Assembly (NCBI GenBank): GCA_948144175.1
Contig: CANXME010002420.1
Span: 2,306,001 to 2,370,000, forward strand
DNA length: 64,000 nucleotides
From: Closterium sp. NIES-65
Lineage: Eukaryota; Streptophyta; Zygnematophyceae; Desmidiales; Closteriaceae
Direction: 5' to 3'
The translations under genes were made by a program, and so were the position numbers. The notes below the pieces were generated by a model. That model did not search any database. It worked only from the letters and a program-made list of their open reading frames with translations, and had not been told where the DNA came from. Shown here one piece after another: positions 1-64,000 of this stretch (positions are counted from its first letter, which is position 1; the number at the start of each line of letters is the position of its first letter).

Positions 1-752
1 GATCGCCGGTACGCTGGCGGTCGTCGCTGGCATTCCGCCGCCACTCCCTTCCCCTTTGCCCTCTTCCCCCCCACAGCGATCCGCCGCCACTCCCTTCCCC
101 GTTTCCCTCTTCCCCACATAGCGACCACCGCTGCACACGCAAACAGCCGCGACGGGGGGGGGGGGGGGGAGGGGGGGGGGGGGACGGGCATGGGGCGCAG
201 GTAATGTGACAGGCTAAGGAGCGGCACCGGGCTACAGGGAGCCGGGTCGACGGGAAGCGGGGCGACGGGAAGCGGGGCGATGGGAAGCGGGGCGACGGGA
301 TCGAGGGGCCGCGAAGACCTTGTGGGACGCAAAACGGGGGGTATTCGGGGTGCGAAATAGGGGGCCTTCGGGGCGCAAAACGAGGAACTGCGGGGGTCCG
401 AGCGACGGCAAGCAACGGGGCGTACGCGCGACGTGCGACGGGTGACGAATTACGGGTTGGTGGGCCCAAAAAATTGTACAGGCTAGGAACTTGCTAGCTC
501 AATACCATGTCAAGAAAGTAACTTAGCTGGTAACTGGGTTTAACTAAGGGCATAGGCTTAGAAGCCTAAGCCAAGTGGGTATCGAGGGAGTTGTGCCAAG
601 GAGGATTGGAGAATAGTTGGAGGTTCACTATAGCACACGAGTACATATAGCAACTAAACAAAGGTGAAAGAGGTGCACCACCACACAAGGGAATTACGCA
701 GCAGCTACACTACAGGCAGATTATACTAAATAGATATAAATATATTGTGACA
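1..752 (-). mobile_element. Element P: 5' end of an LTR retrotransposon, cut by the left edge
   Basis: Only the 5' LTR, primer-binding site and leader are in the window; the coding part lies beyond base 1. Read on the minus strand, the LTR (752 to 508) is followed directly by TGGTATTGAGCTAGC, a PBS of the initiator-Met type, and then a GC-rich leader with repeated cgacgggaagcggggcgatggg-like units (about 240-300) and a poly-G run (153-182). It is inserted in the reverse-transcriptase region of element B1; the right-hand target sequence begins aaaat at 753, and the partner TSD is outside the window. Copia membership is inferred from leader style only. Wholeness cannot be judged. Confidence 0.7.
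508..752 (-). repeat. 5' LTR of element P (245 bp)
   Basis: Starts TGTCAC and ends TTGACA in sense. It contains the GGTGGTGCACC and TTGCTATATGTAC blocks that mark the second LTR lineage of this window, shared with F, with the solo LTR at 43,697 and with the LTR start at 63,879. Confidence 0.75.
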
Positions 753-862
753 AAAATAGCAGGTCGACGAGGCTCTGTACTTCAATGTCGGCAAGGACAA
801 GATGGCCTGCTAGGTGCTGGTCTACGTCGACGGCCTGCTCGCCGCCAGTAGCAGTGCCGAGA
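753..862 (+). pseudogene. B1 copia fossil: RT fragment (left piece)
   Basis: This translates as the reverse-transcriptase stretch around VDEALYF and LVYVDG-LLAASSSAE, matching the family-B element at 11,372-13,294 (which has LVYVDDLLAASSS). It is the palm-domain region carrying the catalytic YVDD box of copia RT. The sequence is continued by the piece starting at 5937 and is separated from it by element A. Old, with several breaks. Confidence 0.8.
858..862. repeat. Target-site duplication of element A (left copy)
   Basis: cgaga at 858-862 is repeated at 5937-5941, exactly next to both LTR ends of A. Confidence 0.9.
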
Positions 863-997
863 TGTGAAAGAAAGAACGAGAAAAATGAATCAACTATGGA
901 TGAAGTGAGTACAAATATGAAACCCTAATTGGGTTGTACCCCCTATGGGATACCCCACTATAGCCTACACAAATAAGTAAGCTATAATGTTCTGACA
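863..997 (-). repeat. 3' LTR of element A
   Basis: 135 bp. Carries the lineage-I LTR core (sense CTATAGTGGGGTA then GGGGGTACAA then TAGGGTTT). Pairs with 5802-5936. Confidence 0.92.
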
Positions 998-1210
998 CAC
1001 CCCCATAGGCAAAGTGGGGGAGAACAAGGGGTCACAAGACCAGTCAAGCAAAGCAAAGCAAAGCTCAGGGTGGATCACAAAGTCACCACACATTCCGAGC
1101 ACAAGTTCAAGGGCCACAAGGCCAGTTCACATGCAAGATCATATATAGAGATATACAAGAGTCAAACAAATTAAGAGCAAGAGTATATATAGGTCAAGGT
1201 ACAAGCAAGG

Positions 1211-2330
1211 TCAAGAAGTGAGCAAGTGAGGCAAGACAGGCACAAGACCCAGCTGCGTGCAGCAACGCTGATGATCACAAGGCGCAAGTGCCTTGGTGAA
1301 GACATCAGCAGTGTTGGCCTCAGAGGCCACGTACGCAAGTCGCAACTGTCCACGCTGCTGTAGCTCACGAGCAAGAAAGTAGCGGAGAGCAATGTGCTTT
1401 GTCCTGTGCTCCAGTCGCTGCTCTCGACACAAGGCCAGCATGGCCTTGTTGTCTACGTACAGGACTGGAGGAGAACGAGGCGGCTCTCCAAGGTCGGTCA
1501 GCAGGTAGGTGAGCCAGCGAAGCTCCTGAGCAGCCATAGCCCCGGCGTAGATCTCAGCCTCACAACTTGAGCCGAGAACAGAAGACGAGCGGGTAGCCCG
1601 CCACGAAACAGAGCCGGAACCAAGGCTGAAGGTGTAACCCTGTGACGACCGCTGCGTAGCCTGGTCGTCAGCCCAAGAAGCGTCCGCGTGCCCAGTGAGG
1701 ACCACTGGACTGCGCCCTCCAAGCAATAGCCCCATGCCCGACGTACTGCACAAGTAGCGCAACACCCTCTTCGCTGCAGCCATGTGCTCTGGTCGGTGTC
1801 TCCCAGGAGCAACATAGCGTGCGAGAATGCTAAGAGGGTATGCAAGGTCAGGTCGTGTGCAGGTCATCACGTACATGAGGCAGCCAACAAGCTCTGCATA
1901 CGGGCCACTCGACTCTACGGACTCATCCGAAGGCAGAGCTGAGAGCGAGTGACGAGTAGGCAGAGGAGTGGCCTGAGGCGAGGAGTACGTGAAGCCGAAG
2001 CGCTGAAGAGCCTGCTGCACCATGTGTGACTGAGTCAGGGTAATGGTGCGGCGTGCTCTGTCCCGGGTGATCTGCAAGCCAAGGTAGCTGCGCAGTTCAC
2101 CCAGGTCAGTGCACGTGTGTCTCTTCTGCAGCTCGGACTTCACGTGGGCGAGTCCAGCAGTGTCAGCTGTGGCAAAGACCAAGTCGTAGACGTACACGAG
2201 GATGTAGAACGGCGGCTGAGAGGTGTCGGTGCGCAGAAATAGCGACGGGTCGGCAGTAGAAGGAGCAAACCCAAGTGCCGCCAGCGTAGTCCTCAGTGTG
2301 TCGTGCCACTCACGTGGCGCCTAGCGAAGA
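1211..2330 (-). pseudogene. Element A: RT (C-terminal part) and RNase H
   Basis: The reading shows VYDLVFATADTAGL (the copia YVDD box region), SELQKRHTCTDLGELRSYLG, the connection LVGCLMYVMTCTRPDLAY, and RNase H motifs LTGHADASWADD, SCEAEIYAGAMAAQELRWL, LYVDNKAMLALC and the terminal ANTADVFTKAL. These are the copia polymerase palm and RNase H; in a live element they copy the RNA into DNA inside the particle. Closest relatives here are E, K, L and G. Fossil fragment. Confidence 0.9.
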
Positions 2331-2419
2331 CCGTAGACTGGACGCCGGAGACTCCACTGGGTACCAGAAGGGATGACCCAGTGAAGCCAGGCGGGCGACG
2401 CAGCCAGATCTCCTCGTGC

Positions 2420-3053
2420 AAGCTGCCTCCATGACCATGCCAATGCGGCGCTCTGCAATCCCATTTTGCTGCGGTGAGTCTGGAAGCATGAAGGTCTGGC
2501 GGATGCCTCGCGCACGACAGAAGGCACGCAGAAGGCCAGAGGAGAACTCTCCGCCTCTGTCCGAGTGCAGACGCAACACAGGAAAGTCCGAGCCAAAGCT
2601 CTGCCTGAGCCGGAGACGAGCTGCGCGGATCCAGTCGATCAGCACCTCAGTGACATCACCCTTGCTGCGCAAGGGGAAGACTGTGGTGTAACGCGAGTAG
2701 TCGTCAACCACCAACAGGAAGTAGCGCTCGTGACCGAGTCCACGAACGCGGGCAGGGCCCCACACGTCCATGTGAAGCGTCTGCAACGGAGCCTCTGTCG
2801 GAGGAAACTGGGAGGAGTGAGGGGCAGTACGCTGGCGCCCCTCGACACAGGGGACACAGGCAGGGCCAGGGCCCTGAGGAAGGGGAGGGAGGGACCGGGG
2901 GAGACCAGACACAAGAAGACGGGAGGCCATGCCTCTGAGCCGAAGCAGAGAGGGGTGGCCAAGGCGGTGGTGCCAGAGGAGAGTCTCGTCAGACAGACGG
3001 CGACACGAACAGGGGGCAGACTCAGGACCAGACCTGGACGCTGCAGCAAACAC
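2420..3053 (-). pseudogene. Element A: GAG-pre-integrase and integrase core
   Basis: LLWHHRLGHPSLLRL and ACVPCVEGRQ form the HHCC zinc-binding head of copia integrase. The catalytic region follows with LHMDVWGPARV, YFLLVVDDYSRYTTVF, LRLHSDRGGEF and SPQQNGIAERRIG, which carry the D, D and E residues of the DDE core. This enzyme joins element DNA to the host chromosome. Fossil fragment. Confidence 0.88.
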
Positions 3054-3079
3054 CTGACCAGACGAAGGGACTCTACCAG

Positions 3080-3896
3080 ACGAGGAGAAGCAGTGGTCAG
3101 TGTGTACAGGCTCAACCCTGGCTGACGTGTAAACGTAGCCAGGTGGCGACCTGTGCTAGCCTCTGTGCAGTGTGTCACCCGCTGACGAGCAGGAGTGAAC
3201 TGGTGGACCCCCACATCCTGTAGGTCAGCACCACTCACCAGGTTCGTAGAGAACGAGGGGAGGTAAAGACCAGTCAGGGTGCCAGAGGGAGCCGCCGGAC
3301 AAGGGAGGACTGTGGAGAAACGAGACAGGACAGGACCCCCAGAGGGGTCAGCCAGGGACACCGCAACCGGCCGACTAAGCGGCGTGAGAGTGGTGCGGTC
3401 CCGAAAGAAGGAGCGAGACGCCCTAGAGTCAAGGGTGAAGGTGTGGGAGGCAGAAGCTGACACAGTACCTGAGAGGGCAGACTCACTAGCACCTGAGAGG
3501 ACAAACGCACTGGCACCTAGAGCAGCAGCCTCACTGGCACCTGACACACCAGTACCAATGTCCGGGTCCGGCGGAAAGCACCGGTAACAGTCACCATCAT
3601 CACTAACAGTCAGAGCATACATGGCAGCAAGGATAGCATCAAAGTCAAGAGCAAAGATAGCTACACCAGCCCTAGACAGCTCTCTCCAGCGGGGGATCTC
3701 AGAGGCCTCCGGAAACTGCTGGCGCCAAGCGTCGGTCAGGCGGGCAAACCAGCGGCGAGCGGTGTGGGTGCCCCCACACTGCTCACCCGCGCCGTCGCCG
3801 GTGCGAAGGACGTAGGTGCAGGGACCGAACGCCCCACCACGCTGACGCTGCGAGTACCACTCACGGAGCTGCAGAGGGGCGGGGACGTCGCGAGAG

Positions 3897-3943
<47 letters not shown>

Positions 3944-4999
3944 CTGACCACCCCTAGTGCCGCTCCTCTGGGACGAGCCACTCCGACCACCTCCACCACC
4001 GCCACCCCCGCCTTCGCCGCCACCGCCGCCACCGCCACCCTCGCCCCGGCCGCTCCCACTGCCTCCTCCGCCACCACCTCCGCCGCCACCTCCGCCTTCA
4101 CCGCCGCCACCAGTACCTCCACTCCCGCCTCCACCCCCACCGCCACCCCCACTCCCCCCGCCGCCCCCACCTCCTCCGCCACCGCCCCCGCTAGCTCCAC
4201 CCGCTCCCTTGCCCCCCTTGCTCCTGCCAGAGCGGCGCCTACCGCTGGGGGCAGACGCCGCACCGACCCACTCTAAACCCACGAGGTCGGCCGCAGCAGC
4301 AGAGGCGACAGAGGGTAGCAGGGGGGAAGGAGAACACCCCTCAAAGATGGGGGTGCGCGGGTCACCACGAGAGGCCCGTACAGCGACTATGCTCTTCTCG
4401 GCCGCTAGCAGGGACTTCTCAAGGAGGTCGACAGTGAGGGTGGTGGGACAGACAGAGAGAAACTGGTCCCTAACAGCACGAAGGGACTCAGGGAGACGGG
4501 TGACTAGAAAGTAGAGGGTGATGTACATGGGAGGGGGGTTTTTGGCGAGGAAGGCAGCAGGAAGCGCAGCTCGGTAGCGAGTGTCACTAGCGCGAAGGTG
4601 GGTAAAGAGGTCAGTGACTGTGGGAAAGGCAGCAAGGTCAGGGAAGAGGTACGGTAGCATGAGGCGGCTCTGTGTAGCAGTGGAAGGGGAGGAGTAGCGC
4701 GCAACTACAGCGTCGTACAAGGCCTGAGCGGTCTTGCACTGAGTAAAGTGTGCACGCTCGGAGGAAGGGAGGTGGCGACGCACTGCAAGACGTGCAGCAG
4801 CATCGCGTGTGGCCCACTTGGAGCGAACAGTGGGGTCAGCATCAGCAGGAGGGGCAGGGACAGCGCCAGAGACAAAGTCAAAGAGAGAAACCTCATCGAT
4901 CGCATCGCACAGTAAGTACAGCTGCAGGTCCTCAATCCAGACTGCAAAGTCAATGGCGCGACCCTCAGCGTCAAAAGTCAGGACACTGGGGGTGGCCAT
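3080..4999 (-). pseudogene. Element A: Gag and protease region
   Basis: Starts at MATPSVLTFDAEGRAIDF (ATG 4999-4997), the same Gag start as in K and G. Residues about 1-245 are a copia Gag-like (UBN2-type) region (VARYSSPSTATQSRLMLPYLFPDL; LVTRLPESLRAVRDQFL). A Gly-rich tract follows (about 4250-3960), then a run of 14 Gln encoded by a (CAG)n repeat at 3898-3940, a LREWY motif, a Cys/His region (RTGDGAGEQCG) and the aspartic-protease region (HTFTLDS, about 3450). Gag would build the particle. Fossil. Confidence 0.85.
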
Positions 5000-5801
5000 T
5001 GTAGCAGCTGACAGTCTCACCGGGCAGGAAGAGTCGGGTAGCAGAGCGACACAGCAACACGGCAGCTGCGCCGGCCCAGGAGCAGTAGGAGCCTCACAGG
5101 AGCAGAAGATCGGCTCCTCGGGCGGCTCGGGCGGCACGGGCGGCTCGGGCGGCTCGGGCGGCTCGGGCGGCGCGGGCGTCTCGCGGGCGGCTCGGGCGGC
5201 TCGGGCGGCGCAGGCGTGTCGCGGGCGGCCGCACGAGCGGCTGGGACGGCTCGCGAGCGGCTGCACAGGCGGTTGGGGCGGCTCACGGGCGATGCACGGG
5301 TGGCTGCACGGGCGGCTGGGGCGGCTTGTAGGCTGCGCACGGGCGGCTGCACTGGCGGCCGCACGGGTAGGTGCACGGGCGGGTGCACGGGCAGGTGCAC
5401 GGGCAACGCGGCGGCGAGGCCGCGTAGCAGAGGGCGGCGGGGCCGCGTGAGCAAGGCGGCGGGGCCGCTTAGCAGAGGGCGGCGGGGCCGCTTAGCAGAG
5501 GGCGGCGGGGCTGCGATCGAAGGGCGGCGGGGCCGCTTAGCAAAGGGCGGCGGGGCCGCGATCGAAGGGCGGCGGGGCCGCTTAGCAGAGTGCGGCCTGG
5601 CCGCTAAAGAAGGGCGGCGGAGCCGCGATTGAAGGGCGGCGGGGCCGCGATCGAAGGGCGGCGGGGCCGCTAAGGGAAGGGCGGCGCGACGGGCCGCTGG
5701 GGGCGACACAACGGGTCGCGAAAAAAAAGGAGAACGCGCCTCGGGGCGCGCTTCGGTGGGCCCTAGAAGCAGTCCCTAGGAGGGAACCTGCTCTGATTCC
5801 A
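5000..5801 (-). repeat. Element A leader with GC-rich tandem repeats
   Basis: Between PBS and Gag. About 5100-5690 is built of repeats around agggcggcggggccgc (spacing near 17 and 34 bp) and, nearer Gag, ggctcgggcgg units. Many GC-driven open frames cross it, but none is shared in protein sequence with the leaders of the other elements, so it is read as untranslated. Confidence 0.75.
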
Positions 5802-5936
5802 TGTGAAAGAAAGAACGAGAAAAATGAATGAACTATGGATGAAGTGAGTACAAATATGAAACCCTAATTGGATTGTACCCCCTATAGGATACCCCACTAT
5901 AGCCTACACAAATAAGTAAGCTATAATGTTCTGACA
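5802..5936 (-). repeat. 5' LTR of element A
   Basis: 135 bp, 3 differences from 863-997. The PBS lies at its inner edge (plus-strand ...tctgattcca at 5801). Confidence 0.92.
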
Positions 5937-6932
5937 CGAGATGCTAAAGGAGCTGAAGGACCTGCTGGAGGCCGCCTTCGAGCTGCGCGAGTTCTCGCCG
6001 GTGCAGAAGTACCTCGGGCTGGAGATCGTGCGCGACAAGCCGGCAAGGAAGTTGGGCTGCACCAGCAGGGCTACGTCGACAAGCTGTGTAGGCGCTTCAG
6101 CGACGAGGAGCAGACCGGGCGCACCCCAAAGACGCGTGTCTCGGTCGACGCCTACACCGATCTCACCTTCGACGACGAGGAGGCGCAGGAGTGCCAGGAG
6201 TACCGGCAGAAGGTCGGCTCGCTGTAGTTTGGGCTACGACAACGAGGCCGGCCATCGCCTTCGCCTGCTGCAAGCTGGGGGAGCGGCCTCACGGTGAGGA
6301 GCGACTAGCACTGGCGCGAGGTCGTCTGCTGCCTCGCCTACCTCGCCAACACGCGTGACACTGCTCTGGAGTTCGGCGGTGGACCTGAGACGCTGGAGTT
6401 GGTCGGCTACGTGGACGCCGACGACGTCGGCAACAAGCAGAGCCGGACGAGCACGAGCGGCTACGTGTTCGTTTACGGAAGGGCCGCAGTCTCCAGGTCA
6501 AGCTAGCGCATCAAGTGTGCGACGCTGTCACCGACCGAGTCGGAGTATGTGGCGGCCACCGAAGCAGGCAAGGAGGGACGCCGCCTTCGCTTCCTCCTCG
6601 CATAGTTCCAGTAGCTGGATGCCGGGAAGTCAACCGTCCTTCGGGTGGATAACAAGTTGGCCATCACGGTCGCCGAGGGCATGGGGTTGATGCGCAACCT
6701 CAAGCACAGGAGCGGCGACAGGACTGGCTGCAGCACATGGTGAAGTGCGTGAAGTTTTTGCTGAAGTACATCCCAACCGCTGAGCAGCCAGCCGACTTCT
6801 TGACAAAGGCGCTGCACTATCTGGCCTTCAACCGGTGCTTCGTTGCAATCGGCCAAGTACGCCTGGCCAATGTGGGCGACGGTGACGACAACGTGCAGCA
6901 GTAGGTGCCATGCCCTCTTGCATGGCTGGTGC
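5937..6932 (+). pseudogene. B1 copia fossil: RT end and RNase H (right piece)
   Basis: Begins with the TSD cgaga and continues the B1 reading with MLKEL, DLLEAAFELREFSPVQKYLGLEIVRD (RT), then RNase H stretches such as LELVGYVDADDVGNKQ, LSPTESEYVAATEA, LKYIPTAEQPADFLTKALHYLAFNRC and an end near 6903. The match to the family-B block at 11,372-13,294 is clear. 6904-6932 is 3' UTR up to the LTR of element C. No B1 LTR is seen in the window. Old, many breaks. Confidence 0.82.
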
Positions 6933-7061
6933 TGTCAGAACATTATAGCTTACACATTTGTGTAAGCTGTAGTGGGGTAGCCCACAAGGGGTACAACCCA
7001 ATTAGGGTTAGTACTTGTACCCAACTGTTTCATAGTGCATTCATCCTCGTTCATTATCTCA
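6933..7061 (+). repeat. 5' LTR of element C (129 bp)
   Basis: tgtcagaacattatagc at the start, ...attatctca at the end, followed directly by the PBS at 7062. Very similar to the LTR of G, including the same PBS variant (TGGTATCGAGC). Confidence 0.88.
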
Positions 7062-8200
7062 TGGTATCGAGCAGGTTCCCCTGTGGGAACTATTCCTAGG
7101 GCCCACCACATTTTTTTTCCTGCCCGGAGCGCGCTCAGAACTGCCCGAGTCGCGCTCCCCTCTCACGACCCTGTCGCGCCGCCTTAGCGGCCCCGTCGCG
7201 TCGCGCTTGCGGCCCCGTCACGTCGCGCCGCCTTAGCGGCCACGTCACGCCGCCCTCGCGGCCCCGATCCGCCACCCTCGCGGCTCTGTCGCGTCGCGCC
7301 GCCCCCGCGGGCCGTTCGCGCCGCCCTCGCGGCCCTCTCGTGCTGCCCTCGCGGCCTCTCCTAGCCGCCCTAGCGGCCCCATCGCCTACACCTGCGGCCC
7401 CGGCGCCGCCCTTCCTGGACTCAGCGCCACCTCTGCTGACGCCGTCGCCTACCCCTGCGGCCCCTACGCCGCCCTTCCCAGCCCCGGCGCCGCCTCTGCT
7501 GGCCCCGTCGCCCACCCCTGCGGCCCCGGCGCTGCCCTTCCCGGCCCCGGCGCCGCTTCTGCTGGCCCCGTTGCCTACCCATGCGGCCCCGGCGCCGCCC
7601 TTCCCGGCCCCGGTGCCGCCTCTGCTGGCCCCGTCGCCTACCCATGCGACCTCGACGCCGCCCTTCCCGGCCCCGGCGCTGCCCTTCCCGGCCCCGGCGC
7701 CGCCTCTGCTGGCCCCGTCACCGCTCCACCCGGCCCCGCCGCCGTCCCCACGCGGCCCCGCCAAGCTGCTGCCGAGCCGCCGGAGCCACCTGAGCCGCCC
7801 GAGCCGCCGCGCCACCTGAGCCGCCCAAGCCGCCGGGGCGCCGTACCGCTGAGCCGCCCGAGCCGCCCGAGCCGCCGAGCCGCCCGAGCCGCCCGAGCTG
7901 CAGTTGCTGCGGAGCAGCCGTACCGCCAAGCCACCCGAGTCGCCCGAGCCGCTGAGCTGCAGTTCCTGCCGAGCCGCCGAGCCGCCGTTGCCACCGAGCC
8001 GCCGTTGCCGCCGAGCTACCCTGCCGCCGTCCGCCTAGCACTGGCCCTGCTCGCCCGGTGAGAGCCTGCTCTTCCCACCACTGGTGAGCCCTTGCCTTGC
8101 TAGCGCGCTGCCGCGCCGCCTGCTTGCCTGCCTGTCGGCCTGCCTGGCTGCCTGCCTTACAGCTGCTACTCCTGCTCCTGCTGCTACTAGCGGAGCCAGA
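7062..8200 (+). repeat. Element C leader: GC-rich repeats including a 63-bp unit
   Basis: About 7381-7722 holds five copies of a 63-bp unit (starts near 7381, 7444, 7507, 7570, 7633), each with cctgcggccccggcgcc followed by ctctgctggcc. 63 is divisible by three, so the array stays open and reads as a 21-residue Pro/Ala repeat, but no other leader shares that protein. Downstream (7780-8040) are gagccgcc repeats. Confidence 0.8.
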
Positions 8201-8681
8201 TGCAGCCCCAGCGACTGAGCGTGAGTCCCTCACGCCCCAGCAGCTGCGTGAGTGGTACGCTAGTTGGGGTTGTAGGGGTGGCGGCGCTGCTACTGCTACC
8301 ACTACTACTGCTTCTATGACTGGCGGCGGCCACATGCAGCTCCAGCGACGTCCACGCGAGTCTCTCATGCCCCAGCAGCTTCGTGAGTGGTACGCTCAGA
8401 GTAGAGGGTCTCTCAGTTCTGTTCGCTTCTCTTACGTGATTCGCACTGGTGCTCGGACTGGTCAGCCTTTTGGGACGCCTAGTCACACACAGTCCCGCTG
8501 CTTCACCCGTCAGAGCGACGCCTGGCGTACCAAGTTTGACGACGAGGCTGAGCTCCCCGACTGGGTGCAGTTGCTTAGACAGAGAGTAGATATATTTGCT
8601 CTTGACTATGATGCTATTCTCACTGCCATGTATGCATTGCCTACTAGTGCTGACCGTGCCGGTCACCTGACCCGGGTATAG
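8200..8681 (+). pseudogene. Element C: Gag C-terminal region
   Basis: Shows two LTPQQLREWY-type motifs (ESLTPQQLREWYASWG, ESLMPQQLREWYAQSR), then SYVIRTGARTGQP...RCF, the wide Cys/His motif of this family, and a helical tail FDDEAELPDWVQLLRQRVDIFALDYDAILTAMYAL shared with K, A and O. The role of the tail is unknown. Fossil. Confidence 0.75.
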
Positions 8682-8821
8682 AGCCTGCTGCTCTAGGTGA
8701 TGGTGAGGCTGCTGCTCTAGGTGCTAGTGCGTCTCCTGCTCCAGGTCCAGGTGAGGCGGCTGCTCTAGGTGCTGGTGCGTCTGCTTCCTCAGTTGCTGGT
8801 GAGTCTGCTCTCTCAGGTAGT

Positions 8822-9700
8822 ATGTCGGCTTCAGCCTCCCACACCTTCACCCTCGACTCGAGGGCTTCTCGCTCCTTCTTTCGAGACCGCACCACACTCA
8901 CGCCGCTTGGTCGGCCAGTTGCAACCTCTCTGGCAGACCCCTCTGGGGGTCCTGTCCTTGCTCACTTCTCGACTGTCCTCCCGTGTCTGGCGGCCCCCTC
9001 TGGCACCCTCTCTGGTCTTTACCTCCCCTTGTTCTCTACGAACTTGGTGAGTGGTGCTGACCTACAGGATGCGGGGGTTGACCAGTTCACTCCTACGAGC
9101 CAGCGGGTGACCCACTGCACGGACGCTCGGACGGGCCGACACTTAGCCACGTTTACACGACGGCCGGGGTCGAGCCTGTACACACTGACCACAGAGTCTC
9201 CTCCAATCACTGCGTCTGGTCAGGTAGCTGCGTCGGGTCAGGTGTTTGCTGCGGCGTCCAGGTCTGGTCCTGAGTCTGCCCCCTGCTCGTGTCGCCTACT
9301 ATCTCACGAGACTCTCCTCTGGCACCACCGACTTGGTCACCCCTACCTGCTTCGTCTCCGAAGCATGGCCTCCCGTGTCCTTGTCTCTGGTCTTCCCCGG
9401 CCCCTCCCTCCCCTTCCTCCGGGGCCTTCCCCTACCTGCGTCCCCTGTGTCGAGGGGCGGCAGCGCGCGGCCCCTCACTCCTCCCACTTTCCTCCGACAG
9501 AGACCCCGCTGCAAACGCTTCACAAGGACGTGTGGGGCCTGGCCCGCGTCCGTGGACAGGGTCACGAGCGCTACTTCCTGCTGGTGGTTGACGACTACTC
9601 GCGTTACACCACAGTCTTCCCCTTGCGCAGCAAGGGTGATGTCACTGAGGTGTTGATCGACTGGATCCGCGCAGCTCGTCTCCACCTCTCGCCGTGTTCT
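8822..9700 (+). pseudogene. Element C: protease, pre-integrase, integrase start
   Basis: HTFTLDS-ASRSFFRDRTTLTPL is the protease active-site region; LYTLTTESP and LLWHHRLGHPYLLRLRSM plus TCVPCVEGRQRAAPHS form the GAG-pre-integrase HHCC head; WGLARVRGQGHERYFLLVVDDYSRYTTVFPL begins the integrase core. Same order and spacing as in K and L. Fossil. Confidence 0.85.
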
Positions 9701-9859
9701 GTCCTCCCAGGACGTCAAGTTCGACGAGTCGGTCCCTTACTTTTGTCTCTTCCCCTACTGCACTCCGTCCCTCCCCCCGCCACTGCTCTTCCTTGTGCCA
9801 GGTCCCCCCCGGTAGACCCCCTTCCCCCTCAGGGTCCTGCCCCTTTAGGTGTGTCCTTG

Positions 9860-11371
9860 CTAGACGCAGTTGAGCCTGTCGAGGTCACTGGTGACTATGG
9901 TGCTGTTGAGGGTGCTCTGCCTGGGGGTGCTGACTCTGGGGGTGCTGAGCGTGTGGGTGCTACGCCTGGGGGTGCTGAGACTGAGGATAATACGACTGGG
10001 GGTGCTGAGCCGGGGGGTGCTGGGTCTGGGGGTTCTAAGCCTGGGGGTGCTGAGCCGGGGGGTGCTACGCCTGGGGGTGCTGAGTCTGGGGATGCGGTGC
10101 CTGAGGGAGATGGGCCTGCTCGTGTGGCGTCTGGCGGTGCTGTGCCTGGCGGTTCTCCGGGTGCTTCGTCTTGGCGGGAGCCACTCTCTCCAGAGGAGGT
10201 GCGTGAGTTGTTTACCCGGCGCTGGAGGCGTGCTGCTGGAGCTGGAGGTTCTTCGGCTGCTGAGGGTGCTGGTGCCGCGGGTCCCGGAGGTGCTCGTACT
10301 GGGAGTACTGGAGCTGCTGGGCCTGCGGGTACTACTGGAGCTGGAGCTGCTGAGGGTGTTGGCGCTGAGGCTACTGCTGTCGGTCCTGGAGGTGGTCCTG
10401 CTGGGAGTGTTATTGGTGCTGCTGGAGGTACTGGAGATGGAGGTGCTGCTGGCGCTGGTGCTACTGCTGAAGGTACTGGTCCAGTCCCTGCTGTGTGTGG
10501 AGTCGCTGCGCGGCCTCGGACGTACTTCGTTCCGCTCCTTCAGCAGGTTCTTGGTCTCCCGCCTTCTACTGGTCCTTCTCCTCCCTTAGAGTGTCCACAT
10601 CCTGTCCCGTCAGAGTTACAGTTACAGCCGGCCTCCCCACTGCCTGCTCCTTCTCCCTACACTGGTCCTTATGGAGGTCTTGCTGAGCGTTGTGAGCCTG
10701 CGTCTCGCCCTGCGTCGCCTGTCCGTGCTGCTCGCGCTAGTGGTCGTGGTTCGCGTCAGCGTCCTCCTCCTGTCCCTGGCACGCACCGGATGTCTCTGCG
10801 TCTGTCCACTGCTCCTCTGCGTGCCCCTTTGCCTTCTCCTCCTGAGTCTTCTCTTCCTGCTCTTGCCGACCCGGAGTCGGACTCTCTTCGTGCTGCCAGT
10901 CCTACTGTCACGCATCTGCTTGCTACTGTTGTCACTGACCCTTCCTTTGAGTCCATTGCTGCGTCTGCCCTAATTGCTGAGCTCGTCGACTTTGCTGCTC
11001 GCTGTCGCCTAGACTACGCTGCCACTCTTGTTGCTGAGTCTGAGTCTGTCTGTCCTCGTCCGTCGGGGGTGTGTGTACCCTTGGCACGGACGTCCTTGAG
11101 GACAAGCAGGAGGAGTTCCGCTCTTTGGCTGCTGCTTCACCTCATCTCGTGTCTGTAGTGCTTACCCCTGAGGGAGACCCGGATGCACTTGACATCCCGA
11201 CTCCGCGCTCTTACGCGGAGGCGATAGAGGGTCCCTACTCCTCTCAGTGGCAGGCAGCTATGGACGCAGAGATAGCTTCCTAGAAGTCCACAGGCACCTA
11301 CGTTGACAACGTTCCCCCTCCTGGGGCGAACATCGTCAGTGGCATGTGGATTTTCAGGGTGAAGCGGCCGC
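9860..11371 (+). pseudogene. Element C: repeat linker and RT start
   Basis: 9,900-10,130 is a run of 15-bp units (cctgggggtgctgag) giving GGAEP-like repeats, followed by PLSPEEVRELFTRRWRR (a QLREWY-type motif) and a Gly/Ala-rich stretch to about 10,590. RT begins with VAARPRTYFVPLLQQVLGLP, SLPALADPESDSLRAASPTVT, PRSYAEAIEGPYSSQWQAAMDAEI and ANIVSGMWIFRVKR at the end. Fossil. Confidence 0.82.
11136..11371 (+). repeat. 236-bp direct repeat, left copy
   Basis: Nearly identical to 17,202-17,437 (about five differences in 236). Both copies are the same RT segment of element C/E, and they bracket the minus-strand family-B block. Confidence 0.93.
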
Positions 11372-13290
11372 GTAGCCGACCAGCTCCAGCGACCCAAGTC
11401 CACCGCCAAACTCCAGGGCGGTGTCACGTGTGTTGGCGAGGTAGGTGAGGCAGCGGTCGACCTCGCGCCAGTGCTGGTCGCTCCTCACCGTGAGGCCGCT
11501 CCCTAGCTTGCTACAGGCGAAAGCAATGTCCGGCCTCGTCGTCGTCGCCGCGAACTGCAACGAGCCGACCTTCTGCCGGTACTCCTCCTCCTGCCGTTCC
11601 TGCGCCTCCTCGTCATCGAAGGTGAGCTTGGCGTAGGCACTGACCGAGACCGGCGTCTTCGGGGTGCGCCCGGTCTGCTCCTCGTCGAGGAAGCGCCTAC
11701 GCAGCTTGTCGGCGTAGCCCTGCTGGTGCAACCACAGCTTCCCCGCGGACCTGTCGCGCACGATCTCCAGCGCGAGGTACTTCTGCACCGGCGAGATCTC
11801 GCGCAGCTTGAAGGCGGCTTCCAGCAGCTCCTTCAGCATCGCGGCGCTGCTGCTAGCGGCAAGCAGATCGTCGACGTAGACCAGCACCCAGCAGGCTACT
11901 CCACCTTCGCCGTCCTTGAAGTAAAGAGCCTCGTCGACCTGGCTCTTCTTCCACCCGGGGCCGACCAGCACATCGTTGAGCGCCAAGTACCACAACAGCG
12001 GCGACTGCTTCAGCCCGTACAGGCTCTTCAGCAGCTTGCACACCCGGCCGGTTCCGTCGTTGAAGTAGTCCGGCTGGGACACGTACAGCACCCGATCGAG
12101 CTTGCTCTGCAGGAAGGCGTTCTTCATGTCGAGCTGCATCAGGTTGAGGTTGAGAACAGCGACGATGCTGAGGAAGATCCTCAACGTGACGTAGCTGCTC
12201 ACCGGCGCGAACGTCTCGTCGTAGTCGGCGCCGTACACCTGTGTGAAGCCCTTCACGACCAGCCTCGCCTTCTCTCGCTCGACGGTGTCGTCGATGTGGT
12301 ACTTCGTCGTCAACACCCACCGGTTCTTCATGACGTTCACTCCCGGCGGGCGTTCGACCAGCTCCCAGGTGCCCATGTTTATGAGGCTGCGAATCTCTTC
12401 CTCCATGGCAGCCTTCACCGCCGGGCCCTTCCAGCTCGCCAACGCCTCCTTCACCGTCATCGTCGAGATGTCCCAATGGTGTTCGGGGCCGGCTAGCATG
12501 TCGGGGTCGAGTTCCGGAAACTCCTCATCATCCTCGGCGTCATCGTACAGCAGGTCGTCATCATCGTCCACATCATACATCGTGGTGAAGGCAGCGGGGA
12601 CGAAGAAGTCAGGCGGCCTCCAAAGTCGGCCTGAACGCCGTGGTCCCGGCTGGGCCTCCTCGGCATCCCCTCCATCGTCGCTGTCGTCGCTGCCCTCGGC
12701 GTCCTGCTGTTCCTCAGCCGGCATCCCAGCCGACTGCTCCACTGCGGTCGGCGTCCCGGCCGGCTTCTCCCCTAGGGTCGGCTCTCTTGCCGACGGCCCG
12801 GTCGCCGACTGCTCCGTGGTCGGCTTCACGGCAGCCTGCTCCCTTGTCGGCTGCTGCTCCTCGACCTGCTCCTCCACTGTCGACTGCAATCCCACGTCGA
12901 TTCGCCGCTCGTCACGTCGGCCACCGGCGATGCACTTAGCCGGCGCCGAAGGCGGCATCCCACGACTCCCCTCATCGCCGGAGGCCGACACCGAGGTCAG
13001 CCCACGCAGGTCGGCCACGAGGAGAGGGGCAGGGGTCAGAGGGAGAGGGGTAGAGGTGCGGACGTCCTTGACGTCCTCAGTAGCAAGCTCACCAACCTCG
13101 GCAAGCAGTGGTAGCGTCGCCGACGAGGTGTCAGAGGGCGGGGTTGGACGACCAGCGGCCGAACATTGGCCCATGCTCTGTCCTCCACTCGGCCAGCGAC
13201 ATCTCCTCGTAAAACACCACGTCCGACGTGGTGACCACTCGGTCAGTGGCGACGTCAAGGAGCTCCCATCCCTTGCTCGCCGCCGACACG
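11372..13290 (-). pseudogene. B2: integrase-RT linker, reverse transcriptase and RNase H
   Basis: A linker rich in Thr/Ala/Glu/Asp carries TTMYDVDDDDDLLYDDAEDD, then RT begins at DISTMTVKEALASWKGPAVKAAMEEEIRSL, with VMKNRWVLTTKYHIDDTVEREKARLV, YDETFAPVSSYVTLRIFLSI, LQLDMKNAFLQSKLD-like text, WVLVYVDDLLAASSS (YVDD catalytic box), and VGSLQFAATTTRPDIAFACSKL leading into RNase H. Good match to plant copia polymerases. Closest relative here: B1. Confidence 0.92.
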
Positions 13291-14588
13291 CCAAGGTGCA
13301 GGCCCCACTTGGCCTTCGGCTTCAGCTTCCCACCACGCTGCTGCTCAGGGACAAGGAACTGCGCCATGCAGCCCCACACCCGCGCCAGCGACAGGTCGGG
13401 CTTCTTCCCGGTCAGCAGCTGATACGGTGTCGTCCCCGGCGGCAGCGTCGACCTCTCAAGGCAGTTGCGGACCCAGACGGCCTGCCGCAGAGCGAGGTGC
13501 CACCAGTGGTGTTGCACACCCATGTGCAGCAGCATCGTCCGCACCGACTCCACCACCGTCCTCATCTCCCGCTCTGCCATGCCGTTCTGCTGCGGGGTGT
13601 ATGGGCAGGTCAGGTCGTGGACGATCCCCTTTCCATTCACGAAGTCGGTGAACTGCTTCCCGAGGAACTCCCCTCCCCGGTCAGAGCGCAGCATCAACAC
13701 CGACTTCTTCGTCTGCCGCTCAGCCACCGCCAGCCACTGTACGAACGCTTGCAACGCATCGGACTTCTTGGCGACCGGCTTCACCCACACGTAGCGGGTC
13801 TTGCGGTCCTTCAGCAGCAAGAAGTACAGGCTGCCATCCTTGGCAGTCACGCGGAACGGCCCGCACAGGTCGACGTGTACGACGGCCAGCACGTCGTCGG
13901 CGTCGGAGCCCTGGTCGGGGAAGCTGTGCCGCGCCAGTTTCCCGCCGACGCACGAGACACACGGGGAGTCGGCGTCCGTCGCCGACTTGAGGTCCAGCCC
14001 AATGGCGACCTCGTTCTTCACCGAGCTCCGTATGGTATCCATGCCGACATGGGCAAGCCGCGCATGCATCCGGTCCGGCGTCGACTTCGTCTTCGAGACG
14101 ATCGCCCGCAGAGCCACAACCTCCGTCGCGGGCGACGTCGACCGCGTTGAGCAGGGACGCAGGTCGGTGCAGAGGACACGCCCGGTGTACGTCGCCCGAC
14201 CGAGCACCACTCCTGCTGCCGAGACGAGCAGCATGCCGTCTCTGTCCTCCTGCAGTTTCACGCCATGCTCCTTCAGCTGGCCGGCCGACAGCAGGTTGGC
14301 TCGCACACCCGGGACGTACAACACGTTAGGGATGAGCACCTCCTTCCCGGCCTTTCCTTGCAGAGCGACGGTGCCGCAGCCCTGGACATCCTGCACCGCC
14401 CCATTGAAGGCGCGCACATGCCTGATGGCGCCGCTCGGCTGCAAGTCGACGAAGGCTTCCTTCGTCCCCATCAGGTGGTGGGAGCAACCGCTGTCGAGCA
14501 GGACCACCGCCGGGTTCGCTTGCACAGCTGCCGCCACCGCCTGGAAGTCCTCTCCGGCCCCCGGCGCCAGAGAGATGGCCGGCACCAC
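13131..14588 (-). pseudogene. B2: protease, pre-integrase and integrase
   Basis: VVLLDSGCSHHLMG (residues about 28-41 of this stretch) is the aspartic protease site. MHARLAHVGMDTI and CVSCVGGKLARHSF are the HHCC head. The integrase core shows VVHVDLCGPF, LYFLLLKDRKTRYVWV, LMLRSDRGGEFLG and YTPQQNGMAEREMRTVV (D, D, E), followed by the C-terminal region ARVWGCMAQFLVP and WGLHLGVSAASKGWELLD. All parts are in the usual order and length for copia. Confidence 0.93.
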
Positions 14589-14779
14589 GACGCCGACCAG
14601 CGAGCACGACGCCGTCTTGTCGTCTCGCCCCTTTCCGCCAGCAAGGGAGTCGGCGTCTTTCGCCGAAGTCGATATCTTGGTCGACTGCTTCTCCTTGCGC
14701 GGCTGGTTTCCTTCACGACGAGGACGACGGCTGCCAGACCTCCCACGGCCTCCCTTAGCATCGTCGTCGTCGGAGTCGC

Positions 14780-16040
14780 TGCGGTTGGGACACTCGAAGG
14801 AGAGATGGTCGGGTTCGCCGCACAGCCAGCATTCCCGACGTCGACCTCCTCCTCCACGACCGCTGTCCTTGGTCGACTTCCTCTTGTCGACCTCCTTGGC
14901 CTGCTTCCAGCCACTGCTACCACCACCGCCAGACTGCCCGCGGTGCCCCGGTCGGCCTCCTTGCTTTGCTCAGGTGACCAAGTTTGCCTGCGCCAAGAGC
15001 TCCTGCGACCGCTCAGCCTCCTGCATCGCCTCGTCCTGCAGGATATACGAGGTCAGGTTGTCCTCGTTGAGCGTCGCCCTCGTGCTCGGCGCCATGGACA
15101 GCCGCTTCAGCAGGTTGTAGCTGCTAGAGAGTCCCTGCATGACATGGGTGATGTACGACGCCGTGGAGTACTGCGCGCCAGCCATCCTGATGGTGGCAAG
15201 AATTCGCCGTGCCCGGTTGCAGTAGACGGTCGCTGTCTCATCGTCACCCATACGCAGGTGCGTCAGCTGTCCCTCCAACTGGGCGATGAACAGGTCGTTG
15301 GTAACCTGGTACGTCGACTCAATGAAGTGCCACGCCCGGTGGCCAGCGTTGATGTACTCCCGGCACCACTTCAAGGCGATCTGCACACCCGGCGAGCAGC
15401 ACCGCGAGATGACCGTGAATGTCAACAGCTGCACGGCGCGAAACTCCGCACGCAGGTCGGGGTGGTGCTCCCCTGGCGTCGCCACGGTCCCTCGGGCGAA
15501 GCCGATCAGCCCGGCCATCTCCAGCTGGGGCTCGATGGCTTCCTTCCAGGTGAGAATGTCGGGTCGACCGACCAGCGGAGGGGTGACCGAGATCCTGTCC
15601 GGCGTAAACTTGAAGTAGCCGTAGCTCGGGGCAATCCCACCTGCCGTCACCTGGGACGCTGACATCGGCGATAATCCACTTCGACGCCCACCAGCGTCGC
15701 CATGCAAGGAGCCTGCAGCCGCCGACGACTGCATCCCTCGAGTCTGAACGCCGCCGACTTCACCGGCGTGTATCACACCTCGGTGCCTCGACGTGCCTCC
15801 CGCACTGCTGCCGACCTGACCTACACCGGCGTTGTCGCCCACGTCGACGCCGCCATCATTGTTCACCGGTCGAGGAGAGGCAGGTCGAGAAGGGGGATGC
15901 TCCGCCGCCCACACGGAGCGGAGTCCGGCCTCGACGACTGCCCAGGGTATCGCCCCATACTCCTGGGCCTCATGGCGTCTCCTCGCATCCTCCAGCCGTC
16001 CCTCCAGGGTGTCCATCACCTCGGCGTCGCCTACGCGCAC
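14780..16040 (-). pseudogene. B2: Gag with CCHC zinc knuckle
   Basis: Gag residues include GGIAPSYGYFKFTPDRISVT, WKEAIEPQLEMAGLIGFARG, the UBN2-like core RAWHFIESTYQVTNDLFIAQLEGQLTHLRMGDDETATVY, and YNLLKRLSMAPSTRATLNEDNLTSYILQDEAMQ. Near 14,785-14,832 the same strand reads CWLCGEPDHLSFEC, a perfect CX2CX4HX4C nucleic-acid-binding knuckle. The shorter relative D has the same Gag. Upstream lies the B2 leader. Confidence 0.88.
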
Positions 16041-16099
16041 GCTAGTGACTGCACGGCTGCCGGTCTACGAACGCGATCGGGATGTGCTAAGTCGGCTAG

Positions 16100-16640
16100 A
16101 CTGAACTACGTCGCGGTGTCGTCCACGCTCACCGCACCATGTGAAGATAACTACAGCAACGGGAGCTAGACTACGGGCCAGGCACGTGTGCTCGTGTGAT
16201 CTCTGCGTTCTCTGTTCCTTAGTCGTTTTCCTTGTGCACACACTACTTGCTAGTTCACGGGGAAAATTGGCAAGAGTTCCACTAGGAAAAGTTCAGAACA
16301 ATAATTGCAACAACATTGGCAGCATTGACTACATCAGAGCTAGCTAGGCTGCTGGTCGACCTCCAGCTCAGCACGGTCGACCACGTTCCAGCGCAGCAGC
16401 GCTCGCAACGCTCCAGTGTAGCAGAGTAGCGGTTCGCCAACGTTGCAAGTCCACGGTGTGCCAGCGCTGCACCAAGTCGGCTGCACAGCGTTGCATTCGC
16501 AGGACAACGGTGCACCTGCTTCGCAGATGCACGCAGCTGGTTGGTGTGCACTGCCCTGTCACGTGCACAATGCAGACGCCTGGCAGATCCCATGCCAGCG
16601 ACTGTGTTCACCAGCCACGTCGACCTCGGGATACCACCCC
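16100..16640 (-). repeat. B2 leader, shared with D and with 36,318-36,850
   Basis: About 530 bp that aligns with 18,790-19,290 and 36,330-36,840, starting at the hairpin and including cttgccaattttccc and cgtagtctagctcccgttg. No coding content is seen. It carries the region between the GTCGAC tail and Gag in all three copies. Confidence 0.75.
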
Positions 16641-16648
16641 CGGGGTCG
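16621..16648 (-). other. Hairpin at the tail/leader junction (B2 copy)
   Basis: cgacctcggg, an 8-nt loop (ataccacc), then cccggggtcg: a 10-bp stem with one mismatch. Same position as the perfect hairpin at 18,772-18,799. Confidence 0.7.
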
Positions 16649-16649
16649 G

Positions 16650-17201
16650 TCTAGCAGTCTCTGTTCGTGCCCGTCGACCTCCCAAGTCGACGACCACCTC
16701 CACGTCGACCTCCTCCAGGTCGACGTCTCCTCTGGTCGACCAGCTCCACGTCGACCAGTACTCCTGGTCGACCTGCTCCTCGTCGACCAGCACAGTCGTC
16801 GGCCGACCACCCACGTCGGCCACCCAAAGCTGGCGTCACGAAGTTGACGCCCCGCTACTCGACGCCCAACTGCTCGGCGTCCTGAGTCAAGGTCGACGTC
16901 GGCCCTTCCTTCGTCAACCACCAGGTCCAGTCGACCACTAACAGGTCGACAAGCAGTCCGTTAGCCGACCGCCGAAGTCGGCTTCGCCAAGTTGACGTCC
17001 TCCGTAGGTCAACTCCCAAGTCGACCTCCCTGAAGTCTGCGCCACCCTGAAGTCGGCGCCCGTGCAGTGGTCCCCCGTGCAGGTCGACCTCCTCGTTGAC
17101 CAGCTCACCCACTGCTGCAGGTCGGCTGCTCCCCTCACACCCGACCACGAAGTCGGCTCCGCCCAAGCGAGGACGGGGCCAATACCCAACTCCCGTTGAC
17201 A
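16650..17201 (-). repeat. GTCGAC-rich tail (LTR-like) of family B
   Basis: A dense series of GTCGAC palindromes, many in the context GGTCGACC; between 16,674 and 16,800 they recur every 13-18 bp. The outer part (sense ggccccgtcctcgcttgggcgg) aligns with the sequence that follows Gag in D (20,285 on). The segment is therefore found both before the leader and after Gag, as an LTR would be, though no TG...CA ends were found. Confidence 0.65.
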
Positions 17202-18362
17202 TTCACCTCATCTCGTGTCTGTAGTGCTTACCCCTTAGGGAGACCCGGATGCACTTGACATCCCGACTCCGCGCTCTTACGCGGAGGCGATAGAGGGTCC
17301 CTACTCCTCTCAGTGGCAGGCAGCTATGGACGCAGAGATGGCTTCCTAGAAGTCCACAGACACCTACGTTGACAACGTTCCCCCTCTTGGGGCGAACATC
17401 GTCAGTGGCATGTGGATTTTCAGGGTGAAGCGGCCGCCGGGTTCTCCGCCTGTCTTCAAGGCACGTTACGTGGCTCGTGGCTTCAGTCAGCGGCAGGGGA
17501 TTGAATACTTTCAGACCTTCTCCCCCACCCCGAAGATGACCACTCTTCGGGTACTGCTACACATAGCTGCTCACCGTGACTACGAGCTACACTCTCTTGA
17601 CTTCAGCACAGCTTTCATGCAGGGCAGCCTGCACAAGGAGATCTGGCTGCGCCGTCCACTTGGCTTCACTAGGACTTTTCCTCCTGGCACCAAGTGGAGC
17701 CTCCGGCGGCCAGTCTACGGTCTCCGCAAGGCACTGCGTAAGTGGCATGACACAATGAGGACTACACTTGCGGCTCTTGGGTTTGCTCCCTCTACTGCCG
17801 ACCCGTCGCTGTTTCTGCGCACCGACACTTCTCTGCCGCCGTTCTACATCATCGTGTACGTCGACGACTTGGTCTTTGCCACAGCTGACACTGCTGGACT
17901 CGCCCACGTGAAGTCTGAGCTGCAGAAGAGACACACGTGCACAGACCTGGGTGAACTGCGCAGCTACCTTGGCTTGCAGATCACCCGGGACAGAGCACGC
18001 CGCACCATCACCCTGACTCAGTCACACATGGTGCAGCAGGTCCTTCAGCGCTTCGGCTTCACGTACTCCTCGCCTCAGTTCACTCCTCTGCCTACTCGCC
18101 ACTCGCTCTTAGCTCTGCCTTCGGATGAGTCCGTAGAGTCGAGTGGCCCGTACCCAGAGCTTGTTGGCTGCCTCATGTACCTGATGACCTGCACACGACC
18201 TGACCTTGCATACCCTCTTAGCATTCTCGCACGCTATGTTGCTCCTGGGAGACACAGACCGGAGCACATGGCTGCAGCAAAGAGGGTGTTGCGCTACTTG
18301 TGCAGTACGTCGGGCATGGGGCTAGTGCTTGGAGGGCAGAGTAAAGTGGTCCTCAGTAGGCA
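17202..18362 (+). pseudogene. Element E (right part of C): RT and start of RNase H
   Basis: Starts with the second copy of the 236-bp repeat (17,202-17,437) and continues as RT: PPGSPPVFKARYVARGFSQRQGIEYF, TLRVLLHIAAHRDYELHSLDFSTAFMQGSLHKEIWLRRP, LRRPVYGLRKA, FYIIVYVDDLVFATADTAGL (YVDD), TCTDLGELRSYLGLQITRDRARRTITLTQSHMVQQ, LVGCLMYLMTCTRPDLAYP and RVLRYLCSTSGMGLVLGG. It then meets D. It keeps private variants of C in the repeat, which ties the two together. Fossil. Confidence 0.9.
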
Positions 18363-18771
18363 AGCTGGTCGACGAGGAGGTCGACCCGTACAGGGGCCAC
18401 TGCGAAGGGTGTCGACTTCAAGGCGCCCAATTTGGGGTGGTCGACCAGGAGGTCGACCGAACCTGGTGGTCGACGACGGAGGGGCCGACGTCGACCTCGA
18501 TAGGGGAGGTTGTCCAGCTGGAGAGCGTCGAGTAGGACGTCGAGCAGCTAGGTGTCGATTAGCAGGGCGTCGAGGTGGAGGGCGCCGACCTTGGGTGGCC
18601 GACGACTTGGCGAAGTCGGCGGCCTAGTCCCGAAGTGGTCGACAAGGGGACACCGGCTAGGGAGGATACCGACCTGACAGTGCCGACCTGGTTGTCCAAT
18701 TGACCGTGTTACCCGAGCGACAGTCTTCTGCGAAAGCATGCGAAGGTCATCGGGGGTGGTTTCTACGAGGC

Positions 18772-18799
18772 CGACCTCGGGGGTGGTATCCCGAGGTCG
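18772..18799 (+). other. Perfect 10-bp hairpin at the tail/leader junction
   Basis: Stem cgacctcggg (18,772-18,781), loop ggtggtat, stem cccgaggtcg (18,790-18,799). The loop and second stem read TGGTATCCCGAGG, which begins like a primer-binding site (TGGTATC). Conserved at 16,621 and, less perfectly, at 36,321. Confidence 0.75.
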
Positions 18800-19599
18800 A
18801 CGTGGCTGTTGGGCGCAGTCGCTGGCGTAGAGTCTGCCAGGCGTCTGTGCTGTGCTCGTGACGAGGAGTGGCGCACCAACCAGCTGCGCGCACCTGCGAA
18901 GCAGGTGCACCGTTGTCATGCGGATGCAACGCTGTGTAGCCGACTTGCTGCAGTGTTGGGCGCACCGCGAACTTGCAACATTGGCAAGCCGCGACTTTGC
19001 TCTCCTGGAGCGTGGTCGACGAAGTCGTGCTGGCACGCGGTCGGCCGTGCTGTGCTGGCAGTCGACCAACAGCTTTGCTAGGTCTGATGTAGTCTATATT
19101 GTCAATGTTGTTCCAATCATTGTTGTGAACTTTTGCTAGTGAAACCCTTGCCAACTTTCTCCGTGAACCAGCAAGTAGTGCAAGCACAAGTAAACGACAA
19201 AGGAACGAACGAAGAGATCCCTCCTACCCCGTGCCTAGCCCGTAGTCTTGCTCCTGTTGATAGAGTTATCTCCGCAAGGATACCTTGGAGGCACGTTTGG
19301 CTGATACGCGGAAATGCATTTAGGATGGCGAGTAACGGGAAGGTCCCCTTGGCGATTGTTGAGTTTGGCATCCGGGCGCAGAGGGCGACGGAGCACCCTT
19401 GGCGACGGGTGAAACGAAGGAGGCGTCGACGACGAGGTCGACGGTGGTGCACGAGTCAGCAGCAACAATGGCACAAAGCAAAGAGGGGTGATCAAGGTCG
19501 ACGGTGGCATCGAGAGGAGTCAGGAGCGAGTGCAGCGGTCTACGGCGGATGCAGGTAGCTCGCGCGCCGACGTCGATGGTCGACGTTGCTCTCCTCTAC

Positions 19600-20280
19600 G
19601 TAGCTGTGGATGGCTCTCGGCGACGACGCACGTGACGACGGGCAGGATCGCACCGGCGTATGGCTACTTCAAGTTTCCGCCAGACCGGATCACCATCACA
19701 CCTCTTCAAGGTCGACGGGACCTCATCACCTTGAGGGAGTCGATAGAACCTCAGCTAGAGGTCGCCGGGCTGAAGGGCTTCGCCAACGGCACCGTGCCCA
19801 TTCTGCCGGAGAAAGAGGACGAGCTGCGAGGAGAGTTTAGTGCTGATCACTTTCTCACCTTCATGGTCATCTCGAGGTGCTGCTCGCCAGTGGTGCAGCT
19901 AGCGCTCAGAAGCTGTTGAGAGCGACTGGATGCTGGCCACCAAGCATGGCACTTCATCCTGTCGACATACCAGGTGAAGGACGACATGTACATCGGACGG
20001 CTGGAGGAGAAGATGGTACACATTCGGATGGGCGAGCAGGAGTCGGCGACGGACTACTGCAACCATGCTCAACGGATCCTGGCTGAGATGCAGATGGCGG
20101 GCGCCGAATACTCTACGTCGTCCTACATCACCCACATCGTTAAGGGTCTGCCGTGCAGCTACAACCTCATGAAGAGGATGATGATGGTGCCCGGCACACG
20201 TGAGTCCCTCAACGCGGACTCCATCACCAGCTACATCCTCCAAGATGGGGCGATGCAGGAGGCAGAACAGCCCAAGTTGT
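19600..20280 (+). pseudogene. Element D: Gag
   Basis: VTTGRIAPAYGYFKFPPDRITIT, LRESIEPQLEVAGLKGFANGTV, FLTFMVISRCCSPVVQLALRS, then YIGRLEEKMVHIRMGEQESATDYCNHAQRILAEMQMAGAEYSTSSYITHIVKGLPCSYNLMKRMMMVPGT and SITSYILQDGAMQEAEQ. These align all along with the Gag of B2. No zinc knuckle or pol follows. Fossil. Confidence 0.85.
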
Positions 20281-20284
20281 GTGT

Positions 20285-20656
20285 GGCCCCGTCCTCTTTT
20301 GGGCGGTGCCGACTTTGTGGTCGGATGTGCGGGAGGTGCAGCCGACTTGTTGCAGTGGGCGACACCGAGTCGGGCGTGGTTGGCCTTCGCGGGGGCCATT
20401 GTGAAGCCGCCGACGATGGGACATAGGCTGCCGACTTTGATGGGAGCTCGACATGGTGAGGTCGACCTGGGAGGGCATCGACTTGGTGACACCGACCTGG
20501 TGAAGCCGACTTGGTGTGGTCGGCTGGAAGTTGGGCTGGTCGTTTAGGGGTGTGGTCGACTTGGTGTGGTCGACGGGTGGTGGTCGTCGACCTGGGTGGT
20601 CGACGGGCACGAGGAGAAGCTGCTGGTCGACGTGGTTGCCCGGTCGACCAAGTAAC
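20285..20656 (+). repeat. GTCGAC-rich tail after the D Gag
   Basis: ggccccgtcctcttttgggcgg begins the match to the outer end of the B2 tail. Repeated gtcgac motifs run from 20,450 to 20,648. Stops at the F insertion (TSD gtaac 20,652-20,656). Confidence 0.7.
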
Positions 20657-21082
20657 TGTCAAACTATGTTTGTTTTAGACTAGGTGGTGTACACATTGGT
20701 TAGTGCTAAGGTTAGGTTTGCTATATCTACCCTTATACACCCTCATTCTCGTTAGACTGGCATTTGTTATACAGACCGGGACGCTTAGTGTAGCCGCAGC
20801 GGACCAAAGAAGGTCCTATCACATGCGTTATACTGACAGTTTGACCCAGGGCGTTTAGTCAAGGTTCTATACGTTCTAGAATGGTACTGCTGTTTTCTAA
20901 ACGGTTCAGCGTTAACGGAATTTTACGGCCCAAGTCTGGTTTCGTCGCCTCGTGCGACTTGGCCCGCAACCGAGTTATCTCACCAGCCCGCTACGTCCAA
21001 ACACTGTAGCCACTGCTTCCGCCGGTGAGAAGACTGAGAATGAGGGTGTAGTACGTGCTCATTCTAGTCATTCTTAACCTCG
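20657..21082 (+). repeat. 5' LTR of F, enlarged by a DNA element
   Basis: Without the 315-bp insert it is about 111 bp, comparable to the 132-bp 3' LTR at 35,916. Ends near 21,082, followed by a degenerate PBS-like tatagagctggtttccc. Confidence 0.75.
20736..21050. mobile_element. MITE-like DNA element, 315 bp, 15-bp perfect TIRs
   Basis: tacaccctcattctc (20,736-20,750) is the exact inverse of gagaatgagggtgta (21,036-21,050). The insert breaks an otherwise collinear LTR: the 3' LTR of F reads tacccttgttcttgctcat where this copy reads taccctta, insert, gtacgtgctcat. A TA at each end could be a 2-bp TSD with the TIR starting cacccTC, which would suit a Tc1/mariner-like MITE, but the duplication cannot be fixed. 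No open frame of note; non-autonomous. Confidence 0.75.
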
Positions 21083-21897
21083 TATAGAGCTGGTTTCCCG
21101 TAGCTAGGGTTTCCCCTCGCGTTTTCACTCTCGATAGATTAGGGCCCACCAAAATCGCTAGCGCGCGCCTCGTACTAACGCGCGCCCCGTCCTAACGCGC
21201 GCCTCGTAGCTAGTCGTCCGTCGCCTTAAGCGCGTCCGTCGTCAGTACCTACCCCGTCGCCCGTAGCATTCCCGTCGCCCGTCAACATTTACCCTCCCGT
21301 CGCCCGTCACCCATCCGTTTCCCGAGCGCTCCTCGCCTGTCGCGCGTCGAACGACCATAGGAAGCGGGCCCCACGGCCCTTTTTCGTTAGCAGGCTCTGC
21401 GGCCTATCCGTAGCGAGCCGCGCGGCCCGTAATCGACAACCCCGTGGCCCGCGCTAGCTGGCCCCGTGGCCCCCCACGCATTCCCCCTCAGTTCCGCCTG
21501 TACCCCATCGCTTTCCCGCCCGTACCCTGTCTGCCGCGACTCACTACCGCCCTAATCCGTGGCAATAAACCCTAACAGCCGCCTCAACCACTCCACAACC
21601 ACTGAACCGCATTCTACCGCACCAGATCTGCCTCTCACCCGCACTAGACTACTTCCATCCGCAAGAAACCGCCTTTCACCGCACTAGACCACACTCAACC
21701 ACGAGTGCCTGCTCCCCACCAAACTCAACCTGTCTCAACCGCCCTTCACCGCACTCAACCACACCAAACCCCCTCTCCACCGCTCTAGACCTCTCTCAAC
21801 CGCACCAGAACCGCACCCAACCGTGCCAGGCTGCTCTTAGCCGCCCTCGTCCGTCCTTAGCCTCACCTGGCCGCATAGAAGGCCCCTCCCACTGCTA
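21083..21897 (+). other. Leader of element F, no gene
   Basis: C-rich stretch with cgcgcgcctcg repeats (21,150-21,215) and later caccgcactaaccac-like pyrimidine-rich repeats (21,590-21,850). No supported coding region; equals the 5' leader position of the other copia elements. Confidence 0.6.
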
Positions 21898-23330
21898 TGA
21901 CGACTGTCCTGGAGTTTGACCTTTGAGGGACGCCCTGTCGGTTTCCCGGCATGGCTGCGGAAGCTCAAGCTCTACCTCGGCAGCCGTCTCAAAAAAGATA
22001 TCCCTCTTTCCGTGCGTGCTGCTGGTGAGCTGAAAGCTACCCCCCACTCCTGCTCTGCTTGGTGATGGTGCGTCAGCAGATGACCAGGCTGCCTATGCCC
22101 AGTGTCGCACTGAGCTTAGGCGCTCGGCTGCGCGTGACAATGCCACCATCCTTGCTATCACTGCCCTGCTGCCGCCGACCGAGCAGGAACACATTGCGCA
22201 CGAGGAGACGGCGCCCTCACTGATGAAAGTTCTGATCACTCGCTATTCCACTCCTGTCACTGTGACTCTAGGACGCCACATCCTCCCCTTTCACTTTCCT
22301 GATATCCCATCATTTTCTGGGGTGGCTGACCTGATCATGCACTTGTGCTCCCTTGATGCTCAGTTCCGTGCTGCGTTTGTTGACTCTGCCTTGCTCGCTA
22401 AGAACCCCCCCTCCCCCCCCCTCTCCACGTACATGACCTTGTACCTTCTCGCCTCCCGTCTCCCTGACCGATTCAAATCCGCTCGTGATTATTTTCTCAT
22501 CATTGATCCACCGACCCTCACCATTGAGCTCTTAGAGGAGAAGCTCCTTGTAGTAGAGGGTCCTGCTCGGTCCCTTGCTGCCACTACTGGTATTGTCCAC
22601 CCCCTATCTTTGAGGGGTATGCCCCGTCTTTCCTTGCCTCCTCTGTGACCTATGCCTCTGTTGCTTCTGCAACAGAGGTGGCGGCCGTTGCCTCTGGCAA
22701 CAAGGCGGGCAAGAAGGGTGGCAAGAAAGGAGGAGGTGGTGGTGGCGGTGGGAACGGCGGTGCGGGTGATGGTGGAGGGGGTGGAGGAAGTGGAGGAGGT
22801 GGAGGGAGTGGAGGAGGTGGCGTTTTCGGTGGTAGTGGAGGTGGGGGTCCTGACTTAGGGAGTGTGGAGCCCCAGCAGCAGCAGCAGCCGCAGGAGCAGC
22901 CACAGCAACACTAGCAGCCACAACAGCAGCTGCAGTAGCAGCAGCAGCAGCAGCTGCTGCAGTAGCAGCAGCAGCAGCAGCAGCCACGGCAGCAGCTTCT
23001 CCAAGGCCAGCAGCAGCAGGTCCAGCAGTGGCCCTCGCAGCAGCAGTAGAGGCCGGCCGGACCAGAGAGCACTGCACGTAGCAGTGGCCCGTCGAGCTGG
23101 TCGTCGCGTGGTCCAGCCTTGACTCCTTGCCAGTACTAGGCTCGGACCGGTTCCCGTCGAGACGGCCCCTGTGGCCGCCTCCGCCCTCCGGGTCTGTGCT
23201 TTGCGCAGCTTACGGACCGCACCGCCCACTTCGGCCTTGGTCGCACTCCCCCCGACTGGCGCTTGCTGGCGCACACCGTTGGTCCGCAGTTGTTTGACAT
23301 GAATGCAGTAGACTTGGACCATGATGTGCG
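21898..23330 (+). pseudogene. Element F: Gag
   Basis: Begins MTTVLEFD; a relative of the A/K/L Gag is recognisable in ITRYSTPVTVTLGRHILPFHFPDI, DLIMHLCSLDAQFRAAF, AKNPPS and MTLYLLASRLPDRFKSARDYF. A Gly-rich tract (22,730-22,850) and a CAG-rich stretch (22,870-23,050) follow. Near 23,130-23,330 the Cys/His region appears as RTGSRRDGPCGRLRPPGLCFAQLTD and VDLDHDVRSAFCDV. Fossil. Confidence 0.72.
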
Positions 23331-23439
23331 ATCTGCCTTCTGTGATGTATGCGGATGACTCTAGTGCTGCGTATTCTGGTTATTACTCTTGTTTGTCTAG
23401 CTTAGGTGATGTAGAGGTTGCAAGTGCTTTCCATGCTAG

Positions 23440-24490
23440 CGTAGCTTGCACAGGTTCGACCACCGGAACTGCGTCTCTATCGTTCACGCTCGACTCTGGG
23501 GCGTCAAGTTGTTTCTTTCGCGACTGCGCAGACCTCACACCATTACGAACTCTCGTCTTTGTCGCCCTAGCTGACTCCACAACAGGACCGGTGGTTGCTC
23601 ACAACACCACCACCCTTACATGTCAGGCGGCTCCCTCTCGGTTTCTCACGGATTACTACACACCCTCGTTCTCCAGGAACTTGGTGGGTGTCAGTTACCT
23701 GCACGACCTCAGAGAAGTCACTACTTTCCCGGTGCTGTGTCAGGTCAGGCCAGGTCAGGTCATGTAGCTGCTGTGTCGTGCGACCCGTCGGTCCTCTGGC
23801 ACCACCGTCTCGGTCACCCGTCGTTCTCACGTCTTTATAGGATGGTACGTCACCGTCTGGTCTTAGGTCGCCCAAAGTCACTTGCCCTGCTTCCTCGCTC
23901 GCCTGCGCCGCCGTGCACTCCTTGCGTCGAGGGTCGGCTGTGCGCTGCCCCTCACTCCTCCTCGTTCCCGCCCACTACGACTCCCCTACAGACTCTGCAC
24001 TTGGACGTCTGGGGCCCCTCCCTGGTCCTTGGCCCACGCCAGGAGCGCTACTTCGTGATTGTGGTGGACGACTTCTCCCGCTACACCACGGTTTTCTCCT
24101 TGCGACGGAAGGTTGACGTGCATACCGTCCTCGAGCCATGGCTACTAGCGAGGGGTGGCGCCCAGGGCCTGTGTGGGCTCCGCCCACATTCGGACCGTGG
24201 TGGTGAATTTTTCTTCCTCTCTCCTGGAGACATTCTGTTTAGGGTCGGGGGATCATCTAGTCTTACACACTACCAGACTCGCCGCAGCAGAACAGGGTGG
24301 CCGAGCGACACATCGGCGTGGTAATGGAGGTTACTCCATGTGCCATGCCGGTGCCCCCCAGTTCCTGTGGCTTCAGGCAGTCCACTACGCCGCGCACCAA
24401 TTGAACCTGTGGCATAGTGACGCATGGCCACGGGTGACGCCAGTCTCCCTTTGGACAGGTTCTTTGGGCGTAGCAGCTGACTTCCGCGTC
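23440..24490 (+). pseudogene. Element F: protease, pre-integrase and integrase
   Basis: SFTLDSGASSCFFRDCADLTPL is an intact-looking protease site. LWHHRLGHPSFSRLYRM and CTPCVEGRLCAAPHSS form the HHCC head. LHLDVWGPSLVLGPRQERYFVIVVDDFSRYTTVF and LRPHSDRGGEF are the first two catalytic aspartate regions; the third is in a worn stretch near 24,280. Ends near FLWLQAVHYAAHQLNLW. Fossil. Confidence 0.82.
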
Positions 24491-24499
24491 TAGGGTTCT

Positions 24500-25420
24500 C
24501 TAGCTGACGTTCTCGTCACCCTTTGGCTTCCCGTCCGTCCCACAGTTCCTTTCTCGTTCTTCTCTGCGGCCGGTTGCTGCGGAGCCTTGGGGTGTTACTT
24601 CAGGAGGTACCGGAGGCCACGGGGGTGTCGGTGGTGGAGTTGCTGGTTCTGGGGGTGCTAGAGCTAGAGGCACTGGCACTGTGGCGCCTACACCGCGCAC
24701 TGTACGTTTCTTAACCCGTGAGCAGCGTCTCCTCCGGTTGGAAAGGGAGGAGCGTGAGCGGTTTGAGAGGGCATAGCAGCAGCAACAGCAGCAGCAGGAG
24801 CAGTCTCAGTCGCAGCAGCAAGAGTAGAGGAGTCACAGCAGCAGCAAGAGAGAGCAGAGGAGGGGTCACCACTATAGCAGCAGGTGCAGTTGCAGCTACA
24901 GCAAGAGAGTGTAGAGGAGTTACGAGTATAGCAGCAGGTGGAGTTGCAGTCGCAGCAGGAGAGAGTAGAAGGAAGAGTCACGACCGCACCAGAAGAGGGT
25001 AGAGCAGGAGTCCCGACCGCAGCAGTAGGTACAGTAATAGACACAGCAGGAAAGAGTAGAGGAGTTACGACCGCAGCAGGAGAGGGTAGCGGAGGAGTCC
25101 CGGCCATAGCAGCGAGTGCAGCTGCAGCCTCAGCAGGAGAGGGCAGAGGAGGAGCCACAGGAGCAAGAATAGGGGCAGGTACTGTCGCAGGAGACGCCAA
25201 CGGGGGCGGAGCGGCGGCGACTGCGACTGCTGACCTGCCCGACCCAGCACCTGCACGCTCGGTTCGTGGTCCCCTACTGTCCCCTCCTGTTCCCCCTGTC
25301 GAGTCCCTTTCCTCGTCCCAGTGGGCTCGTCGTTCTCCCCTCAGTCGTGCTGTGTCCCCAGAGCCTCGTCGGTCCTGTTACCGTGCCGACGGCCCGTTTC
25401 ACCTTGTTCTTCGATCTAGT
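24500..25420 (+). repeat. Element F: low-complexity integrase-RT linker
   Basis: Repeats around agcagcaggtgcagt and gagagtagaggag (24,770-25,150) take the place of the 15-bp GGAEP repeats of K, L, C and O. No independent gene. Confidence 0.65.
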
Positions 25421-25429
25421 GTTCCGTCT

Positions 25430-27280
25430 CCACCTGTCCTTCCACAACCTCGTGAGTCATCCCTCACTGTGTTTCACAACCCGCTGTCCGACTACCTCCG
25501 TGCCTCTTGCCGTATCGTCTCCCGTGGTCTGTCCGCGTTGGTCACTCGCCCGACTGCCCCTCTGCTCTCCGCCTCAGTGTCACCACTGTCAGTGCCTTTG
25601 CCTCTTCCCACCGCCTTGACTACACCGCTCACCTGGTGACTGGCACTGCTCGTTCTCCATCCTCTGGGGGTGCTCCTGTCTTTCCCTTGGAGGTCCTGGA
25701 GGACAGGCAATTTGAGTTTGGTTTCCTTGCGGCCGCTGTTACTCATCTCTGCGCCATGCTGCTTGCCCCTGAGGGGGATTTAGTCGCCATTGATATCCCG
25801 ATCCCTTCGTATTGGATAGCAATTGAGGAGGCAGAGATGGCATCTTATAGGTCCACAGGCACCTACGTCGATGCCGTCCCACCACGTGGGGCGAACGTTT
25901 TCAATGGCATATGGCTCTACAAGGTGAAGCGGCCACCTGGAGCACCACCGGTGTTCAAGGCGCGCTACGTGGCGAGAGGCTTCAGTCAGCGAGAAAGGAT
26001 AGACTTCTTCCAGACCTTCGCTCCCACCCCAAAGATGACCAATCTTCGGGTGTTGCTGCACATTGCAGCTCAGCACGACTACGAGTTGCACTTCTTAGAC
26101 TTCTCCATAGCGTTGCTTTAGGAGAGCCTGTACGAGCAGATCTGGTTGCGTCGTCCGCCTGGCTTCACCGTCTCTTTCCCTCTTGAGACCCAGTGGCAGC
26201 TGCGTCGTCCAGTCTACGGCCTGCGCTAGGCTCTTCGTGAGTGGCACGACACACTTCGCACGACACTTGCTGCACTTGACTTTTTTCCGTCGTCTGCCGA
26301 CCCGTCGGTGTTCGTTCACCGTGGTCGACCCCGTTCTTTGTGCTGGTTTACGTTGACAAACTGGTCTTCGCCACTCTCGACCGATGCGCAGTGGCCTCCG
26401 TGAAGGAGGAACTGCAGGGGAGGCACATTTGCATTGACCTTGGTGAGCTGCAGTGCTACCTTGGCCTGCAGATCACCAAGGACAGGGCAGCTCGCACCAT
26501 TACGCTGACTCAGTCGCATATGGTCGAGCAGCTCCTCACGCAGTTTCGCTTCCCATTCTCCAAGGTGCAGCTCACCCCTCTTGCTGTGGATCATGGACCC
26601 ACGGCTCCACCTTTGGACGAGCCGTTTGAGTCCAGCGGTCCATATCCTGTACTCGCCAAGACCTAGCTTACCCTCTTAGCGTTCTTGCGCACTTTGTTGC
26701 GCCTGGCAGACACCGACCTTCCCACTGGTACGTTGCTAAGAGGGTGGCAAAGTATATGGCGAGCACACCAGGCATGGGACTTGTCCTTGTAGAGAAGCAG
26801 CCAGTTACACTTACAGGTTTTTCTGACTCGTCGTGGGCTGACGACGCAGAGTCGTTGCAGTCTACATAGGGTTACCGCTTCAGCCTTGGGACCGGACCTG
26901 TTTTGTGGAGGTCGACACGGGGGTCGTCCGTCTCTAGTTCTAGTTGTGAGGCAGAGGTGTACGTTGCGGCCATGGTAGCATAGGAGCTTCGCTGACTGTC
27001 TTTCCTCCTCACCGACCTTGGTGAGCGGCCTCGTTCTTCCCCAGTCTTGTTCGCCAACAACAGGTCTGCTATCCTGTTGTGCGACTTGCCCCGACTGGTT
27101 GGGAAGGCGAAGCACATCCAGCTTTGTTACTTCCTTTTGCGAGAGTTGCAGCAGCGTGGCCAGGCACTCGTGTGACGTGTGGTCTTTGAGGCCAACACTG
27201 CAGACATCTTCACCAAGGCGTTGCCGCCTTGTGACCACCAGCATTTCTGCACCCAGCTTGGCCTTGTAGACACACTTGCT
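25430..27280 (+). pseudogene. Element F: RT and RNase H
   Basis: RT: VLEDRQFEFGFLAAAVTHLCAMLLAPEGD, GANVFNGIWLYKVKRPPGAPPVFKARYVARGFSQRERIDFFQTFAPTPKMT, YELHFLDFS, LVYVDKLVFATLD, CIDLGELQCYLGLQITKDRAARTITLTQSHM. RNase H: GFSDSSWADDAESL-like text, SSSCEAEVYVAAM and FEANTADIFTKALPPCDHQ. 27,280-27,610 is the 3' UTR with taggccttgtggcccc repeats. Fossil. Confidence 0.85.
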
Positions 27281-27626
27281 TGTATAGAGATGCTTTGTAT
27301 TGTACTCTTGCATCTCACTAAATATTTTATATCTGTGCTTGTGGACAGGCCTTGTGGCCCCTTACTTCTATAGAGATGCTTGTCGTGCATGTCTTGTACT
27401 CTTGCATCTCTTATATCTGCTATATACTTTCATGTCAATTGGCCTTGTGGCCCCTTGCTTGTTCTTGGACTTTGTGGTGATCTTGAGATCCACCCCGAGA
27501 GTTTCTTTGTTCTTGTGAACTGGTCGTGTGACCGTTGCTTGTTCTTGCTGACTGGCCATGTGACCCTTGCTCTTGGGTTGTGTGTTGCTCTCGACATGAC
27601 TACCGTCTCCTAAACTATGGGGGTGT

Positions 27627-27754
27627 TGAGAAGAAACGAGAATGGATGAACTATGAAAGGAGTGAGTACAAGTACTAACCCTAATTGGGTTGTACCCCCT
27701 ATGGGATACCCCACTATAGCCTACACAAAATGTATAAGCTATAATGTTCTGACA
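27627..27754 (-). repeat. 3' LTR of G (128 bp)
   Basis: Lineage-I core. Followed on the inner side by the PPT (sense TATGGGGGTG) and a 3' UTR that is nearly identical to that of A. Confidence 0.92.
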
Positions 27755-27963
27755 CACCCCCATAGGCAAAGTGGGGGAGAACAAGGGGTCACAAGACCAG
27801 TCAAGCAAAGCAAAGAAAAGCAAGCTCAGGGTGGATCACAACGTCACCACACAGTCCGAGCACAAGTTCAGGGCCACAGGGTCAGTTCACATGCAGGAGT
27901 ATAGACATATAAAAGCTAGACAAGCAAGAGCAGGTATAGATATAGGTAACAATACAAGCAAGG

Positions 27964-29950
27964 TCAAGAGGTGAGCAAGTGAGGCAAGAGAGGCACAAGA
28001 CCCAGCTGCGTGCAGAAGCGCTGATGATCACAAGGCGCAAGTGCCTTGGTGAAAACATTAGCAGTGTTGGCCTCAGAGGCCACGTACGCAAGCCGCAACT
28101 GACCACGCTGCTGTAGCTCACGAGCAAGGAAGTAGCGGAGAGCAATGTGCTTTGTTCTGTGCTCCAGTCTCTGCTCTTGACACAAGGCCAGCATGGCCTT
28201 GTTGTCTACATACAGGACTGGAGGAGAACGAGGCGGCTCTCCAAGGTCGGTCAGCAGGTAGGTGAGCCAGCGAAGCTCCTGTGCAGCCATGGCCCCGACG
28301 TAGATCTCAGCTTCACAACTAGAGCTGAGAACAGAAGACGAGCGAGTATCCCGCCACGAAACAGAACCGGAACCAAGGTTGAAGGTGTAACCCTGTGACG
28401 ACCGCTGAGTAGAATGGTCGTCAGCCCAAGAAGCGTCCGCGTGCCCAGTGAGGACCACTGGACTCCGCCCTCCAAGCACTAGCCCCATGCACGACGTACT
28501 GCACAGGTAGCGCAACACCCTCTTCGCTGCAGCCATGTGCTCTAGTCGGTGTCTCCCAGGAGCAACATAGCGTGCGAGAATGCTAAGAGGGTATGCAAGG
28601 TCAAGTCGTGTGCAGGTCATCACGTACATGAGGCAGCCAACAAGCTCTGGGTACGGACCACTCGACTCTACGGACTCATCCGAAGGCAGAGCTAAGAGCG
28701 AGTGGCGAGTAGGCAGAGGAGTGGCCTGAGGCAAGGAGTACGTGAAGCCGAAGCGCTGAAGGACCTGCTGTACCATGTGTGACTGAGTCAGGGTGATGGT
28801 GCGGTGTGCTCTGTCCCGGGTGATCTGCAAGCCAAGGTAGCTGCGCAGTTCACCCAAGTCTGTGCACGTGTGTCTCTTCTGCAGCTCGGACTTCACGTAG
28901 GCGAGTCCAGCAGTGTCAGCTGTGGCAAAGACCAAGTCGTCGACGTACACGAGGATGTAGAACGGCGGCAGTGAAGTGTCGGTGCATAGAAACAGCGACG
29001 GGTCTAAAGTAGAGGGAGCAAACCCAAGAGCCACAAGTGTAGTCCTCAGTGTGTCGTGCCACTCACGCGGTGCCTGGCGGAGACCGTAGACTGGCCGCCG
29101 GTGGCTCCACTGGGTGCTAGGAGGAAAAGTCCTAGTGAAGCCAAGTGAGCGGCGCAGCCAGATCTCCTCGTGCAAGCTGCCCTGCAGGAAAGCGGTGCTG
29201 AAGTCAAGAGAGTGTAGCTCGTAGTCACGGTGAGCAGCTACGTGCAGCAGTACCCGAAGAGTGGTCATCTTCAGGGTGGGAAAGAAGGTTTTGAAAGTAG
29301 TCAACTCCCTGCCGCTGATTGAAGCCCCGAGCCACGTAACGCGCCTTGAAGACATGCGGAGAACCCGGCGGCTGCTTCACCCTCAAAATCCACATGCCAG
29401 TGACGATGTTCGCCCCAAGAGGGGGGACAGCGTCAACGTAGGTGCCCGTGGACTTCCAGGAAGCCATCTCTGCATCCATAGCTGCCTGCCACTGAGAAGA
29501 GTAGGGACACTCTATCGCCTCCGCGTAAGAGCGCGGAGTCGGGATGTCGAGTGCATCCGGGTCTCCCTCAGGGGTAAGCAGTACGGATACGAGATGAGGT
29601 GAAGCAGCGGCCAAGCACTGGAACTCCTCCTGCCTGTCCTCAAGGACGTCCGTGCCAAGGGCACACTCACCGTCGACAGATGGAGGACAGACAGACTCAG
29701 ACTCAGCGACTCCGGGTCGGCAAGAGCAGGAAGAGAGGACTCAGGAGGAGAAGACAAAGGGGCACGCAGAGGAGCAGTGGACGGACGTAGAGACATCCGG
29801 TGCGTGCCAAGGACAGGAGGAGGATGCTGACGCGAACCGCAACCACTAGTGCGAGCAGTACGGACAGGCGACGCAGGGCGAGACGCAGGCTCACGACGCT
29901 CAGCAGGACCTCCGGTAGGCCCAGTGTAGGGAGAAGGAGCAGGCAGTGGG
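27964..29950 (-). pseudogene. Element G/O: RT and RNase H
   Basis: From the right: SLPALADPESLSL, PRSYAEAIECPYSSQWQAAMDAEMASWKSTGTYVDAVP, GMWILRVKQPPGSPHVFKARYVARGF, TLRVLLHVAAHRDYELHSLDFSTAFLQGSLHEEIWLRRS, FYILVYVDDLVFATADTAGL (YVDD), the RNase H block ASWADDHSTQRSSQGYTF, SCEAEIYVGAMAAQELRW, LYVDNKAMLALCQEQ and ANTANVFTKALAPCDHQ. Ownership between G and O is not certain. Confidence 0.88.
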
Positions 29951-29999
29951 GAGGTGGGCCGTAGCTCTAATTGTGACCGGACAGGCTGTGGACACTCTA

Positions 30000-30930
30000 A
30001 GGGAGGAGGAGGACCGGGAGAAGGCGGGAGACCAAGAACCTGCTGAAGGAGTGGAACGAAGTACGGCCGCCGCCGTGCAGCGACTCCAGAACCAGCAGAG
30101 ACACCAGAGCCAGGGTCCTCAGCACCAGCAGCAGCTCCAACTCCCGGGTCCTCAGCAGCAGCAGCAGCAGATCCAACGCCCGGGTCCTCAGCACCAGCAG
30201 CATCTCCAACGCCCGACTCCACATTACCAGCAGTAGCACCAGCGCACGGCTCCACAGCACCAGCAGCAGCACCAGTGCCCGGGTCCTCAGCACCAGCAGC
30301 AGCTCCAATGCCCGGGTCCTCAGCGCCAGCAGCAGCTCCAACGCCCGGGTCCGCAGCACCAGCAGCAGCACAAGCAGCACCGGGGTCCGTGACACCAGGC
30401 CCGCCACTTTGAAGAGTGAAGCGCCGCTCGTACCACTCACGGATCTGCTCACGGGAGGGGAGCTCCCGGCTAGAAGGAGAAGCACCGGCACCAGCCCCAG
30501 TAGTACGCCTGGCTCCAGAGGTACCTCTCCTGAGGCTGCACTACTTTAAGTACCACTCACGCAGCTGCTCTGAGGAGAGGGCTCCTCCAGGTGTAGGACT
30601 CTCAGGCTCAGGGCCTCCAGACTCAGAACCCCCAGACTCAGCACCCCCAGGCTCAGCACCCCCAGGCTCAGCACCCCCAGGCTCAGCACCCCCAGGCTCA
30701 GCACCCCCAGGCTCAGCACCCCCAGGCTCAGCACCCATAGGCTCCGCACCCCCAGGCTCAGCACCCCCAGGCTCAACACTCCCAGGCTCAGCACCCCCAG
30801 GCTCCGCACCCCCAGGCTCAGCACCCCTAGGCTCCGCACCCCCAGGCTCAGCACCTCCAGACTCCGCACCGGCAGCTGGACAAGAGTCGACAGCTATGTA
30901 AACAGGCTCAACAGGGTCTACCTGAGACAC
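30000..30930 (-). repeat. Integrase-RT linker with 15-bp repeats
   Basis: 30,620-30,870 holds about 16 units of a 15-bp repeat (gctcagcacccccag), reading GGAEP on the minus strand. 30,555-30,590 reads LSSEQLREWY; 30,430-30,460 reads REQIREWYERR; 30,080-30,390 is a second 27- to 30-bp repeat (cccgggtcctcagcaccagc). Same place as the linkers in C, K and L. Confidence 0.82.
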
Positions 30931-30965
30931 ACCTGAGGGAGCGGTACCTTTAGGGGGGAGGGGGT

Positions 30966-32543
30966 CTACGACAGCAGCACATGGCGCGAGGAAGAGAGGC
31001 GGGGGGGGGGGAGCGGGGCAGTGCGGTAGGGGAAGAGGCGGTAGTAGGGGACGGACTCGTCAAAAGTGACGTCCTGAGAGGGCAAGACTCGGCGCGAGGT
31101 GGCGTGGTAAAGCTGCCAACCAGGCGCGTGCGGGACAAAGCCGAGGAAGACGCAGGGAACAGCACGGGAGGAGAGCGTGTCCGCAGACGTATCGCGCACA
31201 AAAGCTCGAGATCCCCAGACCCGGAAACGTGACGCATCGCCAACCTCCCCCGTCCACAGAAGTGTGGGCGAGGTCTTCGGCAAGGAGACACGGGGCCAGA
31301 GGTTGAGCTGATGCGCAGCGTACCGGACCGCAAACGGCCACAGAAAGTGGGGGGCAGCCGCATGGATCAAGGAGGTACGGGCGACCTCCATGACCAGGCC
31401 AATGCGGCGCTCCGCAACCCCATTCTGCTGTGGAGAGGCCGGAAGCGTGAACGACTGCTCAATGCCGTGCTCAGCACAGTAGGCTGCCAAGAGGTCGGAG
31501 GAGAACTCACCACCTCTGTCAGAGTGCAAGCGCAGGACAGGAAAGTCCGAGCGGAAACGCTCGCTGAGCTGGAGACGGGCTCTACGGATCCAAGGGATCA
31601 AGACACCAGGGACCTCACCCTTGGTGCGCAAGGGGAAGACCGTGGTGTAGCGCGAGTAGTCGTCAACAACTATCAGGAAGTACCTCTCCTGACCCTGACC
31701 ACGGACGCGGGCTGGGCCCCACACGTCCATGTGGAGCGTCTGCAAGGGAGCAGTCGTCGGGGGAAACGAGGAGTGAGGAGCGGCGCGTTGCCGCCCCTTG
31801 ACACAAGGAAGAAAGGGAGGAGCAGGCGAGGGTGGGAGGGGAGGGAGGACCCTGGGAAGACCAGAGACAAGGTACCAGGAGTGCATGGCACGAAGGCGCT
31901 GCACAGACGGGTGGCCAAGTCGGTGGTGCCACAGGACAGTCTCGTGCGCCAGAGAGCGACACGAGCAGGGGTCAGACAGCAGACCTGACGCGGACGCAGA
32001 CGCAGACGCAGCGACCTGAGGGGATCCAGTGGTCAGTGTGTACAGGTCCGACCCCGGCTGCCGAGTGAAGGTAGCTAAGTGGTGGCCCGTACGAGCACAC
32101 GTGTAGTGTGTCACACGCTCGTAGGCAGGGGTGAACTGGTGAACACCCCCGTCCTGGAGTGCACAACCTGCCACCAAGTTCGTAGAGAACGAGGGGAGGT
32201 GGAGACTTGACAGTGTGCCCGACGGGACCGCAGGACAGGGAAGGACAGTGGAGGAGGTCGCAATGACCGGACCCCCAGAGGGGTCAGCGAGGGAGACAGC
32301 AACTGGCCGAGCAAGTGGCTCAAGGGCAGTGCGGTCACGAAAGAAGCAGCGAGAAGCACCTGAGTCCAGTGTGAAGGTGTGCAGTGCTGCCGTCAACTCA
32401 GTACCAAGTGGGGCAGACGCAGAAGCACCTAGAGCAGCTGCCTCACCAGCACCTGGAGCGGCAGACGCACTAGTCCTAATGCCCGGGTCGGGCGGCACAC
32501 ACAGGTACTCACCACCCTCTCCACTAGTAGATATCACATACAT
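30966..32543 (-). pseudogene. Element O: protease, pre-integrase and integrase
   Basis: A long open stretch of 525 residues. HTFTLDSGASRCFFRDRTALEPL is the protease site; VLWHHRLGHPSVQRLRAMHSW and FLPCVKGRQRAAPHS the HHCC head; LHMDVWGPARVRGQGQERYFLIVVDDYSRYTTVF, LRLHSDRGGEFSSDLLA and SPQQNGVAERRIGLVMEVART carry the D, D and E; RFRVWGSRAFVRDTSADTLSSRAVPCVFLGF is the integrase C-terminal part. The best preserved integrase of its family in the window. Confidence 0.92.
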
Positions 32544-32559
32544 AGCAGTGAGAATAGCA

Positions 32560-33843
32560 TCAAAGTCTAGAGCATAGATATCAATCCCCTTCTTCAGGAG
32601 ATCAACCCAGCGGGGCAGCTCAGTGGCCTGAGGGAACTGAACACGCCAAGCGTCGTTGAGACGAGCGAAGCAGCGCTGTGTGGCGTGCGGTCCCCCACAC
32701 GGCTGGCCAGTGCGGTCACCAGTGCGAATGACGTACGTGCAGCTAAATCCACCCCCCCCCCCCCCCCCGTGCTGAGAGTACCACTCACGGACCTCCTGGG
32801 GCGACGGAGTGTGCTGCTGACCCTGGCCACCGCCAGCGCCTCCACGACCACCACCGCCGCCGCCACCTCCTCAACCACCCCAACCCTTGCCGCCGCCGCA
32901 TCCACCGCCACCCCCACCACCGCCTCCGCCCCTGCCACCTCCCCCACCGCTGCCGCCACCACCCCCACCGCTGCCACTAGCCCCTCCAGTTGCGCCACCA
33001 CCCCCACCGCCACCACCTCCCCCACCACCGCCTCCCCCGCTGTCACCGCCACCGCCCTTGCCCCCTTTACCCTTGCCGCTGCGGCGCCCGCTCGAAGCAG
33101 ACGCAGTCCCGACCTTCTCAGCACCAAGGAGGTCGACAACAGCAGCAGAGGCGACAGAGGGAAGAAGGGGGGAAGGAGAGCACCCCTCAAAGAACGGGGT
33201 ACGGGGGTCGCCATGAGAGGCACCTACAGCGACTATGCTAGCCTCAGCTGCAAGGAGTTCCTTCTTGAGGAAGGCAATGGTGAGCTCAGTGGGGCAGCGA
33301 GCTAGAAAGTGGTCCCTGACTGAGCGCAGCGTGTCAGGGAGGCGGGTGACCAGGTGGTAGAGAGTGAGCCAGAGCGGGGGTGGGTTCTTGGCAAGGAACT
33401 CATCAGGCATGGCGGCGCGGAAGCGAGCCTCACTAGTACGGAGGTGCGTAATGAGGTCAGCGACTGTGTGGAACGAGGCTAAGTCGGGGAACAGGTAGGG
33501 AAGAGAGAGACGGCCTAGTGCGGCAGAGGCCGGTGAGGAGTAGCGGGCAACGACAACAGTGTACAGTGCCTGTGCAGTCTTGTGCTGCCCAAAGTGCTCG
33601 CGCTCATGTATCGGCAAGGAGTTGCGAATAGCGAAGCGAGCGTGGGCATCACGAGTCTGCCACTGTGAGTGGGCAGTGCTGTCAGCAGTAGCAGCGGGAG
33701 CAGTAGCATGGCCTAGGGCGCGATCGTACAGTGAGATGTCTTCCTTGGCAGTGAGCTGTAGGAAGAGGTGTAGGTCATCTAGCTAGGTTTCGAACTTCAC
33801 GGGGCGGCCCTCAGCATCGAAAGCTAGCACAGGAGGGCTAGCC
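32560..33843 (-). pseudogene. Element O: Gag
   Basis: Starts at ATG 33,843 (MASPPVLAFDAEGRP) as in L. HKTAQALYTVVVARYSSPASAALGRLSLPYLFPDLASFHTVADLI and TLYHLVTRLPDTLRSVRDHF mark the capsid-like part. A Gly-rich tract (33,080-32,880) and a poly-C/G run (32,749-32,767) follow, then CTYVIRTGDRTGQPCGGPH and ATQRCFARLN (the wide Cys/His motif) and a tail ending near DAILTAMY. Fossil. Confidence 0.83.
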
Positions 33844-33849
33844 ATAGCA

Positions 33850-34530
33850 GTAGCAGGACTAATAGCAGTAGTAGGAGAAAAAGTAGTAGTAGCAGTAATA
33901 GCAGTAGTAGGTACTCAGGTAGGGCGGCTCGGTCCAGTACGTGCAGCGCGGCTCAGTTCAGGTAGGGCGACGCGGCTCGGTTTTGGTCGGGCGGCTCGGT
34001 TCGGGGGGCTCGGTTCGGGCTGGGAGGCTCGGTTCGGGCTGCTCGGGTCGGGCGGCTCGTTCTGGGCGGGGCCGTTCGGGGCCTCTAGGGGCGAGCGCGG
34101 GGCCGATCGGGGCCTTTAGGGGCGAGTGTGGGGCCGTAAGAGGCTGCTAAGGGCAAGCACGGGGCCGATCGGGGCCTTTAGGGACGAGCGCGGGGCCGTA
34201 AGGGGCCGCTAAGGGCGAGCGCGGGGCCGATCGGGGCCTCTAGGGGCAAGCGCGGGGCCGTAAGGGGCCTCTAGGGGCGAGCGCGGGGCCGTTCGGGGCC
34301 TCTAGGGAGGTGAGCGCGGGGCCGACGGGGCCTCTAGGGAGGTAAGCGAGGGGCCGATGGGGCCGTTAGGGGCGATCGCGGGGCCGAAAGGGGCCGCTAG
34401 GGGCGAGCGCGTGGGCCGTTCGGGGCCTCTAGGGGCCGTGAAAACCGAGGCGCCCTAGGGCGAAGGTAGGTAGGTAGGTAGTGGTGGGCCCTTAAAAATA
34501 TCGGTCCTAGGAAGGACCTGCTCTATACCA
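33850..34530 (-). repeat. Element O leader and PBS
   Basis: Repeats of ggggccgatcggggcc and gggcgagcgcggggccg with spacing of about 35-65 bp (34,070-34,440). PBS on the minus strand TGGTATAGAGCAGGTCC (34,530-34,514). Confidence 0.78.
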
Positions 34531-34662
34531 TGTTGGAATCAATGAACAGGAATGGTTGAACTAAGAGTGAAATGAGTACAAGTACATAACCCTAGAAATG
34601 TGTACCCCCTATAGACTAACCCACTGTAGCCTAAACTAGCACAACATATATAATGTTTGACA
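34531..34662 (-). repeat. 5' LTR of element O (132 bp)
   Basis: Starts TGTCAAACATTATATATG in sense and ends TTCCAACA. It interrupts the Gag of G directly after the codons for RAIDFDVWI. No partner LTR was found between 27,627 and 34,530. Confidence 0.85.
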
Positions 34663-35783
34663 ATCCAGACGTCAAAGTCAATGGCCCGACCCTCGACGTC
34701 AAAAGCGAGGACACTAGGGGTAGCCATGACAGCAGCAGACTAGCAGCACAAGTAGTAGGGTAAGGGCAGTGCAGTGATAGAGGCGCTGCTCTTACCGGAC
34801 AGGGCTGCTCGGGCGGCTCGGCGGCGCGGGCGGCTCGGCTGCTTGGCGGCTCGGCTGCTGGGCGGCGCGGGCAGCTCGGCTGCTGGGTGGCTCGGCTGCT
34901 CGGCTGCTGGGCGACTCGGCGGCTCGGCTGCTGAGCGGTCGGCGGCTCGGCTGCTCGGCGGCTCGGCGGCTCGGCTGCACGGCGGCTCGGCTGCTGGACG
35001 GCTGGGCTGCTCGGTGGCTCGGCTGCAGGGCGGCTCGGCGGCTCAGCTGCTCGGTTGCTGGGCGGCACTGCAGCAGGTGACGGGGTCGCAGGTACGGGCG
35101 GCGGGGCCGCAGGTAGAGGCGGTGGGGCCGCAGGTAAGGGCGGCGGGGCCGCAGGTAAGGTGGCGGGGCCGCTGGTGAGGTGGCCGGGCCTTAGGTAAGG
35201 GCGGCGGGGCTGAAGGTAAGAGTGGCGGGGCCACAGGTGAGGTGGCGGGGCCGCAGGTGAGGTGGCGGGGCCGCAGGTGAGGTGGCGGGGCCACAGGTGA
35301 GGTGGCGGGGCCGCAGGTAAGGGCGGCGGGGCCGCAGGTAGGTGGCGCGCCCGCAGGTACGTGGCAGGGCCGCGGGTGAGGGCGGCGCGAGGGGCTGCGG
35401 AGGTCGGCGGCGTGCCGTAAGGGCGGCACGCGACGCCGCAAAGGGCGGCGACGGGCCGGTACGGGCGGCGCAAGGGCGGCGACGGGCCGCTTAGGGTGGC
35501 GACGGGCCGAGTAGGGCGGCGACGGGCCAAGGAAGGGCGGCGAGGGGCCGCGTAGGGCGGCGCGAGGCCGCGAAGGGCGGCGACGGGCCGAGTAAGGGTG
35601 GCACAAGGGAGGCCGCTAGGGGCGATGCGAAGGGGCCGAAGGAGGCCTATGAAGGGCGCGACGGTAGAGAGGGCACACGAGGCGCGACTCGGGCCTAAGC
35701 GAAGCTCGCTCCGGGCAGGAAAAAAAAACTTCGACTTGGTGGGCCCTAAGAACAGTTCCCACGAGGGAACCTGCTCGATACCA
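34663..35783 (-). pseudogene. Element G: Gag start and leader
   Basis: 34,663-34,727 encodes MATPSVLAFDVEGRAIDFDV, the start of a Gag like those of A and K. 34,790-35,700 is the leader: first ggctcggctgctgggcgg repeats, then ggtgaggtggcggggccgca repeats of about 21-40 bp (35,095-35,350). PBS TGGTATCGAGCAGG lies beside 35,784. Confidence 0.8.
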
Positions 35784-35911
35784 TGAGAAGAAACGAGAAT
35801 GGATGAACTATGAAAGGAGTGAGTACAAGTACTAACCCTATTTGGGTTGTACCCCCTGTGGGATACCCCACTATAGCCTACACAAAATGTATAAGCTACA
35901 ATGTTCTGACA
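35784..35911 (-). repeat. 5' LTR of G (128 bp)
   Basis: Partner of 27,627-27,754, 3 differences. The TSD ggtgt follows at 35,912. Confidence 0.92.
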
Positions 35912-35915
35912 GGTG

Positions 35916-36047
35916 TGTCAAACGATAATTGTTATAGTTTGTATTGTTTAGTCTAGGTGGTGTACACCTTGGTTAACTATAGGGTTAGGTTTGCTATATG
36001 TACCCTTGTTCTTGCTCATCCTAGTAATTCATTCTTATATCTTAACA
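35916..36047 (+). repeat. 3' LTR of F (132 bp)
   Basis: tgtcaaacgataattg to ttatatcttaaca; TSD gtaac at 36,048-36,052. Its first base overlaps the TSD of G, showing that G hit the PPT/LTR border of F. Confidence 0.85.
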
Positions 36048-36052
36048 GTAAC

Positions 36053-36850
36053 GCGGGCGAGGGGGTTCTGGGGAGAAGTGTGACAGTCGCCCATTTGGTT
36101 CTTGTCGAGAAATACATATTTCTATCTATAACTGCTTCTATCTGTGTAGTGTAGTTATTATATCTTGTAGGTAGTGCACCATTGCATTCTCCTTTGCCTA
36201 TATCCGTGTAACCTTTCTCAATACTTAACCTCTTTTGCCAACCTTGCTTCTACTCTCGATAGTTGCCTAGCACCAAAACCCTAAGCACTTCTAAGCTTAA
36301 TTCAACAGTTCTGGGGAAGCCGACCTCAGTGGTGGTATCCCGAGGTCGACGTGGCTCATGAGGTGAAGTCAACAGCACGTGGATGCTTTGGTGTCTGCGT
36401 TGTGCAGGTGGTGAGGCACAGCACGCCAATCAACTGCGAGCACCTGCTATCATGCGAGTGCAACGCTGTGCAGCTTCCTTGATGCGTTGGCATGCCGTCG
36501 ACTTGCGGCGTTGGCAGACCCCGACTTTGCACTGCTGGTGCGCTGTCGACCTTGCAGTGATAGAACGCGGTTGACCGTGCTCCGCTGGCAGTCGACCGTG
36601 CTGCACTGGCAGTCGACCTGCGTGCTTGCTAGCATCGAATGTAGTCTTCCTTGCCAACTTATTCGCAATTATTGCTGTTGAGCTCTTGCTAATGAAACTC
36701 TTGCCAATTTTCCCTGTGAATTCGCAAGTAGTGAAAACACGAGCGAAACAACTAAGGAATGATACGATTACTCCTACACCCGTGCCTTTTCCGTAGTCTA
36801 GCTCCCGTTGTACAAGTTATCTCCGCAAAGAAATCCCCACTTAGCTGCCT
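36053..36850 (+). mobile_element. D-type sequence after F: tail end, LTR-like insert, second leader
   Basis: 36,053-36,078 ends the D tail with purine-rich gagggggttctgggg. 36,308-36,850 is a third copy of the B2/D leader, beginning with the hairpin region at 36,321. Between them is an LTR-like insert. D-type tail plus a further leader suggests that family-B units lie head to tail. No coding region. Confidence 0.65.
36079..36307 (+). repeat. LTR-like insert (229 bp), lineage II, probably a solo LTR
   Basis: Starts tgtgacag and ends ttcaaca (TG...CA). It contains gtgtagtgtagttattat and gtagtgcacc, shared with the LTR start at 63,879, and acttctaagctta near the end like P. The flanks are not a simple 5-bp TSD: gttctgggga occurs at 36,065-36,074 and again at 36,308-36,317. 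Confidence 0.55.
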
Positions 36851-37959
36851 AACTTGACCACTGCCACACCACTCACTCATGCTTTCGTCCACTCTTCACC
36901 ACCACTGTCGCACACCACTCCACCCTCACTCAGCATCACTTTTGGAGTTGGAGGTGAAAATGATTCCTCTTCCCTCATTGATCCCTGCTCACCCTCCTCC
37001 ATTCCACCACATTCGCCACTAACACCACGCTCGTGTGCTGCACCACCCAGCATATCCTTCGCCTCTGAAGCTTGTCCCTCACCACATGGGAGCTACTGCA
37101 TAACTTTCATGAGAACGGAATAAGCTCACCTGTGTTGCACCACCCAGGGTATCACCCGCCTCTGAAGCTTGTCCCTCACCACCTGGAAGCTGTTGCATAA
37201 CATCGATAAGAACGGAATGAGCTAGCTCCATACCCAGTGCAAGCAAACTCCTGGCGGTCGTCACTGCTGGTACCGCCACGCTCATTGCACCTGCTGCAGC
37301 GGACACAACGGCAGTGACTCCATCACACGAGCGCTGGCGCTGAAGTGAGAATATGGCATGTTTGCGCATCTTCCACCTAATGGCGAGCCTGTGAGCCGAC
37401 TGATGCTTCACCATGCGGCACTTTAATGCAGCAACCATGGTTGATGTCACCTCCGATATCTTCATTTTCCTCCCACCCATGCCGCAACAACATTTTCTGA
37501 TTAAGAAGCTGGTGGTGATGCCGCCTCCGCCTCAACCGCAGCAACTGCTGCCGTGGTGACAGAATTCGTTTCCGCCTATGCTACGTCCCTCTTCAGCCCC
37601 TTCCTTGCAACCTTCGAGATAGGGGTTTAGCAATGAAGATAGAGGCCTAAGGTCGAGGCGTAGGTTGAGTCCATCGAGCGCTTCATTGATGGGTCGACCA
37701 AGATTCGTCAGTTGAGTGACGGCTCGCGATATGCGCAATTCCCATCAGCCTGCTGCTGACTTTCATGGTGAAATCATGATGCTGCTGCAATACAACTGTA
37801 AAAAATTCGTTCAAGGCATGTCGATTTCGAGTAGACGCAAGCTACCAAACGTAGCAATTCATCATGGAGACTTACGAAGTATGGCCTCTACATCGCCCAT
37901 CTAGAGGAGAGCTTGACGACAATGGAGATGGAAGAGCATGAGACGGCGCAACCTACTGC
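36851..37959. other. No supported gene; worn D-type Gag region at the right end
   Basis: Lower-GC sequence. 37,060-37,125 and 37,145-37,215 are a local duplication (cctctgaagcttgtccctca in both). From about 37,870 the text YIAHLEESLTTMEMEEHETA matches the Gag of D and B2, so the stretch is probably the decayed body of the family-B copy whose leader precedes it. Nothing else is recognised. Confidence 0.45.
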
Positions 37960-39978
37960 GATCATGCACAACAGATCATCGCCAATCTACAGATGACCGG
38001 CAAAAATTAATCGATGCCCTCCTACGTAACTCATGTCATCTACCAGATGTCTGCTCACACCGTCAACTTGGCGGTGCAGTCTACAATAAGTGTTGTGTCA
38101 TTGCAGCTCTTGAAGATGAAACTGCAAGACCTTGCTTCATGTGTGGGCATGTCGCCCAAGCGTTCGGTTGCTTGGATTGCGCACCATGTGGCAGATACAG
38201 TACTACCGGGCTGGCTGCACAAGCTCGTCTAGGACAGCCCATTGAGATGGGCATCGATACACAAGATGATGACACGTTTCCGACTAATGAAGCCTCTCTT
38301 GAACATGTTCATGATTTTTTTGCAGGTACAATAGCATTGTTGTGGATTGTACAGAGCCAAATTTAAAAAAATGTTGAGCGTGTTGTATCCAGCCTACCAT
38401 CCATGCACGCAAGATGTAAACTGAGAGCAGTTATGCGATATGTAAGGTGAAAAGCGATCATGCACAATAGATCATTGCCAATCTACTGCGATCATGCACA
38501 ACAGATCATCGCCAATCTATGGATGACCGGCAAAAATCAATCGATGCCCTCCTACGTAACTCATGTCATCTACCAGATGTCTACTCACATCGTCAAATTG
38601 GCGGTGCAGTCTACAATAAGTGTTGTGTCATTGCAGCTCTTGAAGATGAAACCGCAAGACCTTGCTTCATGTGTGGGCATGTCGCCCAAGCCTTCGGTTG
38701 CTTGGATTGCGCACCATGTGGCAAATACAGTACTACCGGGCTGGCTGCACAAGCTCGTCTAGGACAGCCCATTAAGATGGGCATCGATACTCAAGATGAT
38801 GACACGTTTCCGACTAATGAAGCCTCTCTTGAACATGTTCATGATTTTTTTGCAGGTACAATAGCATTGTTGTGGATTGTATAGAGCCAAATTTCAAAAA
38901 ATGTTGAGCGTGTTGTATCCAGCCTACCATCCATGCACACAAGATGTAAACTGAGAGCAGTTATGCGATATGTAAGGCGAAAAGTGATCATGCACAACAG
39001 ATCATCGCCAATCTACGGATGACCGGCAAAAATCAATCGATGCCCTCCTACGTGACTCATGTCATCTACCAGATGTCTGCTCACATCGTCAACTTGGCGG
39101 TGCAGTCTACAATAAGTGTTGTGTCATTGCAACTCTTGAAGATGAAACTGCAAGACCTTGCTTCATGTGTGGGCATGTCGCCCAAGCGTTCGGTTGCTTG
39201 GATTGCGCACCATGTGGCAAATACAGTACTACCGAGCTGGCTACATAAGCTCGTCTAGGACAGCCCATTGAGATGGGCATCGATACACAAGATGATGACA
39301 CGTTTCGGACTCATGAAGCCTCTCTTGAACATGTTCATGATTTTTTTGCAGGTACAATAGCATTGTTGTGGATTGTATAGAGCCAAATTTCAAAAAATGT
39401 TGAGCGTGTTGTATCCAGCCTACCATCCATGCACGCAAGATGTAAACTGAGAGCAGTTATGCAATATGTAAGGCGAAAAGTGATCATGCACAACAGATCA
39501 TCGCCAATCTACGGATGACCGGCAAAAATCAATCGATGCCCTCCTACGTGACTCATGTCATCTACTAGATGTCTGCTCACATCGTCAACTTGGCGGTGCA
39601 GTCTACAATAAGTGTTGTGTCATTGCAGCTCTTGAAGATGAAACTGCAAGACCTTGCTTCATGTGTGGGCATGTCGCCCAAGCGTTCGGTTGCTTGGATT
39701 GCGCACCATGTGGCGAATACAGTACTACCGGGCTGGCTGCACAAGCTCGTCTGGGACACCCGATTGAGATGGGCATCGATACACAAGATGATGACACGTT
39801 TCCGACTAATGAAGCCTCTCTTGAACATGTTCATGATTTTTTTGCAGGTACAATAGCATTGTTGTGGATTGTATAAAGCCAAATTTCAAAAAATGTTGAG
39901 CGTGTTTTATCCAGCTTACCATCCATGCACGTAAGATGTAAACTGAGAGCAGCTATGCGATATGTAAGGCGAAAAGCA
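37960..39978 (+). repeat. Four-copy 496-bp tandem array of a gag fragment
   Basis: gatgaccggcaaaaat recurs at 37,992, 38,522, 39,018 and 39,514 (spacing 530, 496, 496; the first interval has an extra 34 bp duplication of catgcacaa-type sequence). The units are almost identical. Each reads HAQQIIANL-MTGKN-SMPSYVTHVIYQM in the D/B2 Gag alignment and then PCFMCGHVAQAFGCLDC, a knuckle-like Cys/His cluster. Each unit ends with tttttttgcaggtacaat, which looks like a 3' splice site but may be chance. Confidence 0.9.
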
Positions 39979-40164
39979 ATTAGATCTAAGCAGTTGGACC
40001 TAACGAGGACTACACAGATATATAACGAGGTGTAAGGACTAAAGACATGGATAGGACGATGAGATGTCAATTGGGAACTGAGTAGGTGTGAGAGGGTTGA
40101 ATGGTGGTTGCATCGGTGGACCAAAACACTATCGAATTCTATTGGTTAACAAACCTCGCGTCTG
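39979..40164. other. Unassigned spacer
   Basis: 186 bp of ordinary AT-balanced sequence between the array and element H. Nothing recognised. Confidence 0.4.
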
Positions 40165-40169
40165 AACAG

Positions 40170-41632
40170 TGTGAAAGTAAGAAGAGAGGAGAGAAGAGGT
40201 TGCACTAGCAAGAATGGGGATACAAATAGCAAACCCTAGAAGGGTTGTACTCGCTATAGAGCACCCCACTACAGGCTAGAGCATAAGATAACATTCTGAC
40301 ACACCCCCATAGCCAAAGTGGGGTGTAATCAGCAGAGCAAACAAAGCAGTACAAGCTCAGGGTGGATCACAATGTCACCACACATTCTGAGCACAAGTTC
40401 AAGAAGCAATAGTTTAAGGTTCACAATTATGAGCAAAGCTAGAGCTAATCACAGCGGACAAGTGAGGAGGAGGAGGAGCTGTGGGGGAGTGAAGATGGGA
40501 GGCGACTGCTGACGCCGCAGACAAACAGACGAGCTGCTGGCTCAGTGGCTACCGGAACAGCGCTCCGGACTACTGCAGTAACTGGCCCCGCAGCTAATCA
40601 GTAGCGGCAGACGAGCAACGGACCCACGGGCGACTGGCGACTACCGGAGATTGTAGCCTCCGGACTGCTGCTGCTGCTGACGACAAGACTGCTGCCTCCA
40701 CTGAACCTCCCCCAATTGTCCCACACTCTCGGCACACGCCCACTGCTCAAACCCTAGCTCCACTCCCACACACCCCCCTTAAACCCTAAACCCCAGTCTC
40801 CCACTCATCCACCCCCCTCAGCGACAGCTGCAGCAGTGGGAGACGAAGGAGGAGGAGGAGCAAAGGGAGGAATGCACAACTGCCACCCCCAGACTCGCCA
40901 CCCCCTACTCGCCACCCCCATACCCTGAGTGTGCAATAAGCAAGCTCACGTGTGCGCAAAGCATGCACAAGTATGCGGGAAGCGAACTCGAGTGTGCGGT
41001 AAGCAAACGCAGGTGTGCGGGGAGGGGGGGGCGTAGGGCGACACGCGAGTCGACGGGGATGGGCGCACGGGTCGCTGGGGGCGGCGCGGTGGTCGACGGG
41101 GCCGCCGCGAAGGGCGACGGGGAGCAGCGCGCGGGTCGACGGGGCCGCCGCGAAGGGCGACATGGAGCCGCGCGCAGGTCGACGGGGACGGGCACGCGGG
41201 TCGACGGAACGCGAAACCGCCGCGTGCGGCCAGGGTGCGCGGTGGGCAGGAAACCGCCACGCATTCTGAGCGCATGGTGGGCAAAAAACCGCCGCGCGAA
41301 GCAGGAAACCGCCGCGCGCCTCGGGGCGCACGGCGGGCAGAAAACCGCCGCACGCCTCGGGGCGCACGGCGGGAATAAAAAGTGCCGCACGCCACGGGGC
41401 GTGCGGCTCAGAGTGTAGTGGTAGGAGTTGCAGCGGAAGCTAGGAGGTGGTAAGCCCACCCACAGGATCGATCCAAGGGGATCGACCTGCTCTGATAGCA
41501 TGTGAAAGTTAGAAGAGAGGAGAGAAGAGGTTGCACTAGCAAGAATGGGGATACAAATAGCAAACCTTAGAAGGGTTGTACTCGCTATAGAGCACCCCAC
41601 TACAGGCTAGAGCATAAGATAACATTCTGACA
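40170..41632 (-). mobile_element. Element H: short non-coding LTR element, looks whole
   Basis: 1463 bp. LTRs 40,170-40,301 and 41,501-41,632 (132 bp, 2 differences), TSD aacag (40,165-40,169 and 41,633-41,637). Minus strand: PBS TGCTATCAGAGCAGG beside 41,501, a leader with 36-bp repeats (cctcggggcgcacgg at 41,319 and 41,355), PPT (TATGGGGGTG) beside 40,302. The stretch after the PPT (gctcagggtggatcacaatg) equals the 3' UTR of A and G. No retrotransposon protein is encoded, so it needs enzymes from elsewhere. Recent. Confidence 0.9.
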
Positions 41633-41637
41633 AACAG

Positions 41638-41866
41638 ATTCTTTGCAATTTCAGCTGTCCGAACATGGTTCCCAGCCAGCAAAGGGAGTTGCGAGAGCAC
41701 ATCAACTTCTTGACACCTCAGCATAAAATATTTTTGACCGCAACTTCCGCAAACCTAGCGAAACCAATATAAGCAAGAACTGCCACATAACCAGACTCCT
41801 AGAAACTCCACCCCTGCCCTAGCTCCAAACCTACGATGGTGCCCACGGAGCCACTACACAAGCGAT
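41638..41866. other. Unassigned spacer between H and I
   Basis: About 230 bp, no recognised feature. It continues the sequence left of H. Confidence 0.4.
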
Positions 41867-41871
41867 ACTCG

Positions 41872-42813
41872 TGTTGAGATGATGAACAGAGTTAGGAGCC
41901 ATAGCTAGGTAAGCCCTAGCTAGGCAAGAGAAGTTTAGGCAAAAGAGGGGTTTTACTAGCAGCAGTTGGGATACATATAGCAAACCCTAGTTGGGCTGTA
42001 CCCGCTATAGAGCACCCCACTACAGGCTAGACAATAACATTCTGACACACCCCCATAGCCAAAGTGGGGTGTAATCAGCACAATGAGCAAGCAGGCATAG
42101 AGCAGGAGTTCACAATAGTAAGCAAAGCTAGAGTTAATCACAGCGGGCAAGTGAGGAGGAGGAACTGTGGATGGAGAGAAGATGGGAGGCAACGAATGAA
42201 GCTGCAGAGGCACGGGCAATCGAGCGGCTAACTCAGTGGCTACCAAAGCAAGGGCGACGGACTACTGGAGTGACTGGCTCCGCGGCTATAGACGAGCGAC
42301 AGGAGCAACGGACCCACTGGCGACTGGTGCAGCAGGCTCACTGGCTACCGAAGCAAGGGCGACGGACTACAGGCGCTGCAGGCGACACGACAGCTACCTT
42401 CACACAACCTCCTCCAATTGCCCCACACCCTCGGCATACACCCCCTGCTCAAACCCTAGCTCCACTCCCACGGCACCCCCCTTAAACCCTAAACCCCAGG
42501 CTCCCACACATCCACCCCCCTCAGCGACAGGTGCAGCAGTGGGAGACGAAGGAGGAGGAGGAGTAGGGGACGGCGCACACAACCGACACCCCCACAACCG
42601 CCACCCCCACACCCCTCACCCCCAAAACCCTAAATCGGGTGGGATAGGGGCAAGAGCGTGGGGGACGGCGAGGGGAGGGACGGCGCACGACCCCCAGGGC
42701 GCCAAAACGGATGGGCGGGGCGGGGGAGTGGCGCGCGCGGCTCCCCAGGGCGCCGCGACGGACGGGCAGGGGGCGGGTGCGGCTCCCCAGGGCGCCGCGA
42801 CGGACGGGCAGGG

Positions 42814-42853
<40 letters not shown>

Positions 42854-43457
42854 GGGGTGGCGCGCGCGGCTCCCCTGGGCGCCGCGACGGACGGGCAGGG
42901 GGCGGGCGTGGCTCCCCAGGGCGCCGCGAAGGACAGGCAGGGGGCACGCGCAGCTCCCCAGGGCGTCGCGACGAGCAGGGCGGGGCCGCGCGTGCTCCCC
43001 AGAGCGGCGCGATGAACGGGCGGGGTGCGTGCGGGCTCCCCAGGGCGCCGCGACGAGCTGGGCAGGGGGCCGCGCGTGCTCCCCAGGGCGCCGCGACGGA
43101 CAGGCGGTGCGCCCGCAGGCTCTCCAGGGCGCGAAACCGCCGCGCGCCTTGGGGCGCACGGCAGGCAGAAAATCCCTTAAAAAAAGGAGGCGTCGCACGC
43201 CACGGGGCGAGCAACAGACAGAGAAGCAGCGGAAGCAGGTAGGTGGGCCCACAGGCAAAGAGCGTAACCGCTCTGATAGCATGTTGAGATGATGAACAGA
43301 GTTAGGAGCCATAGCTAGGTAAGCCCTAGCTAGGCAAGAGAAGTTTACGCAAAAGAGGGGTTTCACTAGCAGCAGTTGGGATACATATAGCAAACCCTAG
43401 TTGGGTTGTACCCGCTATAGAGCACCCCACTACAGGCTAGACAATAACATTCTGACA
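41872..43457 (-). mobile_element. Element I: short non-coding LTR element, looks whole
   Basis: 1586 bp. LTRs 41,872-42,047 and 43,282-43,457 (176 bp, 3 differences), TSD actcg (41,867-41,871 and 43,458-43,462). PBS on the minus strand TGCTATCAGAGCGG; PPT as in H. The interior has Ala/Arg-type GC repeats (ggctccccagggcgccgcga, 42,740-43,130) and a poly-G run of about 45 bases (42,807-42,852). No pol or gag similarity in any frame. Confidence 0.9.
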
Positions 43458-43462
43458 ACTCG

Positions 43463-43691
43463 CTTAGAAATGACTCGTTTGCAAAACACAACGAAAGCCA
43501 AATGTTGAAGGTGAAATTTGTATTTCTTGTTCACTGTACACAACCACCACAAGCTCCATGCCACGACTTGAGTAGACCCCCTCCCGCCTCTCGCCTTGTT
43601 CAACTTTAATTTCTCCCTGCACTCTAGCACAATAGTAGCCGCGTCGCGCCTCACTGCACCACGCAACTGTGGTGCTTAGGCTTAGGTGCTT
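43463..43691. other. Unassigned spacer between I and the solo LTR
   Basis: Nothing recognised except ttaggcttaggtgcttagg repeats at the right end, next to the solo LTR. Confidence 0.4.
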
Positions 43692-43696
43692 AGGCT

Positions 43697-43914
43697 TGTC
43701 AGAATTATATATAACTGCATTCAGTTCTAGCTGTAGTGTAGTCATATATTTGTTCTTGCTTGGTGGTGCACCCTTCCTGAACTATAACTTGTACTTGTTT
43801 CTCATATTGCATCACTTTTCTCCTTGGCACAAACCTCTCGACTTCCTCTTGGCCTAGGCTACTAAGCCTAGGCCGCCTTAAATCTCAACTACCTCTTAAG
43901 CTAGTACTGTAACA
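43697..43914 (+). mobile_element. Solo LTR, lineage II (P-like), 218 bp
   Basis: Starts tgtcagaattatatat, ends gtactgtaaca, TSD aggct at 43,692-43,696 and 43,915-43,919. Internal blocks ctgtagtgtag, ggtggtgcacc, ctccttggcacaa and ctaagccta match the P LTR in order. Solo LTRs arise by recombination between the two LTRs of one element. Confidence 0.85.
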
Positions 43915-43989
43915 AGGCTTAGGCGCCTAAGCTTAGGCGCGCTGTGCCGCGCGCGGCGACCAATCCTGATGCACAATCTAGGATGTTTT

Positions 43990-45492
43990 TGTTAAAGTTT
44001 AGAAGAAAGAAGAGGGTTGCACTAGAAGGATGAGGATACAAACAGCAAACCCTAGAAGGGTTGTACTCGCTATAGAGCACCCCAACTACAGGCTAGAGCA
44101 TAAGATAACATTCTGACACACCCCCATAGCCAAAGTGGGGTGTAATCAGTAGAGCAAGCAAAGCAGTACAAGCTCAGGGTGGATCACAATGTCACCACAC
44201 ATTCTGAGCACAAGTTCAAGACGCAATAGTTTAAAGTTCACAATTATGAGCAAAGCTAGTGGTAGTCACAACGGGCAAGTGAGGAGGAGGAGAGAGAGTG
44301 AGAGGACAGGAGATAGGAGGCGACGGCTGAAGCTGCAGACACACGGGCAACAGGAGGCACACTGGCACAGCGGCTACCGGAACAACGCTCCGGACTACTG
44401 GAGTAACTGGCCCCGCGGCTAAAGTAGCGGCAGACGAGCAACGGACCCACGGGCGACTGGCACAGCTGGCTACGACTGGGCTACCGGAGCTACTCCCCGG
44501 ACTACAGGTGCTGCTGGCAACATGACGGCAACCTCCATTCAACTTCCCCAAACTGTCCCACTCCCCCTGGCACACACCCGCTGCTACACCGCTGGCTCCA
44601 CTCCCCCTTCACCCCCCCTTAGTACCACTCCACCGGCTCCAACACGTCCACCCCCCCTCAGCGACAGATGCAGCACAGGGAGACGGAGGAGGAGGAGGAG
44701 CAGGGAACGGCACACAGTGAGGTCACCCCCATACCCCTCACCCCCAAACCCTAGTTCAGGAGAATGGGGAGTAGGAGGGGTGGGGCGCCAGTAGAAGCAC
44801 GGGGGGACAGCGGGGAGGGCAGGGGCAGCGAGGAACGGGCCCACCACGGGCCTGGTACAGACGCCCGAGCCGCGCGCAGGCGGCCCAAGCCGCGCGCGGG
44901 CCTGGCGCCGTCTGTACAGGCCGCGCGCGGGCCTGGCGCCGCTCGTACGGGTCGCGCGCGGGCCTGGCGCAGCCCGTACGGGCCGCACGCGGGCCTGGCG
45001 CAGCCCGTACGGGCCGCGCGCTGCTTGCACGGGCCGCGTGCAGGCCACGACGGGCGACGGGGGGCGACGCGCGGGTCCCCGTCGCCCGTCGCGGCGCCTC
45101 CAGAGGGCGACGCGCCAAATGACGGGGTAGAAGCCCGCCGCACGCCTCGGGGCGCACAGCGGGCAGAGAACCGCCACGCGCCTCGGGGCGCACGGCGGGC
45201 AGAAAAACCGCCGCGCACCTCGGGGCGCACGGCGGGAAGAAAAACTGCCGCACGCCACGGGACGTGCGGCACAGAGAGTAGCAGTAGTAGTTGCAGCGGA
45301 AGCAACGAGGTGGTGAGCCCACCCATAGGATCGATCCAAGGGGATCGACCTTCTCAGATAGCATGTTAAAGTTTAGAAGAAAGAAGAGGGTTGCACTAGC
45401 AAGGATGAGGATACAAATAGCAAACCCTAGAAGGGTTGTACTCGCTATAGAGCACCCCACTACAGGCGAGAGCATAAGATAACATTCTGACA
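43990..45492 (-). mobile_element. Element J: short non-coding LTR element, looks whole
   Basis: 1503 bp. LTRs 43,990-44,118 and 45,364-45,492 (129 bp, about 4 differences), TSD gtttt (43,985-43,989 and 45,493-45,497). Leader repeats of 36-37 bp (cctcggggcgcac at 45,145, 45,181 and 45,218) are the same family as in H. 3' UTR as in H. PBS TGCTATCTGAGAAGG. No coding capacity; the GC-rich interior leaves long chance open frames. Confidence 0.9.
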
Positions 45493-45497
45493 GTTTT

Positions 45498-45610
45498 GTG
45501 TCGAGTCTTCAATAACATTTCGGGATAACGACATAACGGCAATTGAATCTATATAATACAAATCAAGAATGATTAGCCATGCGTTGAACTCCTTGCTCCA
45601 CAGGTCTGTC
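45498..45610. other. Unassigned spacer between J and K
   Basis: 113 bp, nothing recognised. Confidence 0.4.
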
Positions 45611-45615
45611 CCCGC

Positions 45616-45744
45616 TGTCGAACTATATGTGCTATAGTCTGTTTAGGCTGTAGTGGGGTAGTCAATATGGGGTACAACACTTTAGGTTTCCTACTTGTAC
45701 TCCTCATGTTGCTCAATGCATCATTCCTTCCTCAGGTTCTCACA
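45616..45744 (+). repeat. 5' LTR of K
   Basis: tgtcgaactatatgtgc to ttctcaca, then the PBS. Lineage-I core (ggctgtagtggggtag, ggggtacaacac). Confidence 0.92.
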
Positions 45745-46733
45745 TGGTATCAGAGCAGGTTCCCTAGTGGGAACGCTTACTAAGGGCCCACCACGATTTC
45801 TTTTCCCTGCCCGGAGCGCGCTTTTCTTTTGCCCGAGTCGCGCCCCGTGTGCCCTACCTACCGTCGCGTCCTAGCCCTTAGCGGCCCGTCCCGCCCTTCC
45901 CAGGCCCCTAGCGGCCCCCTCTCACAGCCCCATCGCCGCCCTGCCGGCCCCGAAGCCGACCCTAGCGGCCCCGTCGCCGCCCTATCGGCCCCGTCGCCGA
46001 CCCTTGCGGCCCAGTCGCCGCCCTGCCGGCCCTGTCGCCGACCCTTGCGGCCCCGTCGCCGCCCTATCGGCCCCGTCGCCGACCCTTGCGGCCCCATCGC
46101 CGCCCTGTCGGCCCCGTCGCCGACCCTTGCGGCCTCGTCGCCGCCCTAAGCGGCCCTGTCGCCGCCCTAGCGGCCCCGTAGCCGCCCTATCGGCCCCGTC
46201 GCCGACCCGTGCGGCCCCGTCGCCGCCCTGTCGGCCACGTCGCCGACCCGTGTCGGCCTCGTCGCTGACCCTTGCGGCCCCATCGCCGCCCTTGCGGCCC
46301 CGTCACCGCCCTCAGCGGCCCCGTCGCCGCCCTAGGCAGCCCTGTCGCCGACCTTCCCGGCCCCGTCGCCGACCCTAAGCGGCCCCGTCGCCGACCCTAC
46401 CGGCCCCGCCGCCGACCCTCGCAGCCCTGTCGCCGCCCTTAGCGGCCTCGCCGCCACCCTTAACGCCCCGTCGCCGTCTCTACCGGCCCCTTCCGCGCCG
46501 CCCAGCAGCAGAGCCGCCGAGCCGCCCAGCAGCCGAGCCGCCGAGCCGCCCAGCAGCCGAACCGCCGAGCCGCCCAGCAGCCGAGCCGCCGAGCCGCCCA
46601 GCAGCCGAGCCGCCGAGCCGTCCAGCCGCCAAGCCGCCCAGCAGCCGAGCCGCCGAGCCGCCCTTTCTTCCGGCGCGCCCCGGCCCTACTTCATTGGACT
46701 AGTAAGCTCACTCCCTAATAGGCCACTGCAGTT
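45745..46733 (+). repeat. Element K leader: GC-rich repeats
   Basis: From about 45,940 to 46,490 ggccccgtcgccgaccct and ggccccgtcgccgccct units alternate at roughly 18- to 36-bp spacing; 46,500-46,660 is built of gccgagccgcccagcagcc (about 31-bp) units. Long open frames here follow from base composition. Ends at the Gag ATG. Confidence 0.78.
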
Positions 46734-48090
46734 ATGGCTACCCCCAGTGTCCTTACCTTTGATACTGAGGGTCGTGCTATTGATTTTGAGGTCTGGGTCG
46801 ATGATCTCCAGCTGTTCTTACAGTGCGATAGGGCGGACGGACTCTCACTGTTCGATCTCACCTCTGGTGTCTCTCCTGTCCCACCTGCTACAGCTGACAG
46901 CACTGTTCGCTCACACTGGGCCACACGCGATGTCGCTGCACGCCTTGCTGTGCGTCCCCACTTACCGACCACTAAGCGTGCGCACTTTAGCCAGTACCAG
47001 AGTGCTCAAACCTTGTACGACGCTGTAATTGCACGCTACTCTTCCCCTACCACTGCTGCGCTTAGCCGCCTCATGCTGCCGTACCTGTTCCGTGAACTTG
47101 CTGCATTTCCCACAGTCGCTGACCTCATTACGCACCTTCGCACTAGTGACACTCGCTACCACGGTGCCCTTCCTGCTGAATTCTGTGCCAAGAACCCCCC
47201 CCCCCATGTACATCACCCTCTACTACATAGTCACCCGGCTCCCTGACTCCCTTCGCTTAGTCAGGGACCACTTCCTCTCAGTTTGCCCCACCACACTCAC
47301 TGTTAACCTCCTCGAGGAGCGCCTCCTAGCAGCAGAGAAGAGCATACTCGCTGTAGGAGCCTCTCGTGGTGAACACCGCACCCCCGTCTTTGAGGGGTGT
47401 TCTCCCTACCCCCTCTTGCCCTCTGTTGCTTCTGCTGCTGCGGCCGACCTCGTTGGTTTCGAGTCGGTCGGCGCTGCCTCTGTCCCTAGCGGGAGACGCC
47501 GCACCGGTAAGGGCAAGGGGGGCAAGGGCGTTGGGGGGGCCCGTGGGGGCAGTGGAGGTGGTGGTGGAGGCAGTGGAGGGGGTGGGGGTGGTGGTGGGAC
47601 TGGTGGTGGGGGTGGAGGTGTCGGTGGCAGCAATGGAGGCGGAGGAGGCGGCGGTTGTGGCGGAGGGAGCGGAGGCGGAGGCGGTAGCGGAGGCGGCGGA
47701 GGTGGCGGAGGTGGCGGTGGAGCTGGTCACGGCTCTGCGCAGAGGAGTGCCTCCGGTGGTGGTCCACGCCAGCAGCAGCAGCGCGGTCGTGAGACCCTGT
47801 CCCCTCAGCAGCTTCGTGAGTGGTACGCTGCGCATCAGCGGGGTGGGGGTACTGGTCCCTGCACCTACGTCCTTCGTACAGGCGACCGCGCTGGTGAGCA
47901 GTGCGGAGGCCCGCACTCCACCCAGCGCTGCTTCGGCTGCCTGACGGACGCTTGGCGTCATCAGTTCCCTGACTCCTCAGAGATCCCTTGCTGGGGAGAG
48001 CTGTCTAGGGCGGGGGTTGCTATCTTTGATCTTGACTATGATGATATTCTTGGTGCCATGTATGCTCTGACTGTTACCTGTGTGTTCCGC
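46734..48090 (+). pseudogene. Element K: Gag
   Basis: ATG at 46,734 (MATPSVLTFDTEGRAIDFEV, WVDDLQLFLQCD). Capsid-like region VIARYSSPTTAALSRLMLPYLF and YIVTRLPDSLRLVRDHFLSVCPTTLTV to about 47,480; Gly-rich tract 47,530-47,740; ETLSPQQLREWYAAHQRGG near 47,790; CTYVLRTGDRAGEQCGGPH and STQRCF (CX13CX3HX4C) near 47,860-47,935; tail LSRAGVAIFDLDYDDILGAMYAL. The Cys/His motif takes the usual place of a zinc knuckle. Fossil. Confidence 0.87.
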
Positions 48091-48199
48091 CTGACCTGGG
48101 CATTGAGGCTGCTGCTCTAGGTGCTGGTGAGGCTGCTTCTCCAGGTGCTAGTGCGTCTGCTGCCCCAGGTGCTGGTGAGTCTGCTCTCTCAGGTACTTC

Positions 48200-49640
48200 G
48201 TCGACTCAGGCCTTGCACACCTTCACCCTTGACTCGGGTGCTTCCCGCTCCTCTCGAGACCGCACACCGCTTACGCCGCTTAGTCGGCCGGTTGCGGACT
48301 CCCTGGCGGACCCCTCTGGGGGTCCTGTCCTTGCTAGCTTCTCCACTGTCTTACCATGTCCGGCAGGCCCCTCTGGCACTCTGTCAGGTCTATACCTCCA
48401 CTCGTTCTCTACGAACTTGGTGAGTGGAGCTGATCTATAGGGTCGGGGGGTTGACTAGTTCACACCTGCGAGTCAGCGGGTGACCCACTGTACGTGTGCT
48501 CGGACGGGCCGACACTTGGCCACGTTTACCCGTCAGCCGGGGTCGAGCCTGTACACACTAACCAATGAGTTTCCTCCTGTTCTTGAGTCTGGTCAGGTAG
48601 CTGCGTCGGGTCAGGTGTTTGCTGCTGCGTCCAGGTCTGGTCCTGAGTCTGCGCCCTGCTCGTGTCGTCTCCTGTCCCACCAGACTCTCCTTTGGAACCA
48701 CCGCCTTGGTCACCCCTCCCTGCCTCGTCTCCGAGGCATGGCCTCCCTTGTCCTTGTCTCTGTTTTCCCCTATCCCTCCCTCCCCTACCTCCGGGGCCGG
48801 CCCCTACCTGCGTCCCCTGCGTCGAGGGGCGGCAGCGCGCCGCTCCTCACTCCTCCGAGTTTCCTCCGACAGAGGCTCCTCTGCAGCCTCTTCACATGGA
48901 CGTGTGGGGCCCTGCCCGCGTCCGTGGACAGGGTCACGAGCGTTAATTCCTGTTGGTGGTTGACGACTACTCGCGTTACACCACAGTGTTCCCCTTGAGC
49001 AGCAAGGGTTCCGTCACTGAGGTGCTGATCGACTGGATCCGCGCAGCTCGTCTCCAGCTCAGAGAGAGTTTTGGCTCAGACTTTCCTGTTCTGCGTCTGC
49101 ACTCTGACAAAGGAGGGGAGTTTTCCTCTGCCCGTCTGGGAGCCTTCTGACGTGCACAGGGCATCCGCCAGACCTCTCCCAGAAAAATGGGATTGCAAAG
49201 CGCCGCATTGGCATGGTCATGGACGTCGCTTGTACGTCCATGATCCATGCGGCTGCTCCCCATTTTCTGTGGCCGTTTGCGGTTCAGTACGCGGCGCATC
49301 AGCTCAACCTTCAGCCCCGGGTCTCCTTGCCAGAGACCTCCCCCACCTTGCGGTGGACGGGGAAGGTTGGCGATGCGTCTGCGTTTCGGGTCTGGGGATC
49401 TCGGGCGTTTGTCCGCGACTTGTCTTCGGACAAGCTGTCCCCTCGTGCTGTTCCGTGCGTCTTCCTTGGCTTCCCCCTTGACGCGCCTGGCTGGCGGTTC
49501 TACCACCCCACCTCGCGCCGTGTTTTGTCCTCCCAGGACGTCACCTTTGACGAGTCGGTGCCTTACTACCGTCTCTTCCCCTACCGCACTGCGCGTCCCC
49601 CAGCCGCTGCTCTTCCTTGCGCCCGGTCCTAGCCCGGCAG
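48200..49640 (+). pseudogene. Element K: protease, pre-integrase and integrase
   Basis: HTFTLDSGASRS is the protease site (48,213 on). TLLWNHRLGHPSLPRLRGM and TCVPCVEGRQRAAPHSS form the HHCC head; LHMDVWGPARVRGQGHER, VVDDYSRYTTVFPL and LRLHSDKGGEFSS the first catalytic parts; IHAAAPHFLWPFAVQYAAHQLNL and FRVWGSRAFVRDLSSDKLSPRAVPCVFLGF the C-terminal part to about 49,620. Fossil. Confidence 0.88.
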
Positions 49641-49659
49641 ACCCCCTCCTGCTCAGGGT

Positions 49660-50500
49660 CCTGCCCCGTCAGGTGTGTCCCAGGTAGACGCAGTTGAGCC
49701 TGTCAAGGTAGCTGTTGACTCTCGTGCTGCTAGGGGCGCTGCGCCTGCGGTGCCGGGTCTGTGGGTGCGGAGCCTGGGGGTGCTGAGTCTCGGGGTGCTG
49801 AGCGTGGGGGTGCGGAGCCTGGGGGTGCTGAGCCTGGGGGTGCGGAGCCTGGGGGTGCGGAGCCTGGGGGTGCTAAGCCTGGGGGTGCGGAGCCTGGGGG
49901 AGCTGGGTCTACTCGTGTGGCTTCTGGCGGTGTTTCGTCGAGGTGAGAGCCCCTCTCTCTGCAGGAGCTGCGCGAGTGGTTCGCCCGGCGTTGGAGCCGT
50001 GCTGCTGGAGCTGGAGGTACTACTGTTGCTGCTGGTCCTGGAGGTGCTCGTCCTGGCGGCTCTGGAGCTGCTGGGACTGGGAGTCCTGCTGGGGGTGCTA
50101 CTGGAGCTGGAGCTGCTGGAGCTGGAGCTGGAGCTGCTGGCGGTGCTGGAGCTGACGGTCCTGCTGGAGTTGGTACTACTAGAGCTGCTAGAGCTGGAGC
50201 TGCTGGGGGTGTTGGCGCTGGTGGTTCTGCTGGCGCTGGTGCTTCTGAGGGAGCTCGAGTTTGCGCTGTTGGAGCTGGAGGTACTGCTGGCGCTAGTGCT
50301 GCCGCTGGGGGTACTGGTGCTGTCCCTGCTAGTTCTGGCGGCACTAAGCGGCCGCGGCCATACTTCGTTCCGCTCCTTGAGCAGGTTCTTGGTCTCCAGC
50401 CCTCTACTAATCCTGCTCCTCCCTTCACAGTCTGTCCACTCGCGGTCCACAGTCTGTCCAGTCGCGGTCACAGTTATAGCGTGCCTCCCCCCTGCCTGCT
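49660..50500 (+). repeat. Element K: integrase-RT linker
   Basis: 49,750-49,910 is a 15-bp repeat (agcctgggggtgcgg) reading GGAEP; 49,955-49,990 reads LSLQELREWFARRW; 50,000-50,340 is a ggagctgctggagctgg repeat. Confidence 0.8.
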
Positions 50501-50509
50501 CCTTCTCCC

Positions 50510-52600
50510 TACACTGGTCCTACTGGAGGTCTTGCTGAGCGTCGTGAGCCTGGGTCTCGTCCTACGTCGCCTGTTCGTGCTGCTCGCACTAGTGGTCGTG
50601 CTCCGCGTCCGCGTCCTCCTACGGTCCCCGTCACACAACAGATGGCACTGCGTCCTTCCACTGCTCCTTTGCGTGCCTCGTTGCCGTCTCCTCCAGAGTC
50701 CTCTCTTCCTACTCTTGCTGACCCGGAGTCTGACTCTCTTCGTTCTGCCAGTGCTACTGTTACGCGTCTCCTGGCTACTGTTATCACTGACCCTTCTTTT
50801 GAGTCCACTGCTGCGTCTGCCTTAGTTGCTGAGCTTGTCAACTTTGATGCTCACTGTCGTCTAGACTACGCTGCTAGTCTTGTTGCTGAGTTTGAGTCTC
50901 TCCGTCCTCCGTCCGTCGGGGGTGAGTGTGCTCTTAGCACAGACGTCCTTGAGGACAGGCAGGAGGAGTTCCAGTGTTTTTCTGCTGCCTTGCCTCATCT
51001 CGTGTCCACGCTGATTGCCCCTGAGGGAGATCCGGATGCACCAGACATCCCGACTCCTCAATCGTACGCTGAGGCGATCAAGGGTCCCTACTACTCACAG
51101 TGGAAGTCAGCCATGGACGCAGAGATGGCTTCTTGGAAGTCCACAGGCACCTACGTCGACGAGGTTCCCCCACCTAGGGCGAACATCGTCAGTGGCATGT
51201 GGATTTTCAGGGGTTCTCCGCCTGTCTTCAAGGCGCGTTATGTGGCTCGAGGCTTCAGTCAGCGGCAGGGAGTTGACTACTTTCTGACCTTCTCTCCCAC
51301 CCCGAAGATGACCACTCTTCGGGTGCTGCTGCAGATAGCCGCTCAGCGCGACTACGAGCTTCACTCACTTGACTTCAGCACAGCTTTCCTGCAGGGCAGC
51401 CTGCACGAGGAGATCTAGCTGCGCCGCCCACCTGGCTTCACTGGGTCGTTCCCTCTTGGTACCTAGTGGAGCCTCCGGCGGCCAGTCTACGGTCTCCGCA
51501 AGGCGCCGTGTGAGTGGCACGACACACCGAGGACTACACTTGCGGCTCTTGGGTTTGCTCCTTCTTCTGCAGACCCGTTGCTGTTTCTGCGCACCGACAC
51601 CTCTTTGCCGCCGTTCTACATCCTCGTGTACGTCGACGACTTGGTCTTCGCCACTGCTGACACTGCTGGACTCGCCTACGTGAAGTCCGAGCTGCAGAAG
51701 GGGTACACGTGCACAGACCTGGGTGAATTGCGTAGCTACGTTGGCTTGCAGATCACCCACTACCCTGACTCAGTCACACATGGTGCAGCAGGTCCTTCAG
51801 CGCTTCGGCTTCACGTTCTCCTTGCCTCAGGCCACTCCTCTGCCTACTCGCCACTCGCTCTCAGCTTTGCCTTCGGATGAGTCTGTAGAGCCGAGTGGCC
51901 CGCAACCAGAGCTTGTTGGCTGCCTCATGTACCTGATGACCTGCACACGACCTAACCTAGCATACCCTCTTAGCATCTTGGCACGCTATGTGGCTCCTGG
52001 GAGACACCGACTAGAGCACATGGCTGTAGCGAAGAGGGTGTTGCGCTACTTGTGCAGTACATCGGGCATGGGGCTAGTTCTTGGAGGGCGACGTCCAGTG
52101 GTCCTCACTGGGCACGCAGACGCTTCTTGGGCTGACGACCAGGCTACGCAGCGGTTGTCAGAGGGTTACACCTTCAGCCTTGGTTCCGGCTCTGTCTCGT
52201 GGCGGTCTACCCGCTCGTCTTCTGTTCTCGGCTCCAGCTATGAGGCCGAGATCTACGCAGGGGCCATGGCTGCACAGGAGCTACGCTGGCTCACCTACCT
52301 ACTGACTGACCTTGGAGAGCAGCCTCGTTCTCCTCCATTTTTGTACGTAGACAACAAGGCCATGCTGGCCTTGTGTCGGGAGCACAGACTGGAGCGCAGA
52401 ACGAAGCACATTGCTCTTCGCTACTTCCTTGCTCGTGAGCTGCTGCAGCGCGGTTAGCTGTGGCTTGCTTACGTGGCCTTTGAGGCCAACACTGCTGATA
52501 TCTTAACCAAGGAACTTCCGCCTTGTGATCATCAGCGCTTGTGTAATTTGCTAGGTCTTGTGCCTACTTGGCCTCACTTGCTCACCTCTTGTCTTTGTTT
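50510..52600 (+). pseudogene. Element K: RT and RNase H
   Basis: MALRPSTAPLRASLPSPPESSLPTLADPESDSL, ALSTDVLEDRQEEFQCF, SYAEAIKGPYYSQWKSAMDAEMASW, FKARYVARGFSQRQGVDYF and TLRVLLQIAAQRDYELHSLDFSTAFLQGSLHEEI are RT. FYILVYVDDLVFATAD is the YVDD box. RNase H shows LTGHADASWADDQATQRLSEGYTF, YEAEIYAGAMAAQELRWL, YVDNKAMLALC and FEANTADILTKELPPCDHQ. 52,600-52,815 is the 3' UTR. Fossil. Confidence 0.9.
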
Positions 52601-52825
52601 GTACTGTGATCTATATATACCTGCACTTGCATGCATACTCTTGCTAGGTTGTGATCATCGCCTTGCTTGTTCTTCTTGATGTATAACTCTACTTGTGAAC
52701 TGGCCTTGTGGCCTTGTGCTTGTGCTCAGATTGTGTGGTGACATTGTGATCCACCCTGGGCTTGCCTTGCTTCTCTTGACTGGTCTTGTGACCCCTTGTT
52801 CTCCCCCACTTTGCCTATGGGGGTG

Positions 52826-52955
52826 TGTTGAACTATATGTGCTATAGTCTGTTTAGGCTGTAGTGGGGTAGTCAATATGGGGTACAACACTTTAGGGTCT
52901 CCTACTTGTACTCCTCATGCTGCTCAATGCATCATTCCTTTCTCAGATTCTCACA
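52826..52955 (+). repeat. 3' LTR of K
   Basis: tgttgaactatatgtgc to ttctcaca; PPT just before. Confidence 0.92.
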
Positions 52956-52960
52956 CCTGC

Positions 52961-54394
52961 TTGATCCTCCACATGCAAATGTTTCCAGCGTTACACCTGA
53001 AGACCGCGTTGACGTGAGGGTTATTCGCTCGGGACATTTATCTGGAAAAGGAGGTTAACATAAGAGTTAGTAAAACAACGCCTCAAGAAGCAGTAGCAGG
53101 TTTCTTCAGTTTGAGCAACACTAGTGAAGACGGCCGTTGAGGAGAGAGAGGAGGAGGAGGATGTAAATAACCCAATTCAGTACAGTCCGTTACCGCGCTG
53201 GCTCGTCTAGAGTGCCTAGCAAAGGGAGGGGGAACGAGACAAACTCCATTGCCGTGCCACCACTCCTCTGCTCCAACGCACCGCCGTCTCTCCGTGCCCT
53301 TGTGACGCGCCGCAGCCCCGCCGCGCCACACCACGCCCGCTGGCCCTCCCCGAGGCGGCCCCCGGCCTGCGCAGGTGGGCGGCCGCCGCACCCCCGCCCC
53401 GCGCCGGGCCGCTCCCGCGAGCTCTCCATGGCGCGGCCCCCGGCCTCCGTGTGCGAGCGGACGCTGCGCCCTCGCCCTGCACCCACCAGCCCTACCTTCC
53501 GTAGGCAGGCGACCACCGCGCAGAGCCCACAGACCCTCAATGGCGCAGCCCCCGGCCTTTCGCGGGCGGGCGGCCTCCGCGCCCCCGCGCCACGCCCGCC
53601 GGCACCCCCCGGTGGCCACCGTACCCCGTGGCGGCCTGCATTGCGCCCGCCGGTCCTCCCCGGCGCGGTGTGCGGGCGACCGCTGCGCCCCCGCCCCGTC
53701 CCGTGCTGCGCCCGCGGGCCCTTCCCGGCGCGGCCCCCGGCCTCCGCGGGCGGGCGGGCGGCCGCCGCGCCGCGCCCGCCGGCCCTCCCCGGTGCGGCCC
53801 CCGGCCTCCGCGGGCGGGCGGGCGGGCAGGCGGCCACCGTGTCTCTGCCCTGTCGTGCGCCAGGCGCGACCCCCGGCCGTTGCTGGTAGGCGGGTGTCGC
53901 GCGCACGCGCCACGCAAATCGCAGCTTTCTTTGCACACCTGAAATCATGACCTACATATGCAATTCGGTTTACAATAGGGTTACCTTACTCTTTTCGACT
54001 GGACGCCATGCATATTCGGCTATGTCAAAATACCTAAAACCACAATCTTATATACACAAAGCAAAAGTTATAATCTCTACCGTTCAATACATAAGAAAAG
54101 GGAACACACAACAACAACAAACTACAATCAAACAATAACCTAGAGATTAATTATTAAAAAATTCAAACTTCACCGCTTTCAATTCTAAAAAGCTTGCTTT
54201 CTTTCATGTAGTAATGGCATTGCCTTTTTTTTTTAGTATTTTAAAATCCAAGGAAAATATCAGACTAATGTGCTAACACATTTCAAGGGTTACAAGGGTG
54301 GAAAAAGTGGCTCAACCGTTTGATAATGAGACGTGGGTGGAGGTAATAACCTCATGCCCACGTTTTGTACTAAATCGGGCGTTTGACGCGACTC
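52961..54394. other. Unassigned region with a GC-rich degenerate repeat block
   Basis: 52,961-53,200 and 53,950-54,394 are ordinary or AT-rich with nothing recognised. 53,250-53,930 is extremely GC-rich and built from ggcccccggcctccgcgggc-type units (seen near 53,357, 53,433, 53,542, 53,731 and 53,795; spacing 64-189 bp). All frames are open over long distances; the minus strand gives an Arg/Ala/Gly/Pro-rich 276-residue frame (53,913-53,083) without any recognisable domain, which I do not accept as a gene. Confidence 0.5.
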
Positions 54395-54399
54395 AATAT

Positions 54400-54746
54400 T
54401 GTCAGAGGTCCACTGGTGATCCCCGATTGATCCTAGGGAAGGGTTACAGGCACGTTGTCCTGGGGGGTTATGGGCGCACTGACCCGCTACTTAAACAAGC
54501 CCTTTTATCCCAATGGTCTAGTGGTTGGGATTCTGACATGGTATCAGAGCGAAGGTCTCGGGTTCGAATCCCGGTGTATGCACTTCGGGCATCCCAGTGC
54601 GGGGGGGTGTCAGAGGTCCACTGGTGATCTCCGATTGATCCTAGGGAAGGGTTACAGGCACGTTGTCCTGGGGGGTTATGGGCGCACTGACCCGCTACTT
54701 AAACAAGCCCTTTCATCCCAATGGTCTAGTGGTTGGGATTCTGACA
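54400..54746 (+). mobile_element. TRIM/SMART-type miniature LTR element, looks whole
   Basis: 347 bp: LTRs 54,400-54,538 and 54,608-54,746 (139 bp each, 2 differences), TSD aatat (54,395-54,399 and 54,747-54,751), interior of only 69 bp. PBS tggtatcagagc directly after the LTR (54,539-54,550) and PPT gcggggggg before the 3' LTR. No coding capacity, so it must use enzymes of other elements. The end of the LTR plus the interior holds tRNA-like pol III boxes: tggtctagtgg (54,514-54,524, A box) and ggttcgaatcc (54,561-54,571, B box). Recent by LTR identity. Confidence 0.93.
54514..54571 (+). promoter_or_regulatory. tRNA-like pol III A and B boxes across the TRIM LTR/interior border
   Basis: A box tggtctagtgg in the LTR (also present in the 3' LTR) and B box ggttcgaatcc in the interior, 47 bp apart start to start, a spacing usual for tRNA genes. 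The LTR end tcccaatggtctagtgg resembles the 5' half of tRNA-Glu, and ctcgggttcgaatcccgg can form a T-arm. The PBS lies between the two boxes. Promoter activity is inferred. Confidence 0.55.
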
Positions 54747-54751
54747 AATAT

Positions 54752-55431
54752 TGCCCATTCCTACATTCCAAACTGCTTCAGTTTCAAAATACGAGAATTT
54801 GAAAAGTGTTACCTTTTAGAAATAGTCATTTATATTTATTGTGGAAGCGAAGGGGATGCAATTTTTGTGCATCGTCGATAGGCGGTAATCGCCCTTCCCG
54901 AATATAACGTGTAGGTTGGAGATCATTCTTCCTCATTTTTTTAATTGCTCATACTTCATAAGTAAGATCAATGCTTATTGTTTCTTCTATCCCTACCCTC
55001 TTGCCCCATTTTGTTGTTCTCCTTCCATTCCCTCCCCCTGTTTCAGGTCATCGTGTTGCCTCGCTTATTCCCTCTGCTCATCTTCCGGCTGCCTCCGCTA
55101 CTACGTGCTGTACATACCCGCCGGAAGGCGACCCCACAGCAGCCTCACCCCCTTAATATCGTAGATGCGAGAATAATATTTTCTTATATATTTCAACCCC
55201 AGATTCATCTTCGTGTAGGATTACGAGTGCTGAAATATACGAAGCTCCTTCTCACGGTAGCCGCTCACCCACACCCCCTCGCAGCATGCGGCTCCTTGCA
55301 AGTTGGTGAAGAGTAGAGAGTCAGGAGGGTAGGGCACGTTCGCTGGCTCTGCACCCGATCCTCTTTCGAAACCAAATGACGTGTTCTCATACACTTCCAC
55401 CACTTTCCCATCAAGGATTATCACTACTAGA
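54752..55431. other. Unassigned region; possible small host exon on the minus strand
   Basis: 54,752-55,210 shows nothing firm. On the minus strand 55,431-55,221 reads LVVIILDGKVVEVYENTSFG, FERGSGAEPANVPYPPDSLL and FTNLQGAACCEGVW, less low-complexity than its surroundings, and ends in a stop at about 55,221. No family is recognised and no splice structure can be fixed, so a decayed or partial host exon is only one option. Confidence 0.25.
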
Positions 55432-56528
55432 TTTTTTTTTTTTTTTTGGGCTTTAAGGAGATCCCCGGAGGAAACCAACCCCCCGTAGGGAGAAGGCGCT
55501 TCGGTAAGCAGCATTATACCGGCTGTGCCTTTAGTGGCTAAAACTACCATCGATCACCATAAGCGCGTGCCCCGTTTCGGGGACAGCCGTACCCGGATGG
55601 GCGTTGGCTTCAGAGGGGAAGGTAACACGTAACCCCCACAGTCGGCTCTGGTGCCGGGGCATGTACCACTGGAGGTACCTCGCCGCCAAGACAAAGCCTG
55701 GCGTGGGTCCCCTAGTGGTTGTTCCCGACCCCGTCTGCCTCGTGTGCCTCCGGCGGCGGCCGCCTGCGACAAGTCGCGGTGTGGTCGAGCCTGAGACGGG
55801 TTGCGGTTGAGGCACCACCCACTTGGTGGCACCGGTATCCCCGCTCTTTAGCCCACCCATTAGGGCCGTTGCTGCGGAATTTCCCACACACTGGTCTGGA
55901 TCATTTCTCTCCTCCCCCAGTGCAGTGAGGTACCGTCCGATTCCGAGTTCCTCGCGTTTGTCCGCTCCGACCGGACACTCCAGAAGCACATGCCTCTAGA
56001 AAGCGGTTCCCCGGTTAGGGCCACCACACAAGACACACCCGGCTCCGGTTCCGGGTTCCACCAGACCCGCAGCTTCTGCTCGGCACTCGGTCCATACGCC
56101 GGAGACCCTGGCCCTAACGAGCCAGGAGATCCCCTTAGATACGGACGGGTACCAGCATGCAGCCTTGAGATAGGTGGTGGTTTCCCCAAATCGGCAAGCC
56201 TGATAGGTGGCCATTGCCTTGGTCTTGAGTGTGGCGTCCCTCTCCAGGAAGTGGACGAGTATTCTGCGTTGTGTTTCGGCATCCTAGACGAGCCGGTGGC
56301 CTTTGCCAAACACCCGCCAAAGCAGGAGATAGCATCCGGTCAGCCACGTCCAGGTGCGGTCTGCAGCCAACCGCCGCCCCCACTCGAAGATGGATTGTAC
56401 CAACGTGCTCGCACAGGGCCACTTGGCCAGGGCCCGCAAGCGGGCTCTAGCCGCTAGCGCCTGTAGCGGGTACAGGCCTAGCTCGTGCATCAGGGGACCG
56501 AGAGCTAATTGCTGGTTCCCACCGATCG
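55432..56528 (-). mobile_element. LINE, 5'-truncated 3' end
   Basis: Read on the minus strand from 56,528: an LMHELGLYPLQALAARARLRALAKWP-like thumb region (56,490-56,400) then CVLCGGPNRG, a gap, and HVLLECP near 56,040-55,975, the C-terminal CCHC finger found after the RT of many LINEs. One stop codon lies inside the finger and several frame changes follow, so it is dead. A poly-A tail (poly-T at 55,432-55,447 on the plus strand) ends it. No RT or endonuclease domain remains. tctttcgaaaccaaatgac stands at both 55,362-55,380 and 56,529-56,547, possibly part of the target duplication although the left copy is 51 bp beyond the tail. Confidence 0.7.
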
Positions 56529-56597
56529 TCTTTCGAAACCAAATGACTTGGTTGCTTCACTAAACCAACACCTTTCCTGCTTTTAGAAGGAGTTGTG

Positions 56598-56724
56598 TGC
56601 CAAGAATGAGAAGTGGTTGGACTAGCAAGATTGGGAGTACAAGTAGGAAAACCCTAGAATGTTGTACCCCCTAAGGCTAAACCCATAGTAGCCTACGGAA
56701 CAGTAACATGTGCAATGTTTGACA
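56598..56724 (-). repeat. 3' LTR of L
   Basis: Sense start TGTCAAACATTGCACATG. Lineage-I core (GTAGGCTACTATGGGTTTAG). Confidence 0.9.
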
Positions 56725-56959
56725 CACCCCCATAGGCTAAGTGGGGGAGAGCAAGGGGTCACAAGACTAGTCAAGAAAGACAAAGCAAGCTCAGGGTGGA
56801 TCACAATGTCGACATACACTCTAAGCATAAGCAAGAGCCACACGACCAGTTCACATGCAGAGGCATATATGTAACACAAGCATCACAATGATCTATATCT
56901 AGCAAGCATGTAGATATATATATATATATATACATGGATCACAGTACAGGCAAAGTCTA

Positions 56960-58900
56960 CAACAAGTGAGGAAAACTGGGCACAGGCCCTAGAAAAGTGT
57001 AGAAACGTTGATGATCACTAGACTGAAGAGCCTTGGTGAATATATCAGCAGTGTTGGCCTGAGTGGCCAGGTAACGCAGACGAAGCTGACCACGCTGCTG
57101 CAACTCTCGAGCCAGAAAGTAACGTAGATCGATGTGCTTCGTTCTGTGCTACAGTCTGTGCTCCTCACACAAGGCAATGGCAGCCTTGTTGTCGACGTAC
57201 AGCACTGGAGGAGAACGAGGCCGCTCTCCCAGGTCGGTCAGCAGGTAGGTGAGCCGGCGTAACTTCTGTGCAACCATGGCTGTGGCGTAGATCTCAGCCT
57301 CACAACTGGAGGTGAGAACTAAAGACGAACGCGTAGAACGCCACAAAACTGAGCCAGAGCCAAGGCTGGAGGTGTAACCCTCTGACGACCGCCGAGTAGC
57401 CTGGTCGTCAACCAAAGAAGCGTCTGAGTGCCCAGTGAGAACAAATGAGCTCCTCCCTCCAAGCACAAGCCCCATGCCCAATGTACTGCACAAGTAGCGC
57501 AATACCCTCTTTGCAGCATTCCAATGCACCTTTCGGTGCCTACCAGGAGCCACGTAGCAAGCCAGAAGGCCAAGAGGGTACGCTAGGTCACGACGAGTGC
57601 AAGTCATCAGGTACATGAGGCAGCCAACTAGCTCTGGGTAAGGACCACTCGGCTCTACGGACTCATCCGAAGGCCGAGCTGAGAGCGAGTGACATGTAGC
57701 CAGAGGAATCGCCTGTGCTGAGGACCAGGTGAAGCCGAAGCGCTGAAGGACCTGCTGCACCATGTGTGACTGAGTCAGTGTGATGGTGTGGCGTGCTCTG
57801 TCCCGAGTGATCTGCAAGCCAAGGTAGCTGCGCAGTTCACCCAGGTATGTGCACATGTGTCTCTTCTACAGCTCCGACTTCAAGTGGGCGAGAGCCTTAG
57901 TGTTAGCAGAGGCAAAGACCAAGTCGTCGACGTACACGAGGATGTAGAACGGCGGCAGCGAATTTCGGTGCGCAGAAACAGCGACGGGTCAGCAGTAGAA
58001 GGCGCGAACCCAAGAGCCGCAAGCGTAGTCCTCAGAGTGTCGTGCCACTCACGTGGCGCCTGGCGGAGACTGTAGACCGGCTGCCGGAGGCTCCACTGGG
58101 TACCAGGAGGAAACGACCAAGTGAAGCCAGGAGGGTAGTCATCTCCTCGTGCAGGCTGCCCTACAAGAAAGCTGTGCTGAAGTCAAGAGAGTGAAGCTCG
58201 TAGTCACGCTGAGCGGCAACGTGCAGTAGCACCAGAAGAGTGGCCATCTTCGGGGTGGGGGAGAAGGTCTGAAAGAAGTCTACTCCCTCTCGGTGACTGA
58301 AGTTTCGAGCAACGTAACGAACCTTGAAGACAGGCGGAGAACCTGGCGGCCGCTTCACCTTGAAAATCCACATGCCACTGAGGATATTCGCCCCAAGAGG
58401 GGATCCTCGTCAACGTAAGTGCATGTGGACTTCCAGGATGCCATCTTTGTGTCCATGGCTGACTGCCACTTAGAGGAGTAGTCACCCGCGATCACCTCAG
58501 CGTAAGAGCGCGGGGTCGGGATGTCTGGTGCATCCGGGTCTCCCTGAGGTGCAATCAGCATGGACACGAGATGAGGTACAGCAGCGGCAAAGCACTCAAA
58601 CTCCTTCTGCCTGTCCTCAAGGACGTCCGTGCCTAGAGCACTTTCACCCTCAACGGACGGAGGACAGACAGACTCTGACTCAGCAACAAGACTCACGGGG
58701 TAGTCTAGACGACAGCGAGCAGCAAATTCGACAAGCTCAGCAACTAAGGCGGACGCAGCAGCAGACTCAAACGTCGGGTCAGTGACAGCAGTGGCCAGGA
58801 GATGCGTGACAGTAGGACTAGCAGCACGAAGGGAGTCAGACTCTGGGTCAGCAAGGGCAGGAAGAGAGGACGCAGGAGGAGAAGGCAGAGGGACACGCTA
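56960..58900 (-). pseudogene. Element L: RT and RNase H
   Basis: From the right: FAAAVPHLVSMLIAPQGDPDAPDIPTPRSYAEVI, GMWIFKVKRPPGSPPVFKVRYVARNFSHREGVDFFQTFSPTPKM, QRDYELHSLDFSTAF, then TYLGELRSYLGLQITRDRARHTITLTQSHMVQQVLQRFGF, LVGCLMYLMTCTRRDLAYPL, RNase H SLVDDQATRRSSEGYTSSLGS, SCEAEIYATAMVAQKLRRLTYLLTDLGE, LYVDNKAAIALCEEH and an ANTADIFTKAL-like end near 57,020. 56,725-56,960 is the 3' UTR, with a (ta)n run at 56,914-56,930. Fossil. Confidence 0.87.
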
Positions 58901-59189
58901 CGCAGCAGTGGAAAGACGAAGCGTCATCTGGTGAGTGCCTGGGACAGCAGGAGGACGCTGACGCGGGACACGACGACCAGTGCGAGCAGCATGAACAGGC
59001 GACGCAGAACAAGATTCACACGATACAGGTTGAGACTCAGGCTCACGACACTCCGTAAGACCTCCTGTCAGACCAGTGTAGGGAGAAGGACCAGGGAGGG
59101 GCGAGGTAGGCTTTAACTGTAACCGCGACTGGACAGGCTGAGGACACTCTAAGGAGGGAGCAGGACAAGGAGGAGGAGGCTAACCAAGA

Positions 59190-60010
59190 ACCTGCTAAAG
59201 GAGCGGAACGTAGTACGGCCGCGGCCGTGAAGCGCCCCCAGAACCAGCTGAGACAGCACCTGAACCCCCAGCAACAGCTCTAACTCCTGTAGCACTACCA
59301 GCAGCTCCAACTCCAATACCCCCAGTAGTACCAGCTCCAGCCGCACCGTCGGCTCCAGCACCTGCAGGACCAACCCCACGGTCAGCACCTACACCAACTC
59401 CAGTAGGCCCAGCGTCCTCAGCTCTACCGGCAGCTCGAGCAGCGCCAGCACCTGGAGCTCCAACTCCAGCAATAGTAGCACCTCCAGTAGCACCAGCTCC
59501 AGAAGCTCCAGCTCCAGCTAAACCCCCAGTCCCAGCAGCTCCAGTACCGCCTGTACGAGCACCTCCAGGACCTGAGGCTCTTGTACCTGCAGTCGCACCA
59601 GGGCCTCTAGCGAGCGGCACCCCAGTGCTAGGAGTGTGGCTCCGGAGGCTGCATCGGCGAGCGTACCACTCACGCAGTCGCTGCGGGGAGGGAGGCGCCG
59701 GCTGCGACATAGTACCCGAAGCACCACCAGCTCTGACTCCGGCAGAACCCGCAGCTCCAGCAGCCCCACGCCGGAGGCAGTAACACTGAGAGTACCACTC
59801 ACGCAGCTGTTGTGAAGAGGGAGCGTCACCAGGCGCAGGACGGTCAGTCTCAGCTCCCTCAGGCTCAGCACCCCAAGGCTCAGCACCCCCAGGCTCAGCA
59901 CCCCCAGTCTCAGCACCCCCAGTCGCAGCACCCTCAGGCTCAGCACCCCCAGGCTCAGCACCCTCAGTCTTAGCACCCCCACGCTCAGCACCCCCAAACG
60001 CCATACCCCT
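59190..60010 (-). repeat. Element L: integrase-RT linker
   Basis: 59,850-59,990 is the 15-bp repeat (ctcagcacccccagg) reading GGAEP; SSQQLREWYSQCY (59,820-59,780) and SPQRLREWYARR (59,690-59,650) are two QLREWY motifs; 59,220-59,560 is ctccagcaccagctccag-type repeat. Confidence 0.8.
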
Positions 60011-60099
60011 CGCAGGACCAGAGTCGACAGCTACCTCGACAGGCTTGACCGGGTCTACCTGGGAAACACCTGAGGGAGCAGGACCCTGGGGAGGTAGGG

Positions 60100-61570
60100 G
60101 GTCTACCGAAGTAGCACTTGGCGTGAGGAAGAGCGGCGGGGGGGGGGGGGGGGGGGGGGGAAGCGGCGCAGTACGGTAGGGGAACAGACGGTAGAAGGGT
60201 ACCGACTCATCAAAACTGACGTCCTTGGAGGGGAAGACACGTCATGAGGTGGGGTGGTAGAACAGCCAGCCAGGCGCGTAAGGGACAAAGCCAAGAAAGA
60301 CGCAGGGAACGGCACGGGTGGAGAGCTTGTCCGCGGACGTATCGCGGACAAAGGCTCGACATCCCCAGACTCGGAACACCGACGCATCGCCAACCTTCCC
60401 CGTCCAACGCAGTCTGGGCGAGGTCTCCGGAGTAGAGACACGAGGCCAGAGGTTGAGCTGATGCGCAGCGTACTGTACTGCAAACGACCACCGAAAATGG
60501 GGGGCAGCCGCATGGATCATGGAGGTACGAGCGACCTCCATGACTAAGCCAAAGCGGCGCTCAGCAATCCCGTTCTGCTGTGGGGAGGTCGGAAGAGTGA
60601 ACGTCTGGCGGATGCTGTGCTCCGCACAGTAGGCTGCCAAGAGGCCGGAGGAAAACTCACCACCCCTGTCAGAGTGCAGACGCAGGACTGGAAAGTCCGA
60701 CTGGAACTGCTCGCGGAGCTAGAGACGAGCAGCGCGGATCTAAGGGATAAAAAAATCAGGGACTTCTCCCTTGGTGCGCAAGGGGAAGACCGTGGTGTAG
60801 CGCGTGTAGTCGTCGACGACCAGCAAGAAGTACCGCTCGTGGCCCTGTCCACGGACGCGGGCTGGGCCCCACACGTCCAAGTGAAGAGTCTGTTGAGGAG
60901 CCTCTGTGGGAGGGAACGAGGAGGAGTGAGGAGTGGCGTGCTGCCGCCCCTCGACACAGGGAAGACAGGGAGGAGCAGGTGAGGGTGGGAGAGGAGGGAG
61001 AACCCTGGGAAGACCAGAGACAAGGTATCGGAAGTGCATTCCACGAAGGCCCTGCACTGAAGGGTGACCAAGGCGGTGGTGCCAGAGGACGGTCTAGTGC
61101 GACAGGGTGCGACACGAGTAGGGGGCTGACAGCTGACCCGACGCAGACGCAGACGAAGCTACCTGAGGGGACTCAGTGGTCAGTGTGTACAGGTCTGACC
61201 CCGGCTGCCGAGTAAAGGTAGCCAGGAGGCGACCCGTTCGAGCACACGTACAGTGGGTCACACGCTCATAGGCAGGGGTGAGCTGGTGAACACCCCCGTC
61301 CTGGAGAGCAGAGCCCGCCACCAAGTTCGTGGAGAACGAGGGGAGGTAAAGACCCGACAGGGTGCCGGCCGGAACCGCTGGACAAGGGAGGACAGCGGAG
61401 GAGGTCACAAGGACTGGGCCCCCAGAGGGGTCAGCGAGAGAGACAACAACTGGCCAAGCTAGCTGCTCAAGGACAGTGCGGTCACGAAAGAAACATCGGG
61501 AAGCACCCGAGTCCAGGGTGAAGGTGTGTAGTGCCTCAGTAGACGTAGTAGCACATGGAGCAGCAGACTC
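60100..61570 (-). pseudogene. Element L: protease, pre-integrase and integrase
   Basis: TPSPWTRVLPDVSF to TVLEQL marks the protease region (61,530-61,440). LYTLTTESP, VLWHHRLGHPSVQGLRGMHFRY and CLPCVEGRQHATPHSS form the pre-integrase head; LHLDVWGPARVRGQGHERYFLLVVDDYTRYTTVF, LRLHSDRGGEF and SPQQNGIAERRFGLVMEVART carry the catalytic D, D, E; FRVWGCRAFVRDTSADKLSTRAVPCVFLGF ends it. A poly-G/C run lies at 60,138-60,160. Fossil. Confidence 0.87.
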
Positions 61571-61579
61571 ACTGCTGCC

Positions 61580-62532
61580 ACCACTGCCATCACCACCCCC
61601 GCCACCCCCACCACTGCCGCCGCCACCACCCCCGGCTCCGCCACCGACCCCCCCACCACCAATACCACTCCCACCACCGCAACCGCCCCCGCCGCCTCCA
61701 CCCTCTCCACCACCGCCGCCCCCGCCGCCACCACTGCCACCCCTGCCCCCTTGCCCCTGCAGCCCTTGCGCCTCCCACTAGGAGTAGACGCAGCCCCGAC
61801 CCCCTCAGCACCGAGGTAGTAGACAGCAGCAGCAGATGCAGTGGAGGGGAGGAGGGGGATGGGGGAGCACCCCTCAAAGAAGGGAGTGCGAGGGTCGCCA
61901 CGAGAGGCACCTACAGCTATAATGCTCTTCTCGGCTGCTAGGAGCTCCTTCTCGAGCAGGTCGACAGTGAGGTCGGTAGGGGAGAGGGCGAGAAAGTGGT
62001 CCCTGACAGTACGAAGGGAGTCAGGGAGGCGGGTGACTAGGTGATAGAGTGTGAGGTACATCGGGTGAGGGTTCTTGGCTAGGAAATCGGGGGGAAGCAC
62101 GGCACGGTAGCGAAGATCACTAGTACAGAGGTGCGTGATGAGGTCAGATACTGTAGCAAAAGCTGACAGATCGGGGAAGAGATAGGGCAGGGAGAGACGG
62201 CCTGTCCCAGTAGTAGCAGGGGAGGAGTAGCGTGCAACTACAGCGTCGTACAGCTCCTTTGCGGACTTATGCTGGCCAAAGTGCTCGCGCTTATCTAACG
62301 GTAGGTGGCTGCGAACGGCTAGGCGAGCATGAGCATCACGGGTCTGCCACTGTGAGCGAGCAGTGCTGTCATCAGTAGCAGCAGGTGCGGGAGCGGCGCC
62401 AGACGTGTGGTCAAACAGGGAAACATCGTCCTTGGTAGTGATCTGGAGGAACAGGTGTAGGTCATCGAGCCAAACGTCAAACTTAATTTGACAGCCCTCA
62501 GAGTCAAACGTGAGAACGGTAGGGCTAGCCAT
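61580..62532 (-). pseudogene. Element L: Gag
   Basis: ATG at 62,532: MASPTVLTFDSEGCQIKFDV, WLDDLHLFLQITTKDDVSLF, ARSQWQTRDAHARLAVRSHLPLDKREHFGQHKSAKELYDAVVARYSSPATTGTGRLSLPYLFPDLSAFATVSDLITHL, TLYHLVTRLPDSLRTVRDHFLALSPTDLTVDLLEKELLAAE, FEGCSPIPLLPSTASAAA. A Gly/Val-rich low-complexity tract follows (61,760-61,580). Same Gag type as A, K, O. Fossil. Confidence 0.87.
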
Positions 62533-63171
62533 AGTGGCAGTAGCAGTAGCAGGAGTAGCACTAGCAGTAGTAGCAGTAGCAAAAGTAACAAAAGTAGTAG
62601 CAGTAGCAGTAGGAGCAGTAAGAGCAGTTGCTGCAGGTGGGGCGGCACGGCTCGGTCAGGGCGGCGCGACTCGGGCGGCGCGACTCGGGCGGCGCGGCTC
62701 GGGTAGGTAGGGTGGCGTGACGGCGGGCCTATGCTCGGTGCGCGGCAGCGCCTAGGCTGCAGCTGCGCGCGGGCCGCGGCTGCGTTCGTGCGGCGGCTAA
62801 GCGCTAGCTGCAGCAGCTGACGCGCGATCGCCGCTGCGCTCGGGCTGCGACTTGCGAGCAGGCTGCGGTGGGTCGAGCGTCGGCCTAGGGGCGGGCGGGG
62901 CCTACGGGCAACGGCCTGCTGAGGCTCGCGAGAAAAAAAAAATCGGGCCGCCCTAGGCGGCGAATTTCCTACTCGCGCTAAAAACGCGGGGCCGCGCTCG
63001 GGCTGCTAGCGAGCTGCAAAACGAGCAGCGTGAGAGGAGGGCGCACGAGGGCGCACTAGGAGAGAGGCGCTCGAGGGCGCTAAGACAGTAGGGCGCACGA
63101 GGGCACCTGTAGCGGATCGGTGGGCCCTTAGGTAATCGGTCCTAGGTCCCTAACCTAGGCTCTTAATACCA
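62533..63171 (-). repeat. Element L leader and PBS
   Basis: agtagcagtagcagtag repeats near the Gag start (62,535-62,620), ggcggcgcgactcggg repeats (62,640-62,700), then a GC-rich stretch. PBS TGGTATTAAGAGCC beside 63,172. Confidence 0.75.
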
Positions 63172-63298
63172 TGTTGAGAATGAGAAGTCGTTGGACTAGC
63201 AAGATTGGGAGTACGAGTAGGAAAACACTAGAATGTTGTACCCCCAAAGGCTAAACCCACTGTAGCCTACAGATCAGTAACATGTGCAATGTTTGACA
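63172..63298 (-). repeat. 5' LTR of L
   Basis: Partner of 56,598-56,724; TSD ttgtg follows. Confidence 0.9.
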
Positions 63299-63303
63299 TT
63301 GTG

Positions 63304-63540
63304 ATCACGGAGGCGGGGCATTTTCCAACCCGGGCTTGCTCCTTTGACATAAGTACGTCCCTATACTTTGAAGAGGGTATATTTTCTGAGGCGAAAGGCG
63401 GGAGATAAACCCCGAGTACTTGTGCAAGGTGAAGCAGCCTTGCTAGTTAATGGGAAATGACGTCGTGATTTACCTTGGTTAATCACGTGATCAGTCGTGT
63501 GTAGCGTTCGTGGAGGCATAGAGCAGGGAGCTTCTGTTCG
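63304..63540. other. Unassigned spacer right of L
   Basis: Continues the sequence left of L (56,548-56,592). cgtgatt ... aatcacg at about 63,464-63,487 is a 7-bp inverted repeat. Nothing else recognised. Confidence 0.4.
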
Positions 63541-63878
63541 GAGCTTACCAATATGTGTGGTAATAAAATTAATTGCGTTAAATATTCATATGAGTGGTAC
63601 TAAGAATAAGCGCGCTAATTACCAATAAGAGTGGTACTATTTGTAAGTGCATTACTTAGCGATACGAATGGTACTAAGAGCATGTACATTACTTAGCACT
63701 ATGAGTGGTACTAAGGGTAAGTGCGAATTTTAGTTGTATGAGTGATACTAATAGTGAGTGCGTTATTTAATGATATGAGTGGTTCTACGAGTATGTTTGT
63801 TACTAAGCCAAATGACTGGTATTAAGAGTATGTGTGATACTTAGCCATATGAGAGGTTCAAAGAGTAAGTGCGATACT
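63541..63878 (+). repeat. 37-bp minisatellite, about nine copies
   Basis: tgagtggtactaagagta-type motif starts at 63,554, 63,591, 63,628, 63,665, 63,702, 63,739, 63,776, 63,813 and 63,850: an exact 37-bp step each time although the units differ in sequence. AT-rich, with atactt or attactta in each unit. Confidence 0.92.
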
Positions 63879-64000
63879 TGTTAGAATATATAACTAACTG
63901 CCTGTAGCTTTAGTTTAGTGTAGTTATTATAAACTGTTGGTGGTGCACCTTCTTTGTATGCTCTGTTTGCTATATGTACCCTAGTGCTATAGTGAACACC
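63879..64000 (+). repeat. Start of an LTR (lineage II), cut by the right edge
   Basis: tgttagaatatataact, then tagtgtagttattataaac, ggtggtgcacc, gtttgctatatgtaccc and gtgctatagtgaac, the same order as in the P LTR. Whether it is a solo LTR or the start of an element cannot be seen. Confidence 0.7.

What the first reader, a model, noticed from the sequence alone, without database searches (positions are those of the whole stretch)
54400..54746. Miniature LTR element with tRNA-like pol III boxes
A 347-bp TRIM with perfect TSD has an A box in its LTR end (tggtctagtgg) and a B box (ggttcgaatcc) just inside the interior, the PBS lying between them at a tRNA-like distance. The LTR end resembles the 5' half of tRNA-Glu. 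Cassandra elements use a 5S-derived pol III promoter; a tRNA-type promoter split over the LTR/interior border would be a different solution and could start transcription in or just before the LTR.
Basis: partly seen in the sequence, partly recalled or inferred. Interest (0 to 1): 0.72.

Follow-up and report, generated by a model that had tools for sequence, protein, structure and literature searches.

The report
Mini-retrotransposon with split tRNA-like promoter
A tiny, abundant plant-type mobile element carries the two halves of a tRNA-gene promoter on either side of the site where its copying starts, so it may be transcribed by the polymerase that makes tRNAs, by a layout that differs from the related elements described so far.

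Summary
Window 54400-54746 is a 347-bp TRIM: 139-bp LTRs (2 differences), 69-bp interior, TSD AATAT. The PBS matches host initiator tRNA-Met for 14 nt. An A box (54514-54524) lies at the LTR end; the only B box (54561-54571) lies in the interior, 36 bp on.

The family is large: 4,582 genome sites hold A box plus PBS within 3 mismatches. In copies chosen by U3, blind to both boxes, 44 of 49 PBS-bearing units keep the A box and 46 of 49 the B box within one mismatch. A second subfamily, diverged in U3, keeps the A box-PBS-B box module.

Added here: the A box equals that of host tRNA-Pro-like genes at near-identical spacing; a lone TTTT just upstream, present in 47 of 52 3' LTRs, is a candidate pol III terminator giving a Cassandra-like short R; two recombinant copies have junctions at the predicted RNA ends.

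Transcription is not shown. TRIMs with tRNA promoters are known (Helenus, 2024), with both boxes inside each LTR. A promoter split by the PBS is a new variant.

The parts
54395..54399 (+). target-site duplication AATAT, left copy
   Evidence: 46 of 55 complete family members in the fetched loci have a perfect 5-bp TSD
54400..54538 (+). 5' LTR, 139 bp, TGTCAGA...TCTGACA
54465..54475 (+). U3 11-mer GGGTTATGGGC, antisense to the initiator tRNA-Met anticodon arm (possible second primer contact; speculative)
   Evidence: 10 of 2,000 shuffled LTRs do as well; found after the fact
54496..54498 (+). CAA triplet, candidate pol III start (start of R)
   Evidence: inferred from plant tRNA genes (PMC11700998 passages); junction of the hybrid LTRs in L012 lies here; AAA or TAA in several other copies
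54503..54506 (+). TTTT, only run of four T in the element; candidate pol III terminator position
   Evidence: T4 here in both LTRs of 45 of 52 single-unit elements
54507..54531 (+). hairpin ATCCCAA-[A box as 11-nt loop]-TTGGGAT
   Evidence: closing pair A-T 134, G-C 14, A-C 5, G-T 4, other 6, of 163 LTRs
54514..54524 (+). A box TGGTCTAGTGG
54539..54607 (+). interior, 69 bp
54539..54552 (+). PBS for initiator tRNA-Met, 14 nt
54559..54573 (+). T-arm-like hairpin CGGG/CCCG around the B box
54561..54571 (+). B box GGTTCGAATCC
54599..54607 (+). polypurine tract GCGGGGGGG
   Evidence: sequence
54608..54746 (+). 3' LTR, 139 bp
54711..54714 (+). terminator position in the 3' LTR, TTTC in this copy (T4 lost here)
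54747..54751 (+). target-site duplication AATAT, right copy

Best explanation
A TRIM whose RNA is made by RNA polymerase III from a tRNA-type (type 2) promoter laid across the LTR/interior border: TFIIIC binds the A box at the end of the 5' LTR and the B box in the interior, with the primer-binding site occupying the place of the anticodon arm. Transcription would start about 6-17 nt upstream of the A box, near CAA 54496-54498, run through the interior and U3, and stop at TTTT in the 3' LTR, leaving an R of about 10 nt at both ends. Because the B box lies outside the LTR, only the 5' end of a full copy is a promoter; 3' LTRs and solo LTRs carry an A box alone. Initiator tRNA-Met primes, and a Copia-type element supplies enzymes and integrase. 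Shown: anatomy, family size, box retention, A box and spacing as in host tRNA genes, TSD. Inferred: polymerase, start, stop, R and helper.
For: A box identical to 10 host genes of tRNA-Pro type; A end to GGTC 25 nt in those genes against 26 (subfamily 2) and 29 (subfamily 1). Boxes kept in copies chosen blind to them: A <=1 mismatch 44 of 49 (PBS-bearing) and 52 of 56 (no PBS), B <=1 mismatch 46 of 49, spacing 33-37 in the 42 of 49 where both were recognised. Six subfamily-2 units not selected on the A box differ from the window copy at 15 of 462 module sites (54503-54550 and 54554-54582) but at 65 of 390 sites of 54400-54464; the background within subfamily 1 (29 units) is 92 of 2,233 and 85 of 1,885. 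T4 only at the R position in 45 of 52 single-unit elements, in the 3' LTR of 47 of 52 (the 52 mix loci chosen in different ways). None of five TATA-like words in the LTR. L053 array, one insertion with TSD AAGGC...AACAAGCCCTTT joined to TGTCAG, i.e. predicted RNA 3' end joined to the first base of U3. L012, one insertion with TSD TAGCT: both outer LTRs are TRIM U3 joined to a different R-U5 at the predicted start of R.
Against: No RNA data. Within the family the boxes are not more conserved than neighbouring sequence: A box exact in 31 of 49, B box in 35 of 49, other 11-mers 6 to 40 of 49; in 29 subfamily-1 units the A box differs at 20 of 319 sites, a higher rate than U3 54400-54464 at 85 of 1,885, the B box at 6 of 319. 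Both boxes fit a strict consensus in only 32 of 49. A sublineage has a one-base deletion in the A box. Module sharing between subfamilies may come from template switching: three of the six units above have a window-type interior tail, so mosaics are common. T4 is the shortest terminator run, also sits just downstream of the predicted start, and its absence elsewhere is not significant (62% of shuffles have none). The window copy has TTTC in its 3' LTR. CAA is AAA or TAA in several copies. The recombinant junctions are single cases.
Confidence: 0.5

Rival explanations
1. An ordinary pol II TRIM. The boxes are relics of a tRNA or SINE piece captured at birth of the family; they are hitch-hiking and have no promoter role.
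For: No excess conservation of either box over neighbours within the family; a sublineage with a deleted A-box base exists; mosaics show that template switching can spread the module between subfamilies.
Against: Two subfamilies keep both boxes at tRNA spacing while U3 has diverged; none of five TATA-like words in the LTR, whereas the Copia LTR at 45616 has CTATAG (weak evidence).
Confidence: 0.29
2. The tRNA-like module serves reverse transcription, not transcription: the A-box hairpin and T-arm-like hairpin flank the PBS and present it to, or mimic, the initiator tRNA primer; the U3 11-mer antisense to the anticodon arm would be a second contact, as in the two-part Ty3 PBS (recalled).
For: A box is the exact loop of a 7-bp stem with a covarying closing pair; PBS lies between two hairpins; U3 11-mer reached by 10 of 2,000 shuffles.
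Against: Only one pair covaries, possibly one event; the loop letters match host tRNA-gene A boxes, which structure alone does not need; the B-box region is not in register with an extended PBS, whose match ends at 14 nt.
Confidence: 0.13
3. It is a plain member of Helenus: the whole promoter sits in the LTR and the interior B box is coincidental.
For: Same kind of element, similar size to the only reported plant Helenus (Selaginella, LTR 120, interior 85, 5-bp TSD; PMC10886601).
Against: The LTR holds no B box: one B-box match in the whole element, in the interior, against two A-box matches.
Confidence: 0.04

Closest known systems
Helenus (TRIMp3 class; Kojima 2024, PMC10886601; introduction, results, discussion, figure legends and tables read)
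   Same: TRIM with tRNA-derived pol III boxes, PBS and PPT, 5-bp TSD in plants and fungi, fungal families tied to Copia helpers
   Different: In Helenus the tRNA-like sequence lies inside each LTR; here A box in the LTR, PBS in the middle, B box in the interior
Cassandra (5S-derived TRIM; PMC7215508 and PMC10853983, passages)
   Same: LTR element with pol III promoter and terminator, short R (18 bp as stated in PMC10886601), tandem arrays
   Different: 5S promoter in the LTR; no 5S match here
SMART / FRetro129 (PMC3281118; passages)
   Same: Very small LTR element
   Different: TATA box reported, no tRNA or polymerase III mention; sequence not compared
Host genes of tRNA-Pro type (isotype by recall)
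   Same: Identical A box and near-identical distance to GGTC
   Different: PBS and LTR end replace the anticodon arm; element not called a tRNA
Short-LTR Copia in the window, 45616-52955
   Same: LTR of about 130 bp, PBS TGGTATCAGAGC, G-rich PPT, RVT_2 match
   Different: No A/B module at its PBS; LTR starts TGTCGAA in this copy

Membership tests
TRIM | two LTRs, under 1 kb, PBS and PPT, TSD | tested here: met
   46 of 55 members with perfect 5-bp TSD
TRIM | no coding capacity | tested here: met
   no ORF of 30 aa or more lies wholly inside 54400-54746; four of 31-115 aa run across its ends
Helenus | tRNA-derived sequence with box A and box B inside the LTR | tested here: not met
   one B-box match in the element, in the interior
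Helenus | 5-bp TSD (plants, fungi), PBS and PPT present | tested here: met
   46 of 55 perfect 5-bp TSD; PBS
Helenus | sequence similarity to Helenus-1_SMo | not testable with these tools
Cassandra | 5S rRNA-derived sequence in the LTR | tested here: not met
   no 5S among the 4 Rfam matches at E<=10 in 54300-54850
TRIMp3 (pol III-transcribed TRIM) | transcription by RNA polymerase III | not testable with these tools
   no RNA data
TRIMp3 (pol III-transcribed TRIM) | A and B boxes at type 2 spacing, kept across copies | tested here: met
   <=1 mismatch in 44 of 49 (A) and 46 of 49 (B); spacing 33-37 nt in the 42 of 49 where both were recognised; but no excess conservation over neighbours
SMART | sequence of FRetro129 | not tested
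   sequence not at hand

The most novel reading that the evidence does not exclude
A retrotransposon lineage turned a tRNA-Pro-like gene into its LTR/PBS/interior border: the anticodon arm became LTR end plus primer-binding site, so promoter and priming site are one module. The split makes promoter activity depend on an intact 5' end, silencing 3' and solo LTRs, and the T4 just upstream of the A box ends the RNA, giving a minimal R of about 10 nt.
Probability: 0.36. Interest if true: 0.75.

Novelty: new variant of a known kind. Interest (0 to 1): 0.6.

Why it matters
It would be another promoter layout for pol III-driven LTR elements, with the promoter split by the PBS, which I did not find described. 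It would solve a problem other LTR elements share, two identical promoters, since only the 5' LTR is completed by a B box. With thousands of copies in one genome it makes pol III use, RNA ends and helper sharing by miniature LTR elements directly testable by end mapping and box removal.

Tried and rejected
tRNA-Glu origin: the pattern built on it returned 14 places, each with a PBS-like stretch as in the TRIM; Glu-type genes found with another pattern differ in the D arm; neither search was exhaustive. B box as part of an extended initiator tRNA-Met PBS: matching stops after 14 nt. Selection on the boxes within the family: no excess over neighbouring 11-mers. Absence of other TTTT runs as evidence: not significant. 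LTR truncations as a map of the RNA 3' end: of 163 distinct LTRs six lacked 6 or more nt of the standard end: L100 and L105 stop at or just before CCCT, L018 stops earlier, L012 twice is the hybrid LTR and L053 the array junction; too few to count. Older copies: one decayed gap pattern gave no match. Plasmid collection: no match. Cross-species comparison: no plant genome other than the host's was at hand.

The first A/B tally used a wrong PBS window and was replaced; one search had the B box off by one and was replaced. In the 3' LTRs one search shows 2 of 36 and 1 of 36 differences at 54711-54746.

Full report
What is there. Window 54400-54746 is a complete TRIM: LTRs of 139 bp with 2 differences, interior 69 bp, TGTCAGA...TCTGACA ends, TSD AATAT. 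The interior opens with a 14-nt match to the antisense of the host initiator tRNA-Met, found at 25 places in the genome (three printed, identical), and ends in a G-rich PPT. The A box is in the LTR end (54514-54524), the sole B box in the interior (54561-54571), 36 bp apart; dinucleotide shuffles of the element give such a pair in 2 of 20,000.

Family. The host genome (874 Mb, 2,400 contigs, unnamed) holds 4,582 sites of A box plus PBS within 3 mismatches, 6,806 sites of a U3 34-mer within 3 mismatches and 3,258 exact PBS plus B box sites within 20 nt; reversed-pattern controls were 0 in each. The fetched loci gave 55 complete elements differing in sequence (some are duplicated loci sharing flanks): 52 single units, 3 with two units; 46 of 55 have a perfect 5-bp TSD.

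Are both boxes kept? To avoid bias, 69 loci chosen on U3 only (30, 20, 19; L097, fetched for another reason, left out) gave 105 LTRs after identical ones were merged, 49 of them followed by a PBS. A box: 31 exact, 13 with one mismatch, 4 with two, 1 with five. B box: 38 exact (either of two forms), 8 with one, 2 with two, 1 with six; the last is L086, where the TRIM LTR is followed by a different interior. In the 56 LTRs without PBS the A box is exact in 43 and has one mismatch in 9. A-to-B spacing was 33 in 6, 35 in 1, 36 in 34 and 37 in 1 of the 42 units where both were recognised. Against my reading: other 11-mers of the same region are kept exactly in 6 to 40 of 49, so neither box stands out, and both boxes meet a strict consensus in 32 of 49. 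The sample is of young copies (0-1 mismatch in the 34-mer that fetched them) and has little power.

Between subfamilies. A second subfamily differs in the 5' part of U3, in a 3-nt indel between PBS and B box and in the interior tail (27-nt indel). My first comparison was biased because its copies had been fetched by the A box and PBS. Six subfamily-2 units not so selected (4 in U3-chosen loci) differ from the window copy at 15 of 462 sites of the module 54503-54550 plus 54554-54582, and at 65 of 390 sites of 54400-54464. Within subfamily 1 (29 units from U3-chosen loci) the figures are 92 of 2,233 and 85 of 1,885. So U3 has diverged between subfamilies and the module has not, beyond copy noise. 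The module limits were set. Three of the six units have no change in the window-type interior tail, so they are mosaics, and sharing by template switching is a real alternative to selection.

Origin. The A box is identical, and the distance from A box end to GGTC is 25 there, 26 in subfamily 2 and 29 in the window copy. I read this as a tRNA-Pro-like ancestor whose anticodon arm became LTR end plus PBS. The tRNA model score is sub-threshold (15.9 of 29 bits), so the descent is inferred.

Predicted RNA. TTTT occurs in the window copy once, at 54503-54506. In 52 single-unit elements T4 at that place is in both LTRs of 45, in the 3' LTR of 47, and T4 elsewhere in 6. CAA lies 4 nt upstream of the T run; in flowering-plant tRNA genes upstream CAA motifs and downstream T runs of 4 or more are usual (PMC11700998, passages). 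Start at CAA and stop at T4 would leave about 10 nt repeated, comparable to the 18 bp stated for Cassandra (PMC10886601, introduction). Two recombinants fit. In L053, within one array bounded by AAGGC repeats, an LTR ends at CAAGCCCTTT and is joined to the first base of U3 of the next unit, as if reverse transcriptase passed from a finished cDNA end to the 3' end of another RNA. In L012, bounded by TAGCT, both outer LTRs are TRIM U3 followed by a different, unidentified R-U5, joined where R should start. Each is a single case. The window copy itself has TTTC in its 3' LTR.

Structure. The A box is the loop of a 7-bp hairpin; the closing pair is A-T in 134, G-C in 14, A-C in 5, G-T in 4 and other in 6 of 163 LTRs, perhaps one event. 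The U3 11-mer GGGTTATGGGC is antisense to the initiator tRNA-Met anticodon arm (10 of 2,000 shuffles): noted, not claimed.

Helper. The window holds a Copia-type element at 45616-52955 with LTRs of about 130 bp, PBS TGGTATCAGAGC and an RVT_2 match. L034 and L019 join other LTRs and TRIM parts at the PBS, consistent with shared particles; this does not identify the helper.

Known or new. Among the papers listed by the searches, Helenus (PMC10886601) is the one TRIM with a tRNA-type promoter that I saw; its tRNA-like part lies in the LTR, and its only plant case is Selaginella. In the searched main text of Gao 2016 (PMC4717578) tRNA, polymerase III, promoter and PBS have no occurrence. I found no description of a promoter split by the PBS in that library, which misses most subscription journals. 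Verdict: new variant of a known kind.

Noticed in passing
window 45616-52955 (+): Copia-type element with very short LTRs (about 130 bp), PBS TGGTATCAGAGC and RVT_2 domain, ending 1.4 kb upstream of the TRIM; the 5-bp flanks do not match as a TSD.
   Followed up: partly
L034; L097 5110-6049 (-): Small element with 129-nt repeats whose PBS carries an inserted TRIM unit (other LTR, PBS, TRIM interior, TRIM LTR, PBS, other interior): recombination at the PBS.
   Followed up: partly
L012 1173-1710 (+): Composite TRIM, one insertion with TSD TAGCT, outer LTRs lacking A box and T4, inner LTR with both.
   Followed up: yes
L053 691-1997 (-): TRIM array with one LTR joined to the next LTR start at the T run, one insertion with TSD AAGGC.
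   Followed up: yes
window 54380-54760; G000 C2122:2459161-2459541 (-) and C1047:49099-49479 (-): The element plus about 20 bp of flank on the left and 14 on the right recurs at 100% identity at two further places, one about 99 kb away in inverted orientation: duplication or assembly artefact.
   Followed up: partly
window 37960-39977: Tandem array of about 0.5-kb units, 96% alike.
   Followed up: no
L106, L109, L116: Mosaic units with subfamily-2 U3 and a window-type interior tail.
   Followed up: partly
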